Below, in pieces: positions 1 through 64,000 of a stretch of 64,000 nt of DNA (its first letter is position 1; every line of letters starts with the position of its first letter). The notes beneath the pieces are model-generated. The model was not told where the DNA came from, did not search any database, and worked only from the letters and a program-made list of their open reading frames with translations. The position numbers and the translations under genes were made by a program. The stretch lies in assembly GCF_037975245.1 (NCBI RefSeq), contig NC_092567.1:25288876-25352875 (forward strand), written 5' to 3'. This DNA is from Apostichopus japonicus. Its lineage: Eukaryota > Echinodermata > Holothuroidea > Aspidochirotida > Stichopodidae.

Positions 1-9366
<9,366 letters not shown>

Positions 9367-9432
9367 TAACGAAAGTGGAAGACATGTCCATTTGAATCAC
9401 CTGTGTTGTTGAAGCACTAGATACATTCTTAC

Positions 9433-9831
9433 CAGTGGCAGAACGTCAATACAGTCAGGGGGTGGATGCCCCCCCCCCCCCCCGACGTACTCAAATGGAC
9501 TGCTGGCGCCCTTTTCAGCTTTTTACCACTTTTTACTTATTCGCGATTATTGACTTTTTTACAAAGATACCACAGGGATTGTGATGAAGCGCATGTACTT
9601 TCAACACCCATATAAACTTCCGCGTTGTCACAAATGGCGATGAAACCTATTTATTCTTCGTTTATCTGCAAATTAGCAAGGCCCGGAAAGGGTCATTTCC
9701 GGCGATCTAGGGAGTATCTTTACTCAAAAAAGTTCTGCGCCACGCTGTGGTGGCGCTCCGCTTAGAAAGTGTCGAAAGCGCCCCTACAGACCATTCTGGC
9801 CCCCTGACCAATACCTCTAGCGCCGCCACTG
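9433..9831. mobile_element. hAT-type MITE, CAGTGGC family, copy 1
   Basis: Ends are inverted (cagtggcagaac at the left, cgccgccactg at the right). It is flanked by attcttac and attctaac, an 8-bp duplication with one mismatch, the hAT hallmark. The core has ggtggcgctccgcttaga. It sits just upstream of the TMTC start codon. Confidence 0.9.
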
Positions 9832-10087
9832 ATTCTAACATGTCATGTATATAGAGTGACGTGACATGTTATTTCTGTGCTGGTTACAATTTCATTTTCT
9901 CTTCCAGATTGACCACTAAGGCACGCCAGTGATGATTGCAACTCCATTTGCCACGTCATTTATTGTTTGCCAAATATTCTACGTCATAAAAATAAGTTTG
10001 TAACGCCTATATGACACAAATGACTTCATTGCTAAAAGTCTAAAACAAGAGCATCTGATAAATACAAGCATCAAACTAGAGTATAAT

Positions 10088-10474
10088 CATAGGCGCAGGA
10101 GGCGGGGGGCTTTGGGGGGGGGGCTGCAACCCCCCTCCCCAACCAAAAATGTTTGTAAAAATTCGGGCAATATGCTGAGAATTTTTAGGGCACCTACTGA
10201 AAAAAAAATTGCAATGTGTTTTTCAATGGTTAAACTGATATTATTTGTCATAATTATTATTGTAACGACTTCTCCAATAATTATAACCAATAGGGAAGGG
10301 TAATAACACGGCAAATGTTTGTATGTTATTGGCATGCGATGTAATAACCGATGCATGCCTATATGATATACACATTGACATGTTGAACGCGCGCGGAGCG
10401 CTTGAAAAAGTTTTGTTATATTTTCGGGCAAGTCGTTACAGCCCCCCAAATCAAATTAGGCTCCTACGCCTATG
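10088..10474. mobile_element. hAT-type MITE, CATAGGCG family, copy 1
   Basis: Termini cataggcgcaggag and ctcctacgcctatg are inverted repeats, with runs of G and C just inside. Flanks agtataat and agtaaaag match at 6 of 8, so the target duplication is decayed. A cleaner copy is at 42287-42664. Confidence 0.85.
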
Positions 10475-10773
10475 AGTAAAAGTAAAGATAAGTGAATGAA
10501 TAAATATTTACGGTAAGTGAAAAACCAGAGCTTTTTTCGGTTTACTGCTGGTAAATGAAACCTATGTATGATGCTAAAATCCAACTTGACACGTAATCTC
10601 ATAAAAACAAATTGATTTAAGTAAGAACAAAACAGAGACATTTTCTTGATGTAACTTGAAAGATAATTAAACCACTCATAATTTGTAATTTTCACAAACG
10701 GGAAATCAAAATCATAGTGATGTAAGTTTGCTATAAATTGCATTAATACTCACAGGTTTGTATTCCTGCTGTT

Positions 10774-11062
10774 CAGGCGCGTAGCCAAGGGGGGGGGGCG
10801 AAGGGGGCAGCCGCCCCCCCCTTGAGCATATTTTTAAAAAAAATTTGTAATGTTGATATCGCTAGTATTTTCAAAAGAGAAAATGCTAAGATGCAACTAA
10901 CAAGGCCTGGGAAGTGCCATTTCCAGCGATCTGGGAGGCATTTTTAGCCAAAATTTTCTTGTACGCTTCGCGCCAACTCATGGTGGCGCTACGCTTAGAT
11001 AGTTTGCAATGCCGAATCTACAGTTTCGCCCCTCCCTTGGCAAATTCCTGGCTACGCGCCTG
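10774..11062. mobile_element. hAT-type MITE, CAGGCGCG family, copy 1
   Basis: Terminal inverted repeats caggcgcgtagcca and ggctacgcgcctg, with perfect 8-bp target duplications ctgctgtt on both sides (10766-10773, 11063-11070). No coding capacity. Confidence 0.95.
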
Positions 11063-11689
11063 CTGCTGTTTACAGCGGCCGGAACTGTCTTGACGTCAAC
11101 TTACACATAAAAGTTATACATTTTGAAGTAAATGTTAAAATATAAAACAGCTAATTACTAGAAGAAAAAAATTGGATTTTACAGTAATACATACTTACCT
11201 TATGGGGTGTACAATGTTTGTTCATGCCTGTTTCTCTCCGATGTCTGTTCTACTGTTTGATCAAGAATTCTGGACGCTTTCGTTGCATCAGTCTATATAT
11301 AATATAGGCCTAACTACCGCAGACTATACATTTATATATGTTTATGGTCCTATACTAATGAATGATTCGTCTCCCTATATGTGATATAGTCACGGCTACG
11401 ACTTATACACTTTATTTTATTTCAATAATAATCAATATCCATTTTGCAGAATGTACTTATACATTTTTCAAGGTCCACTTATGTATTGACTTATATGACC
11501 TAGCTGCAGCAGCTGTACTCTTGTTAAAACCACAGGACGTTAACCATTTACTTTATTAATGAAAGTGTTAACATCGCGGAATTGCATCTGTTCAACGATT
11601 GATCTATGATTTGAAAGAAAAGTCATAATTTAACTAACAATATTCAGCTATACTTGGGCAGTATATCTATAAGGCTTAGCGTCATAAAT

Positions 11690-12210
11690 CAGTTGACGCA
11701 TAGGCTAATATATAGTTTAAGGGATATTCTTCTATTTATGTTCACACTGTAAATTAATATCACTATATAAACTGACGCCACAAATTTCGTGTTCATTGTC
11801 AAATAATTCTCCAATAATTCTTAACACATCCATACTTAAAACTGCCTCCTTAAAACATCCATTCCAACCGTACTATACCGACGTGCACTACGTATTAATA
11901 CAGTTTAAGGGTCATTCTTCAGCTATATTTATGTTTACACTTTAAATTAATATCACTATATCAATCAATCAAGTTCATGTGCTACATTCCATTTTTTTTT
12001 ACATTTTGAACAATATAGGATAAATAAGATGGTATCAAATAAAGTAGTAAATATAGAGTATCGATATAATATATGTGAGATGGAAGTAGAGGAACCAGAA
12101 ATAAGAGGATACTGGTTTCTGGTTTACTGGTTTCTGGTCTTATAAACAGACGCAAAAAAATCGTGTTCATTGTTGAATCATTCTCCGAAACTGCTTTCCG
12201 AAAACATCCA
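11690..12210. repeat. Diverged direct duplication, otherwise empty
   Basis: Segments near 11710-11830 and 11900-12200 share tagtttaagggatattcttc-like sequence, aaattaatatcactata, and cgtgttcattgt followed by aattctcc. This is an old tandem duplication. Nothing else is recognised between the MITEs at 11062 and 12379. Confidence 0.5.
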
Positions 12211-12378
12211 TTCAATATCATTCATACCAACAGTATACTACCCACGCTTGCCAAACACATGCATGCTATTAGCAGGCTTAGAACACACTTGCCACGTGAC
12301 TTTTTAACTCGTCATTAATAACAGGCAACACAGAGACACTATCGCGGGTATGGTTGAGAAGGAAATGGGTAGGAAAGA

Positions 12379-12643
12379 CAGGCGCGTAGCCAAGGGGGTG
12401 GGGGAAGCGAAGGGGGCGACCGCCCCCTCCTTGAGCATATATTTCTTTTACGTTTTTATGATATCGCTAGTAATTTCGAATAGAAAATGCTTAGATGCAA
12501 CTTGCAATGCCTGGGAAGTGCCATTTCCAGCGATCTGGGAGGCATTATGGTGGCGCTATACACTTAGATAGATTCCAATGCTGAATCAACGGCTCTGATA
12601 ATTTGCCTACAGATTAGTGGCACATTTCCTTGCTACGCGCCTG
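12379..12643. mobile_element. hAT-type MITE, CAGGCGCG family, copy 2
   Basis: Same termini as copy 1. Flanks aggaaaga and gggaaaga match at 7 of 8. The interior is shorter, with the middle of the core deleted. Confidence 0.9.
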
Positions 12644-12790
12644 GGGAAAGATGGGGACATATAGTCCACCGGCCTCCCTACGCTTCCCCTCTGACAAAGA
12701 AAAAGAGATGCTGGCATGCTATCCGGGGAAGTAGTAATTGTAGGAGCTAACTCAAGCTCCACAGAAATCATTTCGCAACAAAAATTTAGA

Positions 12791-12905
12791 CTGAGGTGAC
12801 CAGACGTTCCCGATTTTTGGGGACAGTCCCCGATTCCAATGTCTCGTCCCCAATTAACAATTAAGTGTCCCCAAAAGTGTCCCATATTTAACAAGAAGTC
12901 CCGGG
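12791..12905. repeat. GGGGAC/GTCCCC-rich repeat fragment
   Basis: gtgaccagacgttcccg followed by complementary ggggaca and tgtcccc words. It resembles the conserved edge of a DNA-transposon-derived repeat, but I see no second end or target duplication. Confidence 0.3.
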
Positions 12906-13155
12906 AATTTTAAACACGATAAATATATTTATTCCTAGCAGCTTTAGAAATGTTGCAATATCTACCTTGCTGCCCGTTAAACTTTAATCACACTTCATTA
13001 CAAAAAGCATAGATGTACACAAATACCTCGCAGCGACGATCTCATAGATAAAAAAAAAAAACTACTATAATGTAGGGTATAAGCAGAGTAATGTACAAGC
13101 GTGACAGTGTTTCCTACGACATAAAGTGGTGTTACTCCTGTACTGACATGTAGGC

Positions 13156-14076
13156 CAGAGGCGTAACGATGAGTCTGGGGGCCCCTGGGTCTAAGGAAGG
13201 AAGGGCCCCCCTGGCTGCTGCGGAGAATCAAATCGCGCAGCGCACATCACGAGCGCGGAGCGCGAAGTCCCAAAGGCGTGGGTCCAGGGCCCGCCTTAGG
13301 GCCCTGGAAGCTCTGGGGTTCTACAAGCTCTCTAGTGCAATCTAAGCCGTATATGGAACATTTCGTGGTGATTTTATCGACTGAGATTTTGGGGAAAATC
13401 TGCGTTCATAGACACATTTTTGGTCCGCCTTGTCTGTCATACTGGGAACATGAAAAAAAGGTGTTGCAAAGCTAGAATATCGTTAAGAGATTGAAAGGAC
13501 AATAAGACCAAATGACCAATGTCCAATTAACATAAACATGTATATTTCAACCCGTGGCGTAACTCCTGTGGACAAATGGTATCCAAGTTCCCGAGAACTT
13601 GGAAAGGCTAGAGCTTGAATTTACTGAGCCTGGCCTTCTTGTCAGCAAACATATCGATTAGTCCATCTATATCAAGTGACCATGCATGCCCCCTCGCTCT
13701 CGATGGAAAGGATAGCCAGCGAATCCAGCCGATCTTGAGAAATGGTTGAACGTAGGAAAGTCTTGATTAGCTTCAACTTGGAGAATGATCTTTCTGCGGT
13801 CGCCACTGTGACTGTAAGTGTAATAAATAGGACCACAGCCGATAACAGCTTTAACAGTTGCAGGGGCATATGATTTATGACGAACGTATTCACGCACAGA
13901 AAAATATGTCCATTGTCTCGTTTATAGTTTCTTTTCCAACGAAAACGTGCCGTTTCAAAAAAAAAGAAAAACAAGAGTACCTCTCTTCCAAGTTCTGTAC
14001 ATCAGTGCAGAGGGGCCCCCTTTGGTCGGGGGCCCCTGGGTTTGCCCCGTCCGAGCCCATAGGCGTTACGCCGCTG
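13156..14076 (-). mobile_element. Degraded hAT transposon with transposase C-terminus
   Basis: A 921-bp element with inverted ends (cagaggcgtaacg and cgttacgccgctg) and a perfect 8-bp duplication atgtaggc (13148-13155, 14077-14084). Minus-strand codons around 13860-13672 give VATAERSFSKLKLIKTFLRS and RLDSLAILSIE, the hATC dimerisation motif of ZMYM1-like hAT transposases. The homology continues past a stop near 13671 in another frame, so there is at least one frameshift. The catalytic core is absent. Confidence 0.9.
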
Positions 14077-15372
14077 ATGTAGGCCTATTCTTGATTATGC
14101 CATGTCTGTGCTCTACCAGCCTAGCAATTTCTTTCTCAAAGGGGGGAGACCCCCCTCTTAGACGTCCCCTCCTCTTAGATGTCCCCTCCTCTTACAGACA
14201 CCTTCCCAGGCCGCATATTCCACCTTCAACACAAAGTCCTGTACGTAACAGTATACAAAGCCTGGTGAGTTTTCGTTTTCCTCTGACCCACCAAATCCAT
14301 ATCCCCAAGAAGTCTGGGATCACTCTGCGGTACCTGGACCCTCCTTTCCTTTCGCTTCCTTCCACTACCGCCCGCTCCCCATCCAGTCCCCCACCATCTT
14401 TCCCCAGTCATTTTATCAGAAACATTTAGACGGCGATCCCAAATCCATCTATCGAACGGCCTTCAGCCTAGGCCCAAAGTTTGTTTCCACCCAACTGCTG
14501 TAAACAAGTTCTTATGTATCTGCGCGGAATCTTTGGAATGTTAGGCCTACTAGTCTTCACAGAGGTGGTAGTTAGTCTGTTTGTTCTATACAGTCGTCCT
14601 GCCCCTATTTGCTTTGTGGTTGAAAAGGCCAGTGACCCAAGCCTAGCCTCTTTTTGATCGGTTCTGTGATTGACTTTCGTAGTTCTCCCATCTCTCAAGA
14701 TTGTATTCATCAGGAGTTGTGATTATATTAACAGTGATATAACAGTTCGTTTTTTAAATTAGCCCACTTAAATAAGAGAAGGATTAAGCGTAAGTAGTGA
14801 AACCACGAAAGTAATATAATCCACGATAATTAAAATTCGGTGTTTACACCTGTAATGATAGAACCCCGAGTATGGTCTTCCGGTGTTACTCATGCACTAT
14901 AATGAACTGCACTTGCGAAATTTAATTAGACCTAACGTTGTTACCCTTGTTTGCTACACACTACAGTAGATATAGGCCTACACATCGTATGTCCAGTTTG
15001 GCCTATTCTGCCCTTTCACATAATGTATGTTATACTCAGACCCTTCTTACATACATCTTCACGAAATTACGATCTGCACAGGCTGTCCAAGATAGACATG
15101 TTTGTGTTATTGTTAGTACTGTTACTAGGCTAGGCCCAAAGTTTGAAATATAGGACTAGTAAATATGACATGTTGGGTTCAAATATGGTGCACTCAAGTC
15201 ATTGTAAATTGCAAATTTTTGTCATTGTGAATACATTTCTCCTTTTTTCTATATCTTGCTTCATCAAAGTGTTTTTTTTTCTGGTAGCGGTAGCTTTGGC
15301 ATTACTATTGTGCAGTACGTAGTGGTATTTACTATCTGCCTGGCAGATAAAGGATCAGAGAGCACAATGATC
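14077..15372. other. No gene recognised
   Basis: C-rich patches at 14145-14200 and 14330-14400, otherwise AT-rich unique-looking DNA. Short open frames here have no recognisable domain. Confidence 0.5.
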
Positions 15373-15747
15373 CAGTGGCGGAACATCCATACAGTCAGGG
15401 GGGGCGGATGCTCCCCACTGACAGACTCAAATAGACTGATGGCGCCCTTTTCAGCTTTTTACCACTTTTAACTTATTCGCGATAATTGACTTTTTTATTG
15501 CGCTCTCATCTACCTATTGACATTTGTCACATTTTGTTGACGATGACCAGCTATTTATTCGTTTATCTGCAAATTAGCAAGGCCTGGAAAGGGTTATTTC
15601 CGGCGATCTAGGGAGTATCTTAATTTACTCAAAAAATTTCTGTACGCTCCGCGCCAACCTGTGGTGGCGCTCCGCTTAGATAGTATCGAAAGTGCCCCTA
15701 CAGACCATTCTCAACCCCCCTGACCGATACCCCTAGCTCCGCCACTG
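15373..15747. mobile_element. hAT-type MITE, CAGTGGC family, copy 2
   Basis: Ends cagtggcggaac and gctccgccactg, with a perfect 8-bp duplication caatgatc (15365-15372, 15748-15755). The core shares aaattagcaaggcctgg and ggtggcgctccgcttaga with the copy at 9433 and with two other MITE families. Confidence 0.95.
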
Positions 15748-16175
15748 CAATGATCTGAGTACTAATAATGGAGTTGCAATACTTGTTTTATCTTACTGCC
15801 AAGTGAAGCACACAACTCTTTAATTAAATATCATCTGATATGGCAGAGATGAATGAGGGATTGTATTCATTCTGCAGTTGGATGAACAATTAAATGCATT
15901 ACATTTCACATGGTGCTACAATTCCATTCTTACTTTAGGTTCCAAGAACGTTCTTAAATGTTAAGATAAAAGAGATGCTCTAAAAAGCCAGTCCTTCAAA
16001 ATGCTGAGCAAAGTCTTGCTCCGATTGGGAGGGTCACAACATGTTTTTAAATGTTGTGTTGTGAGGGAGTCACATTTTGTCCATGTATGATGTCATAGTG
16101 CCCTTTTATTGGAGGGGAAATGTTAAACATACTTTCCTATTGTTATTCTGTCTAACAGTCAGTGTTACTAAGTAG

Positions 16176-16723
16176 CAGACCTGTCAACCTGTTTGACCCC
16201 AAAATAGGGAGAATAACATTTTTCAGGGCCAAAATATAGGGAGAACAAGGGGAAAATAGGGAGGTTGGTAATTTTCGACTGAAATGATATAAATACTCCT
16301 AAATAAGTATAGTCTACTTATGCAATACAGTGAGAGAATCATCCATTCAGTGTTTCTTGTTGTAGTTTACAGCAGCTCGCTTCGCTTTCTCCAGGGTTTC
16401 TTTAGTAGGCTTCCATTTGAAACAGGGAACAGTGGACTCTGGGTACTGTGACTTCATGGCTAGTATGCTAGATAGAGTCCCATCAAGCTTGAGACTTGAC
16501 CGACTGTCTGTCTTGTTCTTGCAAACTACACTGAATAGCCTTTCCTGTTCAGCGTTACTGTGGGGAATTACTAAGCATAAGACTAATTGTTGGTTATTTT
16601 CAGAAATGTTGCAAGTGATGAAACATTAAAAAACCGGGAGAATAAAATACAAAACCGGGAGGCCGGGAGATTCGGGTAAAACCCGGGAGTCTCCCAGTAA
16701 AACCGGGAGTGTTGACGGATCTG
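16176..16723 (-). mobile_element. Second degraded hAT-like element with transposase tail
   Basis: Ends cagacctgtcaac and gttgacggatctg are imperfect inverted repeats, with gggag/ctccc-rich subterminal DNA. Minus-strand codons about 16605-16370 read LVIPHSNAEQERLFSVV, then KLDGTLSSMLAMK, a hATC-type C-terminus. Flanks share aagtag but not a clean 8-bp duplication. Confidence 0.8.
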
Positions 16724-18920
16724 AAGTAGGGTTGCACTGAATTTCAAATTTGGCTGAATTCAGGATTTACAGTAAAAGCTCTCAGTTTTGGTGAATTCTA
16801 AATCTAGTTTGTAAAACAACTGATATATGTTTCTCAGGAACTTAAAGATTATAATGGTGTTTGTGAACAAACATATTGTAACCTCCTGGTTTATTGTTTT
16901 CAGAAATGTAATTTCACCTGTTTAGGTTAGACTTGAGAGCCGGCTAATGACTAGTGAACTATACTGTACATGATGATGTTATTGTTGTCTAAACAGTAAA
17001 ATGCAGGCTTAAGTAATAAGGAAATAAATTGGGATAATGCACGGTAAACTCACTGGCGGATTAACATAAGTTGCAAAAAGAGGTATCTCGCCAAGCTTAA
17101 CCCCAATCCCATAGCTACTGTAGCTGTCTAAGCCAATTCAAAGCAAATGAATCACAGAACTTGTATGAAACGAATCAGATCATGTATATATGGTATGACA
17201 ACTAGCCCCTCGGTGTAAACCTTGACCAAGTGGTGACCAGAATTCTAGCTAGCTTTCAGCCTGAAGTATACTTAACGTAGCAACGAGCAACAACGATTAG
17301 CTTATTTAGCAATACTGGCATTAATGTTATTAATAGTATGGCATTAAGCGGCCATCAAAACAAAAATAGGACTAACGCAAGTAATAGTACTTATCAGAAT
17401 TTATTGGAGGCTTTGAATAAACAAAATAGGCAATCTTCAAAAGTCCTGAGAGCAGCAACCCAAGGAATCGAACCAACAAAAGACAGTTACACACAACAGT
17501 TGACTATAGCCAATATCAGAACACCATGGATAACACTTACATAATGTTTAACTGACAGGCCTAGGCATGGAGTTACTGACAAGGTATAGTGCAGCCAAAA
17601 TGTATTCAAGAAATGCACTTTGCAAGGAACAGTAAATGTGAAGATCCAAATTAAGTAATGTTACATGTCCTGGTGCACTCGTATTTGCGTCCGAACAAAT
17701 GCTACAGCCAATGTACTACAAAAGTCAAATGTTTACAACTGTAATTATATAGCTTAGCACAGTATACAGTGTACTTTACTATGTCAGTAAGTACACATAT
17801 CCGTAATAAACAATGACTTTTAGATAAATTCTCTTTATTGCTGAATTCACCGGTTCCTTTTGCTATGCCCACTGGATGTAGGCGCAGTATGCCCTAGTGC
17901 CAGATCCTTATGCTGTATAACATAGTGTTGTTCAATGTCTCTAGTCAGAGTATTGTTATTCAAGATTGTTATTTTTATCAGTCCATATTTACATTGTACT
18001 TAGAATTTTAACTAAAATAAAATTAAAGAAAAACGGAGTACTCTTTCGATACAATTGTTGTTTATTTTTCTTTTGAAGTATTTACAAAATCGTAACATTC
18101 TGAGATGTAAACTAATATTTGTTTTAATGCTTTGTATGAATGCATGAACAGGGTATATAACCCTATTGCTGGATGCACTTGGCGTAGGCCTAGTGCATCG
18201 CTTGGGTCATAACCCCGATTGCGCAGTATCCTGCGATAAACGCACGGTAGACCGTTGATAAAAACCGTAATTCTTGTTTGATACAGTATGGTCAGTGCTT
18301 GTATTTCTCTAATTGTGAGTATAACTTGTTAAGCTTTAATGAATGCGGAGCTTGACAAGTTGACCCCTTACCTTTGTCATTATTCTACGTATAGTTAGAA
18401 CTGTACTGTACTGTGCTATGTAATGTACTGTACCATACTGTACATAAATGTACGATGTAATGTACTGTACAGTGCTATGCAGTACAGTACATTCCTGTAC
18501 ATTCCTGTACTACATTGCAAAGTGAACACATCTTTTTCCCTGTAGACTTGTTTCTTGTTGGTTTTATTGAATATCATATAATTTAATGGATTCTTGATGG
18601 TATGCAATTGTCAGTTGATGTTGAAAACAAATTTTTGCTGGTATGGTTTATTACAAACATGATATACCCTTGAAAAAGGTTTTATATTTCTTCACTCTGT
18701 GCCTTAACTGTTCTTGTTAGAGACTGGTAAGTTAACATTGTATGATAGAGTACTGAAAGAGCATGCTTGGAGTGAGTCTGTACTCATTTTCATTACAACA
18801 GTTTTAGCTGTACACAGTGTACAATAATCATACTTGGTATTGTAGATTGTATTAAGTCACAGATTCAAGGTCCAAGTCAAGAGAAAGCTTTTAAGTTTTA
18901 ACTAAATATTTTAAATGTAA
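16724..18920. other. No gene recognised
   Basis: AT-rich DNA. The only pattern seen is a cluster of gtactgtac-type words at 18400-18515. Short open frames lack any domain. Confidence 0.5.
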
Positions 18921-19035
18921 AAGTAAGTTAGCCTGACGTTTCGATCCTATCAGGATCTTCTTCAGAGGCTAAATGACAACTCTGAAGAAGATCCTGCTAG
19001 GATCGAAAGTTCGAAACGTCAGGCCAACTTACTCC
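18921..19035. repeat. Inverted pair of hammerhead-ribozyme-like motifs
   Basis: The minus-strand copy (18972-18928) reads ttagcct, ctgaaga, a gatcc/ggatc hairpin, gaaacgtc, aggctaa. The outer seven bases pair perfectly, as stem I of a hammerhead would. The plus copy (18976-19030) has the same core with an extra gaaagttc. One extra A follows ctgaaga, and stem III is only the palindrome acgt. Related motifs occur in Penelope-like elements (known). Activity is inference. Confidence 0.55.
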
Positions 19036-22000
19036 AATCTCTCACACAGGCTCTTAAGTGGATAAGCAGTTTGCTAACAGTTTTATTTTATTTTAAATAT
19101 TTTTAAGTGGACATATAGAATGAATGAAGGTTTTTTATTCATTTTATTTTGATTAATTATTTAAATGTTATGTGATAATAATATCGTGTAACTATGTAAC
19201 CTTTAAATTGGACTGGAAAAATTTATGCAGAACTTCTGTAGTCCTGAGGTACAGTGCAAGATCTTCTAAATGTGTTTAAATCATGCCATTGATTACTGCT
19301 AAATTATCTTCCATCCTGTTATTTATTTCTGTTTTAAGGACCCCAAACTAGCTTACTGTAGTTGACAAGTACTGTATAGATTTATTGTACTTGTGTATCA
19401 TAGATAATTAATACTAATCTTATCATACAGAAGATACAGGTCTCTACCTAATCTGGACAGTCACTTTGACTGGTGAAAATATTTCTTGATCTATTCCAGT
19501 GATGTGGTGGATTGACTTACAGGCATGCTGGGTATGCTCTCTCCTGATACTGTAACTATATATATTACACAATGGAATTATGGAGCTATAGATAATATTA
19601 CTCCAGATATTATCTAGGAATCTTATCCTAAGACTTCCATGATATTAGTTTATTGCAAAAGATACATATACCTGGTAGGAATCTCTGGGATTTCCATTAT
19701 TAGTTCAGTACAGATACCATACTGTAGTAATAATATAAGTCTATGTGCATAGCATGTATTTGTCAGCAGCTAGCTATTTTAAGATTTCAACACACCAGAG
19801 TTATTCGAGGCACCAGGGGCATTCAAAGTTCCATGGTCAGTTAATCGTTTCCTGGAGTGGCACTATATAAATCTACATTATTATTATTCTATACTGTAGG
19901 CACTGTATGATGTTAGTGTACATGTATGCAAGCTGACAGTTTCTACATTGTACAGTATGTACGACCTATGCACATGTTTACTTGCAAAACACATCACTGT
20001 ACATAGCTGTATTGAATACAAAGTACAGTAGTACTGTATTGGACCAGACTGTTAAGTTAATAAATTATGGCCAATTAAAATGTTGAACTACAGTATTCAA
20101 GAGAATTGTCTGGAATATTTAACAAAATTTTTAACAAAACAAAATCAGAATTCAATGTGCAACGTATCTAATTTGTTATTAATATGATCATTATTATTTG
20201 TTATTACAGTAAAATGAGTAAATTATATGTTCAGTCTCCATACTCAGTACATTGAGTTTGTCTCCAGTTCAGAATTAAGCCATTAAAGTTTATAAAGAGG
20301 AGGAATAGTCCTGATGGGAGGGGGTAGATGGGTGTCAAAAGGGGCGGTGGGGGTGATGCAGCCGTTGATCATTTAAGGGCCATGGAGAAATATAAACAAC
20401 TGGTACTCATTCAGTCATTTTCATAATAAACTAAAGGCAAAAATGTAGTCTTACAAAAGAGTCCCCTGTGACATTTGTCCCTGTGGCTAGACATTACTCT
20501 CAATGTTCCTAATGAAAGATGAATGTAAAAAATAAAGGGCTGTTCTCTGTCATCTTGAATTGAAAAATAAAGGCCTTTGTTGGCTTGAGTGTGTATACCT
20601 CATTGTATGAAACACTTTATAACCAAGTTAGATCATAATGAGAGAGAAATATTGATGAAAGGTGTGACATACAGTATGAAAATTCATAATTCTGCAAAAT
20701 AAACTGCTCGCTTTTATATATGTGACCCTGAAAGGTTAATTACATTTCTGGATCATCAAGAAACCAAGGGGGATGCAATCTATTTCTTTACAAAGACAAT
20801 TCAAATTCGTTCATCAAGTGAGACATGATCTAATCTCTAACAGATGTGGAAATATAGTTTGTAAACCTTTCCAACAAAAATGGCTGGTTCCCAATCAAAG
20901 TACAGTTATGAGAACCTACTACACACATATTTGCACAAAAATTCTTCATCAGGGGGAAGGTGCCTCTGATGTTACAACACTGACCGGTACCCCTCCTCCA
21001 CCCTCCCACCTCTCATGTAACTATCTACATACCAGCAGGTGCCCCTGTATGTATCCTTGATTCATGGCTCCTCTGTTTCATTTTGACCATGAACTTAAAC
21101 TAGAACTGAAATTTGAATACCTCCACTTCACCTCTGTCAACCCTAAAAGGATTCTCCTCTGATATCCTAGGAATTTGACCTTTCACCTCGCACCAACTCC
21201 AGCCCAAACAAATTCCTGTCTGAGTAGTCAATTTTTGGCACCCCCTTGGAGAAAGTTCATTAGCCCATTTTCATCCCTACTGTATATTCCAGTTGTATTT
21301 AAACTAATCATACTAGCCTAGCCTGTACATACAGTGCAAGCGATCAACATTGCTTGACTGGCTGCATACACAGGCTGGAATCTGTTATTAGTTTTAATTG
21401 CCATCAATTTTTAATGCATCGAAAATTGTAGTTGTTGTGAATAGTAGATGCACCAGATGTGCAGTACAATGTTAAGATTAATATATGTATGAAAATGTAA
21501 GTTGTGGATGAATCCATGCGGTAGGTTTAATTTCTCTGCTATTTACAGCACTAATGGTGCCATGGTGTCTGTATCACCATGACTCAACATATTAATATCA
21601 TCATGTACTAGTATTGTATATGGTTATTCCAGACACACTGCTGACAAGAGAAAGGTGTTTTGTTCAATCAGGAATGGGACACTCCACTATTATCATAGGG
21701 AATTGGTAAAGTGCTTTCAGAGCTATTGTTCATCTGAAAGTACATAGATTTACTTACAGTATACATTCATTGTGGAGTCACAAATATCATCTCCCCTGGA
21801 GAGTTGGTTCATTTCAATTTATAAGAAATGGTAAAGGCATATCTGTGTAAAATACGAGAGAGAAGTGTTAACAAAAAAGGCATAAAAAGACTGATTTATG
21901 TTTAGCTTGTTTTGACATGTAATGGTTTGAAAGATGAGCCTATACCAGTATAAAATTTCCTTCTCAGAAAGTGGCCTCTTTTAGCAGGGGGTGATCAGGA

Positions 22001-22586
22001 AATAAAAAAATTATCATCGGGGATTGACTTTCACTTTTTGTTTTGTTATCATGGCAGAAGTATGGGCTGTAAAGATATTTCCAGCTAGGCTAAGGTTAGG
22101 TCACATTAATTGGCAGAGATGAGCTGGCTTTAGTCATCGCTGCATTCCAAGCCTTACCACTTATATACCAGGAGATGATATCTAATCACAGTTGTTACTG
22201 ACTACTATAGGAAGTCGATTGGGAGTAGATTGCTTCCACCAGGAAATATTACCACTTCCGTGTGGATGTTATTATATCTGCGAATATTTAATGTCAGATA
22301 TTGTCATGTATATATTGATGTAAGACTTTTGTTGTAGAAGATTTCAAGCTTGGTCATGAACATACAGTGTTTAGACAGTTGGATCAATTCTTTGGATTTT
22401 ACTTTATTCACACGAAAGGGTTTTGTTCGCTGCCTTTGTCTGTTGCGAGAAAAGATTTTGGTCTCTACAAAATAGTGTTCACGATAGTCTGTGGATTAAT
22501 TGGAATAACTTTTATGAACTCCTGTTGAAAGTACTTTTGTGGAAGGATTTACCCAGATATTTTGTTTCAAAACTAACAACACAATA
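19036..22586. other. No gene recognised; upstream of tetraspanin 1
   Basis: Unique-looking AT-rich DNA with many tactgta words. At 19856-19895 ctatataaatctacattatt resembles the LINE/SINE tail. It must contain the tetraspanin 1 promoter, or an untranslated exon, but none can be pinned. Confidence 0.45.
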
Positions 22587-22617
22587 ATGGCATCCTTTCC
22601 AGTTGAAGAAAATGGAG
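22587..22617 (+). CDS. Tetraspanin 1 exon 1 (start codon)
   Basis: ATG in an acaataATGG context, ten codons (MASFPVEENG) and one base, donor GGAG|gtaaag. Phase 1 matches exon 2 exactly. This is the least certain exon because it is so short, but no other upstream ATG exon fits better. Confidence 0.7.
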
Positions 22618-25600
22618 GTAAAGTTAACATAGTGCAATGGTTGTATATTGTGTTCATGCACTGCATGTGTAAAACTTGAAGCAAGGGTTACTGTTGCTTG
22701 GTAATAACGCTCTGGGTTCACAGATACTACTCCAAATAGAGTAGGGATCGCATGCCAATTACGTACCATCATATTTACATTTTAATTATTACCGTTCCAT
22801 GTCGGTTAGAATTTTGCGAGAAGTCGTTACAATAATAATGATAATTAATATAAGTTTAACCATTGGAAAACACATTGCAATTTATTTTTCTTTCAGTAGG
22901 TGCCCGAAAAATTCTCCTCATAGTGCCCAAATTTTTACAAAATTATTTGCCCCCCCCCCCCGCCTCCTACGCCTATGAGTGTAGCTGGTTCAGTGTAGTT
23001 GGGTCTGCAGCAGAGAGCTTTGTGAAAAAGCTCAAATGTTCCTAAGAATTCCTTCCTATCATAACTTGCCTCTCCCAGAGTATCAAATTTTAAATATGAT
23101 TTCTTATAAAAAAATTGTACATAACATCCCTTCAATGTTTAGAGCACATTAAGGGTAATGAAGAGTAAGCTGTAGCTTCAAGAAAAGTTCAGGCTTATCG
23201 ATATACCGAGTAATGGCATCACACTACAGATTGTTGCCTAGAAACATTGGAATGCTAATTATGTACTGTAATATATGTGAGGGTTTAGAACATTCACATG
23301 AAATGAAACATTTGGTAAAAACATTGCAACTTACTGCTTCAGTCCCTCCATATGTATACATTTGACATCAGAATACAAACACAGTGCCTGTACATGTATA
23401 CATGTAATACCCATACTGGTTCAGTCCCTCCATACATACATTTGACGTTAGAATACAAACACAGTACCTATATATACTGTATGTAATACCCATACTGCTT
23501 GAGTCCCTCCATAAAAACATTTAACATCAGAATACAAACACAGTGCCTGTACATACATGTAATACCCATACTGGTTCAAACCCTCCATACAGTTGATGTC
23601 AGAATATAAACATAGTGCCTGTACATACATGTAATACCCATACTGAATACATAAATACATTTATCCAGAGAGGAATTTCTACGGGAACAAAAATTGATGA
23701 AAATGCTACAGAGAACAAAATAGAGAAACATTGACGACTAGGCAAATACTGCTGATGTATAATAGTATATTATTTCAAGTATAAAATCAACAATGAGTAT
23801 ATGATGTACAGTATACTGTAGAGTACATTTAAATCTGCTAAAGAACATATCCCCTGGTGGTATCAAAGACTACCCACTGTGATCCACTCCCTGGTATATA
23901 TATATAAGGAAATATTTATACCAGATTGAAACAACATAAATTATTGTAAGTACTGTGTATATAGTTTATATAGGGACAAGATGTTTTGATGGAGATTTTA
24001 ACTAAATGTTTTGAATACTTTTGTCTCTATTTTAACTGTTACAGATTGTCTGCCATGTGCAGGAATATCCCTTTAAGACCGTCTTGTCTCAAAAGGACAA
24101 GACTGTCTTGATAAGACTGTCTGTTTTAAGACTTTCTTGTCTGGTAAGACTGTCTTGTCTTAAAAGGACAAGACTGTCTTTATAAGACTGTCTATTTTAA
24201 GACTTTCTTTTCTTGTAAGACTGTCTTGTCTTCTCTAGATGCAAGCAAATCAAGTACAACATTATCCGTACACCGTGGTATTCATAACACTTATTAAATT
24301 CAGATAATGATAGATTGGATTGACTTCTGTTCAAGTACATGCTAGAGCTATTATGCTGTATGGTATTACTGTGGCGTTGAATTTCACTGCCGGTAATTCA
24401 TGCAGGTATTCTTTTCCAGGATGTTATACAGTAGATTCTCTGTGTTTATTCATTACACCCTGTACAGAAGCTATATAGTGAGTTGATGCATACATGGAAT
24501 TCCCTCTCTCTCTCTCTGACAGTTACAGTAGCTCACCAGCAGATGAAGGAGTCATCAGCTGTTCAGAATTCTTCTGCCTTTAGGGTAGTAGTAGTATTAC
24601 TCACAGATGATTCCCCTATTGACGGTTACACACACATACACTTGTACAGTACATGTCATATTGCAATTTCAGTCTGATTAGCATGTGGGGGAACAGATTC
24701 ATAACCAAGCTGAGTTCAAATCTGACCTGGTTGATTCTAGTTTAATATTGATTTTTATCAGAAGATACAGCCTTGCTGTAGACTGTGCTGTTTCTCCAGG
24801 CTACAAAATCCACATGTCTGTGCTGCAGTATATTATATTGCATAACACCATTTATCATCGTAGCATTAATAAGCACGCTATAACGTTTTCCCATTGTTCT
24901 CTCTATTTCCCATTCCTGTTAAGATAAGTACAGTACCTCTGTGAGGGAACGTTGAGAATCTAGTCAACTTCATTAATTTATTAAAATTAGCGGATTGAAA
25001 CTTGAATTTCTTGAAAACAAAATCTAAGATGGTGTCTTAGGTTGACCAGTTACAGTCATCTTTGAGAATATACTTGACCAGTAGAATTGGAAAAATTCCA
25101 CACCAAACAACATACAGTACAATTTATAGCCAAAAATCAGGTTGAGTCAATTTTCCTTTTTTTATATTTTTTTATGATCGTTCCTGTTAAATTACTAGTC
25201 CTCTCTTACCTGTACCTAATCTACTTATGCACTGACCTGCTTACTGGTAACATATTCCTTCCCAGTTTTTCGGTTTTGTCTTCATCGTACGGTATAGCGT
25301 ACAGCTCACAGAGACACTTCTTGTTGATCCTTTCTTGAATGTTAAAAATCGCATTGTTTACCCCATAATTGAAAGCATGAAATGTCTATATTTTCTTCTT
25401 TATAAATTGTAACGGAAAGTTCACTCCACCGTCTGTCAAAGTGCAATTATTTTTCATGAAACAGAAGCGTTTATACTCACAAATCTAATCGGCTATGTCT
25501 CTTGTGAGAACAGCGGGATTAAAAATCTCTAGGACTTGGCCTACCATATCTTCACTGTTGTCGGAACTGACACACATAAACAGTAGATATTCTGCTTTGA

Positions 25601-28600
25601 TCACACGAAACATAATTTGTATAATATATATATTATTTGTAATTTAAGTGGACCTGTCATGTGCATGTGAAAAAGCATTATTGGGAAAAATTACTTGACT
25701 TTTCATTTCATTTTACCGACCGATAGGCAACGAAAACAAAGACGTTCTTCTGCAGGAATTTGAGAAATCGGGCAAAGGTAACGAAAACAATACTGTGCCA
25801 CCAGAGGTGGAGGACACTACCCCAGGGGATCCCCACTATCAGGCTCACCACCAACCGTACCAGAAGCAACCCTACCAGCATCAGCAGAGTCATCCACAAC
25901 GTTCCCACCCCCGACATCCACGCTACGTCGGAAACACCGAATCAGAGATGGGTTACAAGTACGATGACGAACCCTGCTGTGGCATCTCATTGCTGAAATA
26001 TGTCCTCTTCATCTTCAACTTCTTCCTCTTGGTAAGATGGGATGACTTGACAAATCATCTTGGAATTTTGTGAGATTAAAGACCGGAGCATGTCGAGTTT
26101 TAAAAGTTAAAATGTATCATTGTTGCTTCCTTCTGTACTTTCTTACCTCTTTAGCTTTCTTGCCCTTGACCTTAAAACTAGTAAATATATTTTAAAAATA
26201 TTTATATTTTTTTTAAATATATTTAAAGTGGGAAAGGAAATTTTGCTTTTCACTCTTTATTTGTTTGGGTTCTGAAAACAGAATACATTTTTTTGTCTGT
26301 TTCAATCTTCATGACCATGAAACTTAAAAATATCTTTCTTTTTTTTCTCCTTTTTCTCCTCTTTTCTCCCATTTTCAGCTTGCAGGAGCAGGTGTGCTAG
26401 CAATAGGCATATGGACTCTTATTTCCAAGACCGATTACACAGAGCTGCTATGTTCTAATATTTACTATTTCTCTGTGATAGTGCTTATTATTGCTGGTGG
26501 GCTGATCATGATTCTTGCAGCCACTGGTTGCTATGGAGCTGTAATGGAGGTCAAAGGTTGTTTGTTATTGGTGAGTCAAGTCATATGCATGGGACTTGTA
26601 GTGAGTTTGTAATCCTACTGTTTTATAGTTGACTGTCTCATTATCTCTCATACTCCTACTCTGGATATGTATGTATATTAGATCCTCCTGCAAGCAGGAA
26701 CTCGCGAAGAAGCCTCATTGGCTTATCAAAGCCGCAAGCTGACCGAAGTCAGTCTCTTACATTCATATTTAACGTCCATAATTATGAATTGTTAATTGTC
26801 AACAACTCTGTATTAAACTGGACGACATACATTAATCTGGGAGTGACTCGAACCAGGGTCCTTATGATTGAAAGGCACTGGCGTTAACCACTGAGCTAAC
26901 ACTCCAATATATGAAAAACTCCAATATATGGATATTATGAAAAACCCAGAATGAGTTTCTTCATGATTAGTTACTTGTATTGATAGCACCTTAGAGAGAA
27001 ACCGACAGAGGCGAGCCCACAAGAAGCTTGGAGTAGCTTATAAACGTGAACACCTCCCTCTATAAAATACAAATACGTCTAAATATGAGACAGTAAAACG
27101 GGAGAGAGTGCAAACACACAGAGAAAGGAGTCAAAGATACTAACATAATAGTTGTAAATCCAATATGCATACTGTAAGATGTTTTATTATAATTTCATAG
27201 TCTCTCCTGAAATAACTGCTTTTTACCAATAACAGGATACTCTGGTGGCAGAAAATGTGACATTTATAGCAAGACAAAGATATCTGTTACTAGTAAACAG
27301 AAAACCCTCATCTTAGTCTCTTGTTCTTTGCTCTGGATTTGGTTATTTGAAAGAAACTTATTGTATTTTGGACAACTTGAAAGAATTCTTCAAGCAGGGG
27401 GGGGGGGGAGGGGGAGGGGCAATCCGCTTACTCTCTGGTAAATTCTGTTGACAATAGGGGTTACCTTTAGGTCTTTGATGCACAGAGGATGGAACTATGC
27501 TGGTGAAACAAATCTTCACGATTTTACCATCAACATTTACATGTACATGGCAACAGTATGACTATTAGGTTAGTTTAAGTGTTCATAACAATATTATCCC
27601 AAAGCTGAATATATACTGCAGTAAAGTACAGGTTTTACAGGTACAGTGAGAGCGTGGTGGCCAATTGGCTAAGGCGTCGGACTCATGATCCAAGGATTGC
27701 TGGTTCGATTCCTGCCTAGTTCATTACTTTGTGTCCTTGGGCAAGATGCTTTATCTCACTTGCCTCTCTCCACCCAGGGGTTAAATGGGTACCTGTGAGG
27801 TAACTTGTCATTGGGCGCAGTATATAACTGCTGCCAACTGGAGGGATTGTCTCTGGGACAGGTTTTCAATGACCAGGGGTAATATAACGTCTGTAAAGTG
27901 CTTTGAGACCTATCGCTGGTGTAAAGCGCTATATAAAAAGCAAATCTTATATTAATATTATTTACTTTATTTATTACTGACCTGTCTCCAAACAACAACT
28001 GCACTCTCTCTCTACCATGCATCAAACATTCGGTTAAGTGGTAGCACTTGTCTTCTCGCTGACCGAACACCATTAGTATGAGTACTTGTAGCAAAGGTTA
28101 CAGCAGAAATCCCCTTGGTATGAGTATGAAGTACTAGGCTCTAGTGCAAGTACTTAATCGTTCAGGCAGACTTGTCATTTACAAAGTACCTCACAGGTCC
28201 CCCGTGAGTAGGAGTACTGGTAGCAAAGGTAACAGCAGAAATGCCCGAGGTATGAGTATGAAGTAATAGGCTCTAGTACAAACTTAATCTTTCAGGCAGA
28301 CTTTTAAAAGAGTTATGATGTAATAAACAAATTTAAAAACATTATATCGTAAAAACTAACGATTACATTGGTTTTTGTTCTTTTACAGTATTTTTCTCTT
28401 CTGCTTTTACTGTGCATTATCGAGCTTGGTCTTAGTATCTTCCTCTACATCTTCAGAGCACAGGTAAGTCACATCTTGTTAAAGGCACTGTCTGGTGGAA
28501 GATTTTGAACATTGTCCTTGTAGTTATTATTTTTCTCTTTCAAACCATGTAAAAATTTTCACAATTCGACGTTTTCTTCTTGTAGAAATCTGGTTTTCAA

Positions 28601-31600
28601 ATTCATCAGTTTCTCACGAAAAGTATCGTTTGTTCCAACGCATCAATATGGTGATTGACGTAGTGCAGGCAAATAGGCAAAACAGGCGACTTGAAGTTAG
28701 CACTCCCATTTCCATCTTGTTAAAGGCATTCAAGACTCGCCCCAAACAGCATGCCGCCATCTTTAAAGATTAAAAGTTAACTTTCCGTTGCTTGCAAGTG
28801 AAGTTCTTCTGTTGTCGCTACAAAATGCAGACAGTAATGAAACATGATACCTTGTTATCTTTAGCTGGACCTGAGATGTCCATCGCTGTATTGTTTGTAC
28901 ACTGTGCTGTGGGTATTGACCGCAGCTGTTTGTACTGACTGTACACTAGTGTCTAATTACCGACGGTAGCAAGCTGTGTGTGTATCTTCCGGGATCGATG
29001 GTGGTGTTTAAAACTTCTGTTACACCTCATTCGAAACTAGGTCAGATTACCGGCATCAGACGTTTCTTTTTGCGCGAGTCTTCACACCCTTTAAGCAGCA
29101 CTTTAAACTACAGTGTCCTAACACCTCTACTGCATCTCATGTGGACAATGTTCAGCCAACAGTCTGCCCGAGGCCCGCATCCAAATGTTCTGTAATCCAC
29201 CCAAAAATTTAATGAGGCCAGAAAGGTTTTTTCAAAGGTGTTTTGTTGTTCCGTGCACAAGCCTATATTATCAGAACAGTGTTTTTATTTACCCATGCAT
29301 CAACCGAAATAAAAAATTGTGTTCACTGCATGACCAAAACTGAAACCATGAAGATATTGTAAGTATGTATATATTCCATGGACCATGTGTATACATAACT
29401 TTCTGATCTTTAGATACATAATGTAAAACTGCATCTGTTAAATGTTGAGTCTGCAAAAATATCTAGTATGACTTGAATGAATTTACTTGTGGGGGTATGA
29501 CCATATTTTTGCTATCGCAAAGCCTGCACATGTATATAAACTTTTGAAAAAACCTATGTGCAAAAACCCTGCTTACCACTGGCTGTAAATCATTAATGAA
29601 TCATCTTGGAAACTTAAGAAGTTTAATCCATAAAAATGACACAATAATTATTAACAAGGATCTACTCAAATTAGTGCATAGTACCAATGTATGCGAAAGA
29701 TGAGTAAACATAATTCAGAAATTAATTTTTGTTTATTGACGGTTGGAACATTTATGAGTTATATATACAACCACAACTGTCTCAGACTCTTGACAATCTT
29801 TTAAACCTGACTTGAAGCTAAACTGATCTCTCTGGAATGTCGTTTATTCTGTCACATTACTTTAGAGTGGTGCACAGACAGAATGGTTCAAAATGTCACA
29901 TTAACACATCTCTGTCTATATATATGATATTGCAACCTGTACAGAATTCAAAGTGTATGCAGACACAGTATGTAACTGAAACACCAGTCAAAGAAGTGTG
30001 CGGTGTAATCTGATACAAAGAAGAATGTTAAACTCTGTCTCAATAAAAGAAATGTTTTCCTCATCGGAGGAGTGGTGAGTGGTATGTTCTTAATCCAAAT
30101 TAACAGTTTTCTTGTGATGTTTGTCTCTGACTTTTGTGTAAAGTTGTAATTATTTGGCTACAATTTACTTTTTTTCTTCTCATTCACAGTTGCAAGTAGA
30201 GCTTGAAAGTTGTCTGAATGATACACTGTCTGTACATTATGGAAAAGAGGACAAGAAGGCCTTTACAGAAAATTTTGATGAACTTCAAAGATCGGTAAGA
30301 TCAGCAGTAGGCTGTAGTAGATAGAGAACCTCTGTCCTACACCAGGTTGAGTTTTGTATGAATGTATGTATGCATGTATGTATTTTAGATCCTCCTGCAA
30401 GCAGGAACTCGCGAAGAAGCCTCATTGGCTTATCAAAGCCGCAAGCTGACCGAAAGTCAGTCTCTTACATTCATATTTAACATCCATGATTATGAATTGT
30501 CAACAACTCTGTAAACTGGACGACAAACATTAATCTGGGAGTGACTCGAACCGGGGACCTTATGATTGGAAGGCACCGGCGTTAACCACTGAGCTAACAC
30601 TCCACATGATGATTTTTGCTTTACATTATAGTCACTTCAAAATGTGCATTCTTGATCTGACATTACCTCCTGGCAATAACGGTTAACAGGAACCATTGGC
30701 AACATTGTACTGTAATTTGAGGGTTTTGTTCTGTTATGATAACAACATTTTTATAAAATCTTTGTCGGAAATGCAAACTCATTGTTTTGCATGATACCAA
30801 GATCACTGTAAATACATGTCACAAGAATCACTGTAAAACAGCCTGACCATAACAATTATCAGGACCAATTGTGTGATTATACTGTAGTTTGTGAACTTTC
30901 TCTGTTCCAACTAATCATTTTGTCATCTTCCTGTAGTTCAAGTGCTGTGGTAGCGTCGACTACCGTGACTGGAAAACCAGTTTTTGGAATTCTTCAGGAC
31001 TGGCCAAAAATCGGACTACGCCGGACAGTTGCTGCAAATCCGAAACAAATTTCTGCGCTGCCAGGGACCATCCCTCAAATATCTATCACTATGTAAGCAA
31101 AAAAGGTTCTCGATTTTCAAATATCTTTGATGGTAATGCTGACCAGTTTAGTATTGTTTCGTTATTTCAAAGACCTACGGCATATTTGAGGATGGACATC
31201 AAAGGTTGTCAGTATTTTTTATTAGCAAATATCATCATTCATAAAAAAAAAAATTTTCTTTTTTGGCCATCGTTTATTCAAACTTTGAATTCAATGTACA
31301 ATTTTGATTTTCTATTTTTGTAAATAATCAATAGCTATTTCTTAAATAGCGACCATAATTGTGAAAATTAAAGTGATCAATTAACAACGTATATTAGATT
31401 AATACGAATTTACTTGCTGTGTATGAAGTATTATGTTTATGGTTATTATTATTATGATTTATGTTTATTATGTTAATTATTTATGTTTATGATTATGATG
31501 ATTGTAGACACCTTGGGATGTAATGAAGAATATGGTTGAGTGTCAGAAATGTATTGGAGGAACTTTAAAATGTCATTTTAAAATATATGCAAGTAGCAGT

Positions 31601-33118
31601 CTGCTTTGTGATTAGTTTGGTTTAATCGCAATGAAATTAATTGGCTAAGTATGGTGACAAATTTAAGATTCTATTACACCATTCAGGCCTGACAAGACTG
31701 TCAGGGGGGGGGTGGGGGATGTAGGGGTGTGGGGTTGGGGGCTATACGTAAGCAAAAATGGAGACTTTAAATGTGGGAAATGATGAAACGATTTGACCTG
31801 GGCTCTCTGATCTGGCTCTGAATGGCCTAGCCACCATTAATGATTATGTTGGGTTCATCTTTCTTGTTAGGATTCAAGAATAGTGTGGTGATAGTGTGTG
31901 TTTACATAAAGTTGCAAAGATAAATTAAAACAAAAGGGGAAAAAGAAAAAACAACACATCTAAAACTGATAATAGGATATATAATAACAACTGTATAGAA
32001 AGTAGCCAGTAGAAGTGAAAATTATCTTAACTGCATGTTGATAAAAGGAAAACTTATCAAGACAATACTTTCCCTGTGTGAGTGCTAAAGTGAAAACTTC
32101 CATGGATGTTTTGTTTCTGATAAGTGATATTATTTCTGTGAACTCATCAAGTGTTACAGAATATCCTCTTCTCCATTCACTATGAATTGTACATTGTTTC
32201 ATTTTCTTCTTCGAAGGGTTGCGTTGAGGGTCTTCGAGTATACCTAGCAGATTCATTGGTCATCGTTATGGTCGTCTTTCTAGGTATAGGCCTGATTGAG
32301 GTAAGTTTACTGTGTAGAGGGATCGGAGTAATTACTTTGTAATGAATATGCATGATCAACCAAAACATGATTTGCTTTCATCTTCCTCCCTGGGGAGGGA
32401 GGGGGAGAGGAGGGAGGGGAGAGGAGGGAGGGAGAGGAGGGAGGGGAGAGGAGGGAGGGAGGGGAGAGGAGGGAGGGGGAGAGGAGGGAGGGGGAGAGAG
32501 GGAGGGGAGAGGAGGGGAGGGGGAGGAGGGAAGGGAGAGGAGGGAGGGGGAGGGAGGGGAGAGGAGGGAGGGGGAAATGAGGGAGGGGAGAGGAGGGAGG
32601 GGAGGGGAGAGGAGGGAGGGAGGGGGAAGAGGGAGTGGGAAATGAGGGAGGGGAGAGGAGGGAGGGGAGAGGAGGGAGGGGAGAGGAGGGAGGGGAGAGG
32701 AGGGAGGGGAGAGGAGGGAGGGAGGGGAGAGGAGGGAGGGGGAGAGGAGGGAGGGAGGGGAGAGGAGGGAGGGGGAGAGGAGGGGATGACCCTTGTATGC
32801 TCTGTTGATGTTACACAGATACTTTGATTGTTTAAACATTTGATAATTCTGGCTGGTGTGTAAGGAGACTGGTCTGGCCAACTATAGCCGAAGTTTGTAT
32901 TATGTAAAGCTGTTGTCAATTAAATAAATTAATTACAGTGTGACACAAATTTCAGTGCACACTTAAAAAGAAAATGGAAGATTTTGAGTGTCATGGGCCT
33001 AAACATAGCAGAAGGTCAAACTTAAGTTGTTTTGATATCGTTTCTATTACAGATGATCGGTCTAATATTCACGATGTGTCTTTACTGTCACTTGCGGTAC
33101 GAAAACGAAGATCTGTGA
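22587..33118 (+). CDS. Tetraspanin with long polar N-terminal tail
   Basis: Eight coding exons: 22587-22617, 25727-26031, 26379-26570, 28389-28463, 30190-30294, 30937-31092, 32217-32300 and 33053-33118. Every junction keeps phase, giving 337 codons. Seen: a charged and His/Gln/Pro-rich tail of about 92 residues, juxtamembrane CC, TM1 (about 97-120), a short EC1, TM2 ending in GCYGA, TM3 with a polar ELGLS segment, a large EC2 with CCG (239-241), PDSCC and a later GC pair (six cysteines), then TM4 and a short C-tail. Tetraspanins (known) scaffold membrane microdomains with integrins and other partners. The usual N-tail is 10-20 residues, so this one is odd. I do not assign a vertebrate orthologue. 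Confidence 0.93.
22785..22977. mobile_element. hAT-type MITE, CATAGGCG family, truncated copy 3
   Basis: The right half matches the copy at 42287 (cattgcaattt, cagtaggtgcccgaaaaatt, then cctcctacgcctatg). The left terminus is missing. It lies in tetraspanin 1 intron 1. Confidence 0.85.
23336..23645. repeat. About 85-bp minisatellite, four units
   Basis: Units run from cagtccctccatac through agaatacaaacacagtgcct to gtaatacccatactg, in tetraspanin 1 intron 1. An open minus frame across it is a by-product of the periodicity. Confidence 0.9.
24074..24238. repeat. Palindromic AAGACNGTCTT repeat block
   Basis: Two roughly 90-bp units, each with aagactgtcttgtct, an inner aaaaggacaagac and tttaagactttctt. 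Nearly every word is agac or gtct, so the block is internally self-complementary. Intron 1 of tetraspanin 1. Confidence 0.85.
25727..26031 (+). CDS. Tetraspanin 1 exon 2 (N-tail and start of TM1)
   Basis: Acceptor ccgatag, donor CTCTTG|gtaaga. It codes the polar tail with clustered His, Gln and Pro, then DEPCCGISLLKYVLFIFNFF. No in-frame ATG precedes the membrane segment except internal Met 85. Confidence 0.9.
26379..26570 (+). CDS. Tetraspanin 1 exon 3 (TM1 end, EC1, TM2)
   Basis: 64 codons after attttcag. It codes LAGAGVLAIGIWTL, a short extracellular loop, and the second helix ending LAATGCYGA. Donor TTATTG|gtgagt, phase 0. Confidence 0.95.
26665..26905 (-). mobile_element. SINE family B, copy 2
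   Basis: Reverse-oriented full copy. On the minus strand it opens ggagtgttagctcagtggtt and has a tRNA-like B box with TTCGAGTCACTCC, then the body, the cctgcttgcagg hairpin and a TACAT-rich tail. Intron 3 of tetraspanin 1. Confidence 0.92.
27648..27955 (+). mobile_element. SINE family A, full-length copy
   Basis: tRNA-like head gagcgtggtggccaattggc and onward, with A box ctaaggcgtcgg and B box ggttcgattcc. The body includes ctccacccaggggttaaat, and the tail holds gcgctttgag and aaagcgctatataaa, ending in TTA-rich DNA. It shares intron 3 with a family B SINE. Confidence 0.93.
28389..28463 (+). CDS. Tetraspanin 1 exon 4 (TM3)
   Basis: 25 codons, the usual length of the tetraspanin TM3 exon (YFSLLLLLCIIELGLS). 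Acceptor ttttacag, donor GCACAG|gtaagt. Confidence 0.95.
30190..30294 (+). CDS. Tetraspanin 1 exon 5 (EC2 helix A)
   Basis: 35 codons, start of the large loop, ending FDELQRS just before the CCG exon. Acceptor attcacag, donor AGATCG|gtaaga. Confidence 0.93.
30360..30603 (-). mobile_element. SINE family B, copy 3
   Basis: Nearly identical to copy 2, in the same orientation, in intron 5 of tetraspanin 1. It retains the full tRNA-like head (aaccggggacc on the plus strand marks the B box). Confidence 0.92.
30937..31092 (+). CDS. Tetraspanin 1 exon 6 (CCG and PxSCC)
   Basis: 52 codons: FKCCG, then PDSCC and NFC, the disulphide core of EC2. Acceptor cctgtag. The donor CACTAT|gtaagc is chosen because it joins in phase to GCVEG of exon 7; the later aaaag|gttctc would not. 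Confidence 0.92.
32217..32300 (+). CDS. Tetraspanin 1 exon 7 (last EC2 Cys, TM4)
   Basis: 28 codons, GCVEGLRVYLADSLVIVM and onward, equivalent to the conserved GC before TM4. Acceptor ttcgaag, donor ATTGAG|gtaagt, phase 0. Confidence 0.93.
32384..32787. repeat. G-rich minisatellite (GGGAGGGGAGAGGA)n
   Basis: About 400 bp with almost no C or T on the plus strand, in tetraspanin 1 intron 7. Open frames in all directions are composition artefacts. Confidence 0.97.
33053..33118 (+). CDS. Tetraspanin 1 exon 8 (end of TM4, stop)
   Basis: 21 codons and a TGA: MIGLIFTMCLYCHLRYENED. Acceptor ctattacag. The short cytosolic tail is normal for the family. Confidence 0.93.
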   Translation: MIGLIFTMCLYCHLRYENEDL

Positions 33119-33426
33119 GAAGACACACCAGAGTCTACAAGACCGAGGGCTCTCTGGACTTGTACCATCATGGTCAAAGCTAATAGCGCCCTCGTTGTTT
33201 GGGTAAATTGAAGTTAACAAGGTTGTAATTATCATAATAGTTTTGTATTCAGCTTAATTCAAAATGTAAAGATGAAAAAGTAAGTTTTTTTTATTATTTG
33301 GATGTTGTCAAAGTAAAAGAGACCATTACTCCTGCCATGAATTCATGTTATAATAATATTCTAAAGCACTGTAATATCATCCATAAATGACAGTCAGAAA
33401 TCATATTATGAAGTGCTATGACTCAC

Positions 33427-33432
33427 AATAAA
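33427..33432 (+). terminator. Candidate poly(A) signal of tetraspanin 1
   Basis: First AATAAA after the stop, about 310 bases downstream, in AT-rich DNA. Later signals could be used. Confidence 0.35.
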
Positions 33433-36400
33433 TATTGAAATATTCTGAATTCCATTGAAGTAATTAAAAAACTAGTCTTTATGGCTGACAGGAATTACAA
33501 ACTGCTGACTAGTTGGGTTTTGGTTGATCTATTCTTTCCTGTTGTAGACTATATCTGTCAAGCATCACAGGTATGTTTATAGGGGTGGTGCCTTTAGTGA
33601 CTCTTGGGTCATTGAACAGAATCTCATCTTATTTTCTTTAAGAGGGGTTGGGGGGAGGAGGGGGATGAGGGGGCTTGGGGTCATGGAAATTTAAATTTTT
33701 TATATGTCAGGTGGTGCATTCTGAGGAATATTTTGACTATGCACCAGGTGTAAATGCATGATTGTGCTAATAACTATTGCATGAGGTTGAAAGAAAATGT
33801 GGGGGTGGGTGGGGGGGGGGTGGGTGGGAGGGAATGTATGTGCCCAAACATCCCTACCTGGATCTGTGCCTGCATTTGTATAAGTTCCATGGAGAGATCT
33901 GTAAATTGCCAACCATGTTCTCTTACTCTTGTTTAGTTATATTTTAGTTAAGAACAAAGAACATGCAGAATAATGTTTCACTATGAATGAAATGGAGGGA
34001 GACATTTATCTTTGATTGAAGCAGATTGCGAGATTGGTTATGAATGAAGAAGTAGAGGGCGACATTTAGTCATCAATGAGCAAGATAAAAGGGCAACATA
34101 TGTACTTTATGTGTTTGTAACATAAAGTGGGTGGCATTTGGTTATGGATGGAAGACTGGGAGGTAGAGAGATTGTTACAAAGTGTTTGAAATGTGAAAAT
34201 ATTAGTTGTGTCATGTAAAATGCACCATAGTTGTCATCTTCCCTGTAAAAGGAGTTTTTGTTTTACTCATTGATTGGTTTGTGAGCCTGGTTAGCACTTT
34301 GCACATATCCTCCAATGCTTACAGTGTGATTCTACACCCTAATGTTACTAACAGTACATTGTACATAATTCTCTGTTGGCTGTATTAACCTCCTCATATT
34401 AATATTTGTAATATTCTTTAAAATGACATTGATGTCTGTAGTCATCATTTTTTTATCATATTTTGACCTCTTTTAGCACTCACCTTGTACAGTTCTTCAT
34501 TCTTGCATTAGTTTATACATTCTGTGTAATTATTCCTGCTAAGTCAATATTTTTTGGTGAATGGTTGAAAGAAAACTTTAAATTTTGCTTTCCTGGGTTT
34601 CCTTGAGTAATTGTTATGAACACTTGGGTCTTACATAGGAGATGGTGTCAAACTTCAAAAAAGGAATAAAAGTTAAGATGTTACCTCAGATGGTGTCAAA
34701 CTTCAAAAAGGTATAAAAGTTAAGATGTTACCTCAGATGGTGTCAAACTTCAAAAAAGTATAAAAGTTAAGTGTCATTTTTACTCACCCCAGACACTCTT
34801 TACACGAGTTATAAATAAATCCAGAAGCAAATCAAAATAGTAGAATGGTTTTGACCATGTTTCTCTTACATCTGAAATGGAAGTTTGCCAATGCTAACAA
34901 ACTCCGTTGTCACAGGGAGGTTAATTTCAAACAGTATGCAGATGATTGGTAAGCTGCTTCATGTATGTAGGACCAGCGGCGGCCCTCAATGTCCGTCAAA
35001 ATATGGATGACTAGCGCAGTCATCCAATTAGAGTAACTTTCGTCAATTTCTAGAATGCTTTTGACATCACTAAAGAAGGTGAAAATGGTTGCTGTAAATG
35101 AACCAAGCAAAACCAAACAAAATTCATGGCCGTAAAATGTATCCTGGCAATATTAACACAGGACAATAAATATATAATGCAGGGAATATAGTGACTTCCA
35201 ATCTTTTCAGGTCTTTTGAAAAACTGAAATTGTGTATCCAGGGTGTTCATTGGTGTTGTATGTGTACGAGGGGGATTTTATAAGTATGTACTTGTTAACT
35301 GGTTCTTTTACTCATGGACACAAAAAAAAAATCAATTTGTTATTAATATTCAAAATGTATAGAAATGAAAACATTTTGGTACAATTTTAAGTTTTAACCA
35401 CGTTTTTTATATGGTACTGTACACTTGTACATAAAACGTAGAGTAGGGCTTTAGGAATGGAGTGCAAATTAAGATTTCTGTAAACAGCGATTTGACGTGT
35501 CAGCTTTAAGAATTTTAATTGATATTCTGTAAACGTGACTGATGTTTGTAATATTTGTATTTAAACCCAATACAAGAGACCTATCAATAATGTTGGACTT
35601 TAGGGGGATCTTCCTAATTATATAGTTTGTTTGAACCAAGAGTTTGAAAATCAGTGAGGGGTTCCTCCCTCAGAGACAAAGATTACTAGCCCAGATGTCA
35701 TAATACTTCATATTTTAAGTTTTCAGTTGTTTTGTTAATCGGTGATGTCAGGCAGTTTTGAAGTTAGTTCAATTTTTTTTAAAGATACCATAATATTTTA
35801 TGTTAACCCAGCTTATTTCATGTACTTAAAGGCAGCAGTTAATTTTGACAGAAGGAAAATATTTTGTGACTAACATTTGATCTAAGCAGAGGGAAAGCAC
35901 CTTCATTAGTTAGGTTTATCAATTCTGCAGGAGTCAGTCTATTGCAAATGAAGTTTTAGAAGATATTTATATTTTGTAGAAGATTTTTAAAAGATATAAA
36001 AAGGTCTTGTGGTCATCACCCTGAAATATTGAAACATATTGATTGGTTTTTAATTAAAAATCAATCAATTTCTTGATTACCTGGCCATTTGCTATATAAC
36101 ATAATACTTGTAAAATGTTATGTCATTCAAGCCTTCTAAAATAAATAAGCCTTTAAGTAAATTACTACTGTTCAAAGAATTGTTTAGAAGTAAATTTATG
36201 GACATTTAAAAGTAGAATATAATTATAAGCATCCTGCATGGTAAATGTTTCATTCAGTTCTACAGCTGTTTTTGAGATACATTTTCGTTTGGTGTGACGT
36301 TGAAACATTAAATATGGTAGTTTAAGCAGCTTTTTGCATTTTGTCGCCATTTTCGCACCCGTTTGACACTTTTTTACATTAACAGTATTCATCCCAAAAC

Positions 36401-36892
36401 AGCAAAGAAAGATATTAGCATGGTTTTCCCCTGCCAAGAGCATTAATTGGCGAGTAAATAAGGACTTCTGCAGATAATGAGTTGAGTGTCTTCAGACAAA
36501 TTCTTCATTTAATTTTAATCGCATGCAGTTCCCCAAATTCCCAAGTTTTAATTCAACCAATCAGTGAATAGCTAATATGTTGATTACGAGCCGTTGCTTA
36601 AAATATGTTCATTCACAGCAGTCAGAAAAAGTGACGTTGGTATCACAGCCATACACAATGTTCACAAATAAAGCATAGTGTTGTGAATAGATAAGCTAGT
36701 TATGTATGTCGTTATGGCATCGTGGGGTCAAGGAGGTTGAGAAAATCATAGAAAAGGAAACAAAAAGCTGCTTTAAAAGGGAACCATATAGTATTCATAG
36801 TGAGACTAAAAGTTTAGAAATATTGAAGTTTACATATTTTCCTTCGGCATTTGCCTCATCTTTAGTACAAATATCTGTCATGTCAGGCCACT
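33433..36892. other. 3' flank of tetraspanin 1, no gene recognised
   Basis: A G-run patch lies at 33640-33680 and 33798-33832, and a three-unit repeat at 34625. The rest is AT-rich and may be long 3' untranslated sequence. Confidence 0.45.
34625..34770. repeat. 48-bp tandem repeat, three units
   Basis: Unit: gatggtgtcaaacttcaaaa, then taaaagttaagatgttacct. Three near-identical copies. Confidence 0.9.
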
Positions 36893-37320
36893 TAGCTTCT
36901 CGGTTTTTGGCTAAGATCATGTTTAGTATATGTTCCCTTTCGAGGGGAATGGTGATGCACACCTGACGATGATCACACAGTCACAGTCCCGATGCAAGGG
37001 GACTGGGGTTAGAAGCGGATCAGTCGTTCGGTAGTTTGGTTTTCGTGCCCAGGTTCTTTCCTGGGCGACTTGTCCTTAAAAAAGTATTTTCTCGGCCTTT
37101 TGGCTAAGATCATGTGTAGTATCTGTTCCCTTTCGAGGGGAATGGTGATGCACACGCGACGATGATCACACAGTCACAGTTCCAATGCAAGGGGAATGGG
37201 GCTGAGAGCGGATCAGTCGTTCGGTTTTCATGCCCAGGTTCTTTCCTGGGTGACTTTTTCTTAAAAAGTATCTTGGCTAAGATCAATTGTATTAAGTATC
37301 TGTTCTTTTCAGTTCATGTA
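36893..37320 (+). pseudogene. Tandem U2 snRNA-derived repeat, two long units and a fragment
   Basis: The unit at 37087 opens ttctcggccttttggctaag followed by atcatgtgtagtatctgttc. This matches the 5' end of U2 snRNA including the branch-site-pairing GUAGUA; the unit at 36893 is slightly diverged. After about base 45 they leave U2 and share a non-U2 body of about 145 bases ending in a gcccagg/cctgggc hairpin. A fragment at 37269 follows U2 further (tatctgttcttttcagtt). Likely retro-derived or a snRNA-headed SINE rather than working U2, since stem II and the Sm site are not recognisable. Confidence 0.75.
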
Positions 37321-37610
37321 GAGTTACACAGTAGATTGTTCACTGACCTTTGACCTATCTACAGTAGATTCCAAGGGACTTTTGATACTTGACGTATTAA
37401 AGACGGTCTTGACCATACCAGTATAGTATCGATAAACGGAAAATGGGGTTGCTAGTGGAACAAGTTGTTTGGTTTCCCGGGGTGACCTTTCTTAACATTT
37501 GAAAATGCACCCTTTAATACTACTGCCATAACTGTTTACCTGCCTCAGACACTTTAATTGGCTCTCGCGGTAGATCACATGATATTTGAGCTGTGTAAGT
37601 GACTTATCCA

Positions 37611-38060
37611 CAAGGGCGGCGGAACCGGGGGGGCACAGGGGGCACGTGCCCCCCCACTTTTCCTCAGGGTTAAAAATGTGCCCTTTCTCTACATAAAAAT
37701 TGAGGTGTCTCAAATTAGCAAGAGGCCAGGGAACCAGAATGAACACTCGGGAAGGGCCGTTTCCGGCCATCTGAGGGGTTTGTAAAAGCAAAAATTTTCT
37801 TGTACGCCATCCGATGGTGGCGCTCCGCTCAGATAGTCTTGCATACAACTTTAGATATTGCAGTGCTACTATGCATATTTTCCATGAAAGGGGGGGGGGG
37901 GGCGGGCGTTGATGGAGGGATGTGTATACGCTAAAAAGATAATACAGACAGAGTTATAAAAGGGTACTAAATATAAGGCAATATCAGTCGAATCGAATTC
38001 CTGCAAAGTGCCCTTTGATGTCGGTGCCCCCCCAGATTAAAAGTGCTTCCGCCGCCCTTG
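37611..38060. mobile_element. hAT-type MITE, CAAGGGCGGCGGAA family
   Basis: Perfect 14-bp terminal inverted repeats (caagggcggcggaa and ttccgccgcccttg) and a perfect 8-bp duplication cttatcca (37603-37610, 38061-38068). The core shares ggtggcgctccgct and ccggccatctgagg-like sequence with the CAGTGGC and CAGGCGCG families. Confidence 0.95.
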
Positions 38061-38907
38061 CTTATCCAAGCTCGTTCCCTCGGCTAAGCATGGCAAATTG
38101 ATTATGTAATACACAGGCTAACGTTCCAGAGTAATAATTTTGGAAAGTGAAGAAGTGGGCAGTGGCGAAAAATTAACGGCAGTCTAACGAAAGGGCAGAT
38201 TTTCAAATGAAAAGTGTTTCTATTGAGGTGTATTCATTTGTCATTCTACCAGACTTTATTTATATCTTTTAAACTAATTAAGGTTGCATTGTTTCTAACT
38301 TATGTATACTGCTTTCATCTTCGTTGCATTATAATTTATCTTGAGAACTTCCTGTTCTACTTAATAATCTGTTTAAAGGAATTTGTAGATGTAGTAATTA
38401 TAGAGCTGTTTGCATCAGCATGTTAGTGATTTCCAGATCCCAGTATTTAAGGAGAAAGAAGAATAAATTGAAAGTGAATTTGCATAAGACAAAGCTTGAA
38501 GTGTTGGAAGTAGCTATCCTGTGTTTGCATTTTCATGAATAAAGAGGCCATTTTCTTTGGTAGATAATTAGAATATACTATGTGAATGTGTACATAGTAA
38601 CCTCTAGGCTTTAACTTCCATGCATCATAGCTTCCTTGGTTTTACTAAAAAATACATCTTTTCTCTTTGAATGATGTTGTGTCCCTGGTAACTATAGCAA
38701 CAGTCTTGTGGCATCTTTTAAATACCTTTTATCAATAAGAATTTGTGATTTTACTTACGACTTGAAATATAATTAGTTTATTCAAGTATGCATTTGTTAC
38801 AAGAGTGTCTTTATTGTAGTTGTCCATTCAAATTAAAACCATGGATTGGAGTTCGCAGTGACTACAGAAACCTGAAACAGGATGCATATATATTGGGATA
38901 TATGGTA

Positions 38908-39222
38908 AGAGCGTGGTGGCTAATTGGCTAAGGCGTCGGACTTGTGATCCAAGGATGCTGGTTCGATTCCTGCCTAGTTCATTACGTTTTGTCCTTGGGC
39001 AAGATGCTTTATCTCACTTGCCTTGCTCCACCCAGGGGTTAAATAGGTACCTGTGAGGTAACTTGTCATTGGGTGCAGTATATAACTGCTGCCGACTGGA
39101 GGGATTGTCTCTGGGACAGGTTATCATTAACCAGGGGTAATAAAACGTCTGTAAAGCGCTTTGAGACCTATCGCTGGTATAAAGCGCTATATAAAAACCA
39201 AATATTATATATTATTATAAAT
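38908..39222 (+). mobile_element. SINE family A, full-length copy
   Basis: Same head, body and paired GCGCTTT tail as the copy at 27648, ending in aaatattatatattatta. It lies between the two tetraspanins. Confidence 0.93.
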
Positions 39223-41805
39223 ATATATATCTGGGGAAGGTAGAGACAGAATATAGACTACATGAAAAGATAGACAAGGTCATTGTTTTGATGCAATGAT
39301 TTTAATGTTAGCATACATATACCCACAGGCAGTTACTATTTAAAACATTTCCCTGTTAAACTACAATAAGTACTACATATTAAATGTTATCTATGAAAGG
39401 AGAAAGATGATATAACAGAGTTCGTTGCCATAGAAACCAAGCACATAGCAAATGGCATACTTTCAAGCCTCACAACTCATAATGATAGTTTATAAAATCT
39501 TAACAGTGTATCACCCTTTCACCCTCATAGTATTATACTATAGTGTTAAAATGATGTAATTTGCTGGAGCCCATTATTGTCCTCCAAATTGATGTGCAAC
39601 ACTCTTTCATAAATTATGATATTATAATAAGGACAATGGGGGTATCCCCTCCAACAAATCTACAACAGCTTCAGGATTATCCTGCTCCAAGAATACATTT
39701 TTCAGCCTCTTTGAGTCTTAATCCTTTCCAACTGCCAAAGGAAGACCATATTTCACATGGTCTATATGATATGGGGAGGGTCATGTCAGTTTTGATGATT
39801 AAAATTGTGTCACATTAGTCACATGTGTGTCACATAAGTAAGTTTTAGATTCGATATCATAATGTGACAACTTGTTTGTACTTGCTTGACATTTCGAATC
39901 ATATATATATGTGTAAAGCATAACATGATACATGCAAAAAGTACAACTGTAAACAAATTAAACCGTCACTGCTGCTAAACTACAGAAAAGAATAAAAATA
40001 CAGTCACATCTTGCTTGTTATGCTTGTTAAGTTATAAATAAGCCATGAAAGAAGTTCCTTTAGAAAATTTCAGATGAAAGTGGTTGATGGTACATTAAAA
40101 CAAGAACAAGAAATATCTAAAAGAATTGACATTATTACTGTGCGTATTAAATATGACAGTTCTAAAAAAACACAAACTGTTGATTCACTTCATTGATTCA
40201 AATTCTAACTGTTGACTTAAAATATTAGCCTCTATGACAGCGCTAAAAAACACACAAAATGTTGATTAACTTCATTGATTCAAATACTACTGTTGACTTA
40301 AACTATTAGCCTCTATGACAGCGCTAAAAAACACACAAAATGTTGATTAACTTCATTGATTCAAATTCTAACCGTTGACTTAAAATATTAGCCTCTTAGC
40401 AAGATTGCTTTTATCTGAACACAATATATTAAATGCAAATTAAATTTGCATGAAAAAATAATAACATTAAAGTTAGTACCATTGATATATATAGTTACTG
40501 CAAAAGAGGTAAAATGATGTGTCATTACATAAGCATTATCAAAACATAGCTACATCACACGGGAGGTTTAGTGATTCTGGTTCTCTGAGTTGTTTTTTTT
40601 TGGTTTGCTTTTTTTTGGTTTGATTTTATTTACCAAATTTTGTTGATCACAATACTCAAGTATTGACAGAGAATTAGATCAAAGAATGACAATGAAACTA
40701 AACAACATACAATTGCAATAAAATATTCCTTCCCTCCCATCACCCCTTCAACCCACCCCACCCACTTGGAACAGTGCTTAAACCCTAGTTAAGGTAATTA
40801 TCCCATGTAAGACTCCAGCACATTAATGTTCTAAACGGAAATGTTGAGAGATCCCTCCAAATTGTAGCATGCAGTAATGAATACTATACATGTTTACAAA
40901 CATTTTTAATACCTAAAAAAAATTACTTTAAAGTACCACATGATATAAATTTACACAAAATAGTCAATGAATGAATACCTGTCAATAAAAACAATGGATA
41001 CATACCATAATATACAAAGAAAATGAAAAATCTCCAGTTATAATAGAATTCATGCAATTACAATTGTTTTTCTTACATTCCATACCTACCTTTGAAAAGA
41101 TGGCTTATTCAGGAATTGAAAAGTGAAAAACCACAGAAAATGCTCTCTGCACTTCTGAAAATATTTATTTACCCTTTCTTCTCTATCTATTCCCCTCCCT
41201 TTTTAGGCAGGAGGGATGGGGGGGGGGGGTGCTGGCAGTGGCATTTAAACAATAATGGAGTACTTTGAGATGTTTAAGTTCATAATCCAAATTTTGGACT
41301 TTTTGATGTGTTTGTTTGCATATTTCTAGCAGTAATGTTCAAATCACACATCAAAAATGATAGTTTAGCTGACCACTCTCTAAGCAATAACTAAATCTGC
41401 AGGTAAAATTATCATCAAAATGACATGATTTATATTATCTGTAGATATTATTTGCAAGTGCTTGTATCGTCCAGCAGCTCAAATGGTCTTTGAAACAATC
41501 AAACAAAAGTATTTCACTAATTTCATAATAAGATACAGTTAGGGCACAAGATTAATCGGTTGATTCCTATTCCTAAAGTCCACACAAGAAGTCATAACTG
41601 ATCTGTGAATTTCATTTTTCTGTACTTCTCTTTACAAACTTAACAGAAGTCCATATCTCTGCCATGTTCTGACCACTGATACAAAAATTTAACAAGTGTG
41701 AAAAGTGTAATTTTTTTTTTTTGGTTTACCTATACAAGCCCTGCAAAAGCGATTATCTTTCTTAATCTCGTGGACGAGACATATTACCCTGTTGTAAAAA
41801 TTGAC
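39223..41805. other. Intergenic or 3' flank of tetraspanin 2
   Basis: AT-rich, with an 83-bp tandem repeat near 40150 and C/G runs at 40730 and 41218. It probably includes the 3' untranslated region of the minus-strand tetraspanin. Confidence 0.45.
40150..40395. repeat. 83-bp tandem repeat, three units
   Basis: Unit words: tgttgattaacttcattgat, tcaaattctaactgttgact, ttagcctctatgacagcgct. Three copies of high identity. Confidence 0.9.
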
Positions 41806-41937
41806 TCATATTAATTGTCGGAAGAGACAGCAAGCAAAGATCATTCCAAAGATCTGGATGGTACAGACAGCGATACCCAGACCGGCCAAGATGGTAGCGT
41901 ACTGGATCACCTTGTCTCGAATAACTTGATAACAACC
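41806..41937 (-). CDS. Tetraspanin 2 exon 6 (TM4, stop)
   Basis: 43 codons and TGA: GCYQVIRDKVIQYATILAG, TM4, then FACCLFRQLI. Acceptor ttttacag. Confidence 0.95.
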   Translation of the reverse strand, partial: GCYQVIRDKVIQYATILAGLGIAVCTIQIFGMIFACCLFRQLI

Positions 41938-44900
41938 CTGTAAAATGAGACCGTACGAATACAATTACAAAAACTCGAATAGGATATAATATTGCATATG
42001 TTTTGACACCTGATGAAAGTTTAGAATGTAATTTTAGAGAGTTAAATTGTGTTTGCAAGATTTCCCACAATGCACTGTGTGAGCACACATTACAGTAAAT
42101 GGAGCTAATGTATTCAACATCTCTATAACAATGATGTGATTCCATCATTGTATCATGTATAACAGAAAACTCCCAGACATACATACCATTGTTGCTCACA
42201 AAACCATTCCCTGTACAGTAAATTTAGCTAATGTATCAACCATCTCTATAACAATGATGTGATTCCATCATTGTATCATGTATAACCATAGGCGTAGGAG
42301 CCCAATTTGATTTGGGGGGGGGGGGTGGGGGGCTGTAACGACTTGCCCAAAAAATATAACCAAAATTTTTTCAACATGTTAATATGCATATCATATAGAC
42401 ATGCATCGGCTATTACATTGTATGCCAATAACATAAAATCATTTGCCGTGTTATTACCCTTCCATATTGGTAATAATTATTTGGGAAGACGTTACAATAA
42501 TCATGATAATAATAATACCAGTTTAACCATTGAAAAACACATTGCAATTTTTTTTTCTTTCAGTAGGTGCCCGAAAAATTCTCATCATATTGCCCGAATT
42601 TTCACAAAAACTTTTGGTTGGGGGGGGCTGCAGCCCCCCCCCCCCCAAGCCTCCTACGCCTATGTGTATAACAGTAAACTACCAGACATACATACCATAT
42701 CATAGATTAGAGTAGTGTCAGAACCACTGACACAGGCATCCCTGTTGGCTACATCATTGTTCTTGCAACAGGAATCCGGGACTTTTTCTCCGCCACTTCC
42801 CTTAAACCACTCTGACATGCTATATGTTGCTATTGCCACAGTTGCGTTACCATCTACACCGCAACACTTAAACTGTTTGGAAAAGAGAAAAGTGTTTTGT
42901 AAACAAAGAAAAACTTTAAAATTATATGACAATTTTGGAACATAAAGTAAAACCCAACCCATCTTTACAAGCCCATCTCATTCACAGTAATGCAATTTTT
43001 TGGGGCATCCTCTAGGTCGGTTGAAATATAAGGGTGGGATTTAATTCATTAGTTACGAATGTCGTTCTAAAAGATTTGATTGTTGAACAGTGACCTCGCA
43101 TAAAAACTTAAAGATACTGCTAATGACTTTTTCTCTTCAAAGTGACTAGATTTTCACAATCGGTTTAAATTGTATAGTGACTTGACGTAGTACTATTTTA
43201 AGCCTTGTTTTTGAGACTTAATGACACGTAATTGTAACGTTTTGAGATTACACCAATGCATGATGGGATTACATAGAAGGATAGTGAACTTGCATGGATA
43301 TAAATTGACATTACATCGATGAGCTTTACATCATTGAATACAGATTTTTACATCAAACGATTCTAGACAAAATAAGGTGATTTGACTCAAATAAATACAA
43401 ACCAAATATATTGTAGCAAAAGAGGTCCACTGTTTCTTTGTTTTTTTACACAGGACATTACAAGCTAACATTAAATACACCCCCAAGTTTATTCTTTCCC
43501 TTCTTCCTGTATGTAATCCCAGCCTGTACTTCAGATTTATTCTCTTAATTCTTTCTGTACGTAATCCCAGCCTGTGTGCAAGTGTTTATTTCAGATTTAT
43601 TCTCTTACATCGCTCTGTACTGTACGTAATCCCAGCCTGTATATAAGTGTGTATTTCAGATTTATTCTCTTACATTGCAGCTCTGTACGTAATCCCAGCC
43701 TGTATGTAAGTTAGTGTTTATTTCAGATTTATTCTCTTACTTCGTTCTGTACGTAATCCCAGCCTGTATGTAAGTGTGTATTTCAGATTTATTCTCTTAC
43801 AACGCTCTGTACTGTACGTAATCCCAGCCTGTATATAAGTGTGTATTTCAGATTTATTCTCTTACATTGCAGCTCTGTACGTAATCCCAGCCTGTATGTA
43901 AGTTAGTGTTTATTTCAGATTTATTCTCTTACTTCGTTCTGTACGTAATCCCAGCCTGTATGTAAGTGTGTATTTCAGATTTATTCTCTTACTTCGTTCT
44001 GTACGAAATCCCAGCCTGTGTGCAAGTGTTTATTTCAGATTTATTCTCTTACTTAGTTCTGTACGTAATCCCAGCCTGTATGTAAGTGTGTATTTCAGAT
44101 TTATTCTCTTACATCGCTCTGTACTGTACATAATCCCAGCCTGTATATAAGTGTGTATTTCAGATTTATTCTCTTACAACGCTCTGTACTGTACGTAATC
44201 CCAGCCTGTATATAAGTGTGTATTTCAGATTTATTCTTTTGCATCGCTCTGTACGTAATCCCAGCCTGTACGTAAGTCAGTGTGTATTTCAGATTTATTC
44301 TCTAACTTTGTACTGTACTTAATCCCAGCCTGTATGTTAGTTAGTGTGTATTTCAGATTTATTCTCTTACATCGTTCTGTACGTGATCCCAGCCTGTATG
44401 TAAGTAAGTGTGTATTTCAGATTTATTCTCTTACATCGCTCTGTACTGTACGTAATCCCAGCCTGTATGTTAGTTAGTGTGTATTTCAGATTTATTCTCT
44501 TACTTCGTTCTGTACGTAATCCCAGCCTATATATAAGTGTGTATTTCAGATTTATTCTCTTACATCACTCTGTATGTAATCCCAGCCTGTATGTAAGTGT
44601 GTATTTCAGATTTATTCTCTTACATCGCTCTGTACTGTACGTAATCCCAGCCTGTATATAAGTGTGTATTTCAGATTTATTCTCTTACTTCATTCTGTAC
44701 GTAATCCCAGCCCGTATGTAAGTTAGTGTGTATTTCAGATTTATTCTCTTACTTCGTTCTGTACGTAATCCCAGCCCGTATGTAAGTTAGTGTGTATTTC
44801 AGATTTATTCTCTTACTTCGTTCTGTACGTAATCCCAGCCTGTGTGCAAAGGTTTATTTCAGATTTATTTCTTACTTCGTTCTGTACGTAATCCCAGCCT

Positions 44901-47900
44901 GTATGTAAGTGTGTATTTCAGATTTGTTCTCTTACATCGCTCTGTACTGTACGTAATCCCAGCCTGTATATAAGTGTGTATTTCAGATTTATTCTCTTAC
45001 ATCGCTCTGTACATAATCCCAGCCTGTATGTAAGTTAGTGTGTATTTAAGATTTATTCTCTTACATTGTTCTGTACGTAATCCCAGCCTTCTGTAATGTT
45101 TCCCTTTCCTGCCTCCTTGGAGCCGTAGTGCATTTTCAACGAATCTTCCATGTTGCCTTTAATGAAACCTTCGGCCTTGTCAAAGCAAAAGAAGAGAAAA
45201 ATGGTAATAAATACAATTGAGCATACTTTAAAGAGCACTGCAGCATCTTAACAATGCATGGGACTCCTCAGGTATATCCTGTCTCTACACTATACTTTAA
45301 AGAGCACTGCAGCATCTTAACAATGCATGGGACTCCTCAGGTATATCCTGTCTCTACACTATACTTTAAAGAGCACTGCAGCATCTTAACAATGCATGGG
45401 ACTCCTCAGGTATATCCTGTCTCTACACTATACTTTAAAGAGCACTGCAGCGTCTTAACAATGCATGGGACTCCTCAGGTATATCCTGTCTCTACACTAT
45501 ACTTTAAAGAGCCATGCAGCTTGTAACAATGCATGGGACTCCTCAGGTATATCCTGTCTCTACACTATACTTTAAAGAGCAATGCAGCATCTTAACAATG
45601 CATGGGACTCCTCAGGTATATCCTGTCTCTACACTATACTTTAAAGAGCACTGCAGCATCTTAACAATGCATGGGACTCCTCAGGTATATCCTGTCTCTA
45701 CACTATACTTTAAAGGCAATGCAGCATCTTAACAATGCATGGGACTCCTCAGGTATATCCTGTCTCTACACTATACTTTAAAGAGCCATGCAACATCTTA
45801 ACAATGCATGGGACTCCTCAGGTATATCCTGTCTCTACACTATACTTTAAAGAGCCATGCAACATCTTAACAATGCATGGGACTCCTCATGTATATCCTG
45901 TCTCTACACTATACTTTCAAGAGCCATGCAACATCTTAACAATGCATGGGACCCCTCAGGTATATCCTGTAAATACACCCCTACTGGGACTAGAAATTTA
46001 CCTACTGTACCAATCAACTCACCTGTGTGTAACAAGCCAGTGCAATGATTCCAGCAATCAATTCAAGAATGAAAACAAAGAGGAGAAACACAAAGTACTG
46101 AAAGAAGAAAAGAAAAACATATAATTGTAACAAATATTTATAACAGTATAACAGGTTTTAAGATGCTGCACACATTACTGTAGGTCATCTTCTCTCATGA
46201 TGATAACATGACAGGACAGGTTTCATCTGAGCCAAACTTTGAGATTGTGTCAACTGCAGAAGGGGTGTGACTCTGGGGTAACATCATACTAACACCATTA
46301 ATACATGGCAACTAATGAAGTAATAACACCCAACTAGCACCATTAACACTTGGCAACTATTGAAGTAATAACACCATACTAATACCATTAGCACATGTCA
46401 ACTATTGAAGTTATAACACCATACTAATTACCATTAGCACATGGCAACTATTGAAGTAATAACACCTTTAACACAGGGCAACTATTGAAGTAATAACATC
46501 ATACTAACACCATTAATGCATGGCAACTAATGAAGTAATAACACCCAACTAGCACCATCACAATTGTCTAATATTGAAGTAATAACACCATACTAATACC
46601 ATTAGCACATGTCAATTACTGAAGTTATAACACTTAACTAACACCATTAACACATGGCGAAATTGGAATCTTCGTAACTTTACATGTAAATCTGATCCTT
46701 TGGTTGGCTTGGTTATATTACAGACTTATTAATTCTAAGACACTCACAGTTCCCAGAAGGCATCTGCTTTCAAACTTGGTTCCGCAGCATCCTATGAGTG
46801 AGATGGCTACCACACACGTCCCAGCAATGAAGAGGATGTAGGCTGCTGCCTTATACAGGTTGGTTTCGATGATGTTAGCAACTTGATTGCTGGGTTGTGA
46901 GACAGCAACCCATAGACCAACCACCAACAGAGTTAATCCACCAATCTGAAATAGATAATACATTCATACCTCATTTGTTAACATTCTTCCAATATTAACA
47001 TTGTTTTGGGGCTTTCTTGATTGACAGTATACCTCTAGGTATGTGCTATACAAGTGTTGTAAGATAACACCCAAAACTATGTACATGTAGGTAAAGTATC
47101 TGAGCATTAGGTGCAGATACTAAAGTAAAATGAAAGAAATTTAAAGCAATCACATGGATCCTTTAAAGTCCCACCAGCCCCCAGCACCCAACTCCCCCCC
47201 CCAGCCCCCCTCAGTCTCTTCCAATCTTATCCTCACAGCTCTGACTTTTCATGAGGGCGCTGTGCTACGGCTCATGAGGGCGTTGTGCTACCGCTCATGA
47301 GGGCGCTGTGCTACGGCTCATGAGGGCGCTGTGCTACGGCTCATGAGGGCGCTGTGCTACCACCGGTGGCTATTTCTGAATGTTGGTTTGATTCCTGTCT
47401 GTCACCCTCCAACGTCACCCACCACCTCAGATATTTTGGGATCCCTGTATGTTGTTTATATGTACAGGTTGTAGCACTGATGATTTCCAAACTAGTGAGA
47501 GAGACTAAAAAGGTAGTACTTAGCACTGATTGGTACACTGATTGTACATGTATAGTATAGACAACAGTTGTTAGATGTACGTTAAGTACTAAACTTAATA
47601 ATGAGTCTGTAGAGGTATTTTCATTACATCAGTATTGTACAATACTGTACTTGCACTCAACTCAACTTGCACAGGAGATCAGTTTGAGACCTATGACGTA
47701 CCAGTCTGTGAAATATACGGTGGCATATTCCATACAGAGTCTATATTATTAAGCTGAAGTGTTCTCACTCAGGAAAAGTGCCAAAAAGCATTTATAAGGA
47801 AAACATCGTTTTTGATATGTTATCAAACAGAATCTGTTTTATTGTGGCGTTGATGTTGAAGAGCATGGATGGAAATATATATGTGGTGCACACATAGGGT

Positions 47901-50900
47901 CTATTGAGGCAAGTTTAGACAACTTCAGGCATCCCAGGAGCAGCGTACAAAATGTGTGTACCACTGAGTGGGTAGCGAGAAAACTCTTCATGGTCATGAT
48001 AAGGAAAATTGATGGTGCCATGAATGGCCAACTTGTCAGCTTTCAAGTGATGGGTAGGATATAGCTTACTAGTGAGAACTTCTTCAACCTGGGCTTAGAC
48101 ACGACATTACCTTTAATTCAATGGGACAATCATGTGGAGAATACTACTATACAGAACTGGATTTGTATGGAAGATTATAGTGGCCATGTCCTTGTATTAA
48201 ATAGGCATACTGTGGGTTATTGTACCCTTCATTTGATGTGTAATATTGTAAATTAGTTACACATTCCACTAACAATGAGAACATTTTCTAAATAAGGTCC
48301 AAAGAGCTATATATTGATTATATAAATGTCACTCTTCTATGAAACAAAGAAATTTTTCATCATACAAACTCGTTTGATTTGACATTTGAATCGACAGATA
48401 ATATTCTAGCCATCCTAGCTGCGGTAGGTAAGAGTAATAACACGCTAAAGTTACGGCATTAAATTGGATTTTGATTGGAATTTGGTCGAGGATGGATGTT
48501 AAGTATTTGGCAAATATGGGTGTGTCATGTTTCATCATTTTTTAATAACAAATAGAACTTGGGCTACAGTTTCAGCTATGGTACTGTACTTGTAAAAAAT
48601 TTTAATTCAAGAAATCTGTCAAAAAAATGTCTTTATTATACATAAAAGTAATACTGACGTTTCAATATGAGGACATTTCATACAGTACACTTTACCTACA
48701 GTTAGCAAACAGCATCTAGGCTGCTGTATACATACATGTACTGTACTATATGAGACCACAGTACTGTATATTATGATATGTTGTATAATATTTGAGATTA
48801 TTGCCAGAAATAATAATAATATTTGCTTTTTATATAGCGCTTTATACAGCGATAGGTCTCAAAGCGCTTTAAGTAGACGTTATATTTCCCCTGGTCAATG
48901 ATAACCTGTCCCAGAGACAATCCCTCCAGTCGGCAGCAGTTATATACTGCGCCCGATGACAAGTTACCTCACAGGTACCCATTTAACCCCTGGGTGGAGA
49001 GAGGCAAGTGAGATAAAGCGTCTTGCCCAAGGACACGACGTAATGAACTAGGCAGAAATCAAACCAGCATCCTTGGATCACAAGTCCGACGCCTTAGCCA
49101 ATTGGCCACCACGCTCTCAGAAAGAAAGATAAGACTCACAACAGTGCATCATGTATGTACAGTAAAGTATAGCTTTAATATGTTCATCTCATTGTCCACT
49201 GAGCCTCTGAGGAAGGGGAAACATAGCCCGAAGCCCCGGGAGCATGACATTCCTTAAAAAAGCACAGGCTGCAGGATGTGTCAAGCACAGTCACATCAAG
49301 TCTCATTTAATCAAACTTGTGTCATTTAGTCAAGTATCAAGTCAAGTGTCAAGTATCAAGCACAGTTAGCTCCTTGAGATTCAAGATGAACTATATAATT
49401 TAAATCTGCAAGAAATTATGAAATGTTTTGGTAGACTTTGCACTCAACTTTCACAGGAGATCAGTTTGAGATCTATGACATACCAGTCTGTGAAATTTAC
49501 GGTGGCATGTACTCCATGCAGAGTGTCTTTATTAAGCTGAAGTGTTTTTATTGAAGTGTTCTTAAGAAATGATGAAATGTTTGGTAAACTTTGATTTGTA
49601 CCACATACAGTAGGACAGATTTACAATTTAGTGATGAATCATAGTTTATCTCAAAGCTCAAATGAAGAAGAAAAACTCCAAAAGTCACAAAGTAGGATTA
49701 ATATTTGGCATCACTTTATTTCTAATAGGGTTGTGAATTAGTGGAACGGTTTGCCTGAGAAAGTTGTACTTGCAAGTAGTGTCAATGGGTTAAAGAATGC
49801 TTTGGACAAGCACTTTAAGCATTGTAATCGGGTCTGAGTGTTTGTGTCTTCAGTTTTTTTTTCTCTCCTATAGGCTCCTTGATGGGGACTTGAGTGTCCC
49901 TCCTGATCCTTTTTATCTACCAAACTAAACTAAACTTGTATTCAAATGACTAAACACCACTCTTTCAAGTTGTTCCCTGGTTGTATCTTCATGATAATCT
50001 TGTAGCATCTCTGATTAATATAACGAGATCAGTAATTATTTGATATCATATACAGGAAATGAGATATATACTGTGCAACGGTTGACAGCCTCCGAGGAGA
50101 GAGAGGATATTGTATTACAATTTGACTTCAATAATCGCTTTCATTACACTCAGCAATCACCAAGGCACAGCGATATTAATATATCCACCACCTGTTTACA
50201 GCACCTCTGTACAAATAACTGTAGCTCAAGAGGGTAGTTTAATTCAGACATTATAAAGCAGTTTTTTCATTTGATCTACCATCTGGATTTACGGATTTAT
50301 TGCTCATGATGTTTAGGGCTAGAGTACAGTATATACCTGAGTAAATTTCAAGACTACATTTGTGAAATATATTAATTTGCCAGTGAGGTGACGCAGTATT
50401 ATGAGCAAGCCATGCTACAGTACACAATTAGGAGTACAGTACATACTGTACATCCCTGGCTGACCTAAGTCTGCAAGTGTACTGTAAGTCTTTAAGTAAG
50501 TGTAAATTATGCCACACAGAATATTAATTCAGCCAATGTTTGAGTTCTAGACAATGTTGTCCGAAACACAAATTGACTATGAAAGTTAACTAAGATGTAA
50601 ATTTCAAATCGAGGTACAGTAAACAAGACTCAGAATCTACTCCGAGTTAAAAGAATCCGTCCAGCTTCTTATTATATTCAACACATTTCACGGATAACCC
50701 GGAAAATGCAAAAAAAAACACTTCACCAAAGCAAAACAATATAAATTTCAGACCTACTGTACATGAAGTTAAAAGTTACTGTAAACAAGTCATATATCAA
50801 GTCATGTATCAAGTCATGTATCAAGTCACACTGTAGGGTACAGTTCACTGCATGTACCCAGTTTCTCACTCACATGTTAACCAATGCATCAAATGTCTTT

Positions 50901-52288
50901 TTTTTCAGGTTGTACACTTACGGTCTCTAAATCAAGTCATCAATTGCAATCAACTGAAATCAAAATTAATTTACATGATACTTTCACTTGAACTTTGTAC
51001 AGTATACTGTATTTACTGTAATAAATGTATACATATATATACAGCATAACAGACTGTATAGTTACTGTACTATACAGCATAACAAACTGTATAGTTACTG
51101 TAATAACTCTATACATACAACATAACAGTATAGTTACTGTTATAACTGTACACACATGTAACAGTATAGCTACAATAAACTGTACAGTGTACACCTATAC
51201 AGTGTAAGAGCATACTGTAACTAATTTATAATAACTGTATACACAACTGTGCAACAGTATAGTTTCAAAATCAAACTATTTTGTGGTATTCTCCAGTCAA
51301 GCCAATACCGCAAAAAAACTGATTCATCAAAATTCATGAATTGAATCCATTTCCATAAAATGAGACTTGACCTACTGTACTTTCTGTGACAAATCACTGA
51401 TTTTTAATTACCCATACTAATCCAAGAAACATGCCCAATATTATGCTGTATTGCTCAGAGTACAAACAAGACTTAGAAAGTACACAGAAATACTGTATTA
51501 ATAAAAGAGTTTCTACAATGGTATCATGTGGGATTGTAATAAGTTGCTTAACCAGGATATAAAGAGGTGTGTCTCTACACTGACAACTACCTCACTCTAT
51601 AGAAAGACTGATTACTGTGGGTGGGTGTCATGGTAACAACACTCCTACCAGATAAATAACACTGTCAATGAGTCACATGGGCTAGGGACAAGACCTGAAG
51701 ATACACTCAAATCCCCCAATCAACAATGCTTAATGGAATTACAGTTAGAGTAATCAGGAATAATTTAGCCAGCAGGCAAGCTACAATACTTGTTGCCTTT
51801 CACTCTAAAGGTACATTCACAATAGTAACAGAATCTCTGCACTTGTATGCCTTCATAAACAGGAAATGATCTCAAATTCAATATGCTTTTAATCACTGTA
51901 CTGTCAATAATTTAAACTATTAAATAAAATAATTTTAACAAGAATATTTTAACTTTGTTGCATCTTGTGGTAAATTATACAATAGTGATGTAAGATAGGA
52001 CGTTGATGCTTAAACCCAGTTAAACCTATTGTACGATTAATTAAGGAATAAATATTTACTACATAATTAAAAATGTATGATAATAAATTACTAGTACACT
52101 GGTAGCAAGAAGTTTGCTACAATATATATTATAATGTTAATTTGTAAACTGTACTAATTAGGCAATCCAACTATATAACGACCTTACTGAATACTTACCA
52201 GGAAAAGAACATTGAATGAATACAACAGTAACTTGCAGCATTTTCCTCCACATCCAAGTTCCTTCTCAATTTTGATTTTATCTCCCAT
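41806..52288 (-). CDS. Tetraspanin of CD151/CD9-like build
   Basis: Six coding exons on the minus strand: 52288-52199, 46945-46748, 46097-46023, 45175-45065, 42872-42696 and 41937-41806. All junctions are phase 0, giving 260 codons. Seen: MGDKIKIEKELGCGGKCCK (membrane-proximal cysteines), TM1, EC1, TM2 ending LIGCCG, TM3 YFVFLLFVFILELIAG, an EC2 of about 95 residues with FKCCG (159-163), PDSCC, DAC and GC (six cysteines), TM4 and tail CCLFRQLI. Length and layout are standard. It is tail to tail with tetraspanin 1 but not a close copy. Closest vertebrate relative not decided. Confidence 0.95.
42088..42286. repeat. Tandem duplication in tetraspanin 2 intron 5, includes copied splice donor
   Basis: Two roughly 140-bp units share ctctataacaatgatgtgat and tccatcattgtatcatgtat. 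The segment ccagacatacataccat at 42173-42189 copies the exon 5 donor region at 42681-42697. Confidence 0.85.
42287..42664. mobile_element. hAT-type MITE, CATAGGCG family, complete copy
   Basis: Ends cataggcgtaggag and ctcctacgcctatg, with a perfect 8-bp duplication tgtataac (42279-42286, 42665-42672). It was inserted into the tandem duplication just downstream of exon 5. Confidence 0.95.
42696..42872 (-). CDS. Tetraspanin 2 exon 5 (CCG, PxSCC)
   Basis: 59 codons with FKCCGVDGN, KVPDSCCKNN and DACVSG. Acceptor ccaaacag, donor GATATG|gtatgt. Confidence 0.95.
43495..45060 (-). repeat. 60-70-bp minisatellite made from exon 4 end and its 5' splice site
   Basis: About 25 units filling intron 4 of tetraspanin 2. 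On the minus strand each has ggctgggattacgtacagaa, a few bases, then gtaagagaataaatct and gaaatacacac. The first part equals the last bases of exon 4 (codons GWDYVQ) and the gtaaga equals its donor. Confidence 0.95.
45065..45175 (-). CDS. Tetraspanin 2 exon 4 (EC2 helices)
   Basis: 37 codons, AEGFIKGNMEDSLKMHYG through GWDYVQNN. Acceptor tttgacaag, donor AACAAT|gtaaga. Its last 20 or so bases and donor are the seed of the minisatellite that follows. Confidence 0.92.
45222..45975. repeat. 69-bp minisatellite in tetraspanin 2 intron 3
   Basis: About eleven units of acaatgcatgggactcctca, ggtatatcctgtctctacac, tatactttaaagagc. The length is a multiple of three and one plus frame stays open across several units (MHGTPQVYPVSTLYFKE repeated). 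It is intronic and on the wrong strand for the gene, so I do not call it coding. Confidence 0.95.
46023..46097 (-). CDS. Tetraspanin 2 exon 3 (TM3)
   Basis: 25 codons, the same size as the matching exon of tetraspanin 1. Acceptor ctttcag, donor ACACAG|gtgagt. Confidence 0.95.
46290..46660. repeat. 45-48-bp tandem repeat in tetraspanin 2 intron 2
   Basis: Seven or eight diverged units of catggcaactattgaagtaa, taacaccatactaataccat, tagca. Confidence 0.9.
46748..46945 (-). CDS. Tetraspanin 2 exon 2 (TM1 end, EC1, TM2)
   Basis: 66 codons, IGGLTLLVVGLWVAV through ISLIGCCGTKFESRC. Acceptor tatttcag, donor GGAACT|gtgagt. Confidence 0.95.
47246..47362. repeat. 24-bp tandem repeat, five units
   Basis: Unit gctcatgagggcgctgtgct followed by acg. 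In tetraspanin 2 intron 1. Confidence 0.92.
47668..47773 (+). repeat. Dispersed repeat, copy 1
   Basis: ggagatcagtttgagaccta and the following 85 bases recur at 49453-49560 at high identity. No ends typical of a transposon are seen. Confidence 0.75.
48811..49118 (-). mobile_element. SINE family A, full-length minus-strand copy
   Basis: Begins with TAA repeats (its 3' tail), then tatagcgctttatac and caaagcgcttt, the reverse body, and ends with acgctctc, the reverse of the tRNA-like head. In tetraspanin 2 intron 1. Confidence 0.93.
49453..49560 (+). repeat. Dispersed repeat, copy 2
   Basis: Matches 47668-47773 (cagtttgag, ccagtctgtgaaat, tacggtggcat, attaagctgaagtgtt). Confidence 0.75.
49670..49925 (+). 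mobile_element. LINE ORF2 C-terminal relic
   Basis: Plus-strand codons from about 49729 read RVVN, a stop, WNGLPEKVVLASSVNGLKNA and LDKHF. This matches the tail of CR1/RTE-like LINE reverse transcriptases, where RVVNxWNxLP is common. The in-frame stop and short length mark it as dead. Confidence 0.75.
50985..51260. repeat. Degenerate ACAGTATAGTTACTGTA tandem repeat
   Basis: Units of about 45-50 bp with aacagactgtatagttactg and atacatacaacataac variants, rich in self-complementary tacagta/tactgta. Confidence 0.8.
52199..52288 (-). CDS. Tetraspanin 2 exon 1
   Basis: ATG at 52288, 30 codons, donor TTCCTG|gtaagt. A good acceptor (tttgtttcctaatag) lies just upstream, so this exon likely starts at 52328 and an untranslated exon lies further right. 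Confidence 0.93.
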
Positions 52289-52328
52289 TGTTTAGATGTG
52301 ATATGTGTCTTCCTTCAGAGAAATGTTT
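52289..52328 (-). other. 5' untranslated part of tetraspanin 2 exon 1
   Basis: Defined by the pyrimidine-rich acceptor tttgtttcctaatag at its upstream edge. A strong donor word (cat|gtaagt on the minus strand, at 56510) could end an upstream non-coding exon, but this is unproven. Confidence 0.5.
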
Positions 52329-52659
52329 CTATTAGGAAACAAAAAGACAATAATGTACTTATCTTCATCGTTTCAAGTATTACATTAATGTCTCATAATT
52401 ACTGGCATTCTTGCTGTCACCCTAACACTCCCATGCCACCATCCTCCCCGATCCTCCCCCCCCCCCTTCCCCCTCTACCTAGAGTGCCTGTGATCTGTAA
52501 AGTGAAGATTAATAACCTCAAACTTCAAACCAAATGCTCTTTTGGTATTAATATGTCTCTGAAAATGAAACTATGATAAGCAATGTGAAATGTTTAACAG
52601 CTTAACACTAAAAAACTTTTCATGAGAAACAGGGTTAAGTAGATCTGTAGATATTGTAA

Positions 52660-52720
52660 TAAGCTAAGTAAGTAAGTAAGTAAAACTTTATTGCTCCATA
52701 AAATCTGAAAAATTTTGATA
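52660..52720 (-). mobile_element. Possible LINE 3' tail
   Basis: On the minus strand, caataaagttttacttactt followed by more ACTT units looks like a polyadenylation signal with a short tandem tail of a LINE. No coding remnant is visible. Confidence 0.35.
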
Positions 52721-55700
52721 CTCGCACATTATAAGAAATTTACAAAACTATATAAAACTATATATAGCTATACAGCTAAGAGCTGTATAGCCAGTGTCTT
52801 ATAGAGTACAATAGGACTACAGTTTGTCTTTTATGTTTATTTTTTGGAAGGGGGAGGGAGGCGTGGGGAGGGGGGGTAGATTGTATGGATATGATATTGT
52901 AAAACAAGGGAAGGTGGAACCTAGAAACACTCTTGTGAGGGGACTTACAACATTTTGCAGAAATGCACATTGAAAATCCACTTTACTGTAAATCTAGAAA
53001 TCTGAAAAACCAGTGTAGTACTATAATTCTGTCTACCAGCTGTGTAGAGATACTCAGTACAGTATAAACAGATGAACATGTTATGCAGTCTGTTTAAACC
53101 CTACATACATCTGAATACTCAGAGCCCAGCAGTTCTACTAACTGTGTATGTGTAGATACTGTATGGAACTTCATATTTGCCTTCAATAGTACAGTACCAC
53201 TCCTAGAAAATCAATGACAAAACACCACAAATGCTATAAATCAATCATCCATGAAAGGTGTCAATTGCACAACAATCTTCAATAAATCGGAGCTACAGCT
53301 GCAATACAAAGAACAGTGTAGTAACAGTGTACTTAGAAACTACTGTGCAATACTGTAGGGCTGTAGGCTGACAAGCACATGTAATAAATATCTGTAAAAT
53401 GTCAGACTTTACGAATATTCAAAAATTTACAATTTTATTTATTCTGGTCAATTTCTTTGAATTATATTTATCATGCAATGAGCATGTATATTTTAGCATT
53501 ATTACAGGACAGTACAAATACCGTGAAGATGTGTGTTTTATACTGAAAATGAAAAAAATCTTCGAAACTGAGCTATTAAAGTACTGTGTGTCAGTACTGT
53601 ATAAATGAAGAGTTTACAAGTAATAAGTAACTATGGCAACATTCAAAGCTATAAATTTTGTTTCTGATCTACAGATACAGTCCAGAATCTTAGAAGTAAT
53701 TAATTTGACAAAAGTATAGCAATCAATAAGTTCATTTGGTTCTCTCTTTCAATCTACATAAAAGCAAACTGGAAGATATGAAAGAGTTTGATTTTCAATT
53801 CATTCTATAAAATGAAACTTGACTACATCAGGTAAGCTAATGTACTACTGTATGTACAGTACATTCCCATGGGTTTAAGTGCAGAATAACACTGAAGAAA
53901 TACTATGTTTATAACAAATCCACCCACATACAGTACTACTGCTGCTGCACAAGTAAAATCCAATTCAACAGTGACTTACTGTATGTAACATGAAACATGA
54001 TGAAACTCCCAGACTCAGCATTGGCAGGGGGTGCGGAATACAGATCTAGCCCTTGAGGGAGGGGAGAGGGGGGTTGTTGTTGTTTTTTAAATTTGAAGTC
54101 TTGAAGATGAAAATTTCTCACCCGCCTACATGTACAGTATACATCCAAAATGAAAATGTGACAATTTCTGAAATCACATCAATTGTTCTCAAAATGGTCA
54201 AATTTATATCAAGCTAATAACAGTTTCTAAACTAGTTCTTTATACTGTACTGTACATTTTGTAAAGTTGTGTGTGCAAAACTGGAGTACATACACCTTCT
54301 CAGGAATGTATGAACATCTGGGGCATAGAAGGGACTTAAATGATCTTACTACTGTAGGGCAAATTAACTAAATTCCATACAGTAGAGTGACCTATGATTT
54401 ATTGTACTTGTAACTGTGCAGCCTACTGTTGTACTTCTTTGTCTATTGTTGCTGGTGGTACAAACTGGCTAAATTATATATTGATGTAGATATATATGCT
54501 AACAAAATTTCTTTGAGTTCATTACTGAGGTTTTAAATTCAATTCAATTATGTTTTTTTTTTTCTTCAACTAAATATTTGAATCTAGTACTCAAATGACA
54601 AATTTACGAATGATTAAGTGATTGATCTCAGTAAGAAGTAAGAAAGAAAAAATTCTGACCGACATAAATTGTTGCTAGAAAAGTAAAAGGTTTAAAAGAG
54701 CTTCTACGAGACAATCTAGAAATGTATTGTGGAGAAAATATTTTCTGATACTTTTTTTCTCTTTATTTTAGAGGTTGGAGGGTGGGAAGGGTGGGGGCTT
54801 TTGTCCAACCTTCTCAAGTTTATGGCTAACTGTAATGTCATCATTTGCAAGTTTGATAAAATATCATTTAAGATTAATCATATTTCCTTTGACAGTAGAA
54901 TGTGGATTATGTGTGTATATAAATGTGCCAAAATTATTCAATACACAAAGCAGCTTGAATGGACATCACCTGAGTCATCTTGGCTTTCAAGCTTATTCAA
55001 TGTTCTTTAGGAATCTACTTCTTTTTGTATGTGAAGACAACTTTATTCCAAAATATTATAAATCAATTGTGCAGTATGAAACCAGGCAATCCACTACTGA
55101 TTCACCTTCCACAGAAGACATTGCTAAGATACACTTTTAAAAGTGAAAAAAGATTACTGTACTTATACTAATATTGTTTGCTTAAAAATAGTATATATAT
55201 TACACAGTTTACAAAAATATATGATTACAAGTACAGTAGGATAACCAAGTATTGGGGACTAAAGAAGGAATAAATATTATAAGTTTACATGTAAAATGAA
55301 TAATAGAAAACTGAATGGGAAATTAAAACAAACTTTGAAAGAACAAAGAATTGTTCAACTAGAATGGGATATGAACCAGAGACCTCAGGGAGTACTGTGC
55401 TGTACTACAGTAAATGAGCTGGCTATCCAGAGGTTTTGCTAGTTTATAAAACAGGGTCAGTAGGGATGAGAAAATACTCATAGTAAATAACACTTTTGAA
55501 AATGAACACAGAAGTGGAAGACACTTGAATTTCTATTACAGAGCTTAAAATACTCCCTAAAATTCATTCTTAAAATGTTAAGCCCAATGAGCGTTCAGCG
55601 ACATACCAGCTCAGGCATGGCAAATTCTCGATACTATCAAATCATTTTGAGAATAGAAATTTCTTCCAAACATTTTATCTATACATACATTAAATCAACA

Positions 55701-56833
55701 AATGACAAGTGATCATTTAGGCCATCTCTAGCTAATCTTGAAAACCTGAAATAAGCCCCTTGCAATAAATATTCTAACTTCCAGCGTAGTGAGGTTCAGA
55801 AGTTATAGCCTCTCATGATAATAGAAGCCAAGAATACAACTAGTAGTACTAGGGCCTTTTGATACATCTTACTGCTAAAAACTAAGTTGCTGCTTTTAAT
55901 AGATGCATGCATATCTTTAACTACAATCAGGATGAAGATAGGAACATGAAAGACGATTCAAATTCAATTTTATTTTACAATGGTATACCAAGACACAAAG
56001 TGAAGGAGTGGGAGGGGAAGCATGTTAAATTTTCCGCTGGTAAACTACTAAACTGTTACCAAAGCTGTGTGTTGTGTTGATGACCATTGAGAAATTCAAG
56101 TTAAAAACCCGTCAATGGCTACAATACTGTAGGTGTAAATACACAACAGAGTATTAGGTGTCATACTTAAGGCCTACCATCCATTTCTGACGATCGGTTA
56201 CTATTTAAGGAATAACCACACCTTTATTTCCCCCACCATGTTGCAATTTGAAAGTTCCTGCATTCTTAACCTAGAATAACACAGCAGTAGTACCACATGT
56301 ACTAGATGCGCGATTCGCCTTAGTAGTGATTATCTACACTACACGATCATTATTGCGTACAGTGCTACTGCACCATAACATAGGCCTAGGTTCTGGCCGA
56401 CGCCTACTTTTAAAAGTTCACCAAAACAAGTCCCGCATCAAGTTGATTACATTTGCGCAACTGTAACATTCAAACAAGAAATTAATTATTCCACAATGAT
56501 GTAACTTACATGACTGTCTTTGCTCGGAATCAGCCTCTAAGTTAGATTAATGCTGTAGTAGTATTGGACTTCAGACTAATCCGTAAAGTTTACAAGCGGG
56601 TGCAGCTTACAATAAGGTATTCACCACAAAATATGGGGGTGTGAAATCGCACACATCTGAATAGATCGCAGATTGAATAGCAGTAATGGCAGCCACCAGG
56701 TAACAGTTATGATACTGTAATGATAGGTATGGGCTACCGTACCCAAAATTATTCAGTAAACAAATAAAACTATGACGATAGGCGCGATTCAGGAATTTGC
56801 TAACTAATTGAAGTATTGTATATTGATGATGTT

Positions 56834-56866
56834 ATAGGTTGATCACATAGGTTTTGATCAACCTAT
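56834..56866. other. Perfect 12-bp hairpin
   Basis: ataggttgatca and tgatcaacctat separated by 9 bases. Confidence 0.85.
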
Positions 56867-56992
56867 TGATGTAAACATGATCTCCCAAGCCAATTCCCCA
56901 CTTGGGGTTGCAAGGATAGGGGTGAAAAGAATATGATTTGAGTCAACTTCTAATACATGTGGTATTAAGGCGCTGTATTATTCCACTGGTTA

Positions 56993-58544
56993 CCCTTACC
57001 GAAATCCCAGATCTGGGCCAGATATAAAAATCCAGATCTGGCCCAGATCTGCAATTTCAATCTGGGCCAGATCTGCTGCAGATCTGGAATTTATATCTGG
57101 CCAGATAAAAAATTGGGCAGATATAACTTGATATAAAATCAAGTTTTATATGGCCCATATAAAATTTGATCTGGTTAAATTTTATTGCATCCATATCTGG
57201 GCCAGATAAAATTTTATCTGGTTGATATAAACAAAATCCAGATAAACTTTTATATGGCCCATATAAAATTTGATCTGGTTAAATTTTATTGCATGCATAT
57301 CTGGGCCAGATAAAACTTTATCTGGTTGATATAAATAAAATCCAGATAAACATTTATATGGCCCATATAAAAATAAAAATTATCTGGCTAAAATGTCGAT
57401 CAAATAGGAAATAAGTGGCCAAAACTGGACTAGCATTGAGAGTAACTTTCCAGTGTGATCAGTTATCTCTGTTCTGGTACGGAGACCCATACAAAGAGCA
57501 AGACACACAAAATATAAACACAGAACTCAACTGGATTGGAACATAGTGGAAATATGTAATGTGCATGCTGCATGCACATTACACATTTTTACTATACGTA
57601 CCTTACCAAAACATTTGCAAACTGATATTGAATACATGTACATTCAAAGTTTTGGCCCAGGTAAATCATATTACTTAAATAAACTGGCATCGTGCGGTAC
57701 CACTAGTACACTTAAAAATAATAATTGAAGGTTGAATTCTTTATTCTTCTGTGGTCCTGTAGATGTTGATACTAAATTGCGTTGTGTTATTCTTTTATTT
57801 AATATATTTGCTTTAATAAATAAGTTCCAGGATTTAATAAATAAGTTTCAGTATCGAAGTTCAGTCCCAAGATATATTCCTTGTTGCCATCCGTTCCAAA
57901 AAATTCTTCCTTACTTCTGACCGTTCAGTTCACTATAGAATCCTTTTCCAATGTCCTGACATCAATAGGTTATTATGTACGAATCTCCATCACCTTTTCT
58001 TAATGTACCAATCCTATCTATTAAACTTCCTTCTGCTCTCTACTCCTACCATGTGTACACTCCCTTTCCTATCTCACTCCTAGAGTATCAATACACATAT
58101 GTCCATTGTTCAAAAGCGGGCTGAGTCATCCTGTTTCTAGCTAAGACCCTGCGGTTGCCCAGCAACCCATATAGAGATAGTTGTTACCCACCCCCTTTGA
58201 CTTAGTGTGCACTGTAAGTGATTTACCATTGAAATATATATGCATAGTGCAGTACCACAATATAGTGCAATGTAAATCTCTATGAAAATATACTATGTAA
58301 GAGCAAACAGTCTTACATGTATATCCAGTTATACCTGGCTTGATATTGCCAGATAAAACTTAACCTGCATATCTGGATTGACTCTATATCAGTTATATAT
58401 GGCTTTATATGGCCAGATAAAACTTTATCTGCATACTCTGGATCGACTCTATATCCAGTTATATCTGGCTTTATATGGCCAGATAAAACTTTATCTGGCC
58501 AGATTAAACCAGATATAAAGCCAGATCTGGGATTTCGGTAAGGG
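56993..58544. mobile_element. 1.55-kb terminal-inverted-repeat element with ATCTGG/CCAGAT arrays
   Basis: The left end cccttaccgaaatcccagat and right end atctgggatttcggtaaggg are perfect inverted repeats. Both subterminal zones, about 390 and 220 bp, are packed with atctgg, ccagat and gatataaa words that pair with each other. The interior (57400-58300) shows no transposase. No clear target duplication is seen, so the class is unknown. Confidence 0.85.
57555..57583. other. Perfect 13-bp hairpin
   Basis: tgtaatgtgcatg and catgcacattaca with a 3-base loop, inside the element at 56993-58544. Confidence 0.9.
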
Positions 58545-58999
58545 AAGAAGTCATGAACTTTCATTAATAGCAATATTGTGGGGGTGGGGTGGAGAGGGGG
58601 GTGGGGTGGAGAGGGGGTGGGGAGGGTGTGGTTAAATGTATAATACACTGGTAAAATGAAGAATTCGGTCACTAGATCAGTATACTAGCTGAGATTCCAG
58701 GCAGAATTTTGTTGTTTGGACTTTAGAAACACCCGCAGTTAGACGAGTAATTTCGGAGACGTTAGGAAATTGAACACCGGCAAGTTAATTGGCTACCATC
58801 CATTTCTTGATGTCATAGATACAATCTTTAATTTTCGTTACCGTAGATGACCTGTCTGTTGATTTCATGTGGATATACAACTGTATGAGTGTCTTCTGTA
58901 TACATAACACATGAATGGCCATGAGCCCTGATAATGATGTCATCAACCTTAATTAGCTGTATAGAGAATAAACAAAATTGGGCCAACTACTGACCCTTG

Positions 59000-59164
59000 C
59001 AGGCGCGTAGCCAAGGGGGGGGGGGGCGAAGGGGGCGCCCCCCCCCTTGAGCATATATTTTTTTTTTGCATGTTACGCTTAGATAGTTTTCAATGCAATC
59101 TACAGCTCTAATAGTTTGCCTACAGGTTCGCCACTCCCTTGGCAAATTCCTGGCTACGCGCCTG
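59000..59164. mobile_element. hAT-type MITE, CAGGCGCG family, short copy 3
   Basis: Same termini as at 10774, with a perfect 8-bp duplication gacccttg (58992-58999, 59165-59172). 165 bp, with most of the core deleted. Confidence 0.95.
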
Positions 59165-62100
59165 GACCCTTGGGCCGGAACACTCCATTTTAAACACACT
59201 GGTTCGGACCATTCTTGATTTTGATTACTTGCCTTCTTTTCCTCAAATAAGAAGAAAACCAGGCAAGAGAAGAACCTACAACACCGTCCATATCTTACTG
59301 TTAGTCGACCATGCACTGTGTGGGTTGAGTAGCCACGACGATACCTTCCAGCACTGACTGTATCATCATACATATAAAATTGACTGTATCGAAATCTTGA
59401 GCAGGCCTGACAGTTCGCAGTGGTTGCCGAAGTGGATTCAATCTGGGGAGGGACAAAAACAACACTTTTCACACGATTTTCACTCAGATTTAATATTGTC
59501 AATTTATTATGGACATTATGAAGACAATTTAAATAACAATTATGATGTGAACTCTTTGTATGCTTCAAGTTTTCCTTATTTTATTTACTCCCATAAATTT
59601 ATTTTATTTACTTTCACAAACTTATTGTATTTACTTTCACAAACTTTTATGCCTATTATTTTACTCGATGATATGAAATGAAAGTTAAAACAAAGCAAGT
59701 TTGAGCGATCTTTTGATCCGGTTGGCAAGAATAATAATAACTGAAGAAGTATATTGTATATTATAGCTTGTTGATATGAATTTATCGTTCTCGTTGCTAT
59801 ATATATATCTATATAACCTAATTGTTTGTATACTTTATACACTATAGAAGTCGTCTGAACATGCAGACATATCCTGTCCCGTTTACACAATCAGTTCTGA
59901 TTAAATTCACCTAAACCGGAAAATCACATTCTCGGATGGAAAGGTTCGGATACAGATATAACAATCGAGCGCCCTCAATTTCCATGTACGTTCGTTGCAA
60001 TGTACAATTTATTCATAAGAAGGTTTTTTTTAATTGCGTCAATAGTCGCCTATTTCATAGTAATTAGCTAAGCCTATCAAGAATTACTGAAAATGGTATT
60101 TCCTTGATCCAGCTCAAACCATCATCCGTTAAAAATTCGCATTATTCGATTGTAAACATTGCGTCTAATAAATATATTTTTATTATAACTGTTAGTTCCC
60201 AAGTTTCGGTGGTCTTTGTGTCATAACATGTGTGACTTGGTGGCTAACCATATATTAACTGGATGGGTTGCGATATTTTCATCTCCTGTGCCGTCGCGTA
60301 GATATTCTCCTTAGTGGTGCTCGGGGTAGGAGAATTTGAGGGAAATAGAGGGAGACAAACTATGACAGTGTCCATCTCCCTCCTACATGTGAAAATGATG
60401 GATCATTTATTATCACGTTGTTGTTATGTTGCACGCTGTATGGAAATACAACTAATCATATACAACTTGTGTTCATATATGAATCTAGTCAGCAATTTAA
60501 TGATTCTCTGAAATTATGAATATTCATGAAAGGGTTTATTCCGATGGTCACTTGTATAAATTGTATAAATGGGGACCTGTAAGATAAAACTATCAACTGG
60601 GCGCTGAGTAGCAGCTGCCATGTGTAGGGATTGTCTATTCGTGGATATGTCTGCCCTATATAAATCCTCGATAATATTATTATAACCATAAATACAATAA
60701 TTTAAAAGGAGCCTCTGTCAATCAGTTATTATGAAGGCGAAAAGATTGTTAACAATGGCAATCAAGTGGGATTAATTATGCAAATATATGCCCAAAATAT
60801 TTATAGCTTACATGCGTGATAACCGCCCTTACGCCACATTGCCTGATTGAAATATGTTGGTATGTACTCGCCATGGCGTCTTTAGGATACCTATGATCTT
60901 CAACAGCTTAAGATGTATCGTGCAATAGCGGTGACGGTAATTAAAGGTTGAAGCGATGGGAAGAAAAGCTCGCTCGACCGAAGGGAGGGAGACGGAGGAG
61001 GGGGGGGTGGCGGTGGCGGAGTGTGATTTCGTTTGGAAGTTGGTTAACATTTATTAATATTAAGCTTCCATGAAGTCTGACGGTACAAAGGTTCCTACTC
61101 AAATGTTAGAATTATTACCCGAAATTGTAATTCCTAAAAGTTTTCAAAAGACAAATTATTCTCAGACAAGATCATCCAATAACTGGCATATGGAAATAAC
61201 GGATGAGAGGAAACGCCAGGCGTGAATCCATGTCATGGGTAAGTACACCAGAGCCGTGTGTACGGTTATGGTGTACAAACTAATACACGCCCTCCCCTTT
61301 CAACATCTCACGAAATTTCCAAAAGGGCGAAAATGTTTCACCTTGCGTTTAGCCCTTATTAAAAACCCTAATTTGAAGTTTAAATATCCCTCCAGAATGT
61401 ATCTGTACTCTGCAATGTCATCTTAACAGATGTTTTTTAAAAAGCTAATTTCCTATAGTTATAATATATGCTGTTTATTGTCCCGTGCCATGTGTTACAA
61501 TTGGAATGTGTACTTAGTTTTCAACTTTCCCTTTGTTCAGAATTTCATAGTTATACTTCTAGATTTGTAAGAATGTTATTTTCCTCAGTATACTCGATAT
61601 AAGATCAGTAATTTATAACTCCTCTGAAATCCAAACCGATTTTCAGCTCAATTGTCATAATGGTATATATAGCTATGGGTGCTGTTGCCATATGCATTCA
61701 TCAAATTTAATCAACAAGTATAATTTAACAAAATTATCTACAGGGTACAGAATACTATTAGGATGTGGTTTTGAGAGAAAGTTGCAAACATTATCCAGTG
61801 ATTGTTTAAAATAATGAATCCTTAAGTCACAGTAATATTCATTTATGTTTTGTGATGACTATATGATGTTTATACACCTAATGACATCCGCACGTTTTAA
61901 ATTCATCAATTAAAAAAAGGACTAAAATTTAAGTACTTCAAGTGATACAATCTTATGAGGAATTTTGAATAGTTTCATAAGAAACAAATAGTCATATATT
62001 ACAGCTGACATTCTTCTCCATTTTGGTTTAAAAGTGTTGGAATCGCGAGCAGCGAAATTTCTATAACTATAATATGCAAAAAATTAAATTTGTTGACTCG

Positions 62101-62211
62101 GGTCAAAGAATTAACACCTATTCAGTCGTGCACGCTTTGTTTAGTTACGGTGAGGTAACTCATGGTTGAAAGAATCGCCATAAAGAAAAATCTCTTTCTG
62201 TTTTGAGATTC
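59165..62211. other. No gene recognised
   Basis: AT-rich DNA with a T-rich (TTTACTTTCACAAAC)n-like patch at 59580-59650, a SINE relic at 60540 and a G-rich patch at 60980-61020. Open frames lack any domain. Confidence 0.45.
60540..60690 (+). mobile_element. SINE family A, diverged 3' relic
   Basis: Recognisable words line up with the family body: ggggacctgt, ctgggcgc, gcagctgcc, agggattgtct, and the tail ccctatataaatcc followed by TTATT. Heavily diverged. Confidence 0.6.
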
Positions 62212-62315
62212 GCAGGTGGGTGTTTGCTAGATAGACTATGTACCTAAACGGTCATAACGGTTTTTCTTATTTCACCCAGGCCTTGACTAAATTGTTAAAT
62301 GGCTTGAAGACAAAT
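62212..62315 (-). pseudogene. Truncated duplicate of the GST last-exon end
   Basis: Minus-strand codons give VFKPFNNLVKAWVK and a TAA at 62267, next to 3' sequence matching 63252-63352 (gctagatagac shared). Homology stops abruptly before the YFDE segment, so this is a 3'-end fragment, not a usable exon. It lies 1 kb from the source. Confidence 0.8.
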
Positions 62316-62969
62316 ACATGCATCTTCCGAGAAGGGCAGGAAACTTTATGGAAACGACAGACGGGCAGATCCAGGATTAATCAAGGAGGCGGTGTGGCCT
62401 GGGGTAGTTGAAAACGGATCCCATGTTTGGGGTGGGGGTGGGTGGGGGTGGGTATAGGAGGTATGGGGAACTTCCTCAGAAAAAATAGTAAACGTTTAGA
62501 TCTCAAATGGTGCTTCTCGAGGCATATTTAGACTATAGACTAGAAGAACTTATTTTTTAACAAACCACAAATATATCCCTAGAGTTATACTGTTAAAATA
62601 CTAGTATGGAAATATGAGAAGCCTCGTTTAAACTGTTCACATTGATTACAACCAATCGGCTGGGGAGACTATAATTAAACCCATATACATAATACGCAGA
62701 CTGTTATGAAATTCTCTCCCTATATAGTGCCTGTTGTGAACTACTTAGTCGAAATTATAATATATCGGTAGCTTTTGTTATGGTGATGCTTTTGTAACAG
62801 TTCTTTGTGCGTTATGTAGGTATTAGAAAGCCAATAATCCATGATATTACACGAAATGGAACAAAACTTTCAGTGCATTGAAACTTCTTTTTCATATGCA
62901 AGTCTTATCTAGAAAATACAATACAGAAAGGAGCCAAACTATAGCATGTGGAGGTCACTTGAAAATAAG

Positions 62970-62975
62970 TTTATT
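62970..62975 (-). terminator. Candidate poly(A) signal for the GST gene
   Basis: AATAAA on the minus strand, about 330 bases past the stop. Confidence 0.35.
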
Positions 62976-63304
62976 AACACCAGTGACCTTTTGACCTTAC
63001 AGTGGACGGAATGAACGATATGACTGGTATACATAAACGTAAATACATACATTATCATACATGATCAGACGTAACGCTATTTTGTCATTTGGAGTAAAGA
63101 TACATAACAGATCAGATATAACTTTGGTACAATAGGAACTAAAAAACTCTTTATAGAGTTGACAATAAATAGATTTTGTAAGTGTTAGAAAATGAATCAA
63201 ATGAAACAGCTGCTGGAAGAGACACACATATGAAGTAGCTGAAGGCATTCTCAAACGGGTGGTCGCTAGATAGACCTAAACGATCGCGCAGTAATTCTTT
63301 TTAC

Positions 63305-63451
63305 TTATTTCACATGGGCCTTGACAAAATCGTTAAATGGCTTGAAGACTTCGTCGAAATACGGTGTTGCAGCCTTAACCTTGTCGACGAGTGCTTGGGT
63401 TTTTGGATGTCCTGCAAGGAAGTCTGTACCACCCATGGCAGCTTGAAGAAT
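63305..63451 (-). CDS. Glutathione S-transferase, theta-like, last exon
   Basis: 48 codons and TAA after a gttacccag acceptor, phase 0. It reads ILQAAMGGTDFLAGHPKTQA, then PYFDEVFKPF and VKAHVK. The pattern (GHPK, a basic helix, PYFDE) fits the C-terminal helices of theta-class GSTs, which conjugate glutathione to electrophiles in the cytosol. The N-terminal thioredoxin-like domain lies beyond base 64000. Another GST class is possible; that it is a real exon is supported by the splice site, the stop and the nearby copy. Confidence 0.7.
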   Translation of the reverse strand: MLQAAMGGTDFLAGHPKTQALVDKVKAATPYFDEVFKPFNDFVKAHVK

Positions 63452-63748
63452 CTGGGTAACAAATGTAATAAAAAATAACATATGAATATATATTTTGAAA
63501 GCCAATTTTTTCGATCATATGGGATGCATTTAATTTTCTGGATTTATACAAGGGACAATTTTTTACTGTGTTCTAGAAGATGAACAGGTGTGTGGTCGAA
63601 CAGGGTTTTGTAGAATGGAAGAAGAGTCAGTCAGTGACGTCACAGCTATTTTTGAGGAAAAAAGAGTTACTAATTTCATTACGTAGAAATAACTATCAAA
63701 CTTCCTGTTAACAAATCCGAACTCGCTATTTGATATGTCGATAATACC

Positions 63749-63775
63749 ATGGAGCTATCTCGTTTATAGCTCCAT
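63749..63775. other. Perfect 10-bp hairpin in the GST intron
   Basis: atggagctat and atagctccat with a 7-base loop. Confidence 0.85.
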
Positions 63776-64000
63776 GATAATACTAATATGGTGGGTGACC
63801 ACATAGTAATAATGTATTGTAATTCATCATCATTAACATTGAGTTACTACACTTGAGAGCCAGAAAATGGTTCACAAGAAAGTCCGAAGATTTTGACTCT
63901 GAACCTTACGCCACACTGACAATCCTGACCCGCATAATCTCAACGCTGTCACAACCCTGGCCTATTAGCAGGCCCGTGTAAATATTGGATAAAGGAAGTG

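Follow-up and report, generated by a model that had tools for sequence, protein, structure and literature searches.

Can an intron open with 25 further copies of the junction at which it begins and leave the gene that carries it undisturbed? This question is raised by a locus of the holothurian Apostichopus japonicus within the window, the whole 64,000-nucleotide stretch of contig NC_092567.1 that was analysed. The first-pass annotation had placed a minisatellite in intron 4 of a tetraspanin gene on the minus strand, and both assignments were upheld. In our model, the gene consists of six coding exons on the minus strand, with all joins in phase 0, and encodes a protein of 260 amino acids (Table 1). 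Exons 2 to 6, when joined, matched the Pfam family PF00335 (2.7e-44; 152 bits against a cut-off of 32.1) over profile positions 14 to 225 of 225, and their best match among solved structures was TSPAN7 (5e-21). Tetraspanins are recognized by a CCG motif in the large loop together with further cysteines. Exons 5 and 6 carry FKCCG, DSCCK, and later cysteines, and the CCG motif of the large loop is thus present. Intron 4 is 2,192 bp long and has the minisatellite at its start, where Tandem Repeats Finder (TRF) reported 25.0 copies of a 64-nt period at positions 43525 to 45096, with a score of 2003.

Table 1. Features of the tetraspanin gene and its intron 4 array (window positions; exon borders were modelled from AG/GT flanks and the reading frame)
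Feature	Position	Strand	Remarks
Exon 1, coding part (MGDKIKIEKELGCGGKCCKLLLYSFNVLFL)	52199..52288	-	open, phase 0, then GTAAGT
Exon 2	46748..46945	-	AG/GT flanks, phase 0
Exon 3	46023..46097	-	AG/GT flanks, phase 0
Exon 4 (AEGFIKGNMEDSLKMHYGSKEAGKGNITEGWDYVQNN)	45065..45175	-	repeat probably derived from its last 23-24 nt
Authentic intron 4 donor, GTAAGA	45059..45064	-	read-through gives VRE and then TAA, inside AATAAA
Array units 1-25	43462..45023	-	exon 4 end, donor, AATAAA, and intron bases; low end set by a fixed length assigned to unit 25 (TRF stops at 43525)
Multi-unit duplication	43637..43955	-	units 18 and 19 equal units 21 and 22, three units on
Exon 5 (FKCCG...)	42696..42872	-	expected true acceptor of intron 4
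Exon 6 with stop	41806..41937	-	

On the sense strand, a GGCTGGGATTACGTACAG-like core occurs 26 times: the end of exon 4 itself counts as copy 0, and copies 1 to 25 follow in intron 4, contiguous with the exon and separated from it by no gap. A unit is composed of 23 to 24 nt of the exon 4 end, a donor, and then 36 to 41 nt leading to the next unit. Measured up to the donor, the exon-like piece is 23, 26, or 28 nt long; full units span 59 to 69 nt, and their length variants arise from 5-nt, 4-nt, and 3-nt insertions. Unit 24, at 48 nt, is truncated, and unit 25 is degenerate, agreeing with the consensus at 34 of 60 compared bases. When the array consensus was aligned to exon 4, it scored 45, compared with a maximum of 24 for 200 shuffles of exon 4. 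The proposal that the unit joins the exon 4 end to its donor and the following intron bases was upheld. None of the other five exons exceeded its own shuffle maximum in the same comparison. Unrelated minisatellites also sit in other introns of the gene, and the three of its other arrays that were tested against its exons (introns 1, 2, and 3) likewise gave no score above the shuffle maximum.

Several details of the first-pass annotation required correction. Its derivation of the repeat from exon 4 stood, but the copied exon stretch is longer than the 18 or so bases it gave (23 to 24 nt). Its description of many near-equal donors was sound, but not its claim that each unit carries GTAAGA: the motif is intact in 21 of the 25 array units and, with the real donor included, in 22 of the 26 copies. 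An AG precedes the exon-like piece in 23 of the 25 units, having been lost before copies 5 and 6. Rather than forming an acag placed directly before ggctggg, as had been described, this AG overlaps the first G of that motif (acag followed by gctggg). Both an AG before and a GTAAGA after the exon-like piece are found in 19 of the 25 array units.

The reading that we regard as probable is that the array is a passenger, a local minisatellite derived from the exon 4/intron 4 junction in a gene that mainly uses the first donor, with some leakage. A tandem duplication across this junction of an old tetraspanin intron would have started the array, which would then have grown and become homogenized through slippage and, presumably, unequal exchange, adding to the real donor 21 intact ones of nearly equal strength, almost all of them followed closely by AATAAA. 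The spliceosome would most likely pick the first donor, leaving the protein unaltered, since this donor is nearest to the exon 4 acceptor and no scored decoy surpasses it. A minority of transcripts may enter the array or take a downstream donor and so reach the VRE-stop; these would be expected to be degraded or to yield a shortened tetraspanin without the fourth transmembrane segment (TM4) and without the CCG half of the large loop. We infer that carrying the array is probably neutral or entails a slight cost.

Variation among the units is in keeping with such a history. Three pairs of units are identical (4 and 5, 18 and 21, and 19 and 22), while most units differ from one another. Across units 1 to 23, there was no gradient in divergence from the exon copy along the array (Spearman −0.03, p 0.89), as expected under homogenization. 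In these units, conservation was about equal in three segments: minority bases numbered 7/414 in the exon-derived core, 3/138 in the donor, and 6/436 in the intron core. Variation was greater over the final five bases of the exon piece (29/115) and in the tail (21/276). This pattern fits slippage and unequal exchange. Selection on the donors was considered and rejected: they are kept no better than the neighboring intron bases, and the pattern does not support selection for splice sites. The presence of GTAAGA in 21 of the 25 units could be read as selection and, in that sense, as speaking against a passenger, although the neighboring intron bases persist equally. An artificially high copy number due to misassembly is also improbable; arrays do pose difficulties for assembly, but most units here are distinct, with only the three identical pairs noted above.

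How well the first donor can be told from its copies was judged from predicted donor strength. Using a donor matrix and a U1 5′ end, under which unit 2 was not validly scored despite its intact donor, we obtained a score of 3.68 for the real donor; the decoys of units 19 and 22 tied with it, and the other scored decoys fell lower. For the real donor, as for the intact decoys that were scored, predicted U1 pairing energies lay between −4.3 and −4.5 kcal/mol. The suggestion that units could act as decoy donors is a sound one; in these predictions, two decoys equal the real donor, and U1 pairing is about the same across those scored. Predicted accessibility of the real intron 4 donor was the lowest of the gene's five donors (0.0013, compared with 0.010 to 0.038), and two array-free proxies gave 0.010 and 0.030; the low value predicted for the real donor is a mild argument against its being used easily. 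The motifs ATGTAAG and CTTACAT, each present in 11 of the 26 copies, can pair, and in a tandem of the consensus the donor was hidden equally well by 6 of 300 shuffles. However, the first 201 nt folded no better than shuffled sequence (z −0.53; 59 of 200 shuffles were at least as stable), and we therefore claim no function for RNA structure.

The locus carries two further signals that are absent from the first-pass annotation. AATAAA occurs in 25 of the 26 copies, lying 7 nt (once 6 nt) past the donor G in the 21 copies that hold both motifs, and the array stretch contains 30 AATAAA hexamers, compared with 2.2 expected from the rest of the strand. The in-frame stop that follows the real donor overlaps AATAAA. 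With VRE-stop and AATAAA past the donor, the junction resembles a composite terminal exon, in that the exon end is followed in turn by a donor, a stop, and a poly(A) hexamer; the donor and AATAAA recur along the array. U1 pairing has been described as protecting full-length transcripts and silencing proximal poly(A) signals (PMC6946686), and since U1 affords this protection, a reading in terms of control is possible. Under such a reading, the array would be a functional decoy and early-termination cassette, in which U1 sites, stops, and AATAAA set the level of full-length tetraspanin through donor competition and, when U1 is limiting, through intronic polyadenylation to a product with three transmembrane segments, with copy number tuning the outcome. 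We consider this unlikely. Besides the 21 of 25 units with GTAAGA, it can draw on the AATAAA that follows 6 to 7 nt later in 20 of those 21 (the exception being unit 2), on the excess of hexamers, and on the U1 control of poly(A) signals and the composite terminal exons described in PMC6946686 and PMC4227790, respectively. However, AATAAA is already present in the copy adjoining exon 4, and passive copying explains its repetition; a U- or GU-rich downstream element was not evident by eye in the unit. Less likely still is a length-tunable form of the cassette, in which twenty-odd repeats of a U1 site and a poly(A) hexamer would, together with the stop that follows the real donor, serve as a U1 sponge and an early-termination zone. 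If this were true, copy number and U1 supply would determine how much full-length tetraspanin is made relative to a three-transmembrane fragment with a truncated large loop.

We see very little prospect that the units are alternatively spliced in as microexons (23, 26, or 28 nt long), giving rise to a family of isoforms. The AG and GTAAGA flanking 19 of the 25 exon-like pieces would permit it, and the first-pass annotation had raised it for every unit, but four features weaken the idea. At positions −20 to −5, the array acceptors averaged 50% pyrimidine (maximum, 62.5%) and 26% T (maximum, 31%), compared with 56 to 100% pyrimidine and 44 to 81% T for the five real ones; owing to exon 2, at 56%, the two sets overlap in pyrimidine content, but they do not in T content. 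The acceptor of exon 4, for example, has 81% pyrimidine and 62.5% T. The distance from a unit donor to the acceptor of the next unit is 36 to 41 nt, none of the three exon-like lengths is divisible by three, and when one unit of each length was included singly, a premature stop followed in each of the three cases. Microexon use is thus unlikely, and a single inclusion would be expected to be disruptive.

An origin as a dispersed satellite that inserted next to exon 4, with only a secondary resemblance to the exon, is scarcely credible: unrelated minisatellites do occur in the gene's other introns, but we found no other copy in 671.6 Mb, where diverged or very common sequence could have escaped, and the exon piece codes for part of a tetraspanin. 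It encodes EGWDYVQNN directly before FKCCG, and in alignments at this position TSPAN7 has D-VQ and CCGV, UPK1B has WD, and CD9 shows little likeness; given the TSPAN7 and UPK1B alignments, the piece is ordinary tetraspanin coding sequence. Judged from this and from the intron border that four of the five paralogous CCG exons seen have in common, exon 4 is the likely source of the repeat. A search of the whole assembly (671.6 Mb, 35 contigs) for the 39-nt unit core, with up to three mismatches, returned 12 matches, namely the exon 4 copy and 11 array copies; this pattern recovers 12 of the 26 local copies, so that diverged copies elsewhere could escape it. The outcome that the first-pass annotation had named as telling against an exonic origin, homologous repeats elsewhere with no exon match, was accordingly not seen in a search that matched this locus only. 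The reversed 39-nt control gave no match in the same assembly, and a 1.8-kb query matched only itself in a DNA search that skips very common words. Among 29 loci with tetraspanin matches, which include exon 2 of the gene studied here (L018) and an exon of another tetraspanin gene within the window (L026), no TRF array with a period of at least 12 overlapped the matched stretch in a table covering about 1.5 kb on either side. The TRF array nearest to a tetraspanin match, at L023, ends 13 bases before it.

The passenger account further supposes that intron 4 is older than the array, and the position of its border in paralogs bears on this. An acceptor AG lies directly before the xxCCG codons at the paralogous loci L021, L023, and L034, and also in the second tetraspanin gene of the window, near position 30937. 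The border is therefore common to four of the five paralogous CCG exons seen; at L024, the CCG lies in an open frame without this acceptor, and of the six loci given for this comparison of paralogs, L020 and L030 showed no CCG. Intron 4 therefore predates the array, at least for some members of the family, and the array is a later addition inside an existing intron. Intron gain by tandem duplication, which presupposes that the intron was absent beforehand, was rejected, because the border already exists in those four of the five paralogous exons.

The array offers a natural test of spliceosome choice, with one donor to be selected among 22 near-identical ones in a single intron, and copy-number variants of the array, should they exist, would directly measure the effect of decoy number. 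It also illustrates how splice and poly(A) signals can be carried into an intron by minisatellite copying while, in the gene model, the coding exons stay unaltered.

The MSY2 minisatellite of DDX3Y was considered as a parallel and set aside, since PMC3039753 places it at a 5′UTR start site, with no copied donor. Closer are the cases of intron gain by tandem duplication treated in PMC4974935 (the Rogers model, ATP2A1, fission-yeast 24-bp repeats, and potato RdRp). As in those accounts, a duplication across or near a boundary makes new pairs of donors and acceptors; unlike them, the tetraspanin border is found in four of five paralogous exons, and a new intron is not required. In human segmental-duplication genes, internal tandem repeats at exon-intron boundaries are reported to alter intron/exon structure (PMC2812944). 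These resemble our array in being minisatellite expansions at a boundary with splice sites involved; they were found by comparing genomic with transcribed sequence, whereas the tetraspanin array lies inside an existing intron and is known from genomic sequence. The succession of donor, stop, and AATAAA recalls composite terminal exons and U1-controlled intronic poly(A) sites as described in PMC4227790 and PMC6946686, but here donor and hexamer stand in tandem, and cleavage is not implied.

The nearest relative is the minisatellite of human IFI6 (6-16), which is reported to contain multiple splice donors, with two downstream units used and three mRNAs produced (PMC4526556). Both loci have tandem units with donor-like sites adjoining an exon, but the alternative donors of IFI6 are reported as used, while those of the tetraspanin gene are predicted from sequence. 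The IFI6 units, at 12 nt, are far shorter than the tetraspanin units, which span 59 to 69 nt and include an exon end, a donor, an AG, and AATAAA. The open-licence literature on tetraspanins, minisatellites, and introns yielded no precedent, and in this respect the novelty suggested for a tetraspanin held; it did not hold for the kind of array, given IFI6. The kind is therefore known, and the tetraspanin array is, as far as the literature searched extends, a new example of it, with a long unit, a stop, and a poly(A) hexamer.

The intron 4 donor of the six-exon tetraspanin gene (ATGTAAG, 45060-45066) can pair with a CTTACAT about 25 nt downstream (45028-45034), and in local folding its predicted accessibility was lower than that of any of the other four donors in the gene.

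Minisatellites are numerous within this gene, and arrays in three of its introns are listed in the table together with other features of the window. The intron 3 array lies about 48 bp from exon 4, and when it was compared with the exons of the same gene, its likeness exceeded that of shuffled exon sequences for none of them.

Repeats and second tetraspanin gene in the window
Feature	Position	Strand	Details
(GAT)50 microsatellite	2867-3016		perfect, 100% matches
Second tetraspanin gene	25699-31100	+	Pfam match of one exon; FKCCGSVDYRDW exon at 30937
Intron 3 minisatellite	45223-45970		69 bp x 10.9, 97% matches
Further minisatellites, introns 1 and 2	47249-47360, 46279-46658, 51038-51154
Clustered short arrays	57002-58509		CCAGAT/ATCTGG-type words

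The Pfam match in the plus-strand tetraspanin gene scored 28.8 bits (1.2e-06), below the cut-off of 32.1. Among the tetraspanin matches listed in the assembly search, which include exons of both genes, 17 of 29 fall on the contig that carries the window.
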